Positions 1 through 64,000 of a DNA stretch of 64,000 nucleotides are shown here, piece by piece; positions within the stretch are counted from its first letter, which is position 1, and each line of letters opens with the position of its first letter. The position numbers were made by a program, and so were the translations under genes. Location: NCBI RefSeq assembly GCF_036880985.1, contig NZ_JBAJNO010000008.1, positions 806,001 to 870,000 of the forward strand, given 5' to 3'. This DNA comes from Limibacter armeniacum (GTDB taxonomy: Bacteria > Bacteroidota > Bacteroidia > Cytophagales > Flammeovirgaceae). The notes under the pieces were generated by a model. It was not told where the DNA came from, did no database searches, and was given only the letters and a program-made list of their open reading frames with translations.

Positions 1-741
1 TTGGCTGGGTACGTAACTTTTTTAGGAGGATCTGACCCTGCTGAGCAAGCCAAATTTGCCGCTTACCTTTTGAGCGCTTCCATTATGAATGCACCAGCAG
101 CCATTGTGATGTCCAAAATACTGTTGCCGGAAGCGGAGCCTGAGAAGATTGATACTGAGCTGAAAGTGAATAATGAAAAACTGGGAGCAAACTTGATTGA
201 TGCCATTGCCAATGGTACCTCAGATGGACTTAGCTTGGCGTTGAATGTAGGTGCTATGCTACTTTCTTTTATTGCCATTATCTATGCCATTAACGGAGCG
301 CTAGGGGCATTGGGTGAGATCAGAGACATCAATGAGGCAATCGCATCTTCTTCAGGAGGGCAGTTTGATGGGTTGTCGCTTCAGTATATCCTTGGCCAGA
401 TATTTAGAGTGTTTGCTGCTTTGATGGGAATTGATTGGTCAGAATCCCTGATTGTAGGAAGTTTGCTAGGACAGAAAACAGTGATCAATGAGTTTATTGC
501 TTACAGTAACCTAGCAGAACTTAAGGCAAATAATTTGTTGAGTGTGAAGGCGATTGTCGTTTCTACTTATGCACTGTGTGGATTCTCAAACTTTAGTTCA
601 ATTGCTATCCAAATTGGTGGTATTGGTGGTTTGGCGCCAAGCAGACAGTCAGACCTTTCAAAATTGGGATTAAAAGCGTTGTTAGGTGCGACAATTGCTT
701 GTATGATGACTGGTACAATTGCTGGAATGATTGTCGGCTGA
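1..741 (+). CDS. NupC-family concentrative nucleoside transporter, 3' part
   Basis: This is the C-terminal 246 residues of a Na+ or H+ coupled nucleoside symporter in the inner membrane. The frame is open to the window edge, so the TTG at base 1 is probably internal and the gene starts upstream. Long hydrophobic stretches alternate with short loops. Family-typical segments are visible: SIMNAPAAIVMSK near the start, NGTSDGLSLALNVGAML, a conserved GQKTVINEFIAY loop and the ALCGFSNFSSIAIQIGG segment near the C-terminus, all of which I associate with the CNT core and gate domains. A Rho-independent terminator follows 24 bases after the stop, so this gene ends its transcript. The substrate (purine or pyrimidine nucleoside) cannot be decided from this part. 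Confidence 0.88.
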   Translation: MAGYVTFLGGSDPAEQAKFAAYLLSASIMNAPAAIVMSKILLPEAEPEKIDTELKVNNEKLGANLIDAIANGTSDGLSLALNVGAMLLSFIAIIYAINGALGALGEIRDINEAIASSSGGQFDGLSLQYILGQIFRVFAALMGIDWSESLIVGSLLGQKTVINEFIAYSNLAELKANNLLSVKAIVVSTYALCGFSNFSSIAIQIGGIGGLAPSRQSDLSKLGLKALLGATIACMMTGTIAGMIVG

Positions 742-764
742 TAATTTAGCTCAAGAATATGAAC

Positions 765-801
765 AAAAGCAGGCTTATTGATACTATAAGTCTGCTTTTT
801 T
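765..801 (+). terminator. Rho-independent terminator after the nucleoside transporter
   Basis: The arms AAAAGCAGGCTTAT and ATAAGTCTGCTTTT pair with one G-U wobble around a 7-8 base loop and run into a T-tract. It ends the transporter transcript. Confidence 0.85.
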
Positions 802-880
802 GCATTATATAAAGAATAGAGGTTGAATGTGATTTATTCAACAATTACTAATAATAAAACTGTTCTAAGTTGACAGTAAG

Positions 881-931
881 AGGAAGCATGAGATAGATTG
901 ATATTTTAGATCGATTTCATATAGTCTTCCT
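881..931. other. Imperfect hairpin in the gap before the epimerase
   Basis: AGGAAG with CTTCCT, and ATGAGATAGAT with ATCGATTTCAT, form a discontinuous stem about 100 bases before the epimerase start. No T-tract follows, so it is not an obvious terminator. Function unknown; it may be chance. Confidence 0.25.
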
Positions 932-1028
932 GCTTTTAATACTTATATTAAAGTAGGGCATATCCTACAACACAATAACCAAATAATAATCCTGCAAACT
1001 GCTGAAACCAGAGAAAACTGATTTACTG

Positions 1029-1982
1029 ATGAGAAAAATCTTGATTACAGGAGGGGCTGGTTTTGTACCTAGTTCCCTTGCTGAGCGATTGCTCGACGAC
1101 CCAGAAAACTTTGTGGTATTGGTGGATAACCTGTTGACAGGACACCTTTACAATGTACCTGATCACCCAAACTGTAAGTTTATCAAAGGAGATGCTAACC
1201 GCTATGAGGAGATAGCGGCAATTATGACAGCATATCGCTTTGATTATGTATTTCACTATGCGGCAGTTGTGGGGGTTAAGCGTACGTTGGCAAACCCTGT
1301 GATGGTATTGGATGATATCAACGGTATTAACCATGTACTTTCACTGTCTAAGAATACAGGTGTGAAGCAAGTATTCTTCTCTTCTTCGTCGGAAGTATAT
1401 GGAGAGCCAGTACACTTGCCGCAACATGAAGAAACAACACCTTTGAACTCCCGACTGCCTTATGCAGTGGTGAAGAATGTAGGTGAATCGTTCTGTCGCT
1501 CATTCAAACAGGAGTACGGATTGGATTATACGATCTTCCGTTTCTTCAATACTTATGGACCAAAGCAGAGTACTGACTTCGTTATGTCCAAATTCATTGA
1601 TTCGGCACTGAAAGGAGAACCATTGACGATCTATGGTGATGGATCCCAGACCAGAACGTTCTGTTATATTGATGACAATATTGAAGTAGCTTTGAAACTG
1701 TTGGAAACCAATAGTGGACAAGATCAGGTAATCAACGTAGGTAATGATATACCAACAACGATATTGGAGTTGGCAGAGTTGATCAAGGATATGACAGAGA
1801 GCGACTCTCCAATCATTCATCTACCTCCATTGAAAGAAGGTGATATGACCCGTAGACAACCTGATATCGCACAGATGAAAGGGATTATAGGGAAAGATTT
1901 GGTGAAACTGGAAGTCGGAATGGAACAGGTAATTTCAGCAAGAAGAAAGATGCTGAAAGCCGGTGGAGTAATTATGGCGTAA
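1029..1982 (+). CDS. NAD-dependent epimerase/dehydratase (extended SDR), nucleotide-sugar type
   Basis: The 317-residue length fits extended SDR enzymes such as UDP-glucose 4-epimerase or UDP-glucuronate decarboxylase, which supply sugars for polysaccharide or LPS. A Rossmann fold starts at residue 4. The glycine motif reads G8-G9-A-G11-F-V-P14, so the usual third glycine of GxxGxxG is proline. The SSSSEVYGEP strand carries the catalytic Ser (about 119-121), and Y145-x3-K149 (YAVVK) is the catalytic pair. RFFNTYGP, YGDGSQTRTFCYIDD and INVGN are typical of the sugar-binding half. It stands alone between two terminators. The exact sugar substrate cannot be assigned. The start is the first ATG of the Rossmann fold (MRKILITGG). 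Confidence 0.85.
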   Translation: MRKILITGGAGFVPSSLAERLLDDPENFVVLVDNLLTGHLYNVPDHPNCKFIKGDANRYEEIAAIMTAYRFDYVFHYAAVVGVKRTLANPVMVLDDINGINHVLSLSKNTGVKQVFFSSSSEVYGEPVHLPQHEETTPLNSRLPYAVVKNVGESFCRSFKQEYGLDYTIFRFFNTYGPKQSTDFVMSKFIDSALKGEPLTIYGDGSQTRTFCYIDDNIEVALKLLETNSGQDQVINVGNDIPTTILELAELIKDMTESDSPIIHLPPLKEGDMTRRQPDIAQMKGIIGKDLVKLEVGMEQVISARRKMLKAGGVIMA

Positions 1983-2006
1983 GTTTTATCATTATAAACA
2001 AAACAG

Positions 2007-2038
2007 AAAAGGAAGCTGCTATAGCTTCCTTTTTTGTT
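2007..2038 (+). terminator. Rho-independent terminator after the epimerase
   Basis: GGAAGCT and AGCTTCC form a compact stem with a 5-base loop, flanked by A-rich and T-rich tracts. It can serve both strands, so it may also end the small PspC-like gene read from the other side. Confidence 0.85.
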
Positions 2039-2066
2039 TTTATATGTGCTTTGCTGAACGCTCAGC

Positions 2067-2216
2067 TTATTTCGATAATAACTTGACAATCCAAAGTATC
2101 AGGTAAAGCCCAAGACCTGTTCCAAAAAACAGAACTGAGATTACAAATACGATTCTAATGAGAGATACACTCCATCCTAGTTTGTTAGAAAGCCAGCTTG
2201 ATACGCCTAAAATCAT
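2067..2216 (-). CDS. Small PspC-domain membrane protein (49 residues)
   Basis: This short ORF translates to a protein beginning MILGVSSWLSNKLG and ending LYLILWIVKLLSK. That is almost exactly one PspC domain: an amphipathic GVSSWLSNKLGWSVSLIRI helix, then a single membrane helix containing the LFFGTGLGLYLILWI motif. PspC proteins belong to the phage-shock envelope-stress response and are usually longer or fused to other domains. It is alone on the minus strand between the epimerase and feoB, with no pspA nearby in the window. The call rests on motif recognition by eye. The ATG at 2216 is the only sensible start, since it places the PspC helix directly at the N-terminus. Confidence 0.7.
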   Translation of the reverse strand: MILGVSSWLSNKLGWSVSLIRIVFVISVLFFGTGLGLYLILWIVKLLSK

Positions 2217-2454
2217 TTTATTCAGTTTTATGGTGATAAGATTACTGTAACTTGTTAACGAATAACAGTATCAGTAAGGTATTATTTTTCATAGGAAAAG
2301 TACCTTAGTGTAATACTATATACGCTAAATACAGCATTAATTTGACACATTTACAGATACGTTTTTTCTAATGAAAAAGTTATAAAGCCTCGCTGAAAGT
2401 CCAATTTATGACCACTCAGCGAGGCTTTAGGTTTATATTTAAAGAGGGGAAAAT

Positions 2455-4581
2455 CTATTGCATTATTTGGTAGACAATAAAGCTACCTATATAAGCCAAA
2501 GCGCCCATATATCCCATCTGGATAAGTGGCCATTTCCAGCTTTTGGTCTCTCTTTTTACAATCGCCACTGTACTCATACATTGCATGGCAAATACATAGA
2601 AGATAAGCAGAGAGAAGGCTGTAGCTGGGTTAAAGACCTTTTCACCTGTGACAGGGTCAATTTCCTTTTCCATTCTAGTCTTAATAGTACCTTCATCATC
2701 TGCACTTCCAATGCTGTAGATCGTAGCCATTGTACCTACAAACACCTCTCTGGCTGCAAAAGATGAAATCAGAGCGATACCAATTTTCCAGTTAAAGCCA
2801 AGTGGGCGAATAGCAGGCTCAATTGTTTTACCCAAATAACCGGCATATGAAACCTCGATTCTTTTGGATGCGATCAGGTCCGCTGTATGTGTTTCATCCA
2901 ATTGTTCCTGCTGAGCGATTTTTACAGCTTCTTTTTCTGCATTGTCCATTTCATTTCCTGGACCATATGAAGCTAGTGCCCAAAGCACGATAGAGACGAT
3001 AATAATTACTTTACCAGCTTCCAATACGAAGGACTCTACCTTTTCACGAACATTCAACAGGACGTTTTTCCAATGTGGTGCACGGTAGGCAGGTAGTTCC
3101 AGCATCAGGAAAGTGCTCTCGTTGGTCTTCAGTATTTTTTTGAATACATATGCCGATATCAAGGCAGCTGCAGCACCAAGAATATACATGCCGATGAATG
3201 TAATCGCTTGCAAGTTGAAGATTCCCCATACTGTAACAGGGGGTACGGCAAAAGCAACCAGAATAGCATAAACTGGTATACGGGCTGAGCAGCTGATCAG
3301 TGGAGTTACCATAATGGTAATCAGGCGTTCTTTCCAGTTACCGATGGTACGGGTAGACATTACAGCTGGAATAGCGCAAGCTCCGCCAGAAATCAATGCC
3401 ACAATGCTTCGACCATTCAAACCGAATTTCTGCATGATCTTGTCAAACAGGAAAACAGCTCTGGCCATATAACCAACTTCTTCCAGTAAACCGATGAGAA
3501 GGAAAAGAATAGCAATCTGAGGTATAAAGACCAATACACCGCCTAGACCTGCAATGATACCATCCGTAATCAGACTTGTGTACCAAGCTTCAGGAAGTAT
3601 AGCCTTTACTAAGTCGCCAGTTGCAGTAAAACTTTCTTCAATCCACTCCATTGGTAGTTCTGACCAAGAGAAAATGGCTTGAAAAACAAAAATCAGAATG
3701 CCGAAAAAGAGGATAGGTCCCATTACTGGGTGTGTAACGATCCTGTCTATCTTGTCTGTATTTGTAACAGCAGGTAACGGTGCTTTCTTCAGTGCTTTTT
3801 GCAAGATAGGAGCCATGCTGTCATAACGTTGCATAGTCTCATCTATCTGAAGCTTAATAGCCTTGAAATCATGTTGCTGACAGATTTCCTGAATAGTATT
3901 TTTTTCTTCTGACGATAAGAAGGGAAGATCTTGGTGATGGTGAGCAAGCAGAAGTGCTCTATATTGATTGTCTAACTGGAGACGATCCTGAATAGCACTG
4001 CTCACTTTTTCAGCAGTAGGTGAATTCTTGAAAATTATGGGAGAAGCTGTTTTTCCATTGACTTTGGTTGAGCTTTCAACAACAGCATTTTTTAAACCTT
4101 CAAGCCCTTCACCTGTACGGCCATTTATCTTCAGAACAGGAATGCCAAGTTTTTCACTCAAAAGCTGCTCGTTACAGAAAACCTGATCCTTGTCAGCCAT
4201 GTCAATCATGGTCAATGCCAAGACAATCGGTAAACCTGTATCCTGCAATTGAGAGAGGAGTAGCAGGTGGCGATCAAGGTTGGTAACATCAGCTACATAA
4301 ACGATAACTTCAGGGTAGTTTTTGTCTTTAGGGTTGGAAAAGACATTCAAAACTACTTTCTCATCCAATGAAGTAGGATAAAGACTGTATGTGCCAGGGA
4401 AATCTGTGATTTTGGCTTCGAAGTCTTCTGTCAGTTTGCAGTACCCTACCTTTTTGTCTACCGTTACACCTGGAAAGTTTCCTACTTTCTGTCTTAACCC
4501 TGTCAACTGGTTGAATACGGATGATTTACCTACATTCGGGTTTCCAACCAATGCAACAGAGATTTCCTTTCTTTTCGTCAT
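2455..4581 (-). CDS. feoB: Ferrous iron transport protein B
   Basis: FeoB is the inner-membrane Fe2+ permease with an N-terminal G-protein domain. At 708 residues it has the usual length. G1 (GNPNVGKS) is at residues 13-20, followed by a DFPGTYSL G3 motif and a TMID G4-type motif. The cytosolic helical part is followed by many membrane segments with the Gate signatures FLLIGLLEEVGYMARAVF and SGGACAIPAVMSTRTI. It lies 94 bases downstream of feoA on the same strand, a standard feoAB operon. No FeoC-like gene follows. Expression is likely iron-controlled, but I see no convincing Fur box. Confidence 0.97.
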   Translation of the reverse strand: MTKRKEISVALVGNPNVGKSSVFNQLTGLRQKVGNFPGVTVDKKVGYCKLTEDFEAKITDFPGTYSLYPTSLDEKVVLNVFSNPKDKNYPEVIVYVADVTNLDRHLLLLSQLQDTGLPIVLALTMIDMADKDQVFCNEQLLSEKLGIPVLKINGRTGEGLEGLKNAVVESSTKVNGKTASPIIFKNSPTAEKVSSAIQDRLQLDNQYRALLLAHHHQDLPFLSSEEKNTIQEICQQHDFKAIKLQIDETMQRYDSMAPILQKALKKAPLPAVTNTDKIDRIVTHPVMGPILFFGILIFVFQAIFSWSELPMEWIEESFTATGDLVKAILPEAWYTSLITDGIIAGLGGVLVFIPQIAILFLLIGLLEEVGYMARAVFLFDKIMQKFGLNGRSIVALISGGACAIPAVMSTRTIGNWKERLITIMVTPLISCSARIPVYAILVAFAVPPVTVWGIFNLQAITFIGMYILGAAAALISAYVFKKILKTNESTFLMLELPAYRAPHWKNVLLNVREKVESFVLEAGKVIIIVSIVLWALASYGPGNEMDNAEKEAVKIAQQEQLDETHTADLIASKRIEVSYAGYLGKTIEPAIRPLGFNWKIGIALISSFAAREVFVGTMATIYSIGSADDEGTIKTRMEKEIDPVTGEKVFNPATAFSLLIFYVFAMQCMSTVAIVKRETKSWKWPLIQMGYMGALAYIGSFIVYQIMQ

Positions 4582-4675
4582 ATCCGCTCTGATAAAAATA
4601 TATGGCTCATTTCCCCAATGGATGCTATTCCACTGGAATCATGAGCGAGCAAAAGACCTGAAATTAGTGGTCCAA

Positions 4676-4912
4676 CTATTCTTTAATTTTGATGCAGTTT
4701 GCTTCTTCTTTGCGAATGGCAAAGTTATTTCCTGCCACTTTAAGGTAAAACACGCCACCGAAAGGGGCCTTTCTTACCATAGTGACATCACTACCTGGAA
4801 AAAGTCCCATCTCAATTAGCTTGCTTGCAATGTTGTCGTCAGCAAAACCTACAATAGTGCTTTTCTCTCCTGCTCTCAAATTGGCGATGGACCTGTATGT
4901 GATCATGTTCAT
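4676..4912 (-). CDS. feoA: Ferrous iron transport protein A
   Basis: This 78-residue cytosolic SH3-like protein stimulates FeoB. The sequence shows the family pattern: SIANLRAGEKSTIVGF, then a helix DDNIASKLIEMGLFPGS and a C-terminal beta segment ending with NFAIRKEEANCIKIKE. It is the first gene of the feoAB unit, with feoB 94 bases downstream. A TACCTTTG match to the Bacteroidetes -7 element lies about 110 bases upstream on the minus strand (5021-5028) without a clear -33 partner. Confidence 0.93.
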   Translation of the reverse strand: MNMITYRSIANLRAGEKSTIVGFADDNIASKLIEMGLFPGSDVTMVRKAPFGGVFYLKVAGNNFAIRKEEANCIKIKE

Positions 4913-5271
4913 AATTATAAAAGAGTCAGTGGATTACAGTTGTGAAATGGCAGGTGTTGAAGCTTTTTTGCCGTAAAACTGTTCTGTTAAATCCTTATTT
5001 AGACTGAATTTTGATAGTGGCAAAGGTAATTATTACAAATGCTTTTTACTATAAATGTTTGGACTTAACCTCTAAAAAGTTTTAATGTTAAGCCTTATCA
5101 GAAGCAAAAAAAGTACAACCATTTCCTTAGGAAGTGGTATTTTTATGTCTGAATTTAGAAAGAAATCAAGCAAAGCCTTTGGAAAAAGGTGATGTGAAAT
5201 ATAGAATTAAAAGAAGGTCAGACGCTTATATTGCCTTTGTGTGGTAAGTGTTCCCGACTGATTTTTAGCTT
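4913..5271. other. Divergent intergenic region between feoA and topB
   Basis: These 359 bases separate divergent genes and must hold both promoters. On the minus strand TACCTTTG (5021-5028) matches TAnnTTTG, but no TTTG sits at the right distance. A hairpin with ACCATTTCC and GGAAGTGGT arms (5118-5138), followed by ATTTTTAT, looks like a small terminator on the plus strand upstream of topB. I see no ORF with support. Confidence 0.4.
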
Positions 5272-7749
5272 ATGAAAGTCTGCATCGCAGAGAAACCGAG
5301 CGTGGCAAAGGAAATTGCCATGGTAATAGGCGCCAAGCAGCGCAGAGATGGGTATTATGAGGGAAATGGGTATCAGGTAACCTGGACTTTTGGACACTTG
5401 TGTACCTTGAAGGAACCTCAAGACTATGATCCAGCACTGAAAAGGTGGGACTTAACCACTTTGCCGATTATCCCTGTGAAGTTTGCCATTAAGATTATGG
5501 AAGACAAAGGGGTGAAGCAGCAGTTCAATGTGATCAAATCATTGGTGGCAAAAGCGCAGGAAGTGATCAACTGTGGTGATGCCGGGCAAGAGGGAGAACT
5601 TATACAGCGTTGGGTTTTGCAAGAAGCTCGTTGCCGTGTTCCTGTCAAGCGATTGTGGATTTCATCTTTGACTGAAGAAGCGATTCGTGATGGTTTCCGT
5701 GCACTGCGTGATGCCAAAGAGTTTGACCTTTTATATGCTGCAGGTAGCTCTCGGGCTATTGGAGACTGGCTGCTTGGGATCAATGCAACGAGACTTTATA
5801 CACTAAAATACGGGGCTTTTGGGCAGGTATTATCCATTGGCAGGGTACAAACGCCAACCTTGGCACTGATAGTCAACAGACAAAAAGAGTTGAACAATTT
5901 TACACCTGAAACTTATTGGGAGCTTAAAACCAAGTACAGGGATGTTCTCTTTACAGCGAGAGGTGAGCAACTGGATGAATTTGGGGCTTTTGAAGGCAAG
6001 TTCAAGGATAAGGAAAAAGCCGAAGAACTGGTTAGGTCTTTAGAAAATCAGCCATTTACCATCACGTCATTTACAAAGAAAAAAGGAAAGGAAACACCTC
6101 CTAAGCTTTTTGACTTGACTTCATTGCAGGTGACTTGTAATAAGAAGTTTGGGTTTTCAGCTGACCAGACACTGAAGTTGGCTCAGAGCTTATACGAAAA
6201 GAAGGTGTTGACTTATCCAAGGGTTGATACAACACACTTGCCTAACGATGTATTTCCGCAAGTGCCGGCTATATTGAAAACCTTGCACAAGTTTGCAGAT
6301 CAGGTGCAGCCGCTTCTGGGTAAACCGATCAAGAAGTCAAAGAAGGTATTTGATGATAAGAAAGTCACTGATCACCATGCCATTATTCCTACAAAAGTGG
6401 CAGCTAAAGGACTTGCACATAACGAGCAGGTAGTTTATGATCTGGTGGCATTGAGGTTTATAGCAGCATTTTACCCTGATTGTATCGTATCCAAAACAGA
6501 AGTATTGGGTGATGTAAAAGGTATTGAATTTAAAGTTACAGGTAAACAGATCCTTGATCCGGGATGGCGTGTATTGTTTCAGAAAGAGGAAGAGGCTGCC
6601 AAGAGAGCTAGAGAGCAAAGGAAGAAAAGAGGGGAGGAGGACGATGATGACGACAATAAGGGACAGGAAGATCAGGAACAGGTATTGCCTGAATTTAAGA
6701 AGGGCGAGAGTGGTCCGCACGAACCTCAATTGCAAGAAAAGGTAACCTCTCCACCTAAATTGTACACTGAAGCAACCCTACTTAGGGCAATGGAAACCGC
6801 AGGTAAACAGGTGGAAGATGAGGAGTTGAGAGACCTGATGAAAGAGAATGGGATAGGAAGACCTTCTACTAGAGCAGCAATCATCGAGACACTTTTCAGA
6901 AGAAAGTATATTCGAAAGGAACGTAAGAACCTTGTGCCTACACAAACAGGGACCGAATTGGTGGACACCATCCAAAATGAGATGTTGAAGTCTGCTGAAC
7001 TGACAGGTGTTTGGGAGAAAAAATTACGTGAGATCGAGGATGGGACTTATCAGGTTGCCAATTTCATGAATGAAATGAAAGAAATGGTAACAGAAGTAGT
7101 TCAAACAGTGAAATACGATCAGAATGCCAAACGAATAGTAACTGAAGATCCTGAAGAAAAACCAGAGCATAAAACAGCTGCAACAGCTGACAAGAAGAAA
7201 AAGGCTGTTTCAGATAAAAAAATAACATGTCCGAAGTGCGGAGAGCATGAAGTTGTAAAGGGAAATACAGCTTATGGTTGTCTAGGAAACAAGGATAAAT
7301 CTTGTGATTTTGTAATAGGGTTTGAATTTGGAGGTAAAAAACTAACAGATAAGCAATTACAGTCTCTGATTATAAAAGGTAAAACCCCAAGTATAAAAGG
7401 ACTTGAAATAGATGGACAAAAAGTGGAGGGATACCTTACTTTGGATAAGCGTTTTAAGGTGGCTTTTCACAAAGTAGAAGAGGCTCTGCTAACTTGCCCT
7501 AAGTGTAAGAAATATGAAGTAGTGAAAGGGAAGACGGCCTTTGGTTGTTTGGGGAATAAATACAGGACTTGCAATTTTGTGGTTCCATTTGAAATCAGGG
7601 GTAAAAAGTTGTCTGAAAATCAGATTAAGCAGCTGGTTCAAAAAGGAAAGACAGGTAAGCTATCAGGGTTTGAGGTTAATGGTGATAAATTTAACGCCAA
7701 ACTGATCTTGGATGCGAACTGTACCATTCAATTTGAAAAAATGGATTAG
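5272..7749 (+). CDS. topB: DNA topoisomerase III (type IA)
   Basis: This enzyme passes single strands through a transient nick to decatenate and relax DNA. The Toprim domain is N-terminal: EKPSVA (E7) and the GDAGQEGELI acidic motif (D103). The active-site tyrosine lies in LTYPRVDTTHLP (Y315), and ENGIGRPSTRAAIIETL is the conserved type IA helix. An acidic, charged stretch (about 445-470, with EEDDDDDN) interrupts the core and is followed by PKLYTEATLLRAM. The C-terminus has two tandem Topo_C zinc-type repeats, each opening with a CPKC motif and containing a GCLGNK segment (from about residue 655 and about 740). At 825 residues it is longer than E. coli TopB because of these repeats. The gene ends at a terminator that probably also served the convergent cupin gene before an IS inserted between them. 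Confidence 0.95.
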   Translation: MKVCIAEKPSVAKEIAMVIGAKQRRDGYYEGNGYQVTWTFGHLCTLKEPQDYDPALKRWDLTTLPIIPVKFAIKIMEDKGVKQQFNVIKSLVAKAQEVINCGDAGQEGELIQRWVLQEARCRVPVKRLWISSLTEEAIRDGFRALRDAKEFDLLYAAGSSRAIGDWLLGINATRLYTLKYGAFGQVLSIGRVQTPTLALIVNRQKELNNFTPETYWELKTKYRDVLFTARGEQLDEFGAFEGKFKDKEKAEELVRSLENQPFTITSFTKKKGKETPPKLFDLTSLQVTCNKKFGFSADQTLKLAQSLYEKKVLTYPRVDTTHLPNDVFPQVPAILKTLHKFADQVQPLLGKPIKKSKKVFDDKKVTDHHAIIPTKVAAKGLAHNEQVVYDLVALRFIAAFYPDCIVSKTEVLGDVKGIEFKVTGKQILDPGWRVLFQKEEEAAKRAREQRKKRGEEDDDDDNKGQEDQEQVLPEFKKGESGPHEPQLQEKVTSPPKLYTEATLLRAMETAGKQVEDEELRDLMKENGIGRPSTRAAIIETLFRRKYIRKERKNLVPTQTGTELVDTIQNEMLKSAELTGVWEKKLREIEDGTYQVANFMNEMKEMVTEVVQTVKYDQNAKRIVTEDPEEKPEHKTAATADKKKKAVSDKKITCPKCGEHEVVKGNTAYGCLGNKDKSCDFVIGFEFGGKKLTDKQLQSLIIKGKTPSIKGLEIDGQKVEGYLTLDKRFKVAFHKVEEALLTCPKCKKYEVVKGKTAFGCLGNKYRTCNFVVPFEIRGKKLSENQIKQLVQKGKTGKLSGFEVNGDKFNAKLILDANCTIQFEKMD

Positions 7750-7760
7750 TAAAATATAGG

Positions 7761-7796
7761 AAAAGCCGTTACCAATCGAATGGTAACGGCTTTATT
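7761..7796 (+). terminator. Strong terminator after topB
   Basis: AAAGCCGTTACCA pairs perfectly with TGGTAACGGCTTT over an 8-base loop, with A-rich and T-rich sides. Before IS insertion it lay directly between convergent topB and the cupin gene. Confidence 0.9.
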
Positions 7797-7805
7797 ATTA
7801 TTCAA
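7797..7805. repeat. Left 9-bp target-site duplication of the IS4 element
   Basis: ATTATTCAA directly abuts the left inverted repeat and is repeated exactly at 9085-9093 next to the right one. A 9-bp duplication is within the usual IS4-family range. Confidence 0.93.
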
Positions 7806-9084
7806 CACTCTACGGTACACTTTTTTATAACCAACTAAAAACCAGTTTTTCAGATGGTGTTTTGGAACTAATTCCCCTCCAAAACTTCTTCCAAAGTCCT
7901 TTGATCTCATTACCTACTTGGCGGGGTCTCGTACAGAAATGCTCCTGCAACAGATCTTTTCCCTTTCTGAAATAGCTGTTCTCCCTGTAACCGTGGTTCT
8001 TTACTTTTATGTTTTGTACTTTTTCATGGAAAGCCACGCCAAATAAGTGACAAACAGCAAAGGCCATACACACCACAGCAAAAAGTCTTTCAAGCCGATC
8101 CAATTTGGTCAGGTGAGTGGCTTCCAGGTTGAATCCCCGCCCTTTGAGCGACTGGAAGAACACCTCGATGCTCCACCGTTTTCTATAGCTTGACAGCAAG
8201 CCGCTTTTCATCAGGTTTGAGACTACGATCAGGTAGTCCTTTCGCCCGTTTTTATCCTTGGTCATCTGCATGGAAAGAGTCAGGTCCATTCCATAGATCG
8301 TCGCTCTTCGGTCAGTGCAACGAAAACCTTCTTTGCTCCATACCTCTCCTGTTTTCTCCACACCATCGATGTTGATTTTGTGGTGTGATGGAATCCGAAC
8401 GCAGAAGACAATCCCTTGCATGGTCATAAACCGAAGCCACTTTTTGCCGATAAACTCTCGGTCTGCAATCACTTTCCCGATCCGCTCGGGAGGTACAATC
8501 TGAAGCACTTCCTTCAGCAAATCAATACGCTCCTGCTGGTGGCTGTTTCCTTTTTTGTCCAGTAGCCGAAAAGCCAGTGGGAAACCCACGCCATGACTGT
8601 AGGCCGTCACGGCCAGAATATTCACTGCCTGCTTTCTGGACTGCCAGTTGGTTCGGTCAATGCAGAGGGTGATCTTTCCGGATGGCAGGCAGGAAAACAA
8701 CCATGCCATCAGGGCCTGATAATTGAACACAGCTCCTGACATAAAGCGTTTGACTTGCTTGGTCCGAGAAGCTTTTTGTGCCTTGGATGGCAAGTTTTTG
8801 GCTATCTGATGAAATTGCACATTTTCATCTTCCACCAAGGCCGTAATTAGCTTGGCTAGTACCTGTTTGCTTGGTTTGCCTTTGACGATTTGGAAACCGC
8901 AGAGGATTTCAAGTATATTTGCAGTCAACATAAAGGTAAAGGTCTGGCTTGTGGTTTTGGCGAACGGCAAAGTTAGACCTTTGCTTTTTCTTGCCCCAAT
9001 CAGCCCTTAAATAACCTGCAAATATCCTGTAATCCAGTATTACACCCTTAACTCACTTTGTTATTAAAACTGTACCGTAGAGTG
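7806..9084 (-). mobile_element. Complete IS4-family insertion sequence (1279 bp)
   Basis: The element is bounded by perfect 14-bp inverted repeats: CACTCTACGGTACA at 7806-7819 and its complement TGTACCGTAGAGTG at 9071-9084. Exact 9-bp direct repeats ATTATTCAA flank it. One intact DDE transposase gene fills it on the minus strand. Intact ends, matching duplications and an unbroken transposase suggest a recent insertion that is still competent. It sits between the convergent ends of topB and the cupin gene. Confidence 0.95.
7825..8970 (-). CDS. IS4-family DDE transposase
   Basis: This 381-residue enzyme cuts and rejoins the IS ends. The catalytic acids are visible: D105 in LCIDRTNW, D170 in VIADREFIG, and E269 in the IS4 signature Y262-x2-R265-x3-E269-x6-K276 (YRKRWSIEVFFQSLK). 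The N-terminal third is probably DNA binding and the C-terminus is basic. The reading frame is intact and occupies almost all of the element, leaving 114 bases between its start and the right IS end. It is on the opposite strand to topB. Confidence 0.95.
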   Translation of the reverse strand: MPFAKTTSQTFTFMLTANILEILCGFQIVKGKPSKQVLAKLITALVEDENVQFHQIAKNLPSKAQKASRTKQVKRFMSGAVFNYQALMAWLFSCLPSGKITLCIDRTNWQSRKQAVNILAVTAYSHGVGFPLAFRLLDKKGNSHQQERIDLLKEVLQIVPPERIGKVIADREFIGKKWLRFMTMQGIVFCVRIPSHHKINIDGVEKTGEVWSKEGFRCTDRRATIYGMDLTLSMQMTKDKNGRKDYLIVVSNLMKSGLLSSYRKRWSIEVFFQSLKGRGFNLEATHLTKLDRLERLFAVVCMAFAVCHLFGVAFHEKVQNIKVKNHGYRENSYFRKGKDLLQEHFCTRPRQVGNEIKGLWKKFWRGISSKTPSEKLVFSWL

Positions 9085-9093
9085 ATTATTCAA
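9085..9093. repeat. Right 9-bp target-site duplication of the IS4 element
   Basis: This is the second copy of ATTATTCAA. Its first bases contain the complement of the cupin gene's TAA stop (9086-9088), so the duplication restored the stop codon. Confidence 0.93.
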
Positions 9094-9493
9094 TAAAAAT
9101 ACGATCTTCACCTGTAAACTTTGGTGACTGTACTGATAATACTTTTAAAGGTTTGTTGCCCATGACTTTTATAACTGCATGAGGAGTTCCTTTTGGTATA
9201 AAAATATAATCTCCTTTTTGAATATTTAAAGTTTGTTCACCCAATAACATTTCAGCTTTACCATCAAGAATATAAACACTCTCAGTATGGTGAATATGTT
9301 TATGCTTTCTAACAGACGTCTTAACCCAGATTATAAAAGAAGTTACCTGTTCGTTGGATGCAATGGGCTTTACATGGACATTTTCATAAACAGTGTTTGG
9401 TTCAATTTTTTCTAAACTGGTTATGTTTTGACCATTACAGTAAAGCGTAAATACAAACCAAAATACAAAGGTTGTTATCAAGTACTTGATCAT
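9086..9493 (-). CDS. Secreted cupin-domain protein
   Basis: A 135-residue protein with an N-terminal signal peptide (hydrophobic residues 4-18, then CNGQ), followed by a single cupin fold. The two cupin motifs are clear: KHKHIHHTESVYILDGKAE (metal-ligand His cluster) and KGDYIFIPKGTPHAV. Such proteins bind a metal in a small beta-barrel; the reaction is unknown. It is 3 bases downstream of the alpha/beta hydrolase on the same strand, so the two are very likely co-transcribed. Its stop codon lies inside the IS4 target duplication, so the protein end is unchanged by the insertion, but its original terminator is now beyond the IS. Confidence 0.85.
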   Translation of the reverse strand: MIKYLITTFVFWFVFTLYCNGQNITSLEKIEPNTVYENVHVKPIASNEQVTSFIIWVKTSVRKHKHIHHTESVYILDGKAEMLLGEQTLNIQKGDYIFIPKGTPHAVIKVMGNKPLKVLSVQSPKFTGEDRIFIE

Positions 9494-9496
9494 ATA

Positions 9497-10438
9497 TTAG
9501 CGGATATAAACCAACATTTGACCAGAAAAGAACTTGTGAGCGTCTTGTGCGGTGACGATAGGGATTTCCTCCATAGGTACATGACCAGCATCTTCATATA
9601 TGATCATCGAGGCATCAGCAATCTTGTCACTGAATTTGGTTGCCAATTCTGAAGGAATCCATACATCTTTTTTACCCCACATGATTAAAGTAGGAGCATA
9701 GACTTGTCCAATCATGGAGGTGTTATCTTTTTTAGGCATGGAAATTCTGTCTATAAAAGCCTGCCTGTTTCCTGACCTTAAGAGTGTTTGGTGGTAGCGG
9801 TTAACCAACTTGTCATCTACTTTTGAATCATCTCCATAAACCTCAAGCAGGTTCTGTTTTACTAAAAATTTCGGTGTGCAATAGCGTAAAGCCTGTTGTA
9901 TTAGTGGTGTTTTGGTAAGATCAAATACCCAAGGTGAAGTAGTGGTCTCATTGCGAATGCCACTAGGAGAAATAAGAATAAGTTTATTGACTTTTGCAGG
10001 GTGGCGGGCGGTGAAGTTCCATGCTATTTCCCCTCCAAGAGAGTTTCCGACTAAATAGCACTCATCAATTTTTAGTGAATCCAAAAGTGTTGACAGCATT
10101 CTGTCGTACATAGCAATAGAATAATCTTTATTAGGGTGTGGACCAGACAGACCAAAACCAGGGAGGTCCAGTCGGATAATTCTATAATCTTGGCGTAATT
10201 GTTTTCGCCATCCATCCCACGTTTGTAAGGAGGAAGCTGTCCCGTGAAGCAGTATGAGTGGTATTCCTGTCCCTTCATCTTGGTAGTGGACAGTCATTCC
10301 TTCAAAATTCAAGTAGTGTGAATAGGCGTTGGCAAAGTGTTTTTTGAGTTTTTCAGCAGGTATGTCGCTGTAAAAGTGGAAACCAACAAAAGTGGCAATC
10401 ACAGCTACAAGGGTTACAGTAGCAATTTTCTTGTACAT
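9497..10438 (-). CDS. Alpha/beta hydrolase with N-terminal membrane anchor or signal
   Basis: The 313-residue protein has a hydrophobic N-terminus (residues 5-20) and a complete alpha/beta hydrolase fold. The oxyanion region is LLHGTASS (about 63-70), the nucleophile S133 is in GNSLGGE, the acid is D258 in GKKDVWIP, and the base is H286 in EDAGHVPMEE. It resembles the large group of esterases annotated as pimeloyl-ACP methyl ester esterase-like, but the N-terminal anchor argues for an envelope role. The cupin gene follows by 3 bases. Substrate unknown. Confidence 0.88.
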   Translation of the reverse strand: MYKKIATVTLVAVIATFVGFHFYSDIPAEKLKKHFANAYSHYLNFEGMTVHYQDEGTGIPLILLHGTASSLQTWDGWRKQLRQDYRIIRLDLPGFGLSGPHPNKDYSIAMYDRMLSTLLDSLKIDECYLVGNSLGGEIAWNFTARHPAKVNKLILISPSGIRNETTTSPWVFDLTKTPLIQQALRYCTPKFLVKQNLLEVYGDDSKVDDKLVNRYHQTLLRSGNRQAFIDRISMPKKDNTSMIGQVYAPTLIMWGKKDVWIPSELATKFSDKIADASMIIYEDAGHVPMEEIPIVTAQDAHKFFSGQMLVYIR

Positions 10439-10568
10439 GGTAGTTCAATCGTAGTTGTTTAATAGGGTTTTTAGCTTAATGTTAACAATTTGATGTTTTT
10501 TAAATGATAATTCAAATAAAAACCCCTTAAATGATATTGATGTACAATGTTTTTTGATTGTGTAAAAA

Positions 10569-10598
10569 GAAAACCACTTCATTATAGAAGTGGTTTTA
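10569..10598. terminator. Bidirectional-looking hairpin terminator
   Basis: AAACCACTTC and GAAGTGGTTT pair perfectly over a 6-base loop between the M48 protease gene and the hydrolase gene, both on the minus strand. On that strand it is followed by a short T-rich stretch, so it probably ends the protease transcript. Confidence 0.75.
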
Positions 10599-10625
10599 TA
10601 GGGAAATTTATTGTATTTGAATTGC

Positions 10626-11945
10626 TTAGTTAGAAGTCTGCTTATTAGTAAAGGTCTTACATCTAGCAATCATTTGTCTTGTCCAAATAAGTTGTTCTTT
10701 GTTATATTCTTGAGTCTCTTTAAACCTTAAAACCAAATACCTTTCACAGGCTTCAAAAGCTGCTAATGCTTTTGAATACTCCTCCATTCTTAAAAATAAT
10801 AGTCCTTTTTCTTGCTCACGTTCTGGTTTGAAATTGATGAAGTCTTGGTTTTCAATATTAAGTAGAGCTAAGGCATCTTTGTTGCTTTTGTTAGTGTTTT
10901 GAAGGTGTCGGCTAATATTAGCCTTTAAGAGGTATGCTTCTTCAGTAGGCCATTGACTCGCAATGATTTTATCCAAGAGTTCGGAAGCTAATTCAAAGTT
11001 TCTGTTGTGAATTTCAATGGTAGCCAAAGCTTGTAAACTAGGAACTACCATTCTTTGGAAACGGTAGTCAGGATTGGGTTCACTTGATATATATTCAAGT
11101 TTTTTTAGCCTCTTTTTTAAGCTTGGATGGCTGTCAAGCAACCCTGTCCATTCTTTACTTCCGCTACGTGTATAATGTTTGCCAGCTCTCTCCAAGACTC
11201 TGCCTAAAGCATGTTTATCTTTTCCTTGTGTAATTAGCCATTCTTGTGCAATCTTATCAGCAGCTGTTTCATCATTTCTTGAATAAGAAGCACCGATAAC
11301 CTGTTGAATAGCTGCAGTTGCATTATTAGAAAGTGTGCCGGCAACTACTGTGGCAATATAACTATTAGTAAGCGAATAGTTTTTCTTCTCAGCGTTCACT
11401 GCAGCTGCTGTCATAGCTGCAGTGTCAATGATATTACCTATGGTAGTCGTTGTTTTATGGGTCTTGTATTGCTTTAAATTGTGATCCAAGACAAGATGAG
11501 CTACTTCATGAGCCAAAATTGCCTCTAACTCATCCTCATTTTCTATCAGAGACAGCAGGCCTGTGGTTATAAATATACTACCGTCGTGTGTAGAGAAGAC
11601 ATTAAGTTCAGTTGATTTTATAATTTGAATATTAAGGTCTTTGTATCTACCTGGTAATACTAAATCAGTAGGAAATACCTCCATCAAGTTTTGATACAGG
11701 TAATCTTCCATCATAGGGTCATTCAGAAAGTTATAGTTATTAAGTTTTTTGCTTAGATATTTTTTAGACTTTATGTCTAACTCATTTCTGTTGTTATAAT
11801 CTTGATAAACCTTTCCATTATTTGATATTTTTGGTTTTCTGTATTTAAGCCATTGGGCTGTCCAAAAATCAGCTTCAAAATCTTGTGCAAACAAGGTGTG
11901 GGGAAGGAGTGAAATAAATGTGAGTAATAAAAAATACTTTTGCAT
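10626..11945 (-). CDS. Periplasmic M48 metalloprotease with TPR-like C-terminus (BepA-like)
   Basis: The 439-residue protein has a signal peptide (cleavage near LFAQ, residue 21). The M48 zinc motif is HEVAH at 146-150, with a third ligand E226 in NDETAAD. The C-terminal third is helical and rich in paired aromatic and Ala positions, consistent with tetratricopeptide repeats (for example AFEACERYLVLRFKETQEY). BepA-type proteases degrade or assist outer-membrane proteins in the periplasm. A terminator lies 28 bases beyond its stop. Start: the first ATG before the signal peptide. A longer shadow frame upstream is not coding. Confidence 0.88.
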   Translation of the reverse strand: MQKYFLLLTFISLLPHTLFAQDFEADFWTAQWLKYRKPKISNNGKVYQDYNNRNELDIKSKKYLSKKLNNYNFLNDPMMEDYLYQNLMEVFPTDLVLPGRYKDLNIQIIKSTELNVFSTHDGSIFITTGLLSLIENEDELEAILAHEVAHLVLDHNLKQYKTHKTTTTIGNIIDTAAMTAAAVNAEKKNYSLTNSYIATVVAGTLSNNATAAIQQVIGASYSRNDETAADKIAQEWLITQGKDKHALGRVLERAGKHYTRSGSKEWTGLLDSHPSLKKRLKKLEYISSEPNPDYRFQRMVVPSLQALATIEIHNRNFELASELLDKIIASQWPTEEAYLLKANISRHLQNTNKSNKDALALLNIENQDFINFKPEREQEKGLLFLRMEEYSKALAAFEACERYLVLRFKETQEYNKEQLIWTRQMIARCKTFTNKQTSN

Positions 11946-12418
11946 AGTAGATAGGGTTTTAAATTGAATTTGGGTGCTTGTTTATATTGTGACAATTGAA
12001 AAGTAATATAGTCAAAAAAATATATTTTTCTCATAAAAAAATAGAGCGGAATGAGATTGATTTCTTGTTAGGAGGTGAGTTTTTATATGTTTGAAGTGTA
12101 GGTGGGTGTTTATGTTTAATTTGTTTGTTGTAATGAAATTTTGTTGCTTTTATTAAATTTATATATATATAGGTTTTTCTGTTGAGTGTTTTGTGATTGT
12201 AGTTTTCTCGATGTTAACATTGTAAATTTTTAATGATTAACTGGGTGGTGAAGTTGTGTTTTGAGATTGTTTGTTAGTTGAAATATTGTTGATTCAATTA
12301 GTTAATTGTGTTTTTTGATTTTGTGTTCAATATAGCCCTAAGCGCTCTCTTATTGTTCTCTTGGTAATGGAAAGAGGTAACCTAAATTAAATCATTAGAA
12401 GGATTTGGAGTGAAATTT
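11946..12418. other. Gene-free region with strong G+T strand bias
   Basis: No ORF with support was found in these 473 bases. The plus strand is visibly rich in G and T and poor in C, especially at about 12060-12350, so RNA read from the minus strand (downstream of the LytTR gene) would be C/A-rich and G-poor. No hairpin terminator is visible here. A Rho-dependent terminator would fit, but this is inference. Confidence 0.4.
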
Positions 12419-13244
12419 TTAAATATGGGGTGGGTGGTCTGCGTGCAAGGTTGAGTTAAAAGTATCTTGGTATTTTTTAGAGACAGGTACTACTTGAGAA
12501 AACCCTAAATCAAGTTTGATTTGTTTATTTGAAAAGTGTACATGATGAATTTGCTGAGGGTTTATCATGTAGCTTCTGTGACATCGTTGAAGGGAGGGGG
12601 GTAGGGTAAATAGCTTCAATATTTTTTAGTGAATTTCTAAATAACTCGTGTTGTAGCTTTTGGTTAGAGATAAAATAAATGGCGACATAGTTGTCCTCAG
12701 ACTTTAGGTAGAGTAGGTTTTCAGGTTTAATGCTTAGCTGTTGTTTATTATTATCCGATTCAAAAAATAGCATGTTGGAAGTAGGTGAACCTGTAATGGT
12801 TTTTATTTCAAATCCTTTGAGGTTTTTTGTCAAAGCCCAACTGATCAATAGTGGAAATATCATGACAAAAGTGAATTCCATTAGCATCAGAAAATAGCCA
12901 TTCCAATAAAACTCTTGCCAGTTCCAGAAATAGTTGAAAAGTAAAAAGATAGCATTGGCGCCGAAAAATATTTCCCATACAAGCCATATCAATTGCTGTT
13001 TCCAGTTTGAGAGATGCAGACGTGGTGCAATGTAAAACTCATGGAAAGCAAAGGATAATGAAGTAAGCAAACCAAATGCTATAGACCTAAAAAGAAGGCT
13101 ATGACCAGAAAATGAGAAGCCTTGTTGTATGTTGTAGCCTTTATATATAAAAAGTACAAAAAACATAAAGAAGCCTGTCAATATCGATTTAAGCCAAGGT
13201 TGTAGGTACTTACTGAAGTGTGCTTTTAGTTGAGATTGATTCAT
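12419..13244 (-). pseudogene. Membrane-anchored LytTR regulator, broken by a one-base frameshift
   Basis: The first frame (from 13244) gives about 215 sensible residues with four membrane helices (near 17-35, 50-68, 83-107 and 115-138), then the start of a LytTR DNA-binding domain (LLYLKSEDNYVAIYF). In the next frame the domain continues as LQRCHRSYMINPQQIHHVHF and VVPVSKKY, which are the conserved LytTR features. The frames join if one C is removed from the six-C run (minus strand) at 12596-12601. Either the gene is inactivated, or it is phase-variable, or the base is a sequencing error. An IS3 element sits 68 bases upstream and may have displaced its promoter. Confidence 0.82.
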
Positions 13245-13309
13245 TTTTCTCTACACGTGTGTTCGTAGTTATATTAGTCTATTGAGTGCAATATAAGGAA
13301 TTGGGAAGT

Positions 13310-13312
13310 GCT
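13310..13312. repeat. Left 3-bp target duplication (GCT) of the IS3 element
   Basis: GCT precedes the left end and is repeated after the right end at 14704-14706. Three bases is a usual length for IS3-family insertions, though a 3-bp match is weak evidence alone. Confidence 0.6.
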
Positions 13313-13353
13313 TGTCCCGTCCTAGTATAGCGTTACACCAAAACTGTAACGTC

Positions 13354-13563
13354 ATGGAAGAGAAGCAAGTAAATCAGGTTTATATAAAGCGAACTCAGAA
13401 GGATTATACAATGTCCTTCAAGCTTCAAGTGGTCGCTGAATTGGAAGAAGGCAAGCTCTCCGTACAGGGCACTTGTGACAAATATGGTATTCAAGCCAAA
13501 TCTACTGTTCGTGACTGGTTGCGAAAATTTGGTAACTTGGACTGGTCCAACACCCCCCCTTAA
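13354..13563 (+). CDS. IS3 OrfA N-terminal part (helix-turn-helix), ends early at a C-run
   Basis: About 69 residues from ATG 13354 (MEEKQ), preferred over an ATG further upstream that would overlap the IS end. The sequence DYTMSFKLQVVAELEEGKLSV and GIQAKSTVRDWLRKFG is a typical OrfA helix-turn-helix that binds the IS ends. It terminates at TAA right after seven Cs (13553-13559). The next frame continues the same protein (KTPEQRILELEQK), so this is either a broken orfA or a -1 slippage site of form C-CCC-CCT (13554-13560). Confidence 0.8.
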   Translation: MEEKQVNQVYIKRTQKDYTMSFKLQVVAELEEGKLSVQGTCDKYGIQAKSTVRDWLRKFGNLDWSNTPP

Positions 13564-13565
13564 AA

Positions 13566-13754
13566 ATGTCGAAAACCCCTGAGCAAAGAATATTGGAGCT
13601 GGAGCAAAAAGTCAAGCTGCTGGAACGTCAGAAGCAAACCCTAGAGAAGCAGGTAGAACGAGCTGACAAGAAGATCATTCTCTTTGATATGATGCTGGAG
13701 ATGGCAGAGAAAGAATATAACATCCCGGTGCGAAAAAATATATCCCCCGAGTAA
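13566..13754 (+). CDS. IS3 OrfA C-terminal part (coiled coil)
   Basis: The 62 residues from ATG 13566 form a leucine-heptad helix (ILELEQKVKLLERQKQTLEK) followed by DMMLEMAEKEYNIPVRK, which is the usual OrfA tail. The frame is already open from 13554, directly after the C-run, so it is a continuation of the preceding segment and not an independent gene. Its own end overlaps the OrfB frame, where A-AAA-AAT (13733-13739) is the classic IS3 -1 frameshift heptamer. Confidence 0.75.
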   Translation: MSKTPEQRILELEQKVKLLERQKQTLEKQVERADKKIILFDMMLEMAEKEYNIPVRKNISPE

Positions 13755-13873
13755 TCGAGGGCAGCAACATTGAACACGGTTGGAGCAAGGTTGAATGTTG
13801 TGAGTTACTCGGGGTAAACAGGCAGTTTTATTACAGATGTAAGCAGGAGCAAAAGAAGCGGGAAGCCCTAACG

Positions 13874-14659
13874 GTGAAGGTATTGGAGCTAGTGACGCAG
13901 GTACGCATGCGACAGCCTCGCTTGGGTGTGCGCAAACTGTACACCATCTTGGAACAGGAGTTAAGGACTCTTGATGTAGGAAGAGATTGGCTTTTCGATA
14001 TCCTCAGGGCTAACCATATGCTGATAAAGCCTCGCAGAAGATATCACGTGACCACCAACTCACATCACCGTTTCCGTAAGCACAAGAACCTGACGCAACA
14101 CTTGGAGGTAAAGCGCCCAGAGCAGCTTTGGGTGGCTGATATCACCTACATAGGCACAAGGCAAAACCCGATGTACCTGGCTTTGGTCACGGATGCTTAT
14201 TCCAAAAAGGTTGTTGGCTATGATGTATCCAACAGCTTAAATGCACAAGGGGCTATCCGGGCATTGAAAAGGGGACTCCAGCAACGGGAATACCCTGCAG
14301 AAGCCTTGATCCATCACTCCGATAGAGGGTTACAATATTGTTGTGATGATTATCAAGAAATGCTGGACGACGCACAGGTAACCTGTAGCATGACTGAGAA
14401 GTATGATCCTTATCAAAATGCAGTAGCTGAACGCGTAAATGGCATCCTTAAGCAGGAGTTTATAAGAGGAATCCAAATCAATGATATCCAACTTATGAAG
14501 AAAATAATCAAGCAGAGTATAGACATCTACAACACGGAAAGACCCCATTTATCATGCAGGGTGAAAACGCCAGAATACATGCACCTGCAAAGAGAGATAA
14601 AGATTAAGACCTATAAAAAAGAAAACCCACCAGCACTTGAGCTAGTGGGATCCATATAA
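13874..14659 (+). CDS. IS3 OrfB transposase (rve integrase domain)
   Basis: The 261 residues from GTG carry the DD(35)E catalytic triad: D89 in LWVADITYI, D150 in HHSDRGLQYC, and E186 in NAVAERVNGILKQEF. The frame is open upstream to the A-AAA-AAT site at 13733, giving about 47 more residues (including a GWSKVECCELLGVNRQFYYR segment typical of OrfB), so the active form is expected to be an OrfA-OrfB fusion made by -1 frameshifting. No internal stop disrupts the catalytic domain. Confidence 0.9.
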   Translation: MKVLELVTQVRMRQPRLGVRKLYTILEQELRTLDVGRDWLFDILRANHMLIKPRRRYHVTTNSHHRFRKHKNLTQHLEVKRPEQLWVADITYIGTRQNPMYLALVTDAYSKKVVGYDVSNSLNAQGAIRALKRGLQQREYPAEALIHHSDRGLQYCCDDYQEMLDDAQVTCSMTEKYDPYQNAVAERVNGILKQEFIRGIQINDIQLMKKIIKQSIDIYNTERPHLSCRVKTPEYMHLQREIKIKTYKKENPPALELVGSI

Positions 14660-14711
14660 AGTTGTATCATTGTAAATCTGTAACGCTATTTCAGGACGTC
14701 ACAGCTTTATA

Positions 14712-14751
14712 AAAAGAAACCCCTTCAATATCAGCTGAAAGGGTTGTTGTT
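14712..14751 (-). terminator. Terminator after the PIF1-like helicase gene
   Basis: AACCCCTTC and GAAAGGGTT form a stem with one imperfect pair around TGATATTGA-type loop bases. On the minus strand it is followed by a T-rich TTTCTTTTTATA tract. The IS3 right end is only about 8 bases beyond. Confidence 0.65.
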
Positions 14752-14754
14752 TTT

Positions 14755-16404
14755 TTAGAAAGGTAGATCCATATCTCCTAATATCTTATTGGTAGTGTAT
14801 TCTTCAGGTAAGGGATATTGAGTACGTGTTGCTTCTGTTAGTTCTCTAATCAATTGACTTTGGTGATTTAATTTACTGAAAAAGTATTCCCAAAACCGTT
14901 TAAACTCAGGTGTGTTAATATCATTTCTGAAATGCATGGCATGGCTGAAGTAAGCATAAGCAAGGTCATATTTATGATAGCGAATAGCTTCTCGGCATTT
15001 TTGATAGTAAATGTCTGCCATTTGGTTGCTGTATAATTCCTTGTTCTGTTCGAATGAGGGAATCCGTTTGATAAACTTCTGAACAGTAGGAGAGGCTTTA
15101 ATGGACTCAAAACGTATAGGAGATAGTAATATAAGGTCGTTCAATGAAGTAGCCCTACTGAGGGCAACATAAACCTGTCCAGTATCAAAAGCTTTAGCTG
15201 TATCTATTATTAACTTCTTAAATGTTAGTCCCTGACTTTTATGAATAGTGATTGCCCATGCTAGTTGTAATGGAAATTGGGTAAAAGTTCCAATGACTTC
15301 CTCTTCAAGTATCTGAAATTGGGTATTCCAGTTGTAACGGATATTACGCCACGTACTTTTTGTGACCCAAATAGGTTCCTTGTTTTCAGGTTGAACCAAA
15401 ACCTGATCGTGTTTTAGTTTTATAACTGTACCAGTTAGACCATTGTAGTAGCCATATCGTGTGCTATTTCTGGTAAACATGACTTGAGCACCAACCTTTA
15501 GCTGTAGCGTTTTTGGAACAGGATGTAATTCCTCATTGAAAATACCATCGACAATACCATCGTAGGTATAACCTTTTCCCCTTAATTTTAATAACTCTGT
15601 ATTGTTCCATTGGTCTGCATCAGACCGGTGTGTTACTAATCTAACATATTGCCCTTTTTTTTCAGGTGAAAGTGATGGCTGAACTCTGGAATTGAGGGTT
15701 TTCAAGTCAGTGACTGTAGGGCTGCCCACCCTTATTCGGTTCAGGATATTAATAAATGACTGATCCTTTTGTCGGTAGACCTTTTCAAGTTCTATGCAGA
15801 TGGAGTTACATGATTGAAAAGCTGTTGATAGAAAAAATGAAGTACCTGTGTAATGCTTCTTCAGTAATTGCTGGGTTTCTGTATTGTTTATAGGAGGAAG
15901 TTGGAATGGATCGCCAACCAAAATGACTTGAACACCGCCAAAAGGTTTATCTCGCTCTCTTCGAAATACCCGTAATAGTTTGTCAATCGCATCAAGTGTA
16001 TCGGCTCTGACCATAGAAACTTCATCAATGATCAACAGTTGCAAGTTTCGGATAATCTCTTTTTTGGATAAACTGTATTTAAAAGTATTCAGAATGGCAG
16101 TTTTGTCTGGATCATTAGCGGGTGCGAAAACCCTGAACCTCTTGTCATCAGGTAGTAATGGACCAAATGGTAACTGAAAGAAGTTGTGTATGGTCATACC
16201 ACCGGCATTAACAGCAGCAAGTCCGGTAGGTGCCAATACCAGTAAGTTTTTGTGGGTGTTTTGTCTGATATATTGTAGGAAAGTGGTCTTGCCACTACCT
16301 GCTTTACCTGTCAGGAACAGGTTGCGGTCAGTTTCTTTAATAAAGGATATTGCCAACAAAAAAGCAGGGTTGTGGTTGTCAGGTTGAAAGGTGCTGTTTG
16401 TCAT
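14755..16404 (-). CDS. PIF1-like superfamily 1B DNA helicase
   Basis: The 549-residue protein unwinds DNA in the 5'-3' direction in this family. The Walker A motif is GKAGSGKT (33-40), Walker B is LLIIDEVSMV (D127-E128), and VQVILVGDPFQLPP is motif III. Motif V/VI features ITIHKSQGLTF and VYVALSRATSL are near the C-terminus. The last about 120 residues are helical and outside the helicase core. Genes of this type are common in Bacteroidetes; the cellular role (repair, G-quadruplex resolution) is not shown by the sequence. It is a single-gene unit with a terminator after the stop. Confidence 0.92.
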   Translation of the reverse strand: MTNSTFQPDNHNPAFLLAISFIKETDRNLFLTGKAGSGKTTFLQYIRQNTHKNLLVLAPTGLAAVNAGGMTIHNFFQLPFGPLLPDDKRFRVFAPANDPDKTAILNTFKYSLSKKEIIRNLQLLIIDEVSMVRADTLDAIDKLLRVFRRERDKPFGGVQVILVGDPFQLPPINNTETQQLLKKHYTGTSFFLSTAFQSCNSICIELEKVYRQKDQSFINILNRIRVGSPTVTDLKTLNSRVQPSLSPEKKGQYVRLVTHRSDADQWNNTELLKLRGKGYTYDGIVDGIFNEELHPVPKTLQLKVGAQVMFTRNSTRYGYYNGLTGTVIKLKHDQVLVQPENKEPIWVTKSTWRNIRYNWNTQFQILEEEVIGTFTQFPLQLAWAITIHKSQGLTFKKLIIDTAKAFDTGQVYVALSRATSLNDLILLSPIRFESIKASPTVQKFIKRIPSFEQNKELYSNQMADIYYQKCREAIRYHKYDLAYAYFSHAMHFRNDINTPEFKRFWEYFFSKLNHQSQLIRELTEATRTQYPLPEEYTTNKILGDMDLPF

Positions 16405-16685
16405 GATGATATATAATAGGTTGAAAATAAGGGAAGATGAAAATAATCATTCGAGCCGACTCGAGGAGGGAAGGTACTATAGGGTAATGCTATAATCTTA
16501 CATGCGTATTAAAAGGCAAGATATTATGGGTTAGTCTATTTTTAAGAGGTGAAAGGAGAGTGGGAGTTTATTGATGTTAAAAAATGTAGAAAAAATATAA
16601 CCATATTAACTATTGCTGGACAGTGAATGTTAAATTGACCAAACCCTTCACAAAATTACTATACATAAACTAATTATTAACGACA

Positions 16686-17477
16686 ATGAAGAAGCTGTTT
16701 TTAATAGTACTGTTGCTTTGGATGGGAGGATGCTCTAAAGTTCCAATAACAGGCAGGAATCAGATTACACTGGTATCTAATAGCGAAATTTTGGCATTGA
16801 GTCAGCAGAATTATAAAGAAGTATTGAAAGAAAGCAAGCTTTCCAATGATGCTGATAAGGTAGCACAATTGCGAAAAATCGGAAATAAGATTTCGGCAGC
16901 AGTTGAGGAGTATTTGAAAAGTAAAGGCAAAGGTGAAATCCTTCAAGGATATAAATGGGAGTTTAACCTGATAGAAAGTGAACAGCAGAACGCATGGGCA
17001 ATGCCAGGTGGTAAGGTGGCTTTCTATACAGGGATATTGCCTGTTTGTAAAAATGAGGATGGAATTGCCGTGGTAATGTCTCATGAGATTGCACACGCCA
17101 TCGCTCAGCATGGTAATGAACGAATGTCACAGCAGATGGTAGCCCAAGGTTTAGGTACTGCCTTAGATGTGGCACTAGCCAACCAGTCTTCACAAACAAG
17201 GTCTGCGGCAATGGCTGCTTTTGGAGCTGGCGCACAAGTAGGGGTTTTGTTACCATATAGCCGCAAGCAGGAAAGTGAGGCTGATATATTAGGGTTGTAC
17301 TTTATGGCAATGGCGGGGTATAACTTGGATGAAGCACCTGAATTCTGGAAACGCATGGCAGGCTCGGGAGGTCAAGCTCCTCCTGAAATCCTTTCAACTC
17401 ACCCTTCAAATGAAACTAGGATTAAGCAAATGGAAGAAAATATTCCAAAGGCGAGAGAATATGCCAAAACGCATTAA
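16686..17477 (+). CDS. M48 family metalloprotease lipoprotein
   Basis: The 263-residue lipoprotein has a lipobox ending at C16 (WMGGC), so it is probably anchored in an envelope membrane. The zinc site is HEIAH at 133-137 with E196 as third ligand (ESEAD), the arrangement of the small LoiP/YggG-like M48 group. NAWAMPGGKVAFYTGIL before the motif is typical of the family. It may act on misfolded outer-membrane proteins, as LoiP does in E. coli. It is followed by a strong terminator and stands alone. The neighbouring minus-strand helicase is divergent. Confidence 0.92.
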   Translation: MKKLFLIVLLLWMGGCSKVPITGRNQITLVSNSEILALSQQNYKEVLKESKLSNDADKVAQLRKIGNKISAAVEEYLKSKGKGEILQGYKWEFNLIESEQQNAWAMPGGKVAFYTGILPVCKNEDGIAVVMSHEIAHAIAQHGNERMSQQMVAQGLGTALDVALANQSSQTRSAAMAAFGAGAQVGVLLPYSRKQESEADILGLYFMAMAGYNLDEAPEFWKRMAGSGGQAPPEILSTHPSNETRIKQMEENIPKAREYAKTH

Positions 17478-17523
17478 TGCTCGGTAGTTAGGAATAACAC
17501 TTGGCAGAAATGGTAATAGAGTC

Positions 17524-17554
17524 AAAAAACCTCAGCAATCGCTGAGGTTTTTTT
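17524..17554 (+). terminator. Terminator after the M48 lipoprotein gene
   Basis: AACCTCAGC and GCTGAGGTT pair perfectly over an AATC loop, followed by a T-tract. Confidence 0.9.
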
Positions 17555-18006
17555 GTGGGTAATGGTTTGCGTTGGGCTTCATCTCCTTACTCCCTGCTTT
17601 CAGTGACTGAAAAGTAGAATGTAGGAATGAGGGGTTTTTGATGAATATTTCGTTTAAGGGTTTTTACGAACCCTATTTTTTGTAAAAAATTACTTTTCAG
17701 TTAAAAAATGGGTTTGAAAATGACTTAAAATTACAAAAAGTGAATATTTATATGAAAAATAGGATAAAATTTAAACTACTATTTGGTTGTTTAAGTATTT
17801 TGTAATAAAATTGGATATGAGTTAGGAAAATCACTAAAAACAGTGATGTATTTTGATAAAATGTTAACTGTACAATTAATGGATTGAATATCCATCTGAT
17901 ATATTCAAAACTCAGCCAATTCAATTATTACTATGTGTGTTTATGCTCTGAATTAATTACCAAAACATTACTGGAGCTATTAATCATTCTAAAACCCTTG
18001 TAAATA
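17555..18006. other. AT-rich leader region before the ammonium transporter
   Basis: This 452-base stretch holds no credible ORF. It must contain the amt promoter. Several TATTTTG-like strings occur, but none pairs with a TTTG at 19-20 bases, and no sigma-54 TGGC/TTGC pair was found. I see nothing else. Confidence 0.35.
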
Positions 18007-19386
18007 ATGTACAACGCTTTCTACTTTTTACTAGACGCAGCCGTGCCAGCAATGCAGTTGGCTGCCAATACAGTAGCTGACGCCGCTTCAGCTGTAAGTA
18101 CCACTTCAGCAACTGATACAGCAGCAACCGCAGCTGTTGCTACCGCAGAGGAGGTTCAAATGATTAGCCTCACAGCCAACAACGTATGGATGATGGTAGC
18201 AACTGCTCTTGTCTTTATCATGCACTTAGGATTTGCTGGAGTAGAGGCAGGATTTACACAGTCTAAGAATACTGTAAACATCCTGTTTAAGAATGTACTT
18301 ACATTTGCGATCGGCTTGCTGTCTTACGCATTTATTGGATTCAAACTGATGTACCCAACAGTAGCAGATCCAAACGGATTCCTGAACTGGTCAGGAATTG
18401 GCATCGGTATGGGTGCTGACTACGTGTCAGGAGCTTATGCGGATGGACACTATACTTACTGGACTGACTTCCTGTTCCAAGGTATGTTTGCAGCAACTGC
18501 CGCAACAATCGTATCAGGTGCAGTAGCAGAACGTATCAAAATCAGTGGTTACCTGATCTTTACTTTGATTTTTGTAGGTGTAATCTACCCAATGGTAGGT
18601 ATGTGGCACTGGGGCGGAGGCTTCTTGGCTAGCATGGAAACTCCTTTCATTGACTTCGCTGGTTCTACACTGGTTCACTCTGTAGGTGGCTGGGGTGCAT
18701 TGGCTGGTGTGTTGATCCTAGGTCCACGTATCGGTAAATATGTAGATGGCAAAGTAGTAGACAAACCAGGTTCAAGTGTGCCTTTGGCTACAATCGGTGT
18801 GTTCTTGCTGTGGTTAGGCTGGTTCGGTTTCAATGGCGGTTCTGTATTGTCTGCTGATCCAGAAGGAACTTCACTTGTACTGGTAACAACTTGTTTGGCA
18901 GGTGCGGCTGGCGCAATTGGTGGCTACGTAGCAGGATACTTTGTGTTCAAAAGACTTGACCTTGGCATGGTGCTGAACGGTATCCTTGCAGGTTTGGTAG
19001 GTATCACAGCTGGTGCAGACATCATGTCTCCAGTAGAGGCAATCATCATCGGTATGATCTCAGGTGTGTTGGTAGTACTTGCTGCGAAAACGCTTGACAA
19101 ACTGAAAATTGACGATTGTGTGGGTGCGATACCTGTACACCTTGTGTGTGGTATCTTCGGAACACTGGCTTGCGGTATCTTCGGTGCAAAAGCAGGTGTT
19201 GACCAGTTCCTTACTCAGCTGATCGGTGTAGCAGCTTACGGTGCGGTATCATTCTCTGTAGCATTCCTGATCTTCAAACTGCTCGACGTGACAATGGGTC
19301 TGAGAGTATCTGAACAGCACGAGCTGGAAGGTCTTGATAGCCACGAGCACGGTATGAGAGGTTATACAATTACTTTTGACGACTAA
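18007..19386 (+). CDS. amt: Ammonium transporter
   Basis: The 459-residue protein moves ammonium across the inner membrane. After an Ala/Thr-rich N-terminal leader of about 50 residues, the Amt core begins at TANNVWMMVATALVFIMH and contains GFAGVEAGFTQSKN, WHWGGGFLA, VHSVGGWGALAGVLILGPR and the D-x-x-x-H segment DDCVGAIPVHLVCGIFGTLA with a conserved pore His. Eleven membrane helices are expected. It opens a cluster with a porin and glutamine synthetase, a nitrogen-assimilation group. No glnB/glnK gene is beside it, which is unusual. Codon use is strongly biased (many CTG, AAC, GGT), suggesting high expression. Confidence 0.95.
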   Translation: MYNAFYFLLDAAVPAMQLAANTVADAASAVSTTSATDTAATAAVATAEEVQMISLTANNVWMMVATALVFIMHLGFAGVEAGFTQSKNTVNILFKNVLTFAIGLLSYAFIGFKLMYPTVADPNGFLNWSGIGIGMGADYVSGAYADGHYTYWTDFLFQGMFAATAATIVSGAVAERIKISGYLIFTLIFVGVIYPMVGMWHWGGGFLASMETPFIDFAGSTLVHSVGGWGALAGVLILGPRIGKYVDGKVVDKPGSSVPLATIGVFLLWLGWFGFNGGSVLSADPEGTSLVLVTTCLAGAAGAIGGYVAGYFVFKRLDLGMVLNGILAGLVGITAGADIMSPVEAIIIGMISGVLVVLAAKTLDKLKIDDCVGAIPVHLVCGIFGTLACGIFGAKAGVDQFLTQLIGVAAYGAVSFSVAFLIFKLLDVTMGLRVSEQHELEGLDSHEHGMRGYTITFDD

Positions 19387-19399
19387 TCATATATAACAA

Positions 19400-19427
19400 A
19401 GAGTTGCACTGTAATGGTGCAACTCTT
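19400..19427 (+). terminator. Hairpin after amt
   Basis: GAGTTGCAC and GTGCAACTC pair perfectly over a 7-base loop 14 bases after the amt stop. The T-tract is short, so termination is plausible but not certain. Confidence 0.6.
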
Positions 19428-19920
19428 AACATCCAAAACAAATCATAATCAAAAGCCTAATTAAAGCTGTTAGCTCTCACAACTTTTCATAACAGTTTTA
19501 CAGGTTCCGAAAGCAATCTCTGTGTATACTGAAGCGAATTTTAAAAACCCGAAACAAAGTGGTGTTAAACGCATCATAAACCTTCAAAAAGTACTTCCTT
19601 CAGATCTTGTTAAAGTTAAAACCTACTGCTGATAGATTTTGACAGCAAAACGGTAAAGTGTTTCTGGTAAAAGTATCAGAATTAACAGTAGGAATTAACA
19701 AAGTCGTTTCTATTCAGAAGCGGACACAGTACTCCTTTGTCTTTATTTTCAATTCGTTGATTAATAGTAGTCTTGGAGGAAGAAAGGAGCTGTAGAGAAA
19801 TACGCTATTATCAAAGGATTAGAATAAACTAAGGAGTGTAAAAAAAGAAAGCTGCCAGTCTCTCACCCCTGGCAGCCAAACATCGAAAGCCAAAATGTTC
19901 ACTCTTAAACTTTCTTAGTT
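19428..19920. other. Long leader before the porin gene, with a stable hairpin
   Basis: No ORF with support in about 490 bases. A strong stem, GCTGCCAG with CTGGCAGC around an 10-base pyrimidine-rich loop (19851-19876), sits 45 bases before the porin start. It lacks a T-tract, so it is not a terminator; it may act in the 5' untranslated RNA. No consensus promoter was recognised. Confidence 0.4.
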
Positions 19921-20994
19921 ATGTGCAAAATTACACGTTTGTTCTTTGTTTTCCTAATGACATCTATAATTTCTACTGCATGGGCGCAGGAAGAAGAAGC
20001 GCCAAAACTTCAGGTTTCAGGTGCAGTAGATGCATATTATAAATATGACTTTGGCAAAAGCCCAAATGCTTATACAAGTTTTACTGATTCGCATAACTCG
20101 TTTCAGTTAGGTATGGCGAACCTGATCCTCTCTCAGCAAGTAGGGAAGGTAGGTTTTGTGGCTGATCTTGCTGTTGGTCCACGTGCAGATGCTGCCAATG
20201 GATATGTGAGTGAAGATGGTTCGATTAGCTCACTGTCCTTGATCAAGCAGTTGTACATGACGTATTCACCAACAGATTACTTAACAGTTACAGCTGGTAA
20301 CTTTTCCACTTTTGTTGGATATGAGGTGATTGATGCTAACGGCAACTTCAACTACAGCACTTCTTACCTGTTCTCCAATGGTCCGTTTTACCATACAGGT
20401 GTTAAGCTGGACTTTGATTTGGGGAACGGTGTAAGTGCAATGGCTGGTATCTTCAATCAGACGGATACGAAGTTTCAGACCATTGACCCTAAGTTTTATG
20501 GCTTGCAGTTAGGTTATGCGCCAGAAGATTCTGGACTGGCACTATACCTGAACTACCTATACGGTAATCAATCAGGTGATGAGGACGTAGATGATATCGT
20601 GTCTCAAATTGACCTGACTGGTACTTATCAAGCGACAGACGCTTTTATGATAGGTTTGAACTCAAGCTATAAGAGCAATACAATTGAAGGAATGGAGGGT
20701 AATTACGGGTTCTTTGGTACTGCATTGTACCTGAACTATGCAATTACAGAAAGCTTTGGCCTTGGTGCGAGAGGAGAGCATTTTGAAATGTACGGTGGAG
20801 AGGATGAAACAGGTAGCGCGCTGTCAGAAAATGTGATGGAGTTTACGTTATCTGCAAATATCAAGCAAGGTCCATTGACAATCATTCCAGAGTTTAGATT
20901 CGATAAAGCATCTGTAGACATGTTCTCGGATGCGGACGATAACCCAACAGATGCGGCGACAAGTTTTCTTGTAGCTGCCTACTATTCTTTCTAA
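19921..20994 (+). CDS. Outer-membrane beta-barrel porin
   Basis: The 357-residue protein has a signal peptide cleaved near AWAQ (residue 23) and alternating hydrophobic beta strands ending in a terminal aromatic (AAYYSF), the mark of outer-membrane barrels. LQVSGAVDAYYKYDFGK at the mature N-terminus and LYMTYSPTDYLTVTAGNFSTFVGYE recall the OmpL-like beta-barrel porin-2 group. It lies between amt and glnN, so I infer it admits a nitrogen compound or small solute, but specificity is not visible. The start ATG directly precedes the signal peptide. It is followed by two tandem terminators. Confidence 0.82.
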   Translation: MCKITRLFFVFLMTSIISTAWAQEEEAPKLQVSGAVDAYYKYDFGKSPNAYTSFTDSHNSFQLGMANLILSQQVGKVGFVADLAVGPRADAANGYVSEDGSISSLSLIKQLYMTYSPTDYLTVTAGNFSTFVGYEVIDANGNFNYSTSYLFSNGPFYHTGVKLDFDLGNGVSAMAGIFNQTDTKFQTIDPKFYGLQLGYAPEDSGLALYLNYLYGNQSGDEDVDDIVSQIDLTGTYQATDAFMIGLNSSYKSNTIEGMEGNYGFFGTALYLNYAITESFGLGARGEHFEMYGGEDETGSALSENVMEFTLSANIKQGPLTIIPEFRFDKASVDMFSDADDNPTDAATSFLVAAYYSF

Positions 20995-21013
20995 GCAAGT
21001 GTGTTTTGGTTCT

Positions 21014-21050
21014 ACTCTGCCTGGTCGCATTAGCGACCAGGGAGTTTTTA
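21014..21050 (+). terminator. First of two terminators after the porin gene
   Basis: CCTGGTCGC and GCGACCAGG form a stable stem followed by GAGTTTTTA. Confidence 0.8.
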
Positions 21051-21085
21051 CACCTTGATAGGAAAGAAATGTGTATGAAATTAAG

Positions 21086-21117
21086 AAAACAGGGTTTATT
21101 CAAGCCCTGTTTTTTTG
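21086..21117 (+). terminator. Second tandem terminator after the porin gene
   Basis: AAACAGGGTTT and AAGCCCTGTTT form a stem with one G-U pair and run into seven Ts. It may back up the first. Confidence 0.82.
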
Positions 21118-21177
21118 ATATAAGGTATTATAAGCCGTGTTATGGGTTTTGTTTTAATCCCATTTTTAGGAAAAGTG

Positions 21178-21208
21178 TTGTTTTATTGAGGAATAATACT
21201 CATTTTTG
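21178..21208 (+). promoter_or_regulatory. Candidate glnN promoter (weak)
   Basis: TTG at 21178-21180 and CATTTTTG at 21201-21208 are separated by 20 bases, close to the Bacteroidetes TTTG/TAnnTTTG pattern but with C in place of T at the first -7 position. It lies about 120 bases before glnN. Confidence 0.3.
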
Positions 21209-21329
21209 AACCGTGTTAAGAACTATGTGTGTTATTTCAAGGTGATCTCAACCGTTTTTAGACAGTTAGGTCACACACAATGCTTAGAAATTAAAATCTA
21301 CATTAAGATTATCTTCAAACGCTGTATCC

Positions 21330-23480
21330 ATGACAAATCTTAGACTGAATGCCGTTGAAAAGGCGCTGGCTAGAACTACTAAGTCAGTTGACGTACCTTC
21401 AAACAAGATTTCTGATTACTTTGGTGATGACTGCTTCGATCTGAAAAAATTGAAAGCAGCTGTTACACCTGCTGTATTCGAACAAGTTCAAGCTTCTATC
21501 GAAAAAGGAGCTAAAATCGATCCTGAAACTGCTGACGCTGTAGCTGCAGCTGTTAAGGAGTGGGCGGTTGCTAAAGGTGTTACACACTGTACGCACTGGT
21601 TCCAGCCATTGACTGGTTCATCAGCAGAAAAGCACGATGCATTTTTCGATTCAAGAAAAGGTGTTGAAATATTCAAAGGTTCTACTCTGATACAGCAGGA
21701 GCCTGATGCATCTTCATTCCCTAACGGTGGTATCCGTTCTACTAACCTTGCTAGAGGTTATACTGGTTGGGATCCATCATCTCCATTCTTTATTGTTGAG
21801 TCTACATTGTGTATCCCTACGATCTTCGTATCGTTCACTGGTGATACATTGGATTATAAAATGCCATTGCTGAAAGCTCAGGAAGCAGTTAGCAAAGTGG
21901 CTGTTGAAGTATGTAAATACTTTGACGAAGAAGTAACTGCTGTTAGCGCATCTTTGGGTTGTGAGCAGGAGTACTTCCTAGTTGATAAAGCGTTCTACGC
22001 TGCAAGACCTGACCTTTACATCACAGGTAGAACACTGTTCGGTGCTGCTCCTGCGAAAGGTCAGCAGTTGGATGACCACTACTTTGGTTCAATTGCACCA
22101 AGAGTGTACGCATTCATGAAAGACTTCGAGATTGCGTGTCTGAAATTGGGTATTCCTGTACAGACTCGTCACAACGAGGTAGCGCCAGGTCAGTTTGAGG
22201 TGGCTCCTTTGTTTGAGGAGATCAACGTTGCTGTTGACCACAACCTGCTGATGATGGATGTAATGCAGAAAGTTGCTGACAAGCACGATCTGAAAGTGTT
22301 GTTGCACGAGAAGCCATTCAAAGGTCTGAACGGTTCTGGTAAGCACAACAACTGGTCACTGATCACAGATAACGGCAGAAACCTGTTTGATCCAGAAGGA
22401 AGCCTTTACTTCCTGACATTCTTGGTGAACACAGTTAAAGCTGTACACAAATATGGTGACATCATCAGAGGTTCAATCGCTTCTGCTGGTAACGATCACC
22501 GTCTGGGCGCTAACGAAGCACCTCCAGCAATCATGTCAGTTTTCTTGGGTTCTACTTTGACTGAGTTCTTGGACAAAGTTGAGGCTACAGGTGAGCTGGT
22601 TTACGAAGATGGCGAGGACAAATTCATGCAGTTGGGTATCGAGAAGATTCCTTCACTGAAATTGGATAACACTGACCGTAACCGTACTTCTCCATTTGCC
22701 TTCACAGGTAACAAGTTTGAGCTGAGAGCTGTAGGTTCTACTCAAAACTCAGGTACTCCAATGGCTATCCTGAACTTGGTAGTAGCAGAGCAGTTGACTC
22801 AATTCAAAGCTGAAGTTGATGCCCTTATCGCAGGTGGGAAAGACAAAGAAGAGGCTATCAGAGAAGTATTGATTACTTACATCAAAGAATCTAAGGCTAT
22901 CCGTTTCGAAGGCGATGGTTACTCACAAGAGTGGGTAGAAGAAGCTGAAAGAAGAGGTTTGTCTAACGTGAAAGATACGCCAAGAGCACTGAAATTCCTG
23001 GTAACTGAGCAGGCAATGGAAGTATTTGCTAAGCACGGTGTATTCAGCCACAAAGAAATTGAAGCGAGATACGAGGTTTGGACTGAGATCTACAAGACTA
23101 AACTGGATATCGAAGCTAGAACAATGGAGTCTATCGCTCTGACTAAGATTATCCCTGCAGCTTCTCGTTACATGGGTAAATTGGTTGAGACTGCAGCTGT
23201 TGCAAAGAGCATCGGTATTGAGTCTAGAGGTCTTGTGAAGACTATCGAGGAGGTTGCTTACCAAATCGACGTGTTGAAAGAAGGTGTTGCTTCTATGGCA
23301 ACTGATCTTGATCGCATCGAAGAAATGGGTGACGTTGTTGAGCAGGCTATTGCTTTCGCTGACACTGTAAAAGGTGTACACTTCGAGAAAGTAAGAGGTG
23401 CAGTTGATGCGCTGGAAGCATTGGTTGACGATCAGGAGTGGCCATTGCCAACTTACAGCGAAATGCTGTTCCTGAAGTAA
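21330..23480 (+). CDS. glnN: Type III glutamine synthetase
   Basis: GSIII makes glutamine from glutamate, ammonia and ATP as a dodecamer. The 716-residue length matches GSIII, much longer than GSI. THCTHWFQPLTGSSAEKHDAF is the conserved N-terminal block. SLGCEQEYFLVD (metal-ligand Glu), HNEVAPGQFEVAP, KPFKGLNGSGKHNNWSL and AGNDHRLGANEAPPAIMS are the catalytic blocks, followed by FAFTGNKFELRAVGS. The C-terminal about 150 residues form the helical GSIII-specific extension. It lies downstream of amt and the porin and should consume the ammonium they bring in. Codon bias is strong, as in amt and act. A terminator follows. Confidence 0.97.
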   Translation: MTNLRLNAVEKALARTTKSVDVPSNKISDYFGDDCFDLKKLKAAVTPAVFEQVQASIEKGAKIDPETADAVAAAVKEWAVAKGVTHCTHWFQPLTGSSAEKHDAFFDSRKGVEIFKGSTLIQQEPDASSFPNGGIRSTNLARGYTGWDPSSPFFIVESTLCIPTIFVSFTGDTLDYKMPLLKAQEAVSKVAVEVCKYFDEEVTAVSASLGCEQEYFLVDKAFYAARPDLYITGRTLFGAAPAKGQQLDDHYFGSIAPRVYAFMKDFEIACLKLGIPVQTRHNEVAPGQFEVAPLFEEINVAVDHNLLMMDVMQKVADKHDLKVLLHEKPFKGLNGSGKHNNWSLITDNGRNLFDPEGSLYFLTFLVNTVKAVHKYGDIIRGSIASAGNDHRLGANEAPPAIMSVFLGSTLTEFLDKVEATGELVYEDGEDKFMQLGIEKIPSLKLDNTDRNRTSPFAFTGNKFELRAVGSTQNSGTPMAILNLVVAEQLTQFKAEVDALIAGGKDKEEAIREVLITYIKESKAIRFEGDGYSQEWVEEAERRGLSNVKDTPRALKFLVTEQAMEVFAKHGVFSHKEIEARYEVWTEIYKTKLDIEARTMESIALTKIIPAASRYMGKLVETAAVAKSIGIESRGLVKTIEEVAYQIDVLKEGVASMATDLDRIEEMGDVVEQAIAFADTVKGVHFEKVRGAVDALEALVDDQEWPLPTYSEMLFLK

Positions 23481-23526
23481 GATTAAACCACTTGCCGAGA
23501 TTTCGGTTTGTGCAAATCATAAAACG

Positions 23527-23557
23527 GAGGCTGATACAAATGTATCAGCCTCTTTTG
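23527..23557 (+). terminator. Terminator between glnN and the first T9SS paralogue
   Basis: GAGGCTGATAC and GTATCAGCCTC pair perfectly over AAAT, followed by TTTTG. It serves glnN and, being two-sided, possibly the convergent minus-strand gene ending at 23560. Confidence 0.85.
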
Positions 23558-23559
23558 TT

Positions 23560-26397
23560 TTACCGGATAATGAATTTCTGAGTGCTTTGTTGTGTATCGC
23601 TATGATAGTTTAAGAGATATACGCCACTCGGTAAATTGAGTTCTTGTTCTCCTGATGGAAGAATAATGATTTTTTCCCCCATCAAACTTCTAATTTCAAC
23701 CTGACCTGAAGCACTCTGTGGAGTAGTGATCTGGATATTCCCGTTGGAAGGGTTCGGGAATACCTGTAGGATGGTGGAATTGATACTATTGGCTTCAAAA
23801 CCGCTGACCTCAATACTTCTGACATACCTTTGAAGCAATGTACCTGTACCATCAGCACCAGACCATGTTTCTATCATCAGCTCAAACGTGGTCGAAGGTG
23901 GGGTGAATGGTAGTAAATCACCATTGTCTTTACCTGTAAGGCTATAAGGGGCTTCATTTTCAACCTGAACAGTATTGCCATTGATTTTAAAGACGACACT
24001 TCCTACAGCCACTTTTGGGTTTACGACAACCGTCTGGTTGGGAGTGGAACTGAAGTCGATAGGGAAGCGGAAACCGACAAGATCATTGTCTTCCAGCAAG
24101 CCGATGTTTTGTTGTTGATCGGTGTCAAAAAGGAAGGTTTCTATATCGTATTCTTGCGAGTATTCAGCCGTAAAGCCTAGAAGAGAAAAACCTGTCAGAA
24201 TTCTTTTGCCATTTTCTGCCTTATAAGTGGCAAGGTAGTAAGGATTACTGTTTTGGTTGAAATATGTATCAGGTCTGTCAGAAAAGAAGTCATATGGAGC
24301 ATTTTCAAAGAGTCCTTGACTGAAACTTTTTGAAAATGTCAGAAGAAGATCACTGCCATTTTGTAATTCGGCACGTATGATGTATTCCCCTTCAGCATTG
24401 GTATTAGGATCGAAATACTGACTCAGGTTTACTGTTTGGGCTGCTTCAATTGGCTGTCCAACCTGTATGTGCTCTCCAAATAGGGATCTGATCATCAGAT
24501 AGATTTCAGATTGAGCTTCGGGATACTCAGGTGAATTGATTATATCAAAGTCCCATAAGATATCAATTGGTTCATTAATCAGGTAACCACCATATGCCAT
24601 ATAATGACCATCAACGAAAGGAAAAGGCAGTATATTCCCTTCTCCGTCTTTATGTTGGACAGGACCGTAACCTAATGGGCTGTGGAGTTCGACGGATACA
24701 TTCGTGATCGGGTCTTCACCTTTGTCCAGTTCAAAATAGTAGCTTCCTGAGCTGAACTGGCTAAGGTCCAATGTGAAGCCAAAACCTGTTGGGACCTCTG
24801 TCAGCCTTTCACCCGTGGTTGCATCTACCAAATATAGTCTAGGGTGAGATGTCTCATTGAATACAAGAAATGTCAATGGGGTTGAAACGGTTTCTCCTAC
24901 TATTTCACCTGTTCCATTCGCATCGGTATAGGCAGTTGCTTTTATATCATAGATACCAGGTTCTAAAGCCTCACCGATTGGCTGTCCGTTGTTGTCGCCA
25001 AACAGGAAATAAGGAGTTGTATTCTGAATGCTTTTGGCTACAGAAACCCCATTGCTGAAGACATTTTTCCTTAGTACCAGTTCCGTTTCAATACTTCCGA
25101 CACTTCCTGATGGAATTACTTCAATGTTGAAAAGATTTTCAGTGAAGTCTGACAGTGTAAAAGTGGAACCACTTGGGGCAGTTACCGGTATGGTAACGGT
25201 ACTGTTGTCAGGAGCGTAGGCTACCCTTGCAGATAGGGCAACTGGGGTAGGAGGAATATTCAAAATTGTGCTGAAAGTAATGGTTTTTTCAGCAACAAGG
25301 TTGCCTTGAAGGTTACTCTTGCTATATGCCTTTGCCGTGAGGGTGTAACTGCCGGGAGGTAGCGTTCTGACATTGAATTTGCCGTCATAGTCGCCAAAGA
25401 ATGTATAAGGGATTGTGTTTTCTGTTCGGCTTGAGCCGTTGAAGATCAGTTGCATACTATCTACACCGTCAGGCATGTTGGTTTTGAGGTAGAATTTTGT
25501 CTCTGCCAGATCCGGAAAGTTGGCAAGGTTGAATATATCACCATCAGATACCGAATAGAGATTATGCCTGACATCTTCTATAAGTGAGAAATTGATCTTG
25601 TCAGAAGAAGGTGGAGGTGTGGATGAATTACTTACATTGAAGCTTAGCTGCTTTTTCCCAATTGCATTTCCCGATGCGTTGTCAGCACTATAGACAGTAA
25701 CTTCCAATTGGTAGCTTCCTACATTGAGAGACTGTGCGTTCAATTTGCCATTGACATCTCCGAAAAGGGCATAGGGGACGACATTTTCGGTTTTTATGGA
25801 GTTGTTTAACTTGAATTGAACACTCTGGCTTCCTTGCAGGTTATTGGCAATTATATTGAAAGAGTTGCTGGGGAACTGAGATAGGTCAAGTGTGTAGTTG
25901 TCTTCTAACTGAGCAATGATGGTGTTGCTGGGAACATGGATTAAACTTAATATTACTTCGTCCCCATTTGGTGGAGGTGTATCATCTTTGACGACCGAAA
26001 ACTGAACAGTAGTCTCTCCCAAAAGTGTTCCTGAGCCATTGATACCGCTGAAAGCCTTTGCCGTAATCATATGGGAGCCAAGTGAAAGTGATTCACCATT
26101 GTAATTGCCATTACTGTCTCCAAATAATGCATATGGAGAGATGTTTTCAAAAGGACTTGCATTCCCATCATAGATCAGTTGGACACTGCCAGGGTTGAGG
26201 CTTTCAGCTACTGCCCGAATACTAAATGTATTGCCAGGAAAATCGCCTTGGTTAAGGGTCGCCCCATTTGTCAGTGCGCCAGTCTCGGTATCAGTATCAG
26301 ACCTGACAAGTTGAAGTGTGATATCAGATGACTGTGACTGTGCCCAAAAGGGTAAGGAGAATAGCCATAAGACCATTAGCGTAGTAATCAGTTTCAT
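23560..26397 (-). CDS. Modular secreted protein with T9SS sorting domain (paralogue 1)
   Basis: The 945-residue protein has a signal peptide (cleavage near AQSQ, about residue 21) and a C-terminal type A T9SS sorting domain of about 70 residues (VFPNPSNGNIQI ... GVYLLNYH ... KFIIR), so it should cross the outer membrane and be surface-attached or released. Between lie about seven tandem modules of 110-130 residues, roughly 24-140, 145-262, 268-385, 386-518, 518-630, 630-745 and 745-870. Modules 1-4 and 7 keep the core ENxxPYALFGDxNG ... LxxGxYxLTAxAYS ... NGxGxxLGxxTxxFxV. Modules 5 and 6 are degenerate. I do not know the function of this module; it looks Ig-like (all-beta). No catalytic domain is visible, so binding or adhesion is the likeliest role. 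The next two minus-strand genes are its paralogues. Confidence 0.85.
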   Translation of the reverse strand: MKLITTLMVLWLFSLPFWAQSQSSDITLQLVRSDTDTETGALTNGATLNQGDFPGNTFSIRAVAESLNPGSVQLIYDGNASPFENISPYALFGDSNGNYNGESLSLGSHMITAKAFSGINGSGTLLGETTVQFSVVKDDTPPPNGDEVILSLIHVPSNTIIAQLEDNYTLDLSQFPSNSFNIIANNLQGSQSVQFKLNNSIKTENVVPYALFGDVNGKLNAQSLNVGSYQLEVTVYSADNASGNAIGKKQLSFNVSNSSTPPPSSDKINFSLIEDVRHNLYSVSDGDIFNLANFPDLAETKFYLKTNMPDGVDSMQLIFNGSSRTENTIPYTFFGDYDGKFNVRTLPPGSYTLTAKAYSKSNLQGNLVAEKTITFSTILNIPPTPVALSARVAYAPDNSTVTIPVTAPSGSTFTLSDFTENLFNIEVIPSGSVGSIETELVLRKNVFSNGVSVAKSIQNTTPYFLFGDNNGQPIGEALEPGIYDIKATAYTDANGTGEIVGETVSTPLTFLVFNETSHPRLYLVDATTGERLTEVPTGFGFTLDLSQFSSGSYYFELDKGEDPITNVSVELHSPLGYGPVQHKDGEGNILPFPFVDGHYMAYGGYLINEPIDILWDFDIINSPEYPEAQSEIYLMIRSLFGEHIQVGQPIEAAQTVNLSQYFDPNTNAEGEYIIRAELQNGSDLLLTFSKSFSQGLFENAPYDFFSDRPDTYFNQNSNPYYLATYKAENGKRILTGFSLLGFTAEYSQEYDIETFLFDTDQQQNIGLLEDNDLVGFRFPIDFSSTPNQTVVVNPKVAVGSVVFKINGNTVQVENEAPYSLTGKDNGDLLPFTPPSTTFELMIETWSGADGTGTLLQRYVRSIEVSGFEANSINSTILQVFPNPSNGNIQITTPQSASGQVEIRSLMGEKIIILPSGEQELNLPSGVYLLNYHSDTQQSTQKFIIR

Positions 26398-26537
26398 TGT
26401 GTCAATGTTTTGATTTGAACTGTTTGGTTAAACCTGTGGAAAAAGCATATTAGAGAGCCGTCAGGTTCAAAAAGTACCCACTTCGTGTGCTGTGGATTAG
26501 TATATCAATGATGATATGAATTGTTTATGCTGTGTTA

Positions 26538-26580
26538 AAAAAGTAGGGCTTATTCGAGATGAAGTAAGCCCTACTTTATT
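26538..26580 (-). terminator. Terminator after T9SS paralogue 2
   Basis: AAGTAGGGCTTA and TAAGCCCTACTT pair perfectly; the minus-strand product runs into TTTTAAC. It separates paralogue 2 from paralogue 1, so each has its own transcript. Confidence 0.85.
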
Positions 26581-26591
26581 TATAATCAAGA

Positions 26592-29453
26592 TCAGTGGAT
26601 AATTAGCTTTTGGGTGGTGTGCTCGTTGCCATTACTGTAATTAAGTAGATAAATCCCCCTTGGTAGGTTTATCTGATGTTGTCCTGAAGGGAGGTTTTGA
26701 ATGTTTTGTCCTAATACATTGACAATCTCAATGTTTCCTTTTCCATTTGGAGAGACAATATTGACTTTTCCCGATGATGGGTTAGGCCATGTTTGCAGGA
26801 TTGTTTCCTGACTATTGTCGAGTCCTACTGCGAAAGCAGTTGTAAAACCGGGTGTCGCTATACTTCGAACATACCGTTCTATCAGTTCCCCTGTAGCATT
26901 TGGTCCTGTCCAAGTTTCAACGATCAACTCAAAATAAAATCCATCTATCAGTGGAGGTGTAAGTGGTGTAATTATGCCATTCTCATCTTTAGGAGTAAGG
27001 CTGTATGGAGGATTGTTGCTAGTGTGGTACTGCTCTCCATTTACCACAAAATTGACACTTCCTATTTCGTATTTTGGTTCTACAACAATGGTTTGTAAAG
27101 GGTAGAGGTTATAGTCCATTTCATAGAAATAAGGAAGTGGTAATGCTCCAATTACTTCCTGTAGTTCTGTATTGAATGCGAGTGTTTTGACATTCAACGC
27201 TCTTGGTTCATCTGAATTCAGGTCATTGAAAATGTCCAATACTTTAAAACCGGAGAGTACCCTTTTGTCATTTTCAATCTTGTAGGTGGCAATACCCATC
27301 AAGATATTGTACCTGTTGAAAATACTTAATGAGTATGGAGGTTCTTCAAAAAGGTATATACTAGCATCTACGGTAGGTAAAAATACTTGAAGGATTTCAT
27401 TATTAGGTACTGAAACAAAATTCAGGATAGATGCATCTTCAAATTGGCTATTGGGATCAATGTATTGTGAATAGGAAATAGTGTCACCTGTAACCAGTTC
27501 AAAGCTTTTAAGGAATTCAGGAGTGGTAAAATTAGAATGTACCATAAAAAGCGCTTGTACAGGACTTTCAGGGTAATCGGGTGCATTGATGACTGTAAAT
27601 TCCCATTTCTGATCAAAAAACTCATCTATTCTGTAGCCTCCAAATACCTCATATCCTCCATTTACCAGTGGGTAAGGTAAAATTCTACCATCTTCATCTG
27701 TGAATGTTAGTGGTCCAAACTCAATGAATTGATTGATGATACTAGGGTTTGTAGCGATGATCGGGTCAGATCCTTTATCATAATCGAAATAGAAATTCTC
27801 TGTATTGAATTGACTTAAGTCCAATATATAGCCATTGATTTGAGGGATTTCAATCAGCCTTTCTCCTGAAATGGCATCCGCCAGATATAGTTTTGGAGCT
27901 GTAATGTTCTCAAATACATAAAAGAATAGCCCTGGTGATGAGATGCTCTCTATCACTTCTCCTGTACCATTAGCCCCCGAGTAGGCAATCACTTCCAGTT
28001 CATATCTTCCGGGTTGTAAAGTTTCTCCTATTGGTTGTCCGTTTTGGTCGCCGAACAAGTAATAGGGTGCAGTACTCTGTATGCTGCTAAATACTTCAGG
28101 ATTATCATCATCTGAATTTTGACTGTAACTGAGTTTTGTTTCGATACTACCTATCGTTCCTGAAGGAATAACTTCTATGTTGAATGCATTTTGCGCATAG
28201 TCTGAAAGTTTCAGGTAAACATCACTGGGTGCATAATCAGGGATTGCAGCAGTGCTATTGTTTGGCGTATAGACTACTCTTGTGCTTAGTCCTACAGGAG
28301 TCGGAGGTGTGTCAAGTACAGTTGAGAAAGTAATGGTTCTTTCTGCAAGCAATGTTCCTTGTAGGTTGTCTTGACTATAAGCTTTGGCAGTTAAAGTATA
28401 GTTGCCTGGAGGGAAGGTTTTACCGTTGAAGATATTGCCTGCATCTCCAAAAAATGAGTAAGGCGCTACATTTTCTAACCGGCTGGAACCATTGATGGTT
28501 AGCTGCATACTTTCTGTGCCTTCAGGGGCTGTGGCTGTCAGGTAGATTAAAGATGCCTCTTTCTGTGGGAAAAGGTCACTGCCAAGGTCTATGGAGGAGC
28601 TATTTTCAAGTTCAAAAGCATTTTTACTGACTATATCTGTAAGAAGTAATTTGATGCTTGAAGTAGTGGGAGGTGGTGGTGTATCCTGACCTATTACCGT
28701 AAGAGTAACTTGTAGTTGCTCCAAAACGTTGCCGGAGGCATTGTCGTTGCTATAAGCTGTCGCACTTAGGTTGTAGGAGCCAATAGCGATAGGTTTACCA
28801 ATAAGGGCACCATTTACATCGCCAAATAAGGCATAGGGAGCGATGTTTTCCGTGCGTTGCGTGGTGTTGAACTGAAACTTTACACTTTCAGGGTTTTTAC
28901 TGCTGATAGCTATTACACTGAATGCATTGGAGTTAAACTCAGAAAGGTTTAGAATATAATTACCTTGAAGTTCTGTGACTACCGTATTGGTAGAGGTATG
29001 GATCAGTTGGAGAGTCAACTCGTCACCAGATGGCGGAGGAGGGGTGTCATCTCCACTTACTGTAAATTGTACTGTAGCTTGTCCAAGTAGTGAGCCTGAA
29101 CCATTGCTTCCGCTATAGGCCACAGCTGTTACAGTATGGTTGCCGACTGTTAGAGGGCTGCCTTCGTAATTGCCATTGCTGTCTCCAAACAAGGCATAAG
29201 GCGCTACATTTTCTTTTGACTTGATTGCGCCGTCATAGGATAGAATAACACTTCCAGGATTGAGGCTTTCTGCTATTGCTTGAACGCTAAAAGTACTTCC
29301 AGGGAATTGATTCTGATTAATCGTTATTCCATTGGCTAATGTGCCAACTTCAGTGTCGCTATCAGTGCGTATTAGCTTAAACGAAATGGGAGATTGCGCC
29401 CATGTCGTAGGGATTAGCAATACTGCTAATAAGAAAGTAAAAATGAGTTTCAT
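26592..29453 (-). CDS. Modular secreted protein with T9SS sorting domain (paralogue 2)
   Basis: The 953-residue paralogue shares the layout of its neighbour: signal peptide (cleavage near TTWAQ, about residue 20), about seven modules, and a T9SS sorting domain (TWPNPSSGKVNI ... RGIYLLNYSNGNEHTTQKLIIH). Module 1 is nearly identical in pattern to that of paralogue 1 (SLNPGSVILSYDG, PYALFGDSNGNYEG). Proline-rich hinges such as DDTPPPPSGDE separate modules 1-3. Modules 5 and 6 are again divergent, with a LPYPLVNGGYEVFGGYRIDE segment in place of the usual core. Function is unknown; surface adhesin or glycan-binding protein is inferred from architecture only. It is flanked by its own terminator. 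Confidence 0.85.
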   Translation of the reverse strand: MKLIFTFLLAVLLIPTTWAQSPISFKLIRTDSDTEVGTLANGITINQNQFPGSTFSVQAIAESLNPGSVILSYDGAIKSKENVAPYALFGDSNGNYEGSPLTVGNHTVTAVAYSGSNGSGSLLGQATVQFTVSGDDTPPPPSGDELTLQLIHTSTNTVVTELQGNYILNLSEFNSNAFSVIAISSKNPESVKFQFNTTQRTENIAPYALFGDVNGALIGKPIAIGSYNLSATAYSNDNASGNVLEQLQVTLTVIGQDTPPPPTTSSIKLLLTDIVSKNAFELENSSSIDLGSDLFPQKEASLIYLTATAPEGTESMQLTINGSSRLENVAPYSFFGDAGNIFNGKTFPPGNYTLTAKAYSQDNLQGTLLAERTITFSTVLDTPPTPVGLSTRVVYTPNNSTAAIPDYAPSDVYLKLSDYAQNAFNIEVIPSGTIGSIETKLSYSQNSDDDNPEVFSSIQSTAPYYLFGDQNGQPIGETLQPGRYELEVIAYSGANGTGEVIESISSPGLFFYVFENITAPKLYLADAISGERLIEIPQINGYILDLSQFNTENFYFDYDKGSDPIIATNPSIINQFIEFGPLTFTDEDGRILPYPLVNGGYEVFGGYRIDEFFDQKWEFTVINAPDYPESPVQALFMVHSNFTTPEFLKSFELVTGDTISYSQYIDPNSQFEDASILNFVSVPNNEILQVFLPTVDASIYLFEEPPYSLSIFNRYNILMGIATYKIENDKRVLSGFKVLDIFNDLNSDEPRALNVKTLAFNTELQEVIGALPLPYFYEMDYNLYPLQTIVVEPKYEIGSVNFVVNGEQYHTSNNPPYSLTPKDENGIITPLTPPLIDGFYFELIVETWTGPNATGELIERYVRSIATPGFTTAFAVGLDNSQETILQTWPNPSSGKVNIVSPNGKGNIEIVNVLGQNIQNLPSGQHQINLPRGIYLLNYSNGNEHTTQKLIIH

Positions 29454-29809
29454 GGGTAAACATATTGAGTAGTAAATGAAATGGAAGCTACTTAAATAGG
29501 AAGGAATGTCTGTAGATAGGTGTTGAGTTGGTTAAGGTAGCGGTGATATATAGCGTTGCATTTGTTTTCATAACAGTATAAGTATTTACGAATGTTCCTT
29601 AAGTAGTTGTGAACAAGGCCGTAATGGCAGTTTTGGGCTGTTAATAAATATTGATATTTAAAACATTAAGAGAGCTTGTTTGAAGTTGTTGTGTAAAAGA
29701 AAGACTGTCCCCTTGATTGAAGCAGTCTTGATAGGCGTGTTAATAAGTTGTAGTCAGGTTTTGAGGTGGTATAAGGTCAGAATTCATTTTGAAATCAGGG
29801 TGTATTCAA
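29454..29809. other. Intergenic region between T9SS paralogues 2 and 3
   Basis: This should hold the promoter of paralogue 2. I found no CAAAnnTA/CAAA pair at proper spacing on the plus strand, so no promoter is called. A short plus-strand ORF starting at 29680 runs across the terminator of paralogue 3 and is judged spurious. Confidence 0.35.
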
Positions 29810-29845
29810 GAAAAAAACGGCTATCTCGAAGTCGAAATAGCCGTA
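29810..29845 (-). terminator. Terminator after T9SS paralogue 3
   Basis: ACGGCTAT and ATAGCCGT pair perfectly around TCTCGAAGTCGA, and the minus-strand RNA then has a run of seven Us. Confidence 0.87.
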
Positions 29846-29888
29846 CAAACACACACATAGATTTAAATATACTCCAGATGAAAGCATG

Positions 29889-32360
29889 TTACCTTACAAT
29901 GAGCTTCTGAACTCGTTGCTTGTTGCCATCATTGAAGTTGAGTAAGTAAATGCCACTAGGTAGGTCAATGGCATAATGACCTGCCGGAAGCGTTTTGATT
30001 CTTTGTCCCAGTACACTTAATATTTCAAGGTTGCCATGACCTTTAGGTGTTGAGATCCTGACTTTTCCACTTGAAGGGTTTGGCCATGCCTGAATCTTGT
30101 CTGTATCAAGGTCTGCCGTTGTGCCAATGCTAAGAGACTGGCTGGCGCCAAGTGCATCAATACTTCTGACATATCTCTCGATAAGTTTTCCTGTTGCATT
30201 AGGTCCTTCATAGGTCTCAACCATTAGTTCCATGTAGGTGTTTTTGGGGAAATAAGGTAGAATATTGCCATACTCATCAGTACCAGTCAGTACATATGGA
30301 GCCGCATTGCGAGTATATACTGTCTGCCCGTTTATCAGCATTTTAATACTTCCCACTTTATAAGTAGGTGTTGGAATGATCGTTTGAGCAGGGTAACTGT
30401 AATAGTCAATAGGGTAGTAGAACCCAGTAGGAGGCGCTTCCAGCAGTCCTATGTTTTGCCTTAATGAAGTATTGTAAAGCATTGTACCAACATTCAATGA
30501 CTGGTAATACTTTCCTTCTATTTCCAATTCAGAAAAGCCACTGATGACATATTTATCTTCTACCAACTGAAAAGCAGCCAATCCTATTGGAATGGTTCCA
30601 TCAATTCTTCCTGAGTAAAAATCGAAAGGAGCCTCTTCAAAGATGTTTGGGGTAAGGTTTGTGTAAAAGCCCTGCATCAGGTCTGTTGGCTGTGAAGGCT
30701 CAGCCCTTAAATTGTACTCATCCTCAAGGTTAGTGTTAGGGTCTGTGTATTGCGTCATATTGAGCGTGTCCCCTTCTACTATTTGGATTCCTTTCAGGAT
30801 AAATGGCGTGAATTGTGAGCGTACCATCAGGAAGTTCTCACTTTCCAAAACCGGTAACTCAGGGGCGTTTATGATATTGAAATCCCATTCCTGAGTGTAG
30901 ATTTCGCCAGAGGTATAGCTTCCCTGCACTTTATAATTACCATCCTTGATAGGGAATGGTAGTATTCGTCCATCCTGATCATAGTAAGTGATAGCGCTAA
31001 TGACGTACTCATACGGTGTGGCAGTAAAGCCCGCTGCTGCATTGCTGGCAGGCTCTTCTATTACCTGCTTGAAGTAATAATGCTCGGTTTCATACTGACT
31101 CAGGTCAATGGTGAATCCCTTTGTTTCAGGAATCTCTACCACAGGGTTGTCTGTTTTTACATCAAACAGGAAAAGCCTTGTGAAGCCTTTTGTACGTTTC
31201 ACTTCAAACTCCCCTCCAGTTGTTGCCAATACTTCTCCACCAGCATCTTGTTCTGCATATGCCGTTATCTTAATGGAGTAGAACCCTAACGGGAGCGCTT
31301 TCCCGATTAGTTTGCCATCCACAGCTCCATACAAGGAAAAAGGAATGTTGTTTTGTATAACAGTCAGTTCTATGGGGTCCCCATCTGCTGTGGCTTTATA
31401 AGCCAGTTGAATCAGGACACTCTTGCTCGGTTCGTCTGCTTTGACTTCAACATTGAAAGCGTTTTCAGCAAAGTCATCCAACAAAATGGTTTTGACCTCC
31501 TGATTGTTTTCCATCAGTTTGGTTACAACCATATTGTCAGGTGTATAGACGAGGTTCCCTGTAACTGTCACGGGAGCAGGAGAGGTGTCGATAATATGAA
31601 TGGTAATGGTATGTTCAGCCAGTTGATTTCCTGCTAGCTTGTCTTTGGTGAAGGCTTTTCCTGAAAGAACATAAGTGCCGGGAGCCAAAGTATTGGTCAG
31701 GAAATTACCCTTGCTGTCACCCCAAAACGCGTAAGGTTCATCATTTTCTGGTCGGGCTTTCCCGTCAATAGCCAGTTCCATACTTTCAGTTCCGTTTGGA
31801 GCAATAGCCTCAAGATATAGCGGTGTATCAGCTTTTTCTGAAAAGTCATTCAGGTCAATTGTGATACCATCAGTAAGTTCATAGACTTGTTTGGTATTGT
31901 CGTCAACAAGGTTGAATGTGATTTCCAAAGGAGGTTGTTCCTTGATGACGTACTCGACGGTAAAGGTGATGGTTACCTCACCGAGTATTTCGCCTTTGCC
32001 ATCGGCTTCAGAAAATATGATTACCGTAAGCGTGTGTTCTCCTAGGGTGAGTTCTTTCCCGTTGTAGTTGCCTTTGCCATCTCCAAAAAGGGAATAAGGA
32101 ACCAGGTCTTCTGTTGAGTAGGTTTTTCCATCATAAATAAATCGGACACTTCCAACTTCAGCACCTTCTACTTCAGTTTTGACGCTGAAGTCATCTCCAG
32201 GGAATTCATTTTTGTCGACAATGTCTCCATCTTTCAGCTCGCCAGCTTCTGTATCAGTATCCGTTTTTATGAGTTTGAATGTTACCTTAACTTCTGGTGG
32301 TTGAGCGAAGATTGGTGGTAGCGTGAATAGCACGAGTAAGATAGTAGTAATGAGCTTCAT
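29889..32360 (-). CDS. Modular secreted protein with T9SS sorting domain (paralogue 3, one module fewer)
   Basis: This 823-residue paralogue is about 130 residues shorter than paralogue 2. Its module 1 (VTFKLIKTDTDTEAGEL ... PYSLFGDGKGNYNGKEL) is followed directly by the equivalent of module 3 (LTDGITIDLNDFSEKADTPLYL, PYAFWGDSKGNF), so module 2 is absent. Modules 4 to 7 and the sorting domain (AWPNPSSGKVRI ... GIYLLNFNDGNKQRVQKLIVR) follow. The signal peptide ends near IFAQ (about residue 19). Its modules are more acidic and Lys-rich than those of the other two copies. Function unknown. It probably represents an old duplicate that lost, or never gained, one unit. Confidence 0.85.
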   Translation of the reverse strand: MKLITTILLVLFTLPPIFAQPPEVKVTFKLIKTDTDTEAGELKDGDIVDKNEFPGDDFSVKTEVEGAEVGSVRFIYDGKTYSTEDLVPYSLFGDGKGNYNGKELTLGEHTLTVIIFSEADGKGEILGEVTITFTVEYVIKEQPPLEITFNLVDDNTKQVYELTDGITIDLNDFSEKADTPLYLEAIAPNGTESMELAIDGKARPENDEPYAFWGDSKGNFLTNTLAPGTYVLSGKAFTKDKLAGNQLAEHTITIHIIDTSPAPVTVTGNLVYTPDNMVVTKLMENNQEVKTILLDDFAENAFNVEVKADEPSKSVLIQLAYKATADGDPIELTVIQNNIPFSLYGAVDGKLIGKALPLGFYSIKITAYAEQDAGGEVLATTGGEFEVKRTKGFTRLFLFDVKTDNPVVEIPETKGFTIDLSQYETEHYYFKQVIEEPASNAAAGFTATPYEYVISAITYYDQDGRILPFPIKDGNYKVQGSYTSGEIYTQEWDFNIINAPELPVLESENFLMVRSQFTPFILKGIQIVEGDTLNMTQYTDPNTNLEDEYNLRAEPSQPTDLMQGFYTNLTPNIFEEAPFDFYSGRIDGTIPIGLAAFQLVEDKYVISGFSELEIEGKYYQSLNVGTMLYNTSLRQNIGLLEAPPTGFYYPIDYYSYPAQTIIPTPTYKVGSIKMLINGQTVYTRNAAPYVLTGTDEYGNILPYFPKNTYMELMVETYEGPNATGKLIERYVRSIDALGASQSLSIGTTADLDTDKIQAWPNPSSGKVRISTPKGHGNLEILSVLGQRIKTLPAGHYAIDLPSGIYLLNFNDGNKQRVQKLIVR

Positions 32361-32780
32361 GTGGGTATATATTGTGACTGTTACAGATCAATTGGTTCTA
32401 TATGTTTGAGTAAGGAAGAAGGGGTCTGCAATTGCTTACTCAAAAGAAGATGTTGATAGAGTGTTAAGCCTGTTTGGATTAATATAGAGTGTTCAGGTTT
32501 AAAGGGTTTTTCTCTACACAGTGTTATAACAGAAGCTGTTTTAAAAATGTTCCTCTTGCTTACATCCTTTATTGAGGGGTATGGAATGGCTATTGGAAAT
32601 GGGAATTATTGTTAATAAGTGCTATTCAGTTGGTGAAGCATGGATGCGTTTTTCGATGCGGATGATGCTAAATCAGGGTTATGCCTAACGATATTGAAAA
32701 GGGATAAAAAAAACTTGAATAAATTACTGATTGAAGACCAGTGCTTTGAATTGGATAGGGTTCAAAATGGGAGAAGTGCA
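32361..32780. other. Gap between T9SS paralogue 3 and the tRNA-Cys promoter
   Basis: This stretch should hold the promoter of paralogue 3, which I could not identify. A plus-strand ORF here (32640 onward) runs through the first tRNA and is judged spurious. I see nothing else. Confidence 0.35.
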
Positions 32781-32812
32781 TTTGGAAGAAAAAAACATAA
32801 CCGTTATGTTTG
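32781..32812 (+). promoter_or_regulatory. Bacteroidetes-type promoter of the tRNA-Cys array
   Basis: TTTG at 32781-32784 and TATGTTTG at 32805-32812 are separated by 20 bases, matching the TTTG-N19/20-TAnnTTTG consensus of the Bacteroidetes primary sigma factor. The predicted start is about 10 bases before the first tRNA. Confidence 0.75.
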
Positions 32813-32829
32813 CAGGGCAATTTTGAAAA

Positions 32830-32900
32830 GGCACCGTGGCCGAGAGGCTAGGCAGGGCTCTGCAAAAGCTCGTACAGCGGTTCGAATCCGCTCGGTGCCT
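32830..32900 (+). tRNA. tRNA-Cys (GCA), copy 1
   Basis: 71 nt. The acceptor stem GGCACCG pairs with CGGTGCC, followed by discriminator U, which is the Cys identity base. The D-arm has GCC/GGC. The anticodon stem is GGGCT/AGCTC with one G-U pair, and the loop CTGCAAA gives anticodon GCA. The T-arm is AGCGG-TTCGAAT-CCGCT. The 3' CCA is not encoded. Confidence 0.95.
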
Positions 32901-32997
32901 CTAGTTGCTTTCAAATAGGGGCCCATTAAGTTGGGCTTTTGTTTTCTGAAGTAAAGAACTTTTACTTACTTAAAGCATACAATACCAGAATTGTCAA

Positions 32998-33068
32998 GGC
33001 ACCGTGGCCGAGAGGCTAGGCAGGGCTCTGCAAAAGCTCGTACAGCGGTTCGAATCCGCTCGGTGCCT
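32998..33068 (+). tRNA. tRNA-Cys (GCA), copy 2
   Basis: All 71 bases are identical to copy 1, 97 bases downstream. It is preceded by ATTGTCAA, as is copy 3. Confidence 0.95.
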
Positions 33069-33116
33069 CTAACATTCATCACTCATAGTAGTGGTAGTGT
33101 TTTCTTTTATTGTCAA

Positions 33117-33187
33117 GGCACCGTGGCCGAGAGGCTAGGCAGGGCTCTGCAAAAGCTCGTACAGCGGTTCGAATCCGCTCGGTGCCT
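33117..33187 (+). tRNA. tRNA-Cys (GCA), copy 3
   Basis: Identical to the other two, 48 bases after copy 2, and sharing the upstream ATTGTCAA with copy 2, so copies 2 and 3 probably come from a recent tandem duplication. A terminator follows. Confidence 0.95.
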
Positions 33188-33197
33188 CCACGATCTC

Positions 33198-33231
33198 AAA
33201 AGGTTTATCCATCTCGGGTAAACCTTTTTTG
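33198..33231 (+). terminator. Terminator of the tRNA-Cys transcript
   Basis: AAAGGTTTA and TAAACCTTT pair over an 11-base loop, followed by a T-tract. Confidence 0.87.
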
Positions 33232-33604
33232 TTTTACAAAAAGTTTTGTGTGAAACTGACACTTAAGGGGTTGCGAGATAGTGTCGAATTGGATGATGTT
33301 ACATGAATAAGTATTCACTTAAAAGAGTGATCAGTGTTAGGTGATTTTTGAACGGAAATATTCTTTTCGAAAATGGATAAGTGAAAAAACATTAAAAAAG
33401 GCTTGTGAATTATCAGTTTTTGACAGCCAAGTAGATAGGAGATCAGCTTAAGTGTTAGTTGCACATGAAAATGTAATTTAGAGTAAATCTAAATAAGATT
33501 GATTGCCGCTTCAATAAATGTAATGAACTCATTTTTAATTAGTTGTATAGATTTGGTTAGGCGATAATATATGACCTACATCACTGTTCAGTGATAACTT
33601 TTTG
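33232..33604. other. Gap between the tRNA array and the act promoter
   Basis: This AT-rich stretch of 373 bases contains no supported gene or repeat. Confidence 0.4.
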
Positions 33605-33635
33605 TTTGAATAATACCAAGTCAGTGTTAGATTTG
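33605..33635 (+). promoter_or_regulatory. Bacteroidetes-type promoter of the act operon
   Basis: TTTG at 33605-33608 and TAGATTTG at 33628-33635, with 19 bases between, fit the consensus exactly. The start would be near 33642, giving actA a leader of about 70 bases. Confidence 0.72.
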
Positions 33636-33709
33636 CGGCAAACTGAAGAAAAGTGAATGATTTTTAAGGTAGGAAACTAAACTGAAGTTTTTTTATAAAC
33701 CCTATAAGT

Positions 33710-34957
33710 ATGAGTATCGGCAGAAGTGTTACTAGGTTTCGTTTTGCTCTGATGATGGTTTTCGGACTGTTGTTCTCTGCGGGTGTTTACGCTCAAGGTG
33801 CAGCAGGGGGGATTCCAACCGATGAGGCTTCAATCTCAGCGGGTCAGGCATTGTTTTCAGGAAACTGTGCTTCGTGTCACGCAGTAGACAAAAAAGTAGT
33901 AGGCCCAGCGCTGAAAAATGTTTACGACAGACGCGATGTCGCATGGTTGACTAAGTTTATTAAGCATCCGCAAAAGGTAATCGACAGCGGAGATGAGTAT
34001 GCGGTGGCATTGTACGACCAGTTCAAGCCAACGATCATGCCAAACCAGGAGGTATCTGATCAGGAGATCCTGCAGATCCTTGCTTACGTGAAGCACACTA
34101 CGGACAATCCTCCGGTAGTGGATGAAACAGAAGTACCTGGTGGTGGTGAAGGCAGTAATGCACAAGCTGCAGGCGTAGACTCAAATCTGTTGCTGGGAAT
34201 CATTGCAGTGCTGATGGTATTGCTGGTAGTTGTACTGGTAGTGCTGATTGTACTTGCACAAGTACTTTCTAAGTATCTGAAGCAGCAACAAGGTCTTTCA
34301 GAAGAAGATCAGGAGTACGTTGCTCAGAAGTTTGACCTGATGGCTGTGCTGAAAAGCCAGGCATTTGTTGGTTTTGCTTCATTCATCTTTGTAGTAATCG
34401 TTGCAAAAACGGTGATTGACGGTCTGTTCGCTATTGGTGTACAACAAGGTTATGCGCCAGATCAGCCAATTAATTTCTCTCACAAACTGCACGCAGGTTA
34501 CTACGAGATTGACTGTAAGTACTGCCACACAGGTGTAGAAAAGTCGAAAAACGCCAACATTCCGTCGGCAAACATCTGTATGAACTGTCACAACAGTATC
34601 AGAACGACTTCACCTGAAATCCAGAAGATCTACAAGGCAATCGAAAACAACGAGCCGATCCAGTGGGTGAGAATTCACAACCTTCCAGACTTGGCTTACT
34701 TCAACCACTCACAACACGTGAAAGTAGGTGGTATTGAGTGTGAGACTTGCCACGGTGACATCAAAGAGATGGAGATTGTACAGCAACACTCTATCCTGAC
34801 AATGGGATGGTGTATTGACTGTCACAGAAAGACTGACGTAGCGGCGAAAGGAAATGCATACTACGAGAAGCTTGTGGAAATCCACGAGTCGAAAACCAAA
34901 GCTCCTATGAAAGTAGAAGACATTGGTGGTCTGGAGTGTGCTAAATGTCACTATTAA
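33710..34957 (+). CDS. actA: Alternative complex III subunit A (hexahaem cytochrome c)
   Basis: ActA is the periplasmic multihaem subunit of alternative complex III, which oxidises menaquinol and passes electrons onward. There is a signal peptide (ends near YAQG, residue 29), then a monohaem domain with CASCH (C53-H57), then membrane helices (about 160-185 and 215-238), then a pentahaem domain with CKYCH (about 269), CMNCH, CETCH, CIDCH and CAKCH (410-414). Six CxxCH motifs match the fused mono- plus pentahaem form known in Bacteroidetes. It is the first gene of the act operon, behind a consensus promoter. An intercistronic GGGAGC/GCTCCC dyad separates it from actB. Confidence 0.94.
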   Translation: MSIGRSVTRFRFALMMVFGLLFSAGVYAQGAAGGIPTDEASISAGQALFSGNCASCHAVDKKVVGPALKNVYDRRDVAWLTKFIKHPQKVIDSGDEYAVALYDQFKPTIMPNQEVSDQEILQILAYVKHTTDNPPVVDETEVPGGGEGSNAQAAGVDSNLLLGIIAVLMVLLVVVLVVLIVLAQVLSKYLKQQQGLSEEDQEYVAQKFDLMAVLKSQAFVGFASFIFVVIVAKTVIDGLFAIGVQQGYAPDQPINFSHKLHAGYYEIDCKYCHTGVEKSKNANIPSANICMNCHNSIRTTSPEIQKIYKAIENNEPIQWVRIHNLPDLAYFNHSQHVKVGGIECETCHGDIKEMEIVQQHSILTMGWCIDCHRKTDVAAKGNAYYEKLVEIHESKTKAPMKVEDIGGLECAKCHY

Positions 34958-35076
34958 TAGCAGTGTAAGGGAGCAGGGCAAATGCTTAGGGTGATCAAAC
35001 AAACAGACTTCATTCATAAGCTCCCTCTACAAAAGACTGCATCAAAAAATCATTGGATAAGATAATTAAACATACA

Positions 35077-38000
35077 ATGAGCAAAAAAACATACTGGAAG
35101 GGTGTTGAGCAACTTACCAACAACCCGGACTTTGTGAAAAATGCTGAAAAAGAATTTCCAGAGCAGCTACCAATCGTAGATGCTTACGGAGATAATACTG
35201 ATGAAGAGTCAACTACTAGAAGGGACTTCCTGAAGGTAATGGGCTTCTCTGTAGCAGCAGTATCATTGGCAGCTTGTGAAGCTCCAGTGAAAAAGGCAAT
35301 TCCTTACCTGAACAAACCTGAAGAGGTTGATCCGGGAATTCCTAACTATTACGCTTCTACATTCATCGATGGATCAGATTACTGTCCGGTTGTTGTAAAA
35401 ACACGTGAGGGTCGTCCGATCTTGGTGGAAGGTAACACTTTCTCATCTCTTACTAAGGGTGGTGTTTCTGCGAGAGCAGCAGCTTCAGTTCTTTCTCTTT
35501 ATGACAATGAGAAGATCAAAAACCCAACTAAAGGTGGTAAAGAAATCGCTTGGGACAAGCTGGATGCAGAGGTAACTGCTGGTCTGAAAGCTGCTGGTAA
35601 AGTAGCGATCGTGGCTAATACAGTCCTTTCTCCTTCTACAAAGCTTGTTCTGAAGCAATTTGCAGATACATATAATGCTGACTTGGTTCAATATGACCAA
35701 GTATCAGTTTCAGCGCTGATCGAGGCTAACCGCAAGCAGTTTGGTAAAGCTGTAGTTCCAGCTTACAAATTCGGTGAGGCTAAGACAGTAGTCAGCTTCG
35801 GTGCTGACTTCTTGGGCAACTGGGTAGCAATGGAGGAGCACACTGCTAACTTCATGGCAACTAGAAAAGTTGGTCCTAACAGAAAAGAAATGTCTCAACT
35901 GTTTGTGTTCGAAACAATGCTTTCGATCACAGGTGCACAAGCTGACTACAGAACGCCAGTTAGAGCGTCTGAAGAAGGTTTGGCAGTAGCAGCGCTTTAC
36001 AATGAGATCGCTAAGGTGACTGATAACGCGACTGTAAACACTGCAGCATTCAAGAGCGAGAACATCAAGAAAGCGGCTAAAGCCCTGCTAGCTTCTAAAG
36101 GTAAGTCAATCGTTGTTTCAGGTATCAACAACGTGGCAGTTCAACTGATGGTGAACAGCATCAACCAGATGCTGGATAACTATGGTAAAACTGTAGACCT
36201 TGACAGACCATCATTCCAGAAGCAAGGTAACGACGTAGCAATGAACGCTTTCGTTGACGGCTTGAAAGTAGGTAAATACGGTGCGGTTGTATTCTACAAC
36301 GCAAACCCTGTTTACGATCACTCAAGAGGTGGTGAAATTGCTAAAGCAATCAGCAAAGCAAAACTTTCAGTAGCGACAGCTGACAGACTGAACGAAACTG
36401 CTTCACTTTGTACTTACAACGCTCCTGACTCTCACTACTTGGAGTCTTGGAACGATGCTGAGGCAAGAAAAGGCTTCTTCGCTTTGGGGCAGCCTACTAT
36501 TTCTACAATCTTCTCTACTCGTCAGGCACAGGAATCATTCCTGATCTGGGCAGAGGATGAGAGAGAGTACGAAGAGGTAATTCAGGAGTACTGGAAGAAT
36601 ACACTGTTCCCAATGCAGTCTCAAGAGTCAACTTTTGAGAAGTTTTGGGTAAGATCACTTCACAACGGTGTTTTCGAGACAACAGCGGCATACACTTCAG
36701 TTCACGAGGCTAACGGCGATGCAGTAGACTATACGTCGGCAATTGACACGAATGAAGTAGTGTCTTCTCTACGTAAATCATACAAAGCAGGAAACGCAGG
36801 AACTGAAATCGTTGTTTTCTCTACAGCGGTAATGGGTGCTGGTACACAGGCTAACAACCCAATGCTGCAAGAGACTCCAGACCCAATCACGAAGGTCTGC
36901 TGGGGTAACTACATTGCAATGCACCCAGCTCAGGCTAAGGAAATGGGCTTGGAAGAGTTCGAAACGAAGAAAGCAGTTGTGAAAGTTTCAACACCGAAAG
37001 GTACTGTTGAGCTTCCAGTTGTAATGCAGCCAGGTCTTCCTAAAGGCGTATTGGCAATCGCTACTGGTTACGGTAGAGATGCTGAGAAAGCTGGTAAGGT
37101 AGCCGCTCAGGCAGCAGGTTTCAACGCTTTCACACTGGTAAGTAATAAAGACGGTTTTGCGCAGTATGCTATCACTGACAAGGTTTCAGTAGAGGCTACT
37201 GGTGAGAAGCAAGACTTGGCACAGACTCAGACACACGAAACAATCATGGGTCGTGAGTCAATCATTCAGGAGACTACACTGGGTGAGTACAAGAAAAACC
37301 CTGCTGCAGCACGTTACCAAGTGATGATCTCAACTTACGAAGGTAAGGAGAAGCCAGAGAACATCTCGGCTTGGGACATCAACAACGATGGCTACGGCAA
37401 GAAAGAAGAGGTGGAAGACAAGCACAACGCACTGTGGTTCGACAGAATGGGCTTGCAGGCGGATACGCACTCTTACCCTAACCACCACTGGGGTCTTGCA
37501 ATCGACCTGAACTCTTGTACTGGTTGTTCAGCATGTGTGGTAGCATGTCACCTTGAGAACAACGTACCTGTAGTAGGTAAAGACGAAGTAGTAAGAAGAC
37601 GTGAGATGCACTGGATGCGTATCGACCGTTACTATGCTCACGAAGAGGTAGAAATCCACATGCCGGAGGACTACAAGAAAATGGAGCAAGCGGTTGAGAA
37701 CCCAGAGGTTGTATTCCAGCCAATGATGTGTCAGCACTGTAATAACGCTCCTTGTGAGACTGTTTGTCCAGTAGCTGCAACTACTCACTCTTCAGAAGGT
37801 CTGAACCAAATGACGTACAACCGTTGTGTTGGTACTAAGTACTGTGGTAACAACTGTCCTTACAAAGTACGTCGTTTCAACTGGTTCAAGTACCACAACA
37901 ACAATGAGTTTGACTATCACTTGAACAACGATCTGGGCAAAATGGTATTGAACCCTGACGTTACAGTTCGTTCTCGTGGTGTGATGGAAAAATGCTCAAT

Positions 38001-38268
38001 GTGTGTGCAAAGAATCCAAGGCGGTAAGCTGAAAGCGAAGCGTGAAGGTCGTCAGATGGTTGACGGTGATGCTTCAACAGCTTGTGCTACAGCTTGTCCT
38101 TCAAATGCGATCGTATTCGGTGACCTGAACGATCCTAAGTCTAGCATCAGAAAAATGATGGAAGGCGAACTGGAGGAAAGAGCTTACAACGTTCTGGACG
38201 AGATCAACACAAGACCGAACGTTTGGTACATGGCCAAGGTAAGAAATAAGGACGCACATAACGCATAA
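35077..38268 (+). CDS. actB: Alternative complex III subunit B (Fe-S, molybdopterin-oxidoreductase-like)
   Basis: ActB is the large periplasmic subunit with a molybdopterin-oxidoreductase-like domain (no cofactor in characterised homologues) fused to a four-cluster ferredoxin-like domain. From the ATG at 35077 (MSKKTYWKG), chosen over 35053 because it matches the usual family N-terminus, there is a twin-arginine motif TTRRDFLKVMGF (R48-R49). The Fe-S part occupies about 810-1012 with CTGCSACVVAC, CQHCNNAPCETVCP, CVGTKYCGNNCP, CSMC and CATACP. Product about 1063 residues. It is 119 bases after actA and separated from actC by a long palindrome (38269-38333). Confidence 0.94.
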   Translation: MSKKTYWKGVEQLTNNPDFVKNAEKEFPEQLPIVDAYGDNTDEESTTRRDFLKVMGFSVAAVSLAACEAPVKKAIPYLNKPEEVDPGIPNYYASTFIDGSDYCPVVVKTREGRPILVEGNTFSSLTKGGVSARAAASVLSLYDNEKIKNPTKGGKEIAWDKLDAEVTAGLKAAGKVAIVANTVLSPSTKLVLKQFADTYNADLVQYDQVSVSALIEANRKQFGKAVVPAYKFGEAKTVVSFGADFLGNWVAMEEHTANFMATRKVGPNRKEMSQLFVFETMLSITGAQADYRTPVRASEEGLAVAALYNEIAKVTDNATVNTAAFKSENIKKAAKALLASKGKSIVVSGINNVAVQLMVNSINQMLDNYGKTVDLDRPSFQKQGNDVAMNAFVDGLKVGKYGAVVFYNANPVYDHSRGGEIAKAISKAKLSVATADRLNETASLCTYNAPDSHYLESWNDAEARKGFFALGQPTISTIFSTRQAQESFLIWAEDEREYEEVIQEYWKNTLFPMQSQESTFEKFWVRSLHNGVFETTAAYTSVHEANGDAVDYTSAIDTNEVVSSLRKSYKAGNAGTEIVVFSTAVMGAGTQANNPMLQETPDPITKVCWGNYIAMHPAQAKEMGLEEFETKKAVVKVSTPKGTVELPVVMQPGLPKGVLAIATGYGRDAEKAGKVAAQAAGFNAFTLVSNKDGFAQYAITDKVSVEATGEKQDLAQTQTHETIMGRESIIQETTLGEYKKNPAAARYQVMISTYEGKEKPENISAWDINNDGYGKKEEVEDKHNALWFDRMGLQADTHSYPNHHWGLAIDLNSCTGCSACVVACHLENNVPVVGKDEVVRRREMHWMRIDRYYAHEEVEIHMPEDYKKMEQAVENPEVVFQPMMCQHCNNAPCETVCPVAATTHSSEGLNQMTYNRCVGTKYCGNNCPYKVRRFNWFKYHNNNEFDYHLNNDLGKMVLNPDVTVRSRGVMEKCSMCVQRIQGGKLKAKREGRQMVDGDASTACATACPSNAIVFGDLNDPKSSIRKMMEGELEERAYNVLDEINTRPNVWYMAKVRNKDAHNA

Positions 38269-38333
38269 TAAGACTTGAGACCTAAGACATGAGGTATTAG
38301 ACCATAATCTAATATCTTGTGTCTTGAGTCTTA
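38269..38333. repeat. Intercistronic palindrome between actB and actC
   Basis: The left arm (TAAGACTTGAGAC ... GTATTAGA) and the right arm (TCTAATATC ... GTCTTGAGTCTTA) pair with a bulge of about 7 bases in the left arm. The 11-mer AGACTTGAGAC recurs in the palindrome at 56521-56563. Confidence 0.75.
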
Positions 38334-38368
38334 CATCTAAAAAAATTTAAAACTCATAAGCAATAGAT

Positions 38369-39820
38369 ATGGAAATCGTATCAAAAGTTCGTGAGCCACT
38401 GGTAACCGGTGGTAAGACGTACAAAGATATCACAGAGGACGTTTGTCGTCCGGTGGAGGCTGCGCCAAATATCAAATGGTTGGCTGGTCTTGGATTTGCC
38501 CTACTGCTGCTCGTTTCAGGTGGCTACTTCCTGGGAGAGATGCTGTGGTATGGTATCGGTAAATGGGGTATGAACAAGTCAGTAGAATGGGCTTGGGATA
38601 TCACCAACTTCGTATGGTGGGTAGGTATCGGTCACGCAGGTACCCTGATCTCTGCCGTACTTCTTTTGTTCCGCCAGAAATGGAGAACATCTATTAACCG
38701 TGCTGCGGAAGCAATGACGATCTTCGCCGTAATCTGTGCCGCTATCTGGCCAGTAGTACACATGGGTCGTCCTTGGTTGGGTGCTTACTGGGCTCTTCCA
38801 CTTCCAAACGCATTTGGTTCACTGTGGGTAAACTTCAACTCACCACTACTTTGGGACGTATTCGCGATCTCAACTTACTTCTCTGTATCATTGGTATTCT
38901 GGTTCATCGGTCTGATTCCTGACTTTGCAACTATCCGTGACAGAGCAATTAAGCCAGTTCCAAGACTGATCTACGGTATGCTTTCAATGGGCTTCAATGG
39001 CTCAGCTAAAACTTGGATGCACTACGAATCAGTATCATTGATTCTGGCAGGTCTTTCGACTCCTTTGGTACTTTCAGTACACACGATTGTATCGTTTGAC
39101 TTTGCTACTTCAGTGATTCCTGGATGGCACACAACTATTTTCCCTCCATACTTCGTAGCAGGTGCGATCTTCTCAGGTTTCGCCATGGTATTGACGTTGA
39201 TGATTGTAACGCGTAAGCTTTACAACTTGGAGGACTACATCACAATGGAGCACATTGAGATGATGAACGTCATTATTACAGTGACAGGTTCAGTAGTAGG
39301 TATCGCCTACATTACTGAGTTCTTCATCGCTTGGTACTCAGGTGTAGAATATGAGCAATATGCTTTCGTAAACCGTATGACAGGTCAGTACTGGTGGGCT
39401 TACTGGTCAATGATGACTTGTAACGTAATCTCTCCACAGCTGTTCTACTTCAAAGGAGTAAGAACAAACCTGTATGCGACTTTCGCACTGTCAATCGTGG
39501 TAAACATTGGTATGTGGTTCGAGCGTTTCGTAATTATCGTAACATCACTGCACAGAGACTACCTGCCTTCAAGCTGGGTATACTTCTCGCCAACAATTCA
39601 CGACGTGATGTCATACGTATTTACATTCGGTCTGTTCTTCACGCTGTTCCTGATGTTCTCTAAATTCTTCCCTGTAGTCAACATGGCTGAGGTGAAATCA
39701 ATCCTTAGAGACTCAGACTCTAAAGTGTACAGAGGTCGTAGAACTATCTCTGATGCTGTAGTACCAGCTGACCACAGAACAACTGAAGAAGAAAAGGCAA
39801 GAGAAAGCGTAATGGCTTAA
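38369..39820 (+). CDS. actC: Alternative complex III subunit C (NrfD/PsrC-like quinol-binding membrane protein)
   Basis: The 483-residue protein has about ten membrane helices. FVWWVGIGHAGTLISAVLLLF and WPVVHMGRPWLGAYW are signature stretches of the NrfD family and of ActC, likely near the quinol site. KTWMHYESVSLILAGLSTPLVLSVHTIVSFDFA is also typical. The C-terminal about 40 residues are cytosolic and charged. It sits between actB and actD in the conserved order. Codon bias is strong. Confidence 0.94.
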   Translation: MEIVSKVREPLVTGGKTYKDITEDVCRPVEAAPNIKWLAGLGFALLLLVSGGYFLGEMLWYGIGKWGMNKSVEWAWDITNFVWWVGIGHAGTLISAVLLLFRQKWRTSINRAAEAMTIFAVICAAIWPVVHMGRPWLGAYWALPLPNAFGSLWVNFNSPLLWDVFAISTYFSVSLVFWFIGLIPDFATIRDRAIKPVPRLIYGMLSMGFNGSAKTWMHYESVSLILAGLSTPLVLSVHTIVSFDFATSVIPGWHTTIFPPYFVAGAIFSGFAMVLTLMIVTRKLYNLEDYITMEHIEMMNVIITVTGSVVGIAYITEFFIAWYSGVEYEQYAFVNRMTGQYWWAYWSMMTCNVISPQLFYFKGVRTNLYATFALSIVVNIGMWFERFVIIVTSLHRDYLPSSWVYFSPTIHDVMSYVFTFGLFFTLFLMFSKFFPVVNMAEVKSILRDSDSKVYRGRRTISDAVVPADHRTTEEEKARESVMA

Positions 39821-39872
39821 TCACCGCTAAACAGTTGTGTGAAATTCTGAAGAACTGAAAACAGAAAATTCA

Positions 39873-40484
39873 ATGGAAAACAATAAGCATTTCGTACTGG
39901 GTATATTCAACGACCACAACGTGTTGCTGAAAGCGGTGAAAGCTGTAAGAGGCAAGGGCGTGAATATCAAAGAGGTATATACTCCTTACCCGGTTCACCA
40001 CCTAGAGGACGCACTAGGATATAAGAGATCTTGGATGCCAAAAGCGGCATTTATGTTTGGTATGACAGGTACAATCCTGGCAATCGTACTCCAAACTTGG
40101 GTGATGGGTATTGACTGGCCGATGATTATCGGTGGTAAGTCATTTATCGCTATCCCTGACTTTGTTCCGATTACTTTCGAGTTGACAGTACTACTGTCTG
40201 CATTCGGTATGGTAGGTTCATTCTTTGTATCACAAGGTCTGAAACCTTACGCTGTACCAGTTATATTTGACAGAAGACAATCTGACGACAAGCACGTAAT
40301 GGCGATTGATTTGGCTAAAAATGGCTTGAGCGAAGCAGAACTTATGGGTCTTTTGGAAGAGACAGGCGCAGAAGAAGTGAAAAGAAGAGACCTGACTGAG
40401 AAAGAGCAGGAAGGTAACTTTATCACTTACATTGTTGACCTGTTTACACACGGTGTAACTGACTCAGCTCGTAAACTAAACTAA
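39873..40484 (+). CDS. actD: Alternative complex III subunit D (DUF3341)
   Basis: The 203-residue protein has a soluble N-terminal half with the ActD pattern (FVLGIFNDHNVLLKAVKAVRGKGVNIKEVYTPYPVHHLEDALGYKRS), then two membrane helices (about 64-85 and 103-128). It is a structural subunit of alternative complex III with no cofactor. Spacing to actC is 52 bases. A second long palindrome follows before actE. Confidence 0.92.
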   Translation: MENNKHFVLGIFNDHNVLLKAVKAVRGKGVNIKEVYTPYPVHHLEDALGYKRSWMPKAAFMFGMTGTILAIVLQTWVMGIDWPMIIGGKSFIAIPDFVPITFELTVLLSAFGMVGSFFVSQGLKPYAVPVIFDRRQSDDKHVMAIDLAKNGLSEAELMGLLEETGAEEVKRRDLTEKEQEGNFITYIVDLFTHGVTDSARKLN

Positions 40485-40490
40485 TTTTCT

Positions 40491-40562
40491 AGAGGCTAGA
40501 GACAAGAAGCTAGAACATAGATAAATACTTGTCTAGGTTCTAGTCTCTAGGTTCTGGCTTCT
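40491..40562. repeat. Intercistronic palindrome between actD and actE
   Basis: Two arms of about 35 bases, built from repeated words such as CTAGAGAC, AAGAAGC and CTAGAAC, pair imperfectly with many G-U pairs (AGAGGCTAGAG with CTGGCTTCT-type complement). It resembles the elements at 38269 and 56521 in word composition. Confidence 0.65.
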
Positions 40563-40592
40563 AAAAAGAATCAAACATAAAATTTTCGCAAA

Positions 40593-41261
40593 ATGCGCAT
40601 CAATAAAATACTTCTTGGACTTTTGGCAGGTGCTGCGGTAATGACAGGATGTACAGCGGAAGGTAACGATCCAGGTGTGGAGTATGCTCCACAAATGTAT
40701 GTTTCAATCCCTTACGAGCCACTTACGCAGGTGACCAATGAAGGGGTTCCTACTGGTCTTATCGAAGGCTTGTATGAGTACTATACCAACTCAACTCCTT
40801 ACAACGACTACAAAGGTAAGCAGCCGATGAACGAGATGCTTCCTGTTGAAGGTACAGTTGCTCGTCAGAACTACTCTTCAGTGACTAAGTCATTAGACGC
40901 TAAGCCAGACCAACCGCTTCTTTACTACAAAGAGTACGGTAAAAACGACTTGGAAAAAGCAGCAGCAGAGCTGCAAAACCCACTTCCAGACTCAAAAGAT
41001 ATCGTGAAAGAGGGTAAGCACCTTTTTGAGGCTTACTGTCAGCCATGTCACGGTGCAGCTGGTGATGGTCAAGGCAAAGTAGGTAAGGTATACCTTGGTG
41101 TAGCTAACCTGAAAGGCAAGGCTATCGTCAATGCAACTGACGGTCATATCTTCCACGTTATCACTCATGGAAAAGGCAGAATGTGGTCTCATAAATCACA
41201 GCTGAATCCTGAGCAGAGATGGAAAATCGTTAAATACGTAAGAGATCTTCAAGGTAAGTAA
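40593..41261 (+). CDS. actE: Alternative complex III subunit E (monohaem cytochrome c lipoprotein)
   Basis: The 222-residue lipoprotein (lipobox AVMTGC, C20) carries one haem motif CQPCH (C149-H153) in a class I cytochrome c domain (GKHLFEAYCQPCHGAAGDGQGKVG), with a probable Met ligand in GKGRMWSHKSQL. It should receive electrons from ActA/ActB on the periplasmic face. The conserved position between actD and actF supports the name. Confidence 0.93.
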   Translation: MRINKILLGLLAGAAVMTGCTAEGNDPGVEYAPQMYVSIPYEPLTQVTNEGVPTGLIEGLYEYYTNSTPYNDYKGKQPMNEMLPVEGTVARQNYSSVTKSLDAKPDQPLLYYKEYGKNDLEKAAAELQNPLPDSKDIVKEGKHLFEAYCQPCHGAAGDGQGKVGKVYLGVANLKGKAIVNATDGHIFHVITHGKGRMWSHKSQLNPEQRWKIVKYVRDLQGK

Positions 41262-41368
41262 TTGCAAATAGTTTTGTTGGGTTGAGAGTGTCAGTGCACT
41301 TTTTTCAAAAATTGGAGAAACGTGCAGGGGGACTTCTTGGGCTTAGCAAAACCAAAAAGATATAAAAA

Positions 41369-42736
41369 ATGGCTCACGTAGATGTAGATATCAACAACAT
41401 TCAGGAGCAATTCTCCTTCTCGGGGGACCTGAAGAAAAAAATACTCGGTATTGGCGGACTGGGTGTGCTGGTACTTGTGATCGGCATAGTGATGCTGATG
41501 TTTGGTGGCGGACACGGTCATGAGGAGCACCATGCTGCTCTTGAGGCTGCTGCTAACGTAGCATCTGTAGCTTCTGATGGTCACGGGCACGCAGCAGATG
41601 TAGCGGCTCATGCTGAAGGTGGCGAGCACCACGGTGGTTTCCACTGGACAACTGTACTGAAAACTAACCTTTGGATGAATGCAGTATACTTTATCGGTAT
41701 CGCACTTCTTGGTTTCTTCTTCTTTACAATCCAGTTTGCGGCAAACGCAGGTTGGTCAACGCCAGTTCAGCGTATCATGTTGAACTTCGGTAGATTTATT
41801 CCTATCGGTGGTGCTATCCTGTTGGTAGCATTCCTGATCGGTAACCACGATATTTTCCACTGGACGCACAGCTACCTGTTCGATCCAACAAGCCCAGAGT
41901 TTGACCCAGTTATCAAAGGTAAGGAAGGCTTCCTTAACCTTCCTTTCTACTTGGTTAGAATGGTAGTGTTCGTAGCAGTTTGGACAGTGTTCTTCTTTAT
42001 GCTGAACAAACTTTCTACTAACGAGGATCTTCACGTAGGTTCAACTGTACACTTCAGAAGAACACAAAGAATCTCAGTAGCATTCTTGATCTTCTTCGGT
42101 GTATCAGAGTCTATCGCTTCTTGGGACTGGATCATGTCAATCGACACACACTGGTACTCAACACTATTCGGTTGGTACTGTCTGGCTAGCTGGTTGGTAA
42201 CTGCGGTTTCATCAATCACGTTGGTAGCAGTAATCCTGAAAGAAATGGGTTACCTGAAAATTGTTAACGAAAACCACTTCCATGACCTTGGTAAGTTTAT
42301 CTTCGGTTTCTCAATCTTCTGGTCGTACCTGTTCCTTGCGCAGTTCCTTTTGATCTACTACGCTAACATCCCAGAGGAAACAATTTACTTTATTGAGCGT
42401 CTGAGATCAGGAAACTACTTCTGGATCTTCGTTACAATGTTGTTGTTCAACTTTGTAATGCCTTTCTTCATCATGATGACAAGAGATGCGAAGAGAAAGA
42501 CTATGTTCCTGAAGATCGTTACTGTAGTAATCATCATCGGTCACTGGTTGGACTTCTACCTGATGATCACTCCAGGTGTTCTGAAAGAAAACGGTGGTAT
42601 GACTTTGTCAGCTATCGGTATGGGTCTGGTATTCCTGTCAGGTTTTGCTTACGTGATCTTCAATGGTCTTACTAAAGCAGGTCTGATTCCTCAGAATCAC
42701 CCAATGATCGAGGAAGGTATCTACCACCACACTTAA
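41369..42736 (+). CDS. actF: Alternative complex III subunit F (NrfD-like membrane protein)
   Basis: The 455-residue integral membrane protein belongs to the same family as ActC. After a first helix (about 30-48) comes a His-rich loop (about 50-95) with HGHEEHH, DGHGHA and GEHHGGFHW, then about nine more helices. SESIASWDWIMSIDTHWYSTLFGWY and RLRSGNYFWIFV are typical of ActF. It is the last act gene and is followed by a terminator; no cytochrome oxidase genes follow here, unlike many operons of this type. Confidence 0.93.
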   Translation: MAHVDVDINNIQEQFSFSGDLKKKILGIGGLGVLVLVIGIVMLMFGGGHGHEEHHAALEAAANVASVASDGHGHAADVAAHAEGGEHHGGFHWTTVLKTNLWMNAVYFIGIALLGFFFFTIQFAANAGWSTPVQRIMLNFGRFIPIGGAILLVAFLIGNHDIFHWTHSYLFDPTSPEFDPVIKGKEGFLNLPFYLVRMVVFVAVWTVFFFMLNKLSTNEDLHVGSTVHFRRTQRISVAFLIFFGVSESIASWDWIMSIDTHWYSTLFGWYCLASWLVTAVSSITLVAVILKEMGYLKIVNENHFHDLGKFIFGFSIFWSYLFLAQFLLIYYANIPEETIYFIERLRSGNYFWIFVTMLLFNFVMPFFIMMTRDAKRKTMFLKIVTVVIIIGHWLDFYLMITPGVLKENGGMTLSAIGMGLVFLSGFAYVIFNGLTKAGLIPQNHPMIEEGIYHHT

Positions 42737-42773
42737 GAAATGCAGTAGCAACTAGTTTGTTACTTAAAAATAT

Positions 42774-42808
42774 AACCCTCGGGAGAGCAATCTTCTGAGG
42801 GTTTTTGT
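42774..42808 (+). terminator. Terminator of the act operon
   Basis: AACCCTC and GAGGGTT with further partial pairing, then a T-tract, about 37 bases after actF. Confidence 0.82.
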
Positions 42809-42881
42809 TTTTACAGGAATTTGAAACAACCGGTCCTTATGTGGGGTTATGATTGGAGAATCATAATCAAGAAAATTAGCG

Positions 42882-43709
42882 ATGGGAAGAATTAAAGCGT
42901 TTGATAAACTGAAGGACACAGGTTATACAATGCCTGTACTTTTTGTAGGACATGGGTCTCCTATGAATGGAATTGAAGACAATGAGTTTAGCCGTTATTG
43001 GGCAAAACTAGGTAAAGAAATACCAGAGCCAGCTGCCGTATTGTGTATTTCGGCACATTGGCTGACAAGGGGAACACATATTACGGCAATGGACGCTCCA
43101 AGAACGATTCATGACTTTGGTGGTTTCCCAAAAGAGTTGTTTGAGGTAGAGTACCCTGCACCGGGAAGCCCTGAAATAGCAAAGTCAACGAGTGATCTGA
43201 TTGCTTCAACCTCAGTAGGGCTAGACCATGATTGGGGGTTGGATCACGGTTGCTGGACTGTGGTCAGACACATGTACCCAAATGCCAATATTCCTGTCCT
43301 TCAATTGAGTATTGATTATGATAAGCCCGCATCATATCATTATGAGTTGGGCAAAGAGTTGCAGGCATTAAGAAAGAAGGGAGTTTTGATAATGGGAAGT
43401 GGCAATATGGTCCATAACCTTAGAATGGTAGCTTGGGATAAGATGAGTACACCTGACTTTGGGTTTGACTGGGCATTGGAAATCAACGAAAAGTTCAAGC
43501 AGCTGATTTCAGCCCAAGACCATCAGTCCTTAATTGATTATCAGAAACTAGGACAAGCTGCCCGATTGGCAGTGCCAACCCCAGACCATTATTTCCCTTT
43601 GCTCTATACCTTGGCATTGCAGCAGGAGAGTGATGAGGTATCCTTTTTTAATGACAGGTATGTAGGAGGGTCTCTTAATATGACATCCGTGAAGATTTCA
43701 GCTAGTTAG
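42882..43709 (+). CDS. ygiD: YgiD-like extradiol dioxygenase (LigB family)
   Basis: The 275-residue protein belongs to the class III extradiol dioxygenases. E. coli YgiD opens the ring of DOPA and uses a divalent metal. The ligand-like residues are H24 in GHGSP, H59 in SAHW, H122 in DHGCW, and the GSGNMVHNLR block. DAPRTIHDFGGFP and ALEWYPAPG-like EYPAPGSPE segments are family-typical. It is a single gene between two terminators. The physiological substrate here is unknown. Confidence 0.88.
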   Translation: MGRIKAFDKLKDTGYTMPVLFVGHGSPMNGIEDNEFSRYWAKLGKEIPEPAAVLCISAHWLTRGTHITAMDAPRTIHDFGGFPKELFEVEYPAPGSPEIAKSTSDLIASTSVGLDHDWGLDHGCWTVVRHMYPNANIPVLQLSIDYDKPASYHYELGKELQALRKKGVLIMGSGNMVHNLRMVAWDKMSTPDFGFDWALEINEKFKQLISAQDHQSLIDYQKLGQAARLAVPTPDHYFPLLYTLALQQESDEVSFFNDRYVGGSLNMTSVKISAS

Positions 43710-43716
43710 GTGAGAG

Positions 43717-43745
43717 TGGTTCAGTTTAAGCTGAACCATTTTTTA
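43717..43745 (+). terminator. Terminator after ygiD
   Basis: TGGTTCAG and CTGAACCA pair perfectly over TTTAAG, followed by TTTTTTATT. Confidence 0.9.
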
Positions 43746-43818
43746 TTATTCTTAGAATTATCTATACTTCCCATATTTTAAGGGTAGATGACTTTTTAAT
43801 ACTAAACCTGATTACTAA

Positions 43819-45726
43819 ATGAGAATATTACTTATCGCGCTTCTGCTATTATCTGGAAGCCAACTTTTAGCACAAACTTACAAAGATGTATCAAGTAAGG
43901 TAAAAAGCGCTACAGTGTACACTAAAGGCGCTCAAATCATAAGGAAAGCAAATGTCAGTTTGAAAGCAGGTAAGAACTACTTGAAATTCACCAAGCTTTC
44001 AGAAAACATAAATCCTTCTAACCTTCAGTTGAGTGGGAATGGCACCTATACACTGATCAGTGTCAAACACCAGCATAATTACCTGAGCAAGGAAGATAAG
44101 CAGCAAGATGCTGACCGTGAAGTATGGAAACAGAAGCTAGACTTACTCAACAAACAAGAAGTTAAGGAGAGAGCCAAGCTGAGGGTAGTGGATAGAGAAT
44201 TGGAAATTCTGTTGGCAAACAAACAACTCAGAGGGGAGCAACAGAACCTGAGCACACAGGAGTTGATGACAGCCATGAACTATTTCAGCAGCAAGATGAC
44301 TGAGATAGAGGAGAAGAAAATTGCCATCAATAGCAGGTTGGAGGATATCAAAGAAGAAAAAGAAAAACTGATCCATCAAATTTCCTTGTTGAAGAAAGGG
44401 AATGATGAACTGGTAAGCGAAGTGTTGGCTGTGGTGGATGTACCTCAGGCTCTTGATTGGAAAGTGGAGTTAACCTATACCATTGACAAGGCAGGTTGGT
44501 TTCCAACATATGACATTCGTGTAAACAAGCTGAATGAACCAATGCAGATTGTCTCCAAGGCAAGTGTTTTTCAGCAAAGTGGCTATGACTGGAAAGATGT
44601 TAAGCTATCCATTTCTTCTGGTAACCCATCTCAGAATCAGGTTTTGCCTACCATGGATACTTGGTACCTGGATTATACCTATTCCACTTTCAATTCAAGA
44701 AACTATGGTAGCCAAAGTTACTATAGCACACCTGCTTCTTCACTGGGTATCCATCAGGTGAGTGGTAAAATCAGGGATGAGAGAGGTGAACCAATAGCGG
44801 GAGCAACTGTCCTTGTAAAAGGATCAACGATTGGAACAGTTACGAATAGAGAAGGTTATTACTCATTGCAGTTGCCAAATAATGCAGCCGTTTTGGTTGT
44901 TCACTATATTGGTTATGAAAATGTAGAGGTACCGATAAATCAGTCGGTAGCCAATGTTACACTGAAGGAGGATATAAATCAGCTTGATGAAGTAGTAGTT
45001 GTGGGTTATGGCACGGAAGTTAAAAAAAGACTGTCAGGAAAAGTAGCAGGCGTTAATGTAAGTAAAGCTAAAAAAGAGGAGGCTCCCAAACCTATTCCAG
45101 TTACCCGAACAGAGAACCCTGTCAGCTTTAACTATGAGATCAAAATACCTTATACAGTGCCTTCAGACGGTCAGTCTTATGTAATTGAGATGCTTAAGCA
45201 GGAAGTGCCTACAGAATACGCTTACAGTGCTGTTCCAAAATTGGAGGAGGGAGCATTCCTGATGGCTAGGGTACCTGACTGGGAGAATTATGACTTCCTT
45301 GAAGGAGAGGCAAGTTTGTATTTTGATAACAATTTTGTCGGTAAAACGGTCATCAGTAGCGAGACCGTAACAGATACTTTGGACATCTCTTTGGGTAAGG
45401 ATGAGCGAATAGTGGTCAAGCGTGAAAAGGTAAAAGAACTGAAAGAGAAAGCTTTCATTGGCGCTACGAGAAAGGCAACAAGAGCTTGGACCATTTCATT
45501 GAAAAATGCCCGTTCCGAAACGGTTGAGGTTAACCTTAAAGACCAGATTCCGGTATCGGTCAATGATGAGATTGAAGTTGAGTTGCTTTCAGGAGATGGG
45601 GCAGAATTAGATGACAAGACGGGCTTGTTGACTTGGAAGATCAAACTGAAGCCTGGACAATCCAAGGACTTTACATTTAAATATATGGTACGATATCCGA
45701 AAAAGGAAAATGTGCTGCTAGAGTAG
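43819..45726 (+). CDS. MuiA-like DUF4139 protein with an inserted SusC-type regulatory domain
   Basis: The 635-residue protein has a signal peptide (near LLAQ, residue 19), an N-terminal DUF4140-like beta region (about 28-100), a charged coiled coil (about 95-200), and a DUF4139 domain that starts near 205 (LDWKVELTYTIDKAGWFPTYDIRV). A carboxypeptidase-regulatory-like module splits it at about 314-400 (VSGKIRDERGEPIAGATVLVKG), ending in a TonB-box-like LDEVVVVGYGT and KVAGVNV. The DUF4139 part resumes near 432 (NPVSFNYEIKIPYTVPSDGQ) and runs to the end. MuiA in Pseudomonas was named from mucoidy inhibition; function in Bacteroidetes is unknown. The insert copies the N-terminal design of SusC proteins. 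Confidence 0.85.
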   Translation: MRILLIALLLLSGSQLLAQTYKDVSSKVKSATVYTKGAQIIRKANVSLKAGKNYLKFTKLSENINPSNLQLSGNGTYTLISVKHQHNYLSKEDKQQDADREVWKQKLDLLNKQEVKERAKLRVVDRELEILLANKQLRGEQQNLSTQELMTAMNYFSSKMTEIEEKKIAINSRLEDIKEEKEKLIHQISLLKKGNDELVSEVLAVVDVPQALDWKVELTYTIDKAGWFPTYDIRVNKLNEPMQIVSKASVFQQSGYDWKDVKLSISSGNPSQNQVLPTMDTWYLDYTYSTFNSRNYGSQSYYSTPASSLGIHQVSGKIRDERGEPIAGATVLVKGSTIGTVTNREGYYSLQLPNNAAVLVVHYIGYENVEVPINQSVANVTLKEDINQLDEVVVVGYGTEVKKRLSGKVAGVNVSKAKKEEAPKPIPVTRTENPVSFNYEIKIPYTVPSDGQSYVIEMLKQEVPTEYAYSAVPKLEEGAFLMARVPDWENYDFLEGEASLYFDNNFVGKTVISSETVTDTLDISLGKDERIVVKREKVKELKEKAFIGATRKATRAWTISLKNARSETVEVNLKDQIPVSVNDEIEVELLSGDGAELDDKTGLLTWKIKLKPGQSKDFTFKYMVRYPKKENVLLE

Positions 45727-45734
45727 TGAATGCA

Positions 45735-45774
45735 GAAAGGCTGAATGGAATACGAACCATTCAGTCTTTTTTTA
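45735..45774 (+). terminator. Terminator after the MuiA-like gene
   Basis: AGGCTGAATGG and CCATTCAGTCT pair with one G-U over AATACGAA and run into a T-tract. Confidence 0.87.
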
Positions 45775-45846
45775 TTGAGGCAAATTTAGACAAAAAAATA
45801 CAGGCGGGATAGCCTGTATAAAAAAAACGAAAGGAAAGAAGGGGTA

Positions 45847-47448
45847 TTAAAAGCAAGCTCCAGCTGCCTTATCGTTCGGTATCTCGACTCTTTTGGTAAT
45901 TTCGTTGTCACTGATTGTATAATTGAAATCTTCGTATCCCATCCATCTGCCACCAACCCAAACACTAGTGTAGAATTGGTATTCTGTTCCAACTTTTAGT
46001 TTGTTGGTAGAGAAAACCCCTCCTTTCATATAACCCAAGTACTGCCAATATCGACACCCGCTTGGGTCTTTGTAATAGATATAAGCACTAGGGTAGAATA
46101 CAACATCTGGATTATTGGGGCAAGTAGCAGAAAGGTCAAAACTGATTTCTTCCAGTGGGGAAGTATCTCCTGTTGCTGTAAAAGAGATTGACTGGGCTTG
46201 GCAGGCATCAAATGATTCAGATGTAGCAATTTCTTTAGTGTTGTTACACCAGTAATAGCCATCGAATATTTTGATTTCGAGTGAGGTGTTTTGGGGTACC
46301 CGATACATGTAAATCATCTCTTGGTCAGCGAAGTACTTGTACCCTGAGCTTAGATACTGACCTGTTTGTGAATTATAGATTCTTGTATAATAATATCCTG
46401 ATTTGAAGTTACTGTCAAAACTCATGTTAATGCTTGAAGTGTTGCATGAACTGAACCACCAGTCAAGATTCCAGTAAGAAAGATGTGATACGCTCAGCGT
46501 TGCATACAGTTCTCCGCTTTGCTCGTACACTAAAGCATTGCCTTCACTATCCCATGATGATGCTCCTTCATTGAGACTCCAAACAGGGATAATGTCACCC
46601 GCCTTGACAGGTTCGTAATTGTTTTCAGGGTTAGAAGTTGCTGAAGAGATACTAATTTCTACTTTGATGGGTTCAGAGAAGGTTTTAACCTCTTTTGTCT
46701 CGCTATGCATATTGATTGCTACAAGACCAGCTGTTTCAAATACAAAATAACCTTCTTCTTCCCTGAGTGAGATATTATCTAAACCTCCAGGGAAAGCTTC
46801 TAGTGCTTGAGGACTGTTAGGTGAAAAATAGACCAATTGTGCCGTAACATTACCAGTAACAGGTCTGCCTTTAGCATCCTTCATAATAGTGCCATTTGGA
46901 ATAGTTACAGAAGCACCTTCTTGGTCATAGCTATATGTTTGGAAACTCATTTCCTGTGTGGTCGCACCTTGGCTATCAGTATTGAAATTGATTTCCTGAA
47001 CACTTATTCCTTCAGGTGGAGAACTGAGGTTCACCATATTGATATAGACATACTGTGCCTCCGCATTTGTTGTGGTGATATTTCTGGAAGTGGTTAGGTA
47101 ATTTGACAACTTGGCTGTAACTGTAAAATCAAGCTGTATGGGAACTTCACTTTGAGACTTTACCACAAGCGTTAGGAAACCAAACTCATTTACACTGAAT
47201 CGCCTGTTAAGATTTTGACTCAAAATAGAAGTGGCATTGGGACCACTGACCGATATGGAAATGTCCTCAAATGGAATTTCTGTACTGCTATTGGTGTCAA
47301 CGAACTGTACAGTGATGGTACTTATGTTGCTGTCATCATCTATGGCTAATTGAAGCTGTAATCCTTCCAGTGGATCATTGCAACTACCAATTAAACAGAG
47401 TACCAGAAGAAAGACGATTTTTTTTGCTAATCGCAATATCATGATCAT
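45847..47448 (-). CDS. Unrecognised lipoprotein with beta-sandwich segments
   Basis: The 533-residue lipoprotein (lipobox ending LIGSC, C23) has no catalytic motif that I recognise. Residues about 40-130 look like a carboxypeptidase-regulatory or Ig-like repeat. The middle (about 175-310, GASVTIPNGTIMKDAKGRPVTGNVTAQLVYFSP and FETAGLVAINMHSETKEV) recalls CILP/FAM171-type extracellular beta regions. The last 200 residues are Tyr- and Trp-rich with several Cys. It overlaps the upstream barrel gene by 4 bases, so translation is probably coupled. A surface-exposed partner of that barrel is a reasonable guess. Confidence 0.7.
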   Translation of the reverse strand: MIMILRLAKKIVFLLVLCLIGSCNDPLEGLQLQLAIDDDSNISTITVQFVDTNSSTEIPFEDISISVSGPNATSILSQNLNRRFSVNEFGFLTLVVKSQSEVPIQLDFTVTAKLSNYLTTSRNITTTNAEAQYVYINMVNLSSPPEGISVQEINFNTDSQGATTQEMSFQTYSYDQEGASVTIPNGTIMKDAKGRPVTGNVTAQLVYFSPNSPQALEAFPGGLDNISLREEEGYFVFETAGLVAINMHSETKEVKTFSEPIKVEISISSATSNPENNYEPVKAGDIIPVWSLNEGASSWDSEGNALVYEQSGELYATLSVSHLSYWNLDWWFSSCNTSSINMSFDSNFKSGYYYTRIYNSQTGQYLSSGYKYFADQEMIYMYRVPQNTSLEIKIFDGYYWCNNTKEIATSESFDACQAQSISFTATGDTSPLEEISFDLSATCPNNPDVVFYPSAYIYYKDPSGCRYWQYLGYMKGGVFSTNKLKVGTEYQFYTSVWVGGRWMGYEDFNYTISDNEITKRVEIPNDKAAGACF

Positions 47449-48203
47449 AGTAGTTTCAAGGATATTAAGGTAAAGGTGTAGTGTAGTTTAAAAGACAGGT
47501 AAGGGTAAATTTGGTATTGAGAGAGGTTTTGCTCAATTGTTGGTTGCTGAGATACATTTGGGGCGAGATAGTTACTAGCTTCCATACTTACTTTTGGAGC
47601 ACCTTGATAAAATGCTCCAATGTCTATCCCTAAGCCCAAACCTTTGAGAATATCATTGAGAATAAACCAGTGTTGTCTCCTGAGTGACCGAATATCCTTC
47701 AATTCCAGATTACTGCCTATACCTAAATAGGGCATAATGGAATTGGTTTTGATAAAAACAGCTACCTGACCTAGTTCTTCAGGGGAAATATCAATTCCAC
47801 CAACGAAAACATTACTGTCGTTTAAGCCTGTGACAGAAAAGTCAGTCATAACGTTATAGGCAAGCCCAGCGGTTACTTTTAAGGCGATAGGAGCATTACG
47901 TGTTTCGGGATGAAAATAGTAGTGACCATAGATACCAGCAGTGATGGTTTCTGCCTTGATTTTAGCTAAAATACTATAGTCAAGGATATAGCGGTTTTGA
48001 GTGAAATTTACATTGAGGTAATTGATGTTTCCACTTACTGAAAAATGGTTTTTGAGGGTCTTTTCAGCGTCAATTCCAATTCCTTGGCTACTGAATTTTA
48101 ATCCCAAGTGCAGGTAATTCCTACTTTTTCGTTGGGCATGACAATCAACGTTAAATAAGGAAAGTAGAAATAAAGTTAAGCTCCAAAGTAGTAGGGTTTT
48201 CAT
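47445..48203 (-). CDS. Outer-membrane beta-barrel protein of unknown function
   Basis: The 252-residue protein has a signal peptide (near CHAQ, residue 24) and alternating beta strands (FSVSGNINYLNVNF, ETITAGIYGHYYFHPE, APIALKVTAGLAYNVM, YPYLSFKLHYTF) typical of small outer-membrane barrels of the PorT-like kind. The lipoprotein gene follows with a 4-base overlap, and the split secreted gene precedes it by 38 bases. The three are probably one operon. Confidence 0.72.
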   Translation of the reverse strand: MKTLLLWSLTLFLLSLFNVDCHAQRKSRNYLHLGLKFSSQGIGIDAEKTLKNHFSVSGNINYLNVNFTQNRYILDYSILAKIKAETITAGIYGHYYFHPETRNAPIALKVTAGLAYNVMTDFSVTGLNDSNVFVGGIDISPEELGQVAVFIKTNSIMPYLGIGSNLELKDIRSLRRQHWFILNDILKGLGLGIDIGAFYQGAPKVSMEASNYLAPNVSQQPTIEQNLSQYQIYPYLSFKLHYTFTLISLKLL

Positions 48204-48241
48204 AGCAAAAGTAGATAGTGGTAAAGTTAGTGGTCGATCAA

Positions 48242-49455
48242 TTAGTTTAAAGCCAGACTTTCTGCTTTTTTCTCTTTCTCCTTAAGTATACCACCTTCAT
48301 AAGTGGTGATCACAAATGCTTCATCCTTGAGAGAAAGACCATAAGTTTTTTGAAGGCTAGTAATGGTGAGGATATTATTTCCTATAACAGCAAATGAGTA
48401 TTTTCCTTGTAACTGAAGCGTAGCCAATAGTTTGTTTTCATGGTATATTCCCAACCATTTTTTGGAAACAGGTTTCATGTATAGCTGTTTATCCGTAAAG
48501 TATTGGGCTAAGGCTTCCTGCTCTTGAATTTTGATATAGTAGTTGTCCATGTCAAACTTGAACAGGTTTACACCATCAAAGAAATGAGTACCTTGTTTTT
48601 TGTGTGTAAGGATCATCCAAGAACCGAAGTCCATACGTTGGTCATAGTAGTATTTGCGGATTTTGTTTTTTTTGCGGACGGATGCTAAGATGATCTCATT
48701 GTCTTCAGTCATTTCCACCTCAGAGGCTATCTCTTTTGTATTCAGGTTGAATAGCAATTTTAATAGCGCTATATCTTCCACACTACTTATTTCATTCAGG
48801 TTGATTTTGTCAGGTATCAGTTCTTCAATCACTGGAGGGGTGTGCTCTTCTGGGGTAGGAGGAATAACTGTTTCTGTATTGTCTTCACTTCCATTGATTA
48901 TATTTTCCTTGATACTTTCAGAACTGCTCGCTTCGGTGTCAGTAGTTGTCTCAGAGTTAGTTTCTAACCCTTGATCAAGTGCTTCCTGCAGAGGTCTGAC
49001 TTTTTGAGGCCTATTCTGAATAGGTTCAAATTCATTATGTTGTTGGGATTGTTATTATCAGTTACAGCAAAAGCTTCAGTGGTTTTGTTACCATTGATGC
49101 CGTCTACTTTGTTCATGACCATGATCCTTCTTTCAAAATAATCACTTTGGCTGAACATAATATTGGACTTTCGGACTCCTGCAACAGCTATTCCAGACTC
49201 ATATACCCTGACTATTTTAAGCGCATCTTTATCTGAGTATTGTATAAGTCTTCCTGTATCATTCAAATCAAATCTCTCCGTAGTTCCAGAATGAGTTATT
49301 ATATGAATTTCAAACCCAGATAGGGCACTAACCTGATCTACCATGATGTTGTATTGCTCTTGGTCTTCCTGTACCAATAGAACGCCATTCCATTGTGCAT
49401 AAATGAAAGCAAAACTATTGATAGAGAGTAGTATAGTGATAAGTAGTTGTTTCAT
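48242..49455 (-). pseudogene. Secreted protein of unknown function, split by a frameshift
   Basis: The upstream frame (49455 to 48964) starts with a signal peptide (AFIYAQ, residue 21) and about 120 residues with a beta-rich look. The second frame is open from about 49050 to 48242 and continues as QQHNEFEPIQNRPQKVRPLQ, a Thr/Glu/Pro linker, and then a folded C-terminal part (LIPDKINLNEISSVEDIALLKLLF). Adding one C in the CCC at 49045-49047 (minus strand) joins the frames as NPQQHNEFEP. Repaired, the protein would have about 404 residues. The second frame alone starts only at a GTG (48832) with no signal peptide, which argues against two genes. Function unknown. Confidence 0.72.
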
Positions 49456-49820
49456 GATTATTTTAATTGGTACAGAAAAATAACGTAAAAAGGTTTAGCT
49501 GTACATGTGAGCCAGAAAGCCGTGAAGTGGAGAAAGTGTAGATTGTTATTTTATCGGATTATAAAGGGCTATTATCAGGGTTTAGCCAAAAAACATACAT
49601 TAGTTAAGGATGAAGTGAAGCGACTTTATCAATCAGCGTAAAACTTTTGGGGAGGATGTTTGGCTACAAACATTAAGGAAATTAAATTCAGATAAGAATA
49701 TTTCTAGATTGACCTTCAATTGACAACATTATATTTCTGCACATTTACTTGTATAACCTACTCAAGTGATAAACCTTTGAAAAAGTATAGAAGCTAACTC
49801 TTCCATACTGTACTTATCAT
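49456..49820. other. Divergent intergenic region at 49.5-49.8 kb
   Basis: 365 bases without a supported ORF. A possible promoter for the plus-strand barrel gene is TTG-N18-TATATTTC near 49710-49738, with a C in place of the last G. Nothing else is recognised. Confidence 0.3.
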
Positions 49821-51278
49821 ATGTCTACTCTAACTCAAATCAAATTTGGAGGATATACTGGTGGGGTACTTTTGATCTATTTTCTGTCATACTTTGACCT
49901 TTTTGCCCAAAACCATTATTACAATACGGTTCAATATGGAGGAACCGCCTCTCTTATATCTGGAGCTGCTGTATCAGGTACTCCTGACAATGCTTCCATT
50001 TATTACAACCCTGCAGCGACTGCCATTCATCGTGTACAGGATCTCTCAATGAGTTCAAACCTGTATGGGATTACCTTGCTGAAGGTGTTTAACGGAGCTG
50101 GGTTGAATCAGGATTTCAATTCCAATAAAGTAAACCTGTTCCCTCAGTTGTTAGCGGGAAGAATACCATCTAAAAAATCGGACAGGCTTTTTATTGGTTA
50201 TACACTATTGACTAGAAATGACAACGTTGTAGAGTTTAATGCCAGAAATAATATTTATAAGCCAAGCTCAGTAGATAATACACCTGATACATTGGCAGTG
50301 GCTGCATTTGACTGGGAAGAACAATTGACAGAGCAGTGGGGAGGACTGAATTTAAGTTATAGGTTAAACAGTAATTGGGCAATTGGAGGCACCTTCTTTC
50401 TCGCATACCGGCAGCATAAGTTTTCAAGTAGAAGTTTTGTCAGAATTGTCAACTTGTCAAATAGTATCACCATCGGGACAGGAGAATTGTTTCAGCGCTT
50501 TAGAAGCAATACCTTGGGGATGCTTTTGAAACTGGGTGTTCATTGGAAACAGGGACCTATCAGGTTAGGAGGAACCATTACTACTCCCAAACTGAACCTT
50601 GATACCTTTATAGACAAAGGGACTTTGGAGCGAGAGCTTTTGATACTGAACATCCATGAGTTTTTTGGGGCTAATGACATTATCCTGATAGATCGGCAGG
50701 AGAAGTTGAAAACGAGACACAAACAACCATGGGAAATTGCATTTGGGGCTGCCTATCAACTAAAGCGGACCGCCTTGTATTTCAGTGTCAATTATTATAC
50801 AGCTGTGAGTATCTATACGTTGCTTGACCCTAAACCGCCAAGTGATATTGTGGAAGAGTTACTTTCCTCAACAGATTTTTTGTCAGTGAGGGATGGGGCT
50901 CGGTCAATTACCAATATCAGTGTAGGAGCGGAACATAGATATGGTAGTTTTACCTTGTTGGGAGGTTTCAGGACAAACCTGTCCAATTATTTGGATATCA
51001 GAAACCGTATTGGCAGTGAGATTGTGATAGCCCCTGGAGTCGGACGGTATAACCTGTATTATCTAACGGCAGGAGTTGGGTTCCAAAAAGGACACAATAG
51101 TGTACATATAGGAATAGATTATGGTTTTTCGAAGAAGAGTGTGGCGCCATTTGCGGATGACCTGACATCAATCAATAACTTTTTTGGCTTTCAAGAAAGT
51201 GAGGTAAGCCCTGAAGTAAAGTTGAATCAGATTAACCTGATTCTAAGCTTTACACATTACTTGAAAACAGGTGACTAA
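49821..51278 (+). CDS. FadL-like outer-membrane barrel protein
   Basis: The 485-residue protein has an N-terminal signal sequence (hydrophobic residues 12-28, then FAQN). QYGGTASLISGAAVSGTPDNASIYYNPAATA is characteristic of the FadL/OMPP1 N-terminal hatch (a PDNAS/YYNPA pattern). Alternating beta strands continue to the end (INLILSFTHYLK). FadL proteins take hydrophobic molecules across the outer membrane; here the substrate is unknown. The next gene starts 51 bases later, so they may share a transcript. Confidence 0.72.
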   Translation: MSTLTQIKFGGYTGGVLLIYFLSYFDLFAQNHYYNTVQYGGTASLISGAAVSGTPDNASIYYNPAATAIHRVQDLSMSSNLYGITLLKVFNGAGLNQDFNSNKVNLFPQLLAGRIPSKKSDRLFIGYTLLTRNDNVVEFNARNNIYKPSSVDNTPDTLAVAAFDWEEQLTEQWGGLNLSYRLNSNWAIGGTFFLAYRQHKFSSRSFVRIVNLSNSITIGTGELFQRFRSNTLGMLLKLGVHWKQGPIRLGGTITTPKLNLDTFIDKGTLERELLILNIHEFFGANDIILIDRQEKLKTRHKQPWEIAFGAAYQLKRTALYFSVNYYTAVSIYTLLDPKPPSDIVEELLSSTDFLSVRDGARSITNISVGAEHRYGSFTLLGGFRTNLSNYLDIRNRIGSEIVIAPGVGRYNLYYLTAGVGFQKGHNSVHIGIDYGFSKKSVAPFADDLTSINNFFGFQESEVSPEVKLNQINLILSFTHYLKTGD

Positions 51279-51328
51279 ACAACAAAATACGGTTTTATAG
51301 GTTAACTTTTTGGATCAAAAAAATACAT

Positions 51329-52120
51329 ATGTGTCTCATAACTTTTGCTTTGGACAAACATCCCCGATACAAATTGGTTTTGGCTGCTAATCGGGATGAA
51401 TTTTTTAATAGACCTACTCAACCGATGCATTTTTGGGAAGAGCATCCGGATCTTCTGGCAGGTAAAGACCTTCAGGCAGGTGGCACTTGGATGGGGTTTA
51501 ATCAGCAAGGGAAGTTTGTTGCTATTACAAACTATCGTGATATGGCAAGTATCAAGGAAAGTGCACCTTCAAGAGGTCACCTTACTGCGGGATTTTTGCT
51601 CTCACCTTTCAGTGCTGCTGATTATATGACAGAAGTGGAAAGAGAGGGACACAAGTACAATGGTTTTAACCTTTTAACAGCTGATAGTAGTGGTTTTTAT
51701 TATTACTCCAATTATGATGGAAGCCCGAAGCGGTTGTCGGAAGGTATCTATGGCTTGAGTAATCATCTACTGGATACTCCTTGGGTAAAGGTAACCAAGA
51801 GTAAAAGGCATCTGAATGAGCTGTTGGTTCAAGATATCATCACAACCGACCAGTTGCAATCCATGATGTTTGATATGGAAACCGTATCAGAAGATCAATT
51901 GCCTGATACAGGTATTGGTGCAGAATGGGAAAAGCTGTTGTCCTCCATGTTTATAAAGACGGACTTTGATTATGGCACAAGATGCTCATCCGCAGTGCTC
52001 ATGGACTATGAAGGAAACCTCACTGTACAGGAGGTTACCTACAATAGTCAGCAAGAGGTATTAAGTGATAAGCATTATAGCCTAAAACTTGATCAGCCGT
52101 TTGGATCTGACTGTTACTAA
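51329..52120 (+). CDS. NRDE-family (TANGO2-like) protein
   Basis: The 263-residue protein opens with MCLITFALDKHPRYKLVLAANRDEFFNRPT, the NRDE signature from which the family takes its name. Cys2 is in the position of an N-terminal nucleophile of Ntn hydrolases. LLAGKDLQAGGTWMGFNQQGKFVAITNYRD and YGLSNHLLDTPWVKV also fit. The biological role is unsettled. Its stop overlaps the convergent MBL hydrolase stop by 4 bases, with no terminator between. Confidence 0.9.
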   Translation: MCLITFALDKHPRYKLVLAANRDEFFNRPTQPMHFWEEHPDLLAGKDLQAGGTWMGFNQQGKFVAITNYRDMASIKESAPSRGHLTAGFLLSPFSAADYMTEVEREGHKYNGFNLLTADSSGFYYYSNYDGSPKRLSEGIYGLSNHLLDTPWVKVTKSKRHLNELLVQDIITTDQLQSMMFDMETVSEDQLPDTGIGAEWEKLLSSMFIKTDFDYGTRCSSAVLMDYEGNLTVQEVTYNSQQEVLSDKHYSLKLDQPFGSDCY

Positions 52121-52935
52121 TTTTTTCGTAATACAGGACCTTCCAATATACTGCGGATTACATTTCTTTTTGATACATCGCCTGCTGTAAACCAATACAT
52201 CAGGCGGTCTTCTTTACCCAAAAGTTGTAAGGTTATTTCGTCTATGGAATACCCTTCTTTTTTTAGACTAATTGTTCTCTCCTTGAGGTTCAACATAAAG
52301 TCCAGCTTGCGTTTCAAGGCTGTTTCCGCATCTTGAAAAGTAGGGCGGTGACAACAAAAAATCTTTTTCACCTTGAGTTTGCTAAGCTTTTGCACAGAAT
52401 CAAGGCTTTGTAAAAAGTCTTCGTCTTTCCTGAAGTACTTCACCTTGTCTGCCAGAAAAGCATCTGCCGAAAAAAGCCACTGCTTCTCCGGTTCGTATAG
52501 AGCAACCTGATCAGTAGCATGCCCCGGAACATTAATTACCTGAAAATTATAACGGTTGGTTTTAACCTCACTTCCCAATTCTGAAGTGGAAGTAACAGGA
52601 GCAGGAGCCCAGACTACTTGCTGGTAGAAGTGGATACCAAAACCATTGGAAAGAATATGATTGGTAGCAGAAGAAGCCAAAACAGGGTACCCAGCTTTAG
52701 TCAGGGCAAGGGCATTGCCACTATGGTCTTCATGGTGGTGTGTAATTACTACTTGATTGACATTGGCAGCTGTAGCAAAGGATAACACCTCATTAGTAAA
52801 ACATGATAGGCCTGAGTCTATAAGCAAGCCATCAACGGCATAGCACCTTACGTACATTATGGGTGAAATCACACCAAAAATTTTTTTGCCCATTCTAAGA
52901 GCCTGCACTTCATCGAATGTTTCAGTAGTAGTCAT
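52117..52935 (-). CDS. Metallo-beta-lactamase-fold hydrolase
   Basis: The 272-residue protein has the metal motif HHHEDH (66-71), the NVPGHATD (third ligand) and SADAFL segments, and later FCCHRP, as in glyoxalase II/MBL-fold enzymes. The last 60 residues are helical. The reaction (thioester, lactone or other) cannot be assigned. It overlaps the convergent NRDE gene by 4 bases at the 3' ends. Confidence 0.88.
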   Translation of the reverse strand: MTTTETFDEVQALRMGKKIFGVISPIMYVRCYAVDGLLIDSGLSCFTNEVLSFATAANVNQVVITHHHEDHSGNALALTKAGYPVLASSATNHILSNGFGIHFYQQVVWAPAPVTSTSELGSEVKTNRYNFQVINVPGHATDQVALYEPEKQWLFSADAFLADKVKYFRKDEDFLQSLDSVQKLSKLKVKKIFCCHRPTFQDAETALKRKLDFMLNLKERTISLKKEGYSIDEITLQLLGKEDRLMYWFTAGDVSKRNVIRSILEGPVLRKN

Positions 52936-52985
52936 GTCGCTAATGGATTATTGAAAAAATAACATCGTTAAAGTACAAAAAAGCA

Positions 52986-53023
52986 AAAAGGATTTCCTCT
53001 TTAAGAAAGGAAATCCTTTTTGT
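52986..53023 (-). terminator. Terminator after the PorT-like barrel gene
   Basis: AAAGGATTTCCT and AGGAAATCCTTT pair perfectly over a short loop. It lies just beyond the stop of the barrel gene, which is read on the minus strand, and has T-rich tracts on both sides. Confidence 0.82.
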
Positions 53024-53044
53024 ATTGTTCATTTTCAGTTGACA

Positions 53045-53641
53045 CTAAAACTTTATTTTCACGCCTGCATTGGCATACAGAGATCGAGATCGAGTGTCGG
53101 CAAATGTCTTGTTGATACCAAATTCGTAACCGGCATCAATGAAGAAGATAAATAGGTCCAAACCAGCACCTACGTTCATTCCCCAATCGGTCTCTTTAAA
53201 AGTGAAGTCGTGAAATACATTTTCCTCTTTGTTAGTTAGAAAAGTGGCTGAGGGACCTGCAAAAACTCGAAAATTAACGGGGGCATCAGCGTCAGCAAAT
53301 CGCAGACCTACCAAAAGTGGTACTCTTATGCCCTTAAGATCAGGTTGAGCGATTACTTCACGAATGGAAAGTTCCCTATCAGTTTGGGTACTGACCAGCT
53401 CAGTTTTACGATTCACAAACTGGAAGCCTGGCTCAAAATAAACTTTGTTACCTATTGCGAGTGATGCACCTAGTTGTATGCCTGCTCTTGCATCAGATTC
53501 AAAAGTGCCTGGATCATCATTATAGCGGAATGCATTAATACCAATATGTGGTTTTAATTCTACCTGAGCCAATAGTGTTGCCGGCAATGTAAGAATTAGT
53601 GCAAGCAAAAAGATTGATAGTGAAAAGGATGTTTTATTCAT
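53045..53641 (-). CDS. PorT-like outer-membrane beta-barrel protein
   Basis: The 198-residue protein has a signal peptide (near LLAQ, about residue 26), then eight or so amphipathic beta strands with short turns, as in small OmpA-like barrels (PHIGINAFRYN, YFEPGFQFVNRKTEL, VPLLVGLRF, FRVFAGPSATFL, WGMNVGAGLDLFIFFIDAGYEFG, LYANAGVKIKF). It ends with a terminal phenylalanine, as such barrels do. It is a single gene. The role is not known. Confidence 0.82.
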   Translation of the reverse strand: MNKTSFSLSIFLLALILTLPATLLAQVELKPHIGINAFRYNDDPGTFESDARAGIQLGASLAIGNKVYFEPGFQFVNRKTELVSTQTDRELSIREVIAQPDLKGIRVPLLVGLRFADADAPVNFRVFAGPSATFLTNKEENVFHDFTFKETDWGMNVGAGLDLFIFFIDAGYEFGINKTFADTRSRSLYANAGVKIKF

Positions 53642-54040
53642 GGTTTAGTTGGTTGGTGTAAAATCTGTTTACAGTCATAAGACATTGCTTAGCGCACATC
53701 AGACAATCAATTTTAGATTTTTATAACATTTTTTACATAAAAGCACTCAAGTAAGAAGTGTCTTGTTGTATTTCATGTTTAAAATTCTGCATTTCAGTCA
53801 ATTGTCGGTTGATTGTGTTGTTGTGGGTGCGTGATTTTGCTTATGCTAAGGGGAAATAGGGACTACCATTTTTGAGCTAAAAAATGTATTATCGGACAGC
53901 AAAAAAAGCCCCCTCTAACTTTTTGAGGGAGGTAATATAACCAATCTGACTAGCAATATGGAGTGTAATGATCATCGTAATCACTCTATCTGTTAACCTG
54001 ATAAACCTAATTAATGTACAACATGTAATGATTTAAGACT
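53642..54040. other. Intergenic region with a short orphan hairpin
   Basis: 399 bases without a supported gene. CCCTC and GAGGG (53911-53929) form a small stem that, read on the minus strand, is followed by seven Us, but no minus-strand gene lies upstream of it. It could end a small RNA or be chance. The rest is AT-rich. Confidence 0.35.
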
Positions 54041-55186
54041 ATGCTAAGTTTTTGGGAACAAAGACATTTTGTGGACTATGACTATTTGATAATTGGAGGA
54101 GGAATTGTGGGGCTTTCTACCGCAGCTTCTTTAGCCGAAAAGCAACCTGATAAAAAGATAGTACTGCTGGAAAGAGGGATTTTTCCGACAGGAGCCAGTA
54201 CCAAGAATGCGGGCTTTGCTTGTTTTGGAAGTCTTACCGAACTACTGTCAGACCTTCAGTCCATGGAACGGGAAAGCGTTTTGGGGTTGGTGAATGACCG
54301 GTGGACAGGCTTGCGAAAGTTGAGGGACCGTCTGGGAGAAGAAGCTATAGGCTACCATTGCCATGGAGGTTATGAGCTTATTTCTGATAAACAAATGCCC
54401 GCCTTACAACATATTGAAGCTGTCAATAGTATGTTGTTGCCTATCTTCGGAGAGCCCGTATTTATACAGCGTAATGATTTGGTGAAAGCGTTTGGGTTTA
54501 ACCGTGAGCAGACAAAGGCGTTGGTGTATAACCAGTTTGAGGGGCAGATTGACACTGGTAAAATGATGCGCTCACTATTGGGGTATGTTCAGTCCAAAAG
54601 TAATGTAACGCTTTTGACAGGCTGTGAGGTGAAAGATTTTGAAGATGATCGTAACAAGGTGAAAGTTCGTGTTTGTAATACAGTATCTGGCAGTGAGATC
54701 AGCTTCAGTGCTGATCAAGTAGCGGTATGTACAAATGCCTTTACGGAAACACTCTTGCCTGACTTGGAGATAGAGCCGGGTAGGGGACAGGTATTAGTTA
54801 CCAAACCAATAGATGGATTGAAGTTTAAGGGAGTATTCCATATGGATGAAGGTTATTACTATTTCCGTAATTATGGTAATAGGGTAATTTTTGGAGGTGG
54901 ACGAAATCAGGATTTTGAAGGGGAAGCAACAACAGAATTCAAAAATACAGATCACATCATCAATGTACTGAAAGAGAAGTTGGAGAAAATGATCTTGCCT
55001 GATCAGACATTTGAAGTCGAGCATCAATGGGCAGGTATTATGGCATTTGGACAAAGTAGACAACCGATTTGTCGAAGGGTTTCTCCAAAGGTTGTGGCTG
55101 GAGTTCGCCTTGGTGGAATGGGCGTGGCAATTGGCAGTAACCTTGGTGAGAGGTTAGCCCTGATGATGACAGAAGCTAATAGCTAA
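54041..55186 (+). CDS. FAD-dependent amine/amino-acid oxidoreductase (DAO family)
   Basis: The 381-residue flavoprotein has a Rossmann FAD-binding motif G19-x-G21-x-x-G24 (YLIIGGGIVGLST), ERGIFPTGASTKNAGFACFGS as the adenine/ribose segment, and a C-terminal GVRLGGMGVAIGSNLGERLALMM block typical of DAO enzymes. GIMAFGQSRQPICRR near the end also fits. The relatives are glycine oxidase and D-amino-acid dehydrogenase, but the substrate is not evident. A long imperfect hairpin follows the stop. Confidence 0.88.
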   Translation: MLSFWEQRHFVDYDYLIIGGGIVGLSTAASLAEKQPDKKIVLLERGIFPTGASTKNAGFACFGSLTELLSDLQSMERESVLGLVNDRWTGLRKLRDRLGEEAIGYHCHGGYELISDKQMPALQHIEAVNSMLLPIFGEPVFIQRNDLVKAFGFNREQTKALVYNQFEGQIDTGKMMRSLLGYVQSKSNVTLLTGCEVKDFEDDRNKVKVRVCNTVSGSEISFSADQVAVCTNAFTETLLPDLEIEPGRGQVLVTKPIDGLKFKGVFHMDEGYYYFRNYGNRVIFGGGRNQDFEGEATTEFKNTDHIINVLKEKLEKMILPDQTFEVEHQWAGIMAFGQSRQPICRRVSPKVVAGVRLGGMGVAIGSNLGERLALMMTEANS

Positions 55187-55209
55187 CAAGTTTAGATTTT
55201 AAAGTATAT

Positions 55210-55261
55210 CCCCAATTTTGTAAACAGCTGAACATCGTTTAAGCCTGTTACAAGGTTGGGG
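55210..55261 (+). terminator. Imperfect hairpin after the DAO gene
   Basis: CCCCAATTTTGTAAACAG and CTGTTACAAGGTTGGGG pair over most of their length. Only a weak T-stretch follows, so termination is plausible but not certain. Confidence 0.5.
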
Positions 55262-55369
55262 ATTTACGTTTCTTAACAATGTCCCATTTTTCTTCACATT
55301 ATTATAACCTTCCCGTTTCATCAATGTCTTTTCTGTTGTGCATTTTGCTCATACATCAATAACCTGATT

Positions 55370-56437
55370 ATGAGAGTACTTTACGCAATACAAGGAACAG
55401 GAAACGGACATTTGAGCAGAGCGAGAGACATCGTACCTGCCTTGCAAAAATACTGCGAAGTAGATTTGCTTATAAGTGGCACTCAGGCAGAAGTACAGTT
55501 GCCTTTTGAAGTAAAATACCGATACAAGGGAATGAGCTTCGTCTTTGGTAAAGAAGGAGGTGTTGCGCTTTGGGAAACTGTCCGAATAACAAAACCCAAG
55601 CGGTTCCGCAATGAGATAGCCAGTTTGCCGATTCAGCAATACGATTTGGTTATCAACGATTTTGAACCAGTCTCTGCATGGGCTGCTTTCCTGAAAGGAG
55701 TGCCGTGTGTATCCCTAAGTCACCAATGTGCAGTGCTGTCTGAGAAAGCACCTAAACCAAAGAAAGGAGATAAGCTAGGTAAGTTTATTCTGGAAAACTA
55801 TGCGCCAGTGCAGGAGCATTATGGTTTTCACTTTGATAAATATAGCGAAGGTATCTTTACGCCTGTTATACGAAAGGAAGTGAGAGAGCTGGAAGTAACC
55901 GATCAAGGGCATTATACTGTTTATTTGCCATCTTATGCTGACAAGAAGTTGTTAAAGCATTTGAGCAAGTTTGAGGAGATAAGGTGGGAGGTGTTTTCCA
56001 AGCACTGTCAGGAAGAACTGAAGGAAGGTAATATAACTATCAAGCCTATCAGTAATAAAGCCTTTATCGAGAGTATGGCAAGCAGCAAGGGAGTGTTGTG
56101 TGGAGCAGGGTTTGAAACACCTGCTGAAGCTTTGTATATGAAGAAAAAGCTGTTGGTTATTCCGATGAAGAATCAGTATGAGCAACAGTGTAATGCAGCT
56201 GCCCTCAAGAATATGGGAGTGCCTGTAATAAAGTCATTGAAGAAAAAACATTACGAGACAATTCAGTCTTGGTTGGAAAGCGCTCAGCTAGTAGAGGTGA
56301 ACTACCCTGACAATGCTGAGGAAGCTGTAAAGATTTTGCTTGAAGATTTTCAAGCGCATATGCTATCGGATGCTTATGAATTTGCGGAAGAGCTAGATTA
56401 CAGAAAAAACCTTATACCTCAAGTAATTGGGGCATAA
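55370..56437 (+). CDS. MurG-like glycosyltransferase (GT28-type C-terminal domain)
   Basis: The 355-residue protein has a GT-B fold. The N-terminal half begins MRVLYAIQGTGNGHLSRA, the glycine-rich loop of MurG-like transferases. LVINDFEPVSAWAAFLKGVPCVSLSHQ is the acceptor-domain strand-loop. The C-terminal half contains GVLCGAGFETPAEALYMKKKLLVIPMKNQYEQQCNAAALK, the donor-binding GT28 segment (Glu and GAGF motif). Glycolipid or cell-surface sugar transfer is inferred. Its 3' end faces the heptose epimerase gene, with a strong palindrome in the 141-base gap. Confidence 0.82.
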   Translation: MRVLYAIQGTGNGHLSRARDIVPALQKYCEVDLLISGTQAEVQLPFEVKYRYKGMSFVFGKEGGVALWETVRITKPKRFRNEIASLPIQQYDLVINDFEPVSAWAAFLKGVPCVSLSHQCAVLSEKAPKPKKGDKLGKFILENYAPVQEHYGFHFDKYSEGIFTPVIRKEVRELEVTDQGHYTVYLPSYADKKLLKHLSKFEEIRWEVFSKHCQEELKEGNITIKPISNKAFIESMASSKGVLCGAGFETPAEALYMKKKLLVIPMKNQYEQQCNAAALKNMGVPVIKSLKKKHYETIQSWLESAQLVEVNYPDNAEEAVKILLEDFQAHMLSDAYEFAEELDYRKNLIPQVIGA

Positions 56438-56520
56438 CTAGATTTTTCTGTTTTATTTCAATTCTCGTGATATCCGGAAAGGGTAGTGCTTTATAGTGCT
56501 GCTCTTTTTTTATATAAAAG

Positions 56521-56563
56521 ACAAAAGACTTGAGACAAGCTATAGAAGTCTCAAGTCTTTTGT
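56521..56563. repeat. Perfect 16-bp palindrome between convergent genes
   Basis: ACAAAAGACTTGAGAC (56521-56536) and GTCTCAAGTCTTTTGT (56548-56563) pair perfectly over an 11-base loop. The core AGACTTGAGAC is shared with the actB-actC palindrome. It also makes a plausible bidirectional terminator. Confidence 0.85.
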
Positions 56564-56578
56564 TAAAAGTCTTATATC

Positions 56579-57544
56579 TTAATAATACTTTCCTTCTTTC
56601 AGGTAGTTCTGAACATAATCAGTTACACCTTCTTCCAGCGTATGGAAAGGCTTGTCGTAACCGATTTTTCTCAGTTTATCCATATTAGCCTCTGTGAAGT
56701 ACTGGTACTTGTCACGGATGTCTTCAGGAGTATCAATGAATGAGATGTTTTCAGCAACATCCAGTGCCTTGAAAGTGGCTCTTGTCAGATCCAGGAACGT
56801 ACGTGCATTACCTGTTCCCAAGTTGTATAAACCAGAGTCCTTACGGTGATGAAGTAGGAACATCATTACATCCACTACATCTTTCACATAAACAAAGTCT
56901 CTTGTCTGCTCACCATCCTTGAACTCAGGATTGTGTGAACGGAACAGCTTCATGCCATCTGTTTTGGTAATTTGGTTGAAGGCATGCATAATCACAGAAG
57001 CCATTCTGCTTTTGTGATACTCATTGGGACCATATACGTTAAAGAACTTCAGCCCAGCCCAGAAGAATGGTTTTTTCTCCTGCTTCAATGCCCACTTGTC
57101 AAATTCATTCTTTGAAACGCCGTATGGGTTCAATGGCTGAAGCTTTTCTACCACTTCTTCATTGTCATCATAACCGAACTCACCCAAGCCATATGTAGCC
57201 GCTGAAGAAGCGTAAACCAATGGAATGTAGTACTTGCAGCAAGCTTCCCACATCTGCTTGGTGTAATCCAGATTCAGCTTGTTGAGCAATTCCATGTCAA
57301 ACTCAGCTGTGTCGGTTCTAGCTCCAAGATGGAAGATAAACTCTACTTCCTCGTAGTTTTTGTCTAGCCACGCAAAGAAATCATCTCTGTGAACACGCTC
57401 TTGAATCTTTTTGCCTTCAAGGTTTTTGTTTTTTGCCTCGTTGGAAAAATCATCCACAGCGATGATGTAATTGAAGTTATCCTTGTTTAGTCGCTCAATC
57501 ATGCAGCTGCCGATAAAGCCTGCCGCTCCTGTCACTACTATCAT
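56579..57544 (-). CDS. rfaD: ADP-L-glycero-D-manno-heptose 6-epimerase
   Basis: This enzyme makes the L,D-heptose precursor of the LPS inner core. The 321-residue protein has GAAGFIG (6-12), the catalytic SS in ASSAATYG, and Y141-x3-K145 (YGVSK). HLGARTDTAEFD, LKFFNVYGPNEYHK and FKDGEQTRDFVYVKDV are all specific to RfaD/HldD. Length is normal. It is alone on its strand. The neighbouring MurG-like transferase fits a local group for surface glycans. Confidence 0.95.
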   Translation of the reverse strand: MIVVTGAAGFIGSCMIERLNKDNFNYIIAVDDFSNEAKNKNLEGKKIQERVHRDDFFAWLDKNYEEVEFIFHLGARTDTAEFDMELLNKLNLDYTKQMWEACCKYYIPLVYASSAATYGLGEFGYDDNEEVVEKLQPLNPYGVSKNEFDKWALKQEKKPFFWAGLKFFNVYGPNEYHKSRMASVIMHAFNQITKTDGMKLFRSHNPEFKDGEQTRDFVYVKDVVDVMMFLLHHRKDSGLYNLGTGNARTFLDLTRATFKALDVAENISFIDTPEDIRDKYQYFTEANMDKLRKIGYDKPFHTLEEGVTDYVQNYLKEGKYY

Positions 57545-57802
57545 TGTTCGGAATTATGAATTATCTGATGAATAATAGATTTGTCATGCAAAAAGGACGT
57601 CTGCTTTGTATAGTCGCCTTATGCTTTCGGGGCGCAAGTTACTGAATTTTTTATTTAGGCGAGGTGCGATAAGTCAGGTCCTTTTATTAAATAGAAAATT
57701 GAACAATATTTGGCCTCGAATAGATTAATTCAATTAACACCCTAGTAACGGAACTTAGGCAAAGGGTGTTCAATTTTTTACCCAAATACATATCTTATAT
57801 CT

Positions 57803-59008
57803 ATGAACTATACCAAGAATATTTGGATACTTTTGTTGTTGCTTGCACCATTTTTTCAATCATGTTCTGATGACGACGGAGACGATCCACAGCCAATCAA
57901 TGAGAAGTTGGTATCTTATGAAAAAGCCCAAGTGATTTCTGAAACGTTTGCAGAGCAGGCAGCTCAAATTGCTGGATATGGTGATTTCACGGAGTTTATT
58001 GAAAACGATACGGATGTTTATGCCATCATATACAAAACCACTTATCAGGGAAATGAGATTCAGGCTTCAGGGTTGGTGAGTGTGCCAAAACTGTCAGACC
58101 CTTCGCCATTGATTATGGTACATCGTGGAACGATCTTTTCAGATACGGAAACACCTTCAGAAAATCCGTTGTCACCATATGCTTTATTTGGGACTTTGGG
58201 CTACATTTCTTTTACGCCGGATTTAATTGGTTTTGGAGCATCAAAAGACGTTTTCCACCCTTATTTTGAATATGAACATACCGTAGATGCTTCATTGGAT
58301 ATGCTGGTGGCTGTAAAAGAGCTGCTTAATGAACTGGAAATCACTTATGACCCTACTCTATTTATTACAGGGTATTCTCAAGGAGGGTATTCTGCGATGG
58401 CTACATTAAAAGGAATGGAGGATTCTTCAGATGATTTTGGTGTTGAGATAGGAGGAGTAGCTGCTGGTGCAGGTGGATATGACATCAATAAGGTAATGGA
58501 TGAAATTGTCATGGAAGATACTTATAGCTCACCGGGCTTTCTGACATTTGTAGTTCAGTCTTATCATGAAACCTACAATTGGGATACTCCTTATTCAGAA
58601 TACTTCAATGAGCCATATGCACAGCGAATTGCAGGTGGTCTATTGGAGGGGGCCAATACACAAGAAGAAGTCAATGCGCAACTGAGTACAGAGTTGGATA
58701 CCTTGTTTACTGCAGCTTTTTTAGCAGCTGTAAGGGAAGGTACAGAAGAGCAAGTTTCTGGAGCGATGGCTACTAACAGTGTAGCTGATTGGGCACCTCA
58801 ATCGCCATTAAGACTTTATCACAGCCCCAATGATGAATCTGTTCCTTATGCCTCGTCAACTTTTACTTATGATTTGATGGTATCTAATGGAGCAGAAGAT
58901 ATAGATTTTAAGGAAATAGGTGGAGACAACCATGCTGATGCAGCTGCCTATATGTTATTGGAAGGCTACCTGTGGATTGAGAGTCGCAGGGCAGAGCTGA
59001 TTCCATAA
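57803..59008 (+). CDS. Lipoprotein alpha/beta hydrolase (LIP secretory lipase-like)
   Basis: The 401-residue lipoprotein has a lipobox ending at C21 (PFFQSC) followed by an acidic SDDDGDDPQ tail. The alpha/beta hydrolase fold shows a nucleophile S192 in GYSQGG, the acid Asp in HSPNDESVP and the His in GGDNHADAA. ASGLVSVPKLSDPSPLIMVHRGT and DLIGFGASKDVFHPYFE match the secretory lipase/tannase-like group. It lies upstream of the SusC/SusD pair and could belong to the same nutrient-use locus, but has its own terminator. Confidence 0.87.
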   Translation: MNYTKNIWILLLLLAPFFQSCSDDDGDDPQPINEKLVSYEKAQVISETFAEQAAQIAGYGDFTEFIENDTDVYAIIYKTTYQGNEIQASGLVSVPKLSDPSPLIMVHRGTIFSDTETPSENPLSPYALFGTLGYISFTPDLIGFGASKDVFHPYFEYEHTVDASLDMLVAVKELLNELEITYDPTLFITGYSQGGYSAMATLKGMEDSSDDFGVEIGGVAAGAGGYDINKVMDEIVMEDTYSSPGFLTFVVQSYHETYNWDTPYSEYFNEPYAQRIAGGLLEGANTQEEVNAQLSTELDTLFTAAFLAAVREGTEEQVSGAMATNSVADWAPQSPLRLYHSPNDESVPYASSTFTYDLMVSNGAEDIDFKEIGGDNHADAAAYMLLEGYLWIESRRAELIP

Positions 59009-59036
59009 GACGTTGTAAGGTTTTAGCCATCATAAC

Positions 59037-59081
59037 AAAGCCACCTTTGGTCATGAAAAGACGAAGGGTGGCTTTCTTTAT
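59037..59081 (+). terminator. Terminator after the lipoprotein hydrolase gene
   Basis: AAAGCCACCTT and AAGGGTGGCTTT pair almost perfectly around a loop of about 16 bases, followed by CTTTATTTG. Confidence 0.75.
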
Positions 59082-59415
59082 TTGAACCACTTTATCAAAT
59101 ATTTTGTATTTCTGAATAGGAAATGCCCTCCCACCATTAATGACATACCTGTCTACTGAAGGCTGTTCTTATCTTATAACATGCTGTAATTCATATGAAA
59201 TCACCCTTTAAAAGCCCATGTAATTGATCATTTCAAGATGATAAACATTATGTAAGGTTTGAAGTGTTTTATTTCTTAACAATGTACATAATGACTCTTT
59301 TGTGACACTTATTTAAGCACATGTAACACCACGTTAGACACGCATTTTTTATTGTCAAAGTGCCTCTTGTGCACATTTTAGACAATGTGTTGACCGAAAA
59401 CATCTCCAATTGGTT
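59082..59415. other. Leader region before the SusC-like gene
   Basis: This holds no ORF. An imperfect inverted repeat, ATTGTCAAAGTGC with GCACATTTTAGACAAT (59351-59386), is 30 bases before the start and may be an operator or chance. No consensus promoter was recognised. Confidence 0.35.
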
Positions 59416-62400
59416 ATGAAAAAACATTACTATTTTCCTCGTGTAAGATTATGGCTCTTCTTTGCTATTATCCTGCATTTGATTTGTGCTCCTGCATGGG
59501 CACAGGATCGAACAGTGTCAGGTACTGTTACCGATGCCGAGTCAGGTACACCTTTGATAGGGGTCAGCATTGTAGTTGAGGATGCTGCCGAACAGAAAGG
59601 TGTGACTTCAGATATAGATGGTAAGTATAGGATTAACCTGTCTGAGGGAGAGAATGCCTTGAAGTTTTCATATATCGGCTATATATCACAGACTGTACTA
59701 GTGGATGGAAGGGAAGTGGTAGACGTTCAGATGGAAGTAGATGCTGAAGAGTTGGAAGAAGTAGTGGTGGTGGGATATGGTGTACAGAAGAAAAGTGACC
59801 TTACGGGGTCAGTGACTTCCATAAAGAGTGAAGACATTACGAAGTTGCCAGTGCCAAATGCTACCGAATCTTTACAGGGAAAAGTATCAGGTGTGCAAGT
59901 CGTACAGACCTCAGGAGCACCGGGAGCCACGCCTACTGTCAGGATTAGAGGTGTTGGTACAACAGGAGATGCAAGTCCCCTATACGTGGTGGATGGTATG
60001 TTGACCAATGATATTTCCTACTTGGCTCCAACAGATATCACTTCTATGGAAGTGTTGAAGGATGCGTCCGCAACAGCCATATACGGTTCGAGGGGTGCCA
60101 ATGGAGTCATTATCATTACAACAAGGCGAGGAAAAAGTGGCAAGGCCCAGATCAGTTATGATGGCTATGCAGGTTTGCAGACAGTATATGAACGGATTGA
60201 CATGGTCAATGCGAGTGAATATGCACAACTGGTAAACGAAATCAAGCTTAATTCGGGACAGCAACCTATTTATTCACAGGATCAGATCAACAATTTCGGG
60301 AAAGGAACGGATTGGTTTGATGAAGTCCTCCATACAGCCTTTATCCAAAATCACCAGCTTTCATTCAATGGAGGCTCTGAAAGGATGACTTACAGCATTA
60401 GTGCAGGGTACTTTTATCAGGATGGGGTTGTGGAGGAGTCTAGTTATGATCGGGTCAATTTTAGGGTAAACAACAACTATAAGTTAACCAGTCGGATTGA
60501 TGTAGGGCACAATATAGCCTTCTCCTTTAGCGATACGGACAATGCCCCTGATAACATTATTCAAAACACCTATTGGTTTGCCCCGACGATTCCTCCAAGA
60601 ACAAATGATTTCTATTCGCCTTCCAATACCAATATTGCCAATCCTGAAGCACAGATTGCTTTCACGAATAATGAAACGAAGGAACACAGGCTATTGGGAA
60701 ATGTGTACATGGATATTGACTTGTGGAAGTACTTTACTTTCAGGTCTAACTTTGGTGTAGACGTGCTTTTTAGGGAGAATACAGACTTCGCCCCTCAATT
60801 TTTGGTTTCCAATCTCCAAAGGCAAGTTAGAAGCCGCATTATGAAAGAGTGGACAAACGAACGCTCTTGGCTATGGGAAAATACACTGACCTTTGCGAAA
60901 GACTGGGGAGATAACCATCGACTGACAGTTTTGGGAGGATATACCTCTCAGGAATTTAGAACAGAGAATCTGTCAGGTACTACTTCAGGGTTTCCATCTG
61001 ACATACCACAGTCAATCGTGGATCAGGGAATTCCTTTTGAAAATATATTGCCGGAAGACCTTTGGTATTTGGATGCAGGTTTGAACACAGCAGATGCCCG
61101 TACGAATGCAAATACAGCAGAAGAATGGGCAATTATATCCTACCTGTTTAGAGTAAACTACACCTTTATGAATAGGTATTTGTTTACAGCGTCAGTTAGA
61201 ACGGATGGTTCGTCTAGGTTTGGCGAAAATAACCGCTATGCAACCTTCCCTTCATTTGCACTTGGGTGGAGGGTTTCTGAAGAACCATTCTTTGGCTCTA
61301 AGGACATTGTCAGTAACCTAAAAATTAGGGGTAGCTGGGGACAGATAGGTAACGACAAGATTGGCGTCTATCGCTCTCAAGTAGCTGTAGCAGGTAACCT
61401 TAACTATGTATTTGGACCTAGTGAAGTGACGGAAGCAGGTTTGACCGTACGGGATATTGCCAACCCAGACCTGAAGTGGGAAACAACAGAGCAATGGAAT
61501 GTGGGTTTTGAGTTGGGATTGTTTAAGGACAGGTTAAGTCTGGAAATGGACTACTACAGCAGGAATACCAAAGACCTGTTGGTTGAAGTGAACGTACCGT
61601 CCCAATTAGGGTTTGAAGGTAACCTTCCTACCAACTTGGGAGAAGTTCGAAACCGTGGTATTGACTTGAGCTTAAATTGGGAAGATGATATCAATGACAA
61701 TTTCTCATACAACTTTGGAGTCGTACTGTCAACAGTAGACAACGAAGTGCTTGAACTTGGTGGAGCAGGTGAGATTGCTGAAGGTGCTGTTGGGGGGAAT
61801 GTACCGAATACTGTAACCCTTACTAGAGTGGGAGGAGAGATCGGAGCCTTTTATGGGTATAAAACACAAGGTGTTTTTACAGACCAATCCCAAATTGATG
61901 AATTCAATGGGTTGGATGGCGATGCTTCAACACCTTATGATGCTCAGGCACAACCTGGTGATTTGATCTATCAGGATACCAATGGAGATGGACAAATCAC
62001 TCCGGAAGATAGGGTGTTCATAGGCTCTCCAATTCCAGAACTGATTTTAGGAGTAAACTTCGGCTTTAATCTGGCAGGGTTTGATTTCTCAGCAAGCTTT
62101 AATGGTGAGTTTGGCAATGAAATCTATAACGCTAAGAAGCAGATCAGGACGGATGATGTGAACTTTGAAGATACATACCTTGCTCGTTGGCAACAACCAG
62201 GGGATGTCACCAATGAGCCAAGAGTGACCAACGGAGGGATCAACTATAATCGGGTATCAGATCGCTTTGTAGAGGATGCCAACTATTTCAGGCTTAGAAA
62301 TGTTGTGTTGGGTTATACTTTCCCACAGGCGCTTACTGAAAGTATCAAGATAAGTAAGCTGAGGGTTTATGTGAGTGGTACCAATATCGTGACATTCACA

Positions 62401-62517
62401 GATTACTCTGGTTTTACCCCTGAAATCTCTGGTGATTCACCTTTGGACACAGGAATTGACAGAGGGGTATACCCTATTGCCGCAACCTACCTTTTTGGTG
62501 TCAATGTAACCTATTAG
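59416..62517 (+). CDS. SusC/RagA-family TonB-linked outer-membrane protein
   Basis: The start is the ATG at 59416 (MKKHYYFPRVRLWL), preferred to a TTG six bases earlier because it precedes the signal peptide (cleavage near PAWAQ, about 30). The product is about 1033 residues. A carboxypeptidase-regulatory-like domain (about 35-115, VSGTVTDAESGTPLIGVSIVVED) leads to the TonB-box region LEEVVVVGYGVQKKSDLTGSVTSI, then the plug (SGAPGATPTVRIRGVGTTGDASPLYVVDG, YGSRGANGVIIITTRRG) and a long barrel that ends in VTY. SusC proteins import glycans or peptides bound by the partner SusD, which follows 49 bases later. Confidence 0.96.
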   Translation: MKKHYYFPRVRLWLFFAIILHLICAPAWAQDRTVSGTVTDAESGTPLIGVSIVVEDAAEQKGVTSDIDGKYRINLSEGENALKFSYIGYISQTVLVDGREVVDVQMEVDAEELEEVVVVGYGVQKKSDLTGSVTSIKSEDITKLPVPNATESLQGKVSGVQVVQTSGAPGATPTVRIRGVGTTGDASPLYVVDGMLTNDISYLAPTDITSMEVLKDASATAIYGSRGANGVIIITTRRGKSGKAQISYDGYAGLQTVYERIDMVNASEYAQLVNEIKLNSGQQPIYSQDQINNFGKGTDWFDEVLHTAFIQNHQLSFNGGSERMTYSISAGYFYQDGVVEESSYDRVNFRVNNNYKLTSRIDVGHNIAFSFSDTDNAPDNIIQNTYWFAPTIPPRTNDFYSPSNTNIANPEAQIAFTNNETKEHRLLGNVYMDIDLWKYFTFRSNFGVDVLFRENTDFAPQFLVSNLQRQVRSRIMKEWTNERSWLWENTLTFAKDWGDNHRLTVLGGYTSQEFRTENLSGTTSGFPSDIPQSIVDQGIPFENILPEDLWYLDAGLNTADARTNANTAEEWAIISYLFRVNYTFMNRYLFTASVRTDGSSRFGENNRYATFPSFALGWRVSEEPFFGSKDIVSNLKIRGSWGQIGNDKIGVYRSQVAVAGNLNYVFGPSEVTEAGLTVRDIANPDLKWETTEQWNVGFELGLFKDRLSLEMDYYSRNTKDLLVEVNVPSQLGFEGNLPTNLGEVRNRGIDLSLNWEDDINDNFSYNFGVVLSTVDNEVLELGGAGEIAEGAVGGNVPNTVTLTRVGGEIGAFYGYKTQGVFTDQSQIDEFNGLDGDASTPYDAQAQPGDLIYQDTNGDGQITPEDRVFIGSPIPELILGVNFGFNLAGFDFSASFNGEFGNEIYNAKKQIRTDDVNFEDTYLARWQQPGDVTNEPRVTNGGINYNRVSDRFVEDANYFRLRNVVLGYTFPQALTESIKISKLRVYVSGTNIVTFTDYSGFTPEISGDSPLDTGIDRGVYPIAATYLFGVNVTY

Positions 62518-62566
62518 GGCATTGCACTGAATCTTCTCAAACTCATATCAAAGCATTTCAACAACT

Positions 62567-64000
62567 ATGACACATAAAGGAATAAAGGGAATATTTTGGG
62601 CAATCTGTCTGCTTGTAGGCTGGAGTTGCTCAGATGATTTTCTCGATAAACGCATACAGGGAAGTATTTCAAATGAGAACTTCCTGCAAAGTGAAGGGGA
62701 TGCCATTAGGGCTACCATTGCCATCTACAACGAATTGTATGAAATCTACGATTCAGATTGGCTGATAGGAGACATCGCATCGGACTTGGCAGACAAGGGC
62801 AGTAGTTCTGGTGATGACGGAGGTGGTTTTATTGAAGTAGATAACTTTCCTATTGGCGTAAACAATGGCAGACCAAGACAATGGTGGGAAGGAAATTACA
62901 GAGGAATAAACCGAGCCAATCAGGTTATAAACCGTGTTCCGGATATAGAGATGGATGAAGCAACACAATCCATGTTGCTAGGAGAAGCAAAGTTTCTTAG
63001 GGGACTGTTTTACTTTAACCTTGCCACAACATTCGGAGGTGTTCCTATCTATACAGAGCTTCCAGATAAGGACTTGCCTATACGTCCAAGAGCTTCACTG
63101 GAAGAAGTCTATGATGTAATAATCGGTGATCTGCGAGAGGCTGAAACGTTACTTCCTCCAGTAGGAGGCGAAGGTTATGAGCAGCCAAGGGCGTCCAGAG
63201 GTGCAGCACAAGCTATGCTAGCCAAAACTTATTTGTATATGCAAAACTATGACAGTGCAGCCTTTTATGCAGAGGAAGTAATCAACTCTGGAAATTATGC
63301 CTTGATAGATGATTATAAGGAAGTTTGGCGACAGGAATCAGAATTGGGTAGTGAATCTGTATTTTCTGTGGCACAGGCAGCGAACCCCGGAGAAAATACT
63401 TCCGGAAACTGGACCCTGTTTCAAGGGGTAAGAGGACGTTTCAATAAAGGGTTTGGGTTTAATAGCCCTTCGGAAGTTTTACAGGATGACTATGAGTCAG
63501 GTGATCCCCGTTTGGATGCAACTGTATTGTATATAGCTGAGACTGTACTGGATCGTAAACAGGAGATATCACCAGAAGATGCCGCTGCTGGTGATTTTGA
63601 AACCATACCACCTGCGGAGTTTGGGCTTTTTACATTCAACCAAAAAGCATATGTAGAAACAAAAGATAGGGTGCAGCTAAATGATTTCAGCCCAAAAAAT
63701 ATCCGGTTGATTCGATATGCAGATGTGTTGCTGATAGCCGCTGAAGCATTGAATGAAACAGGAAACAGTGGCGATGCCCTTGTTTATTTGAATCAGGTAA
63801 GAGAACGGGCACGTAACTCATCTCCATTAAGTGTGGATTTAGGAGTTGCCTTACAAAACCTGAATGATTCCATACGAAATGCATTAGGTACAGATGAAAG
63901 CTTAAATGGTGTAGTGGTCAGAAGGGTTTACAGTGGCAGTAATGCAGAGACGGCAGGCTTGAACAGCTTTGTCATGAACTACTTTGATGTCGGTATGGGA
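62567..64000 (+). CDS. SusD/RagB-family nutrient-binding lipoprotein, 5' part
   Basis: The first 478 residues are in the window and the frame is open to the edge. The lipobox ends at C21 (LVGWSC), with SDDFLDK following, as in SusD. EGDAIRATIAIYNELYEIYD, WWEGNYRGINRANQVINRV and GEAKFLRGLFYFNLATTFGGVPIY are the conserved helical repeats. RPRASLEEVYDVIIGDLREAETLLP and RASRGAAQAMLAKTYLYMQ (TPR-like core) and NIRLIRYADVLLIAAEALNETG confirm the family. It lies 49 bases downstream of susC, so the two form the usual pair. Specific glycan unknown. Confidence 0.95.
   Translation, partial: MTHKGIKGIFWAICLLVGWSCSDDFLDKRIQGSISNENFLQSEGDAIRATIAIYNELYEIYDSDWLIGDIASDLADKGSSSGDDGGGFIEVDNFPIGVNNGRPRQWWEGNYRGINRANQVINRVPDIEMDEATQSMLLGEAKFLRGLFYFNLATTFGGVPIYTELPDKDLPIRPRASLEEVYDVIIGDLREAETLLPPVGGEGYEQPRASRGAAQAMLAKTYLYMQNYDSAAFYAEEVINSGNYALIDDYKEVWRQESELGSESVFSVAQAANPGENTSGNWTLFQGVRGRFNKGFGFNSPSEVLQDDYESGDPRLDATVLYIAETVLDRKQEISPEDAAAGDFETIPPAEFGLFTFNQKAYVETKDRVQLNDFSPKNIRLIRYADVLLIAAEALNETGNSGDALVYLNQVRERARNSSPLSVDLGVALQNLNDSIRNALGTDESLNGVVVRRVYSGSNAETAGLNSFVMNYFDVGMG

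Follow-up and report, generated by a model that had tools for sequence, protein, structure and literature searches.

The question raised by this locus is what three consecutive genes do whose products carry export signals, are built of one repeated module, and contain no recognized enzyme domain. Within the window, which is the whole stretch of 64,000 nucleotides of Limibacter armeniacum DNA that was analyzed, open reading frames, BLASTP, and Pfam/NCBIfam place paralog 1 (P0001, 945 amino acids, modules M1 to M7) at positions 23560..26397 and paralog 2 (P0002, 953 amino acids, M1 to M7) at 26592..29453; paralog 3 (P0003, 823 amino acids, M1 and M3 to M7, without M2) lies at 29889..32360. All three are read from the minus strand, start with ATG, and end in a type IX secretion system (T9SS) type A sorting domain. 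The three genes named in the first-pass annotation of this DNA agree exactly with the open reading frame list in coordinates, strand, and length. Together with a fourth paralog described below, they have a GC content of 0.405 to 0.429, close to the 0.411 of the window. The neighbors within the window, which we take by recognition to be an ammonium transporter, a glutamine synthetase, and an ActA-like respiratory operon, presumably include no glycan genes.

Past the stop codons of P0001, P0002, and P0003, at distances of 8, 15, and 45 bases, respectively, there is a hairpin with a T-rich tail. The first (23527..23552, no strand assigned) is situated between convergent genes, the one facing P0001 being what we take to be a type III glutamine synthetase. 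The second (26540..26577) was reported by the scan on the plus strand only, and its minus-strand sequence likewise enters T's, while the third (29817..29844, minus strand) was found by the terminator scan with a T run. Stretches of 60 to 89 bases bearing these hairpins have folding energies of -19.6, -20.7, and -26.2 kcal/mol. Terminator-like sites are not enriched across the region (10, versus 7.8 ± 2.9 in shuffles), so it is the placement of the hairpins after all three stop codons that supports the proposal of a terminator for, or beside, each gene.

Motifs and BLASTP give the order along the chain as M1 to M7 followed by the sorting domain, with modules of about 105 to 130 amino acids. A PY-type core is present in M1 to M4 and M7, and M5 and M6 have it in part or not at all. 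The initial count of five clear plus two degenerate modules thus holds for P0001 and P0002 but not for P0003, which lacks M2 and has four clear and two degenerate modules. The repetition goes beyond chance: modules from different positions match one another in BLASTP at down to 2.5e-24. Searched with a profile built from the 14 clear window modules, the 8.0-Mb genome gives 19 matches, all within four paralogs: the 14 window modules themselves and five in the fourth paralog.

The N termini of P0001 to P0003 are hydrophobic, end in AQ, and resemble signal peptides by eye. At the other end, the sorting domains that had been claimed exceed both curated cut-offs in all three proteins (PF18962, 34.5 to 38.2 bits against 27; TIGR04183, 36.3 to 38.5 bits against 23). 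SprA, the T9SS component that was searched for, is encoded in the genome (2372.9 bits against a cut-off of 200). The same genome has 96 sorting-domain matches at an E value of ≤0.001, some of which are repeats at contig ends, and 87 over the Pfam cut-off, a count taken from the listing. With so many matches and SprA, three further cargo proteins are not unusual in themselves, and P0001 to P0003, as T9SS cargo proteins encoded in tandem, are nothing out of the ordinary.

No catalytic family passes the Pfam or NCBIfam cut-off in any of the three proteins, and NCBIfam returns nothing but the sorting domain. These scans bear out the description of a T9SS cargo family in which no catalytic domain is visible. 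Sub-cut-off Pfam matches (Y_Y_Y, TcfC, DUF5013, CarboxypepD_reg, Glyco_hydro_75, and others) were dropped. Against the PDB, full-length P0002 matched only two sorting-domain chains (E values of 0.23 and 0.26). The 14-row module profile gave a single PDB sequence match, a microbial collagenase domain (E value of 0.53), and plastocyanins appeared as profile matches to the module at 0.24 to 0.3; both were dropped. A phage origin was rejected, with no PHROGs matches for the three proteins at an E value of ≤0.01.

The M1-M2 pair of P0001 (25627..26322, minus strand) was modeled with AlphaFold2 from 13 sequences, and this structure prediction, which had been suggested as a check, gave two immunoglobulin (Ig)-like β-sandwich domains with a mean pLDDT of 90.9. 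The pTM of 0.53 and the low-confidence linker at residues 117 to 120 mean that the angle between the domains is not fixed by the model. Foldseek places the Fn3-like pair of CbhA first (3.8e-08), followed by SGBP-B chains (6e57, 2.1e-5), with CelAly B1 in row 20. By Z score the order is CbhA (9.6), CelAly B1 (8.6), a β-glucuronidase (8.5), and the single CbhA module (8.4). Among single-domain matches, CelAly B1 (9kvu) aligns over 84 residues with an RMSD of 2.6 and the Fn3-like module of CbhA (3pe9) over 85 residues with an RMSD of 3.2; a domain of BT4663 (4a2m; Z score of 7.8, RMSD of 2.9, 95 aligned) is less than one Z unit from these, and many ordinary Ig proteins stand below the top matches at 6.6 to 7. 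The CbhA modules and CelAly B1 are accessory parts of secreted polysaccharidases. The Foldseek and VIA lists also contain pilus adhesins, T-cell receptors, and cadherin. Given such company, and Z scores of 7 to 9, which are middling for Ig folds, the rank of a fold match barely informs on function.

The closest named family is Big_7 (PF17957). As a whole protein, P0001 scores 25.1 bits against a cut-off of 24.1, with M7 as the best stretch, whereas P0002 (19.9) and P0003 (21.8) stay below it. The first-pass description of the module as unassigned was therefore nearly right, with one protein passing by 1.0 bit. When 80 module copies were scanned singly against Pfam, four matched Big_7 at an E value of ≤0.01, and any other family matched three copies at most. 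A profile of the 80 rows aligned by hhalign with 10 Big_7 domains encoded in this genome over 70 columns with a probability of 92.9. The clear module is Ig-like and related to Big_7, although its membership in that family is marginal. CelAly, a T9SS enzyme, is reported to bind alginate gel through two of its Big_7 domains (PMC13235733, 2026). The Big_7 score and the alginate-binding B1 domain touch on the expectation that the modules would match no named domain of known function, with the reservation that membership is marginal.

The fourth paralog (P0004, 942 amino acids) lies on another contig (L088:9785-12613). It has five module-profile matches in the same order as in the window paralogs and a sorting domain at 27.7 bits against the Pfam cut-off of 27, and no catalytic family passes the Pfam cut-off. 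Its gene starts 208 bp past a T9SS gene on the same strand, which encodes 1486 amino acids with CelD_N, GH9, Big_2, Big_7, and GH115_C domains and a sorting domain. An MGH1/GH63-like enzyme and a GH28 protein are found within 19.5 kb, together with what we recognize as presumably an AraC-like regulator. This GH9 context, from one locus, is the best functional hint. With this full-length paralog elsewhere in the genome, the idea of a local family is incomplete.

The four paralogs are 36 to 48% identical in pairs. In a tree that combined 19 family modules (excluding M5 and M6) with seven outside modules, clades run across the paralogs for M1 (97/97), M3 (100/99), M4 (97/98), and M7 (100/98), which indicates that the array was assembled before the genes were duplicated. 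M7 stands apart from M1 to M4, beside a module from a different genome in the family, G003 (98/95). The second module of P0004 groups weakly with M2 (81/61), and loss of M2 in P0003 is, on this tree, the likelier though not a firm history. In all six paralog pairs pS is 0.72 to 0.81 and pN is 0.34 to 0.45, values that point to constraint; one pair yielded a dS (2.35), and the other five are beyond saturation. Recombination between the paralogs, for which the locus had been thought to offer room, finds no support: modules cluster by position and not by gene, and synonymous differences are near or past saturation. Judged from these sequence comparisons, the four paralogs are old, conserved duplicates without visible recombination.

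The M5-M6 segment, which was examined by BLASTP and profile searches, covers 24121..24843 in P0001 (where hhalign was also used), 27168..27896 in P0002, and 30468..31181 in P0003, all on the minus strand. Aligned by hhalign to the module profile, M5 gives a probability of 78.9 and M6 one of 45.0, from which M5 is probably a decayed module and M6 may be one. The M5-M7 model of P0001 is poor (pLDDT of 46.3 from three sequences). The segment is conserved among the four paralogs, with 27 invariant columns, of which 20 are Gly, Pro, Leu, Tyr, or Phe. Among the best candidates per genome, a four-paralog M5-M6 profile matched its own genome and no other, both in the order sample (291 genomes, its own counted) and in the phylum sample (395, its own counted); these samples overlap, and among the same candidates the 290 and 394 other genomes gave no match.

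A full-length relative was found in none of 57 other genomes, for each of which at most 15 candidates were scored. In this comparison of copy number, which had been suggested as a check, no genome of the same genus appeared. Matches were obtained in 18 of them, nine in modules and nine in the sorting domain alone. As for the flanking genes, among the 18 genomes of the family, its own included, 14 have a near full-length glutamine synthetase match and 17 a strong ActA-like match. In near-complete genomes these two genes lie far apart (4.17 and 1.05 Mb in G014, 2.17 and 3.90 Mb in G012, 0.51 and 3.41 Mb in G002), so that no empty site can be defined.

The module itself is present, with its own genome counted, in 6 of 18 family genomes and, at an E value of ≤1e-6, in 10 of 296 genomes of the phylum sample. 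A whole-protein search of named genomes found no relative. Searches with M1 and M2 found at least 30 loci by way of two peptide patterns, a biased floor. Of the 30, 20 carry Bacteroidota names, among them Aquiflexum, Cognataquiflexum, Larkinella, Robertkochia, Hymenobacter, Maribacter, and Arenibacter, and 10 carry other labels. One locus labeled Thalassovita (L097) has a T9SS sorting domain and an open reading frame that matches a G011 gene base for base; it is probably misbinned, and the counts of other phyla do not include it. The other nine bear the labels of Alpha- and Gammaproteobacteria, Planctomycetota, Thermoanaerobaculia, Halomicronema, and Acidimicrobiales, phylum placements that are mostly our assumption. 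Several of the loci with other labels are metagenome bins, while Thermohalobaculum xanthum carries a strain label.

The partner domains, a survey of which had been recommended, were scanned in 25 hand-chosen module proteins, of which 24 are distinct (L010 equals L097); some reading frames end at the border of the fetched stretch, so the lists are a minimum. Over the cut-offs they comprise esterase-like domains (L010, L012, L118), subtilase (L052), metallophosphoesterase (L108), DUF5060 (L094, L109, L064), GSDH (L106), β-helix (L089), fasciclin (L011), malectin with kelch (L098, L100, L101), malectin (L108), kelch (L080), NHL (L113), PA14 (L015), and other Ig families. The survey thus yielded esterase, protease, phosphatase, and glycan-associated partners, and 4 of the 24 proteins (L104, L111, L014, L051) had no domain match at an E value of ≤0.001. 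A sorting domain exceeds the cut-off in 12 of the 24 (that of L103 is below it), and in 10 of these 12, all but L101 and L015, no other domain stands between the module and the sorting domain. The five scanned proteins with labels outside Bacteroidota (L094, L104, L108, L109, L111, from the nine such loci) have no sorting domain, so the link between the module and T9SS is not a strict one. The motif strings of the module had no match in literature text, a string search that says little.

All 20 modules of the window proteins are net negative (pI of 4.05 to 5.0) and contain zero or one Trp. Modules of relatives are mostly acidic as well, with a median pI of 4.34 and 9 of 93 above 7. Conserved positions were counted in the 66 rows of the 80 that come from outside the window, two of them from the fourth paralog: S46 in 62, E59 in 60, P63 in 65, G68 in 59, D69 in 63, G72 in 56, Y74 in 54, G82 in 65, and G98 in 62. 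A YALFGD-pattern scan supplied 32 of these rows, so the counts for that motif are inflated. In the 32 rows from genome searches, which used no peptide pattern, S46 is kept in 29, E59 in 30, P63 in 31, G68 in 27, D69 in 30, G72 in 25, D or N at position 73 in 27, G82 in 31, G98 in 30, and N71 in only 14. Within the window, position D69 is K, K, and T in the three M7 modules and A in M4 of P0003, and position E59 is Q in M4 of all three proteins. That E59, D69, and D/N73 form a site for calcium or another ligand is a guess.

The leading candidate class for P0001 to P0003 is that of an adhesin or glycan binder. We consider it probable, with appreciable doubt, that P0001 to P0004 are noncatalytic rods of tandem Ig-like modules that serve as T9SS-exported surface stalks or adhesins contacting an extracellular polymer or surface. 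A Sec signal peptide would bring each protein into the periplasm, where the type IX system would recognize the C-terminal sorting domain and deliver the protein to the cell surface or the medium, and six or seven β-sandwich domains would project as an acidic stalk, whose most likely job would be contact with a polymer or surface, as an adhesin or in touch with a glycan. The analysis itself establishes the modules and a predicted fold for M1-M2, the presence of sorting domains and of SprA, and paralogy with constraint; this reading adds export, expected from known T9SS biology, and a polymer-linked role, suggested by the partner domains of relatives and the GH9 neighbor of P0004. The acidity of all modules and their zero or one Trp favor a surface stalk or adhesin and leave glycan binding as a serious rival, in which the proteins are binding partners of secreted polysaccharidases and the modules hold cells or enzymes on polysaccharide, like CelAly B1 or surface glycan-binding proteins. 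That rival, to which we give a sizable minority chance, draws on the GH9 gene adjoining P0004, on an alginate-binding Big_7 domain among the top single-domain fold matches, and on the SGBP-B chains listed by Foldseek. It has to contend with the acidic modules, whose few Trp count against a Trp-platform binder, with three of the four paralog genes having no recognizable glycan genes alongside, and with relatives in which the module also stands beside protease, phosphatase, and esterase domains, a distribution that a neutral spacer fits better.

Such a spacer, in which the modules supply length and stiffness and any specificity resides in the divergent M5-M6, is credible at short of even chances. 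The module's place just before the sorting domain in most of the relatives that have one, the diversity of its partners, and an M5-M6 segment that is family-specific and missing from the 290 other order and 394 other phylum genomes (overlapping samples) speak for it; yet a polar motif is conserved in relatives (E59 and D69 in 30 of 32 pattern-free rows each), and M5 itself resembles a decayed module. The poor M5-M7 model and the conservation of M5-M6 across the paralogs could also be accommodated by a catalytic domain of unknown family in that segment. Such a hidden enzyme is very improbable, as no catalytic family passes the cut-offs in the four proteins (Pfam and NCBIfam in the three, Pfam in P0004), the module profile aligns with M5 and, less well, with M6, and 20 of the 27 invariant columns are Gly, Pro, Leu, Tyr, or Phe. 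A bolder proposal, which we regard as unlikely, makes the module an undescribed, widespread Ig-like family whose E59...PY...GD69xxG(D/N)73Y loop binds a ligand or metal, perhaps Ca2+, and thereby stiffens the rod, and the proteins a lineage-specific surface fiber with M5-M6 as a new receptor-binding domain without relatives in the genomes searched. The module matters because it recurs in many bacteria, on secreted enzymes and lectin-like proteins of Bacteroidota and of contigs labeled as several other phyla, and is barely captured by the libraries searched. A profile model would annotate it widely, and a binding assay would separate spacer from binder.

Several known systems resemble parts of this design. 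CbhA of Clostridium thermocellum (3PDD, 3PE9) is the first match by fold and also matches by sequence profile (3pdd, E value of 0.001). Its pair of domains superimposes on M1-M2 over 171 residues with an RMSD of 11.5, which places the two domains at a different angle. CbhA belongs to a GH9 chain, according to its PDB name, whereas the window proteins have no recognized catalytic domain in the chain. The best PDB sequence-profile match to the module is residues 1296 to 1399 of All3314 (7B5H, E value of 4.2e-4), presumably from Anabaena, which differ in being a single domain close to the end of a 1476-amino-acid protein. The grappling hook protein GhpA of Aureispira (9FLW, 9FLP) is likewise a long surface protein from a member of Bacteroidota, but it exceeds 4000 residues, and its Z scores of 7.1 and 6.9, at RMSDs of 8.4 and 18.7, may reflect a common Ig arrangement alone.

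The B1 domain of CelAly (9KVU) shares with the module the Ig-like β-sandwich of Big_7, which aligns over 70 columns, and is close to M1-M2 by Z score and RMSD, yet ranks 20th in Foldseek with an E value of 1.1e-3. The window module has about 111 profile positions against 70 in Big_7, and its N-terminal extension and GDxxGxY loop are both missing from Big_7 in the alignment. CelAly is reported to be, like P0001 to P0003, a T9SS cargo, and B1, its stronger domain, binds through a flat positive face with Lys40, Arg49, and Arg75 (PMC13235733). The acidity of the window modules makes this mechanism of Lys and Arg contacts appear unlikely here, while glycan contact as such is plausible for the module fold by analogy with B1 (PMC13235733).

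The paralog array lies between a glutamine synthetase-like gene (21330-23480) and an ActA-like gene (33710-34957), names that rest on recognition. Immediately upstream of paralog 3, the 823-residue minus-strand member of the array, the plus strand carries three tRNA-Cys (gca) genes in tandem that closely resemble one another (32830-33190). Most genomes of the family have both the glutamine synthetase-like and the ActA-like gene, and in three of them (G002, G012, and G014) the two are widely separated; therefore, this neighborhood is probably particular to the lineage of the window.

Outside the window, contigs C2, C4, and C6 of the same genome show equal-score matches to the T9SS sorting domain that are repeated 320,718 bases (two pairs), 271,331 bases, and 183,040 bases apart. 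This pattern suggests that these contigs have redundant ends; perhaps they are circular replicons. A further open reading frame with a T9SS sorting domain, L097:6046-7974, lies in a contig labeled as a Thalassovita metagenome-assembled genome and is identical in DNA sequence to L010:529-2457 of the family genome G011. The contig labeled Thalassovita is probably misbinned.

The profile of the Ig-like module matches one domain of the protein All3314 (PDB 7b5h, chain AA, 1296-1399), with an E value of 4.2e-4.
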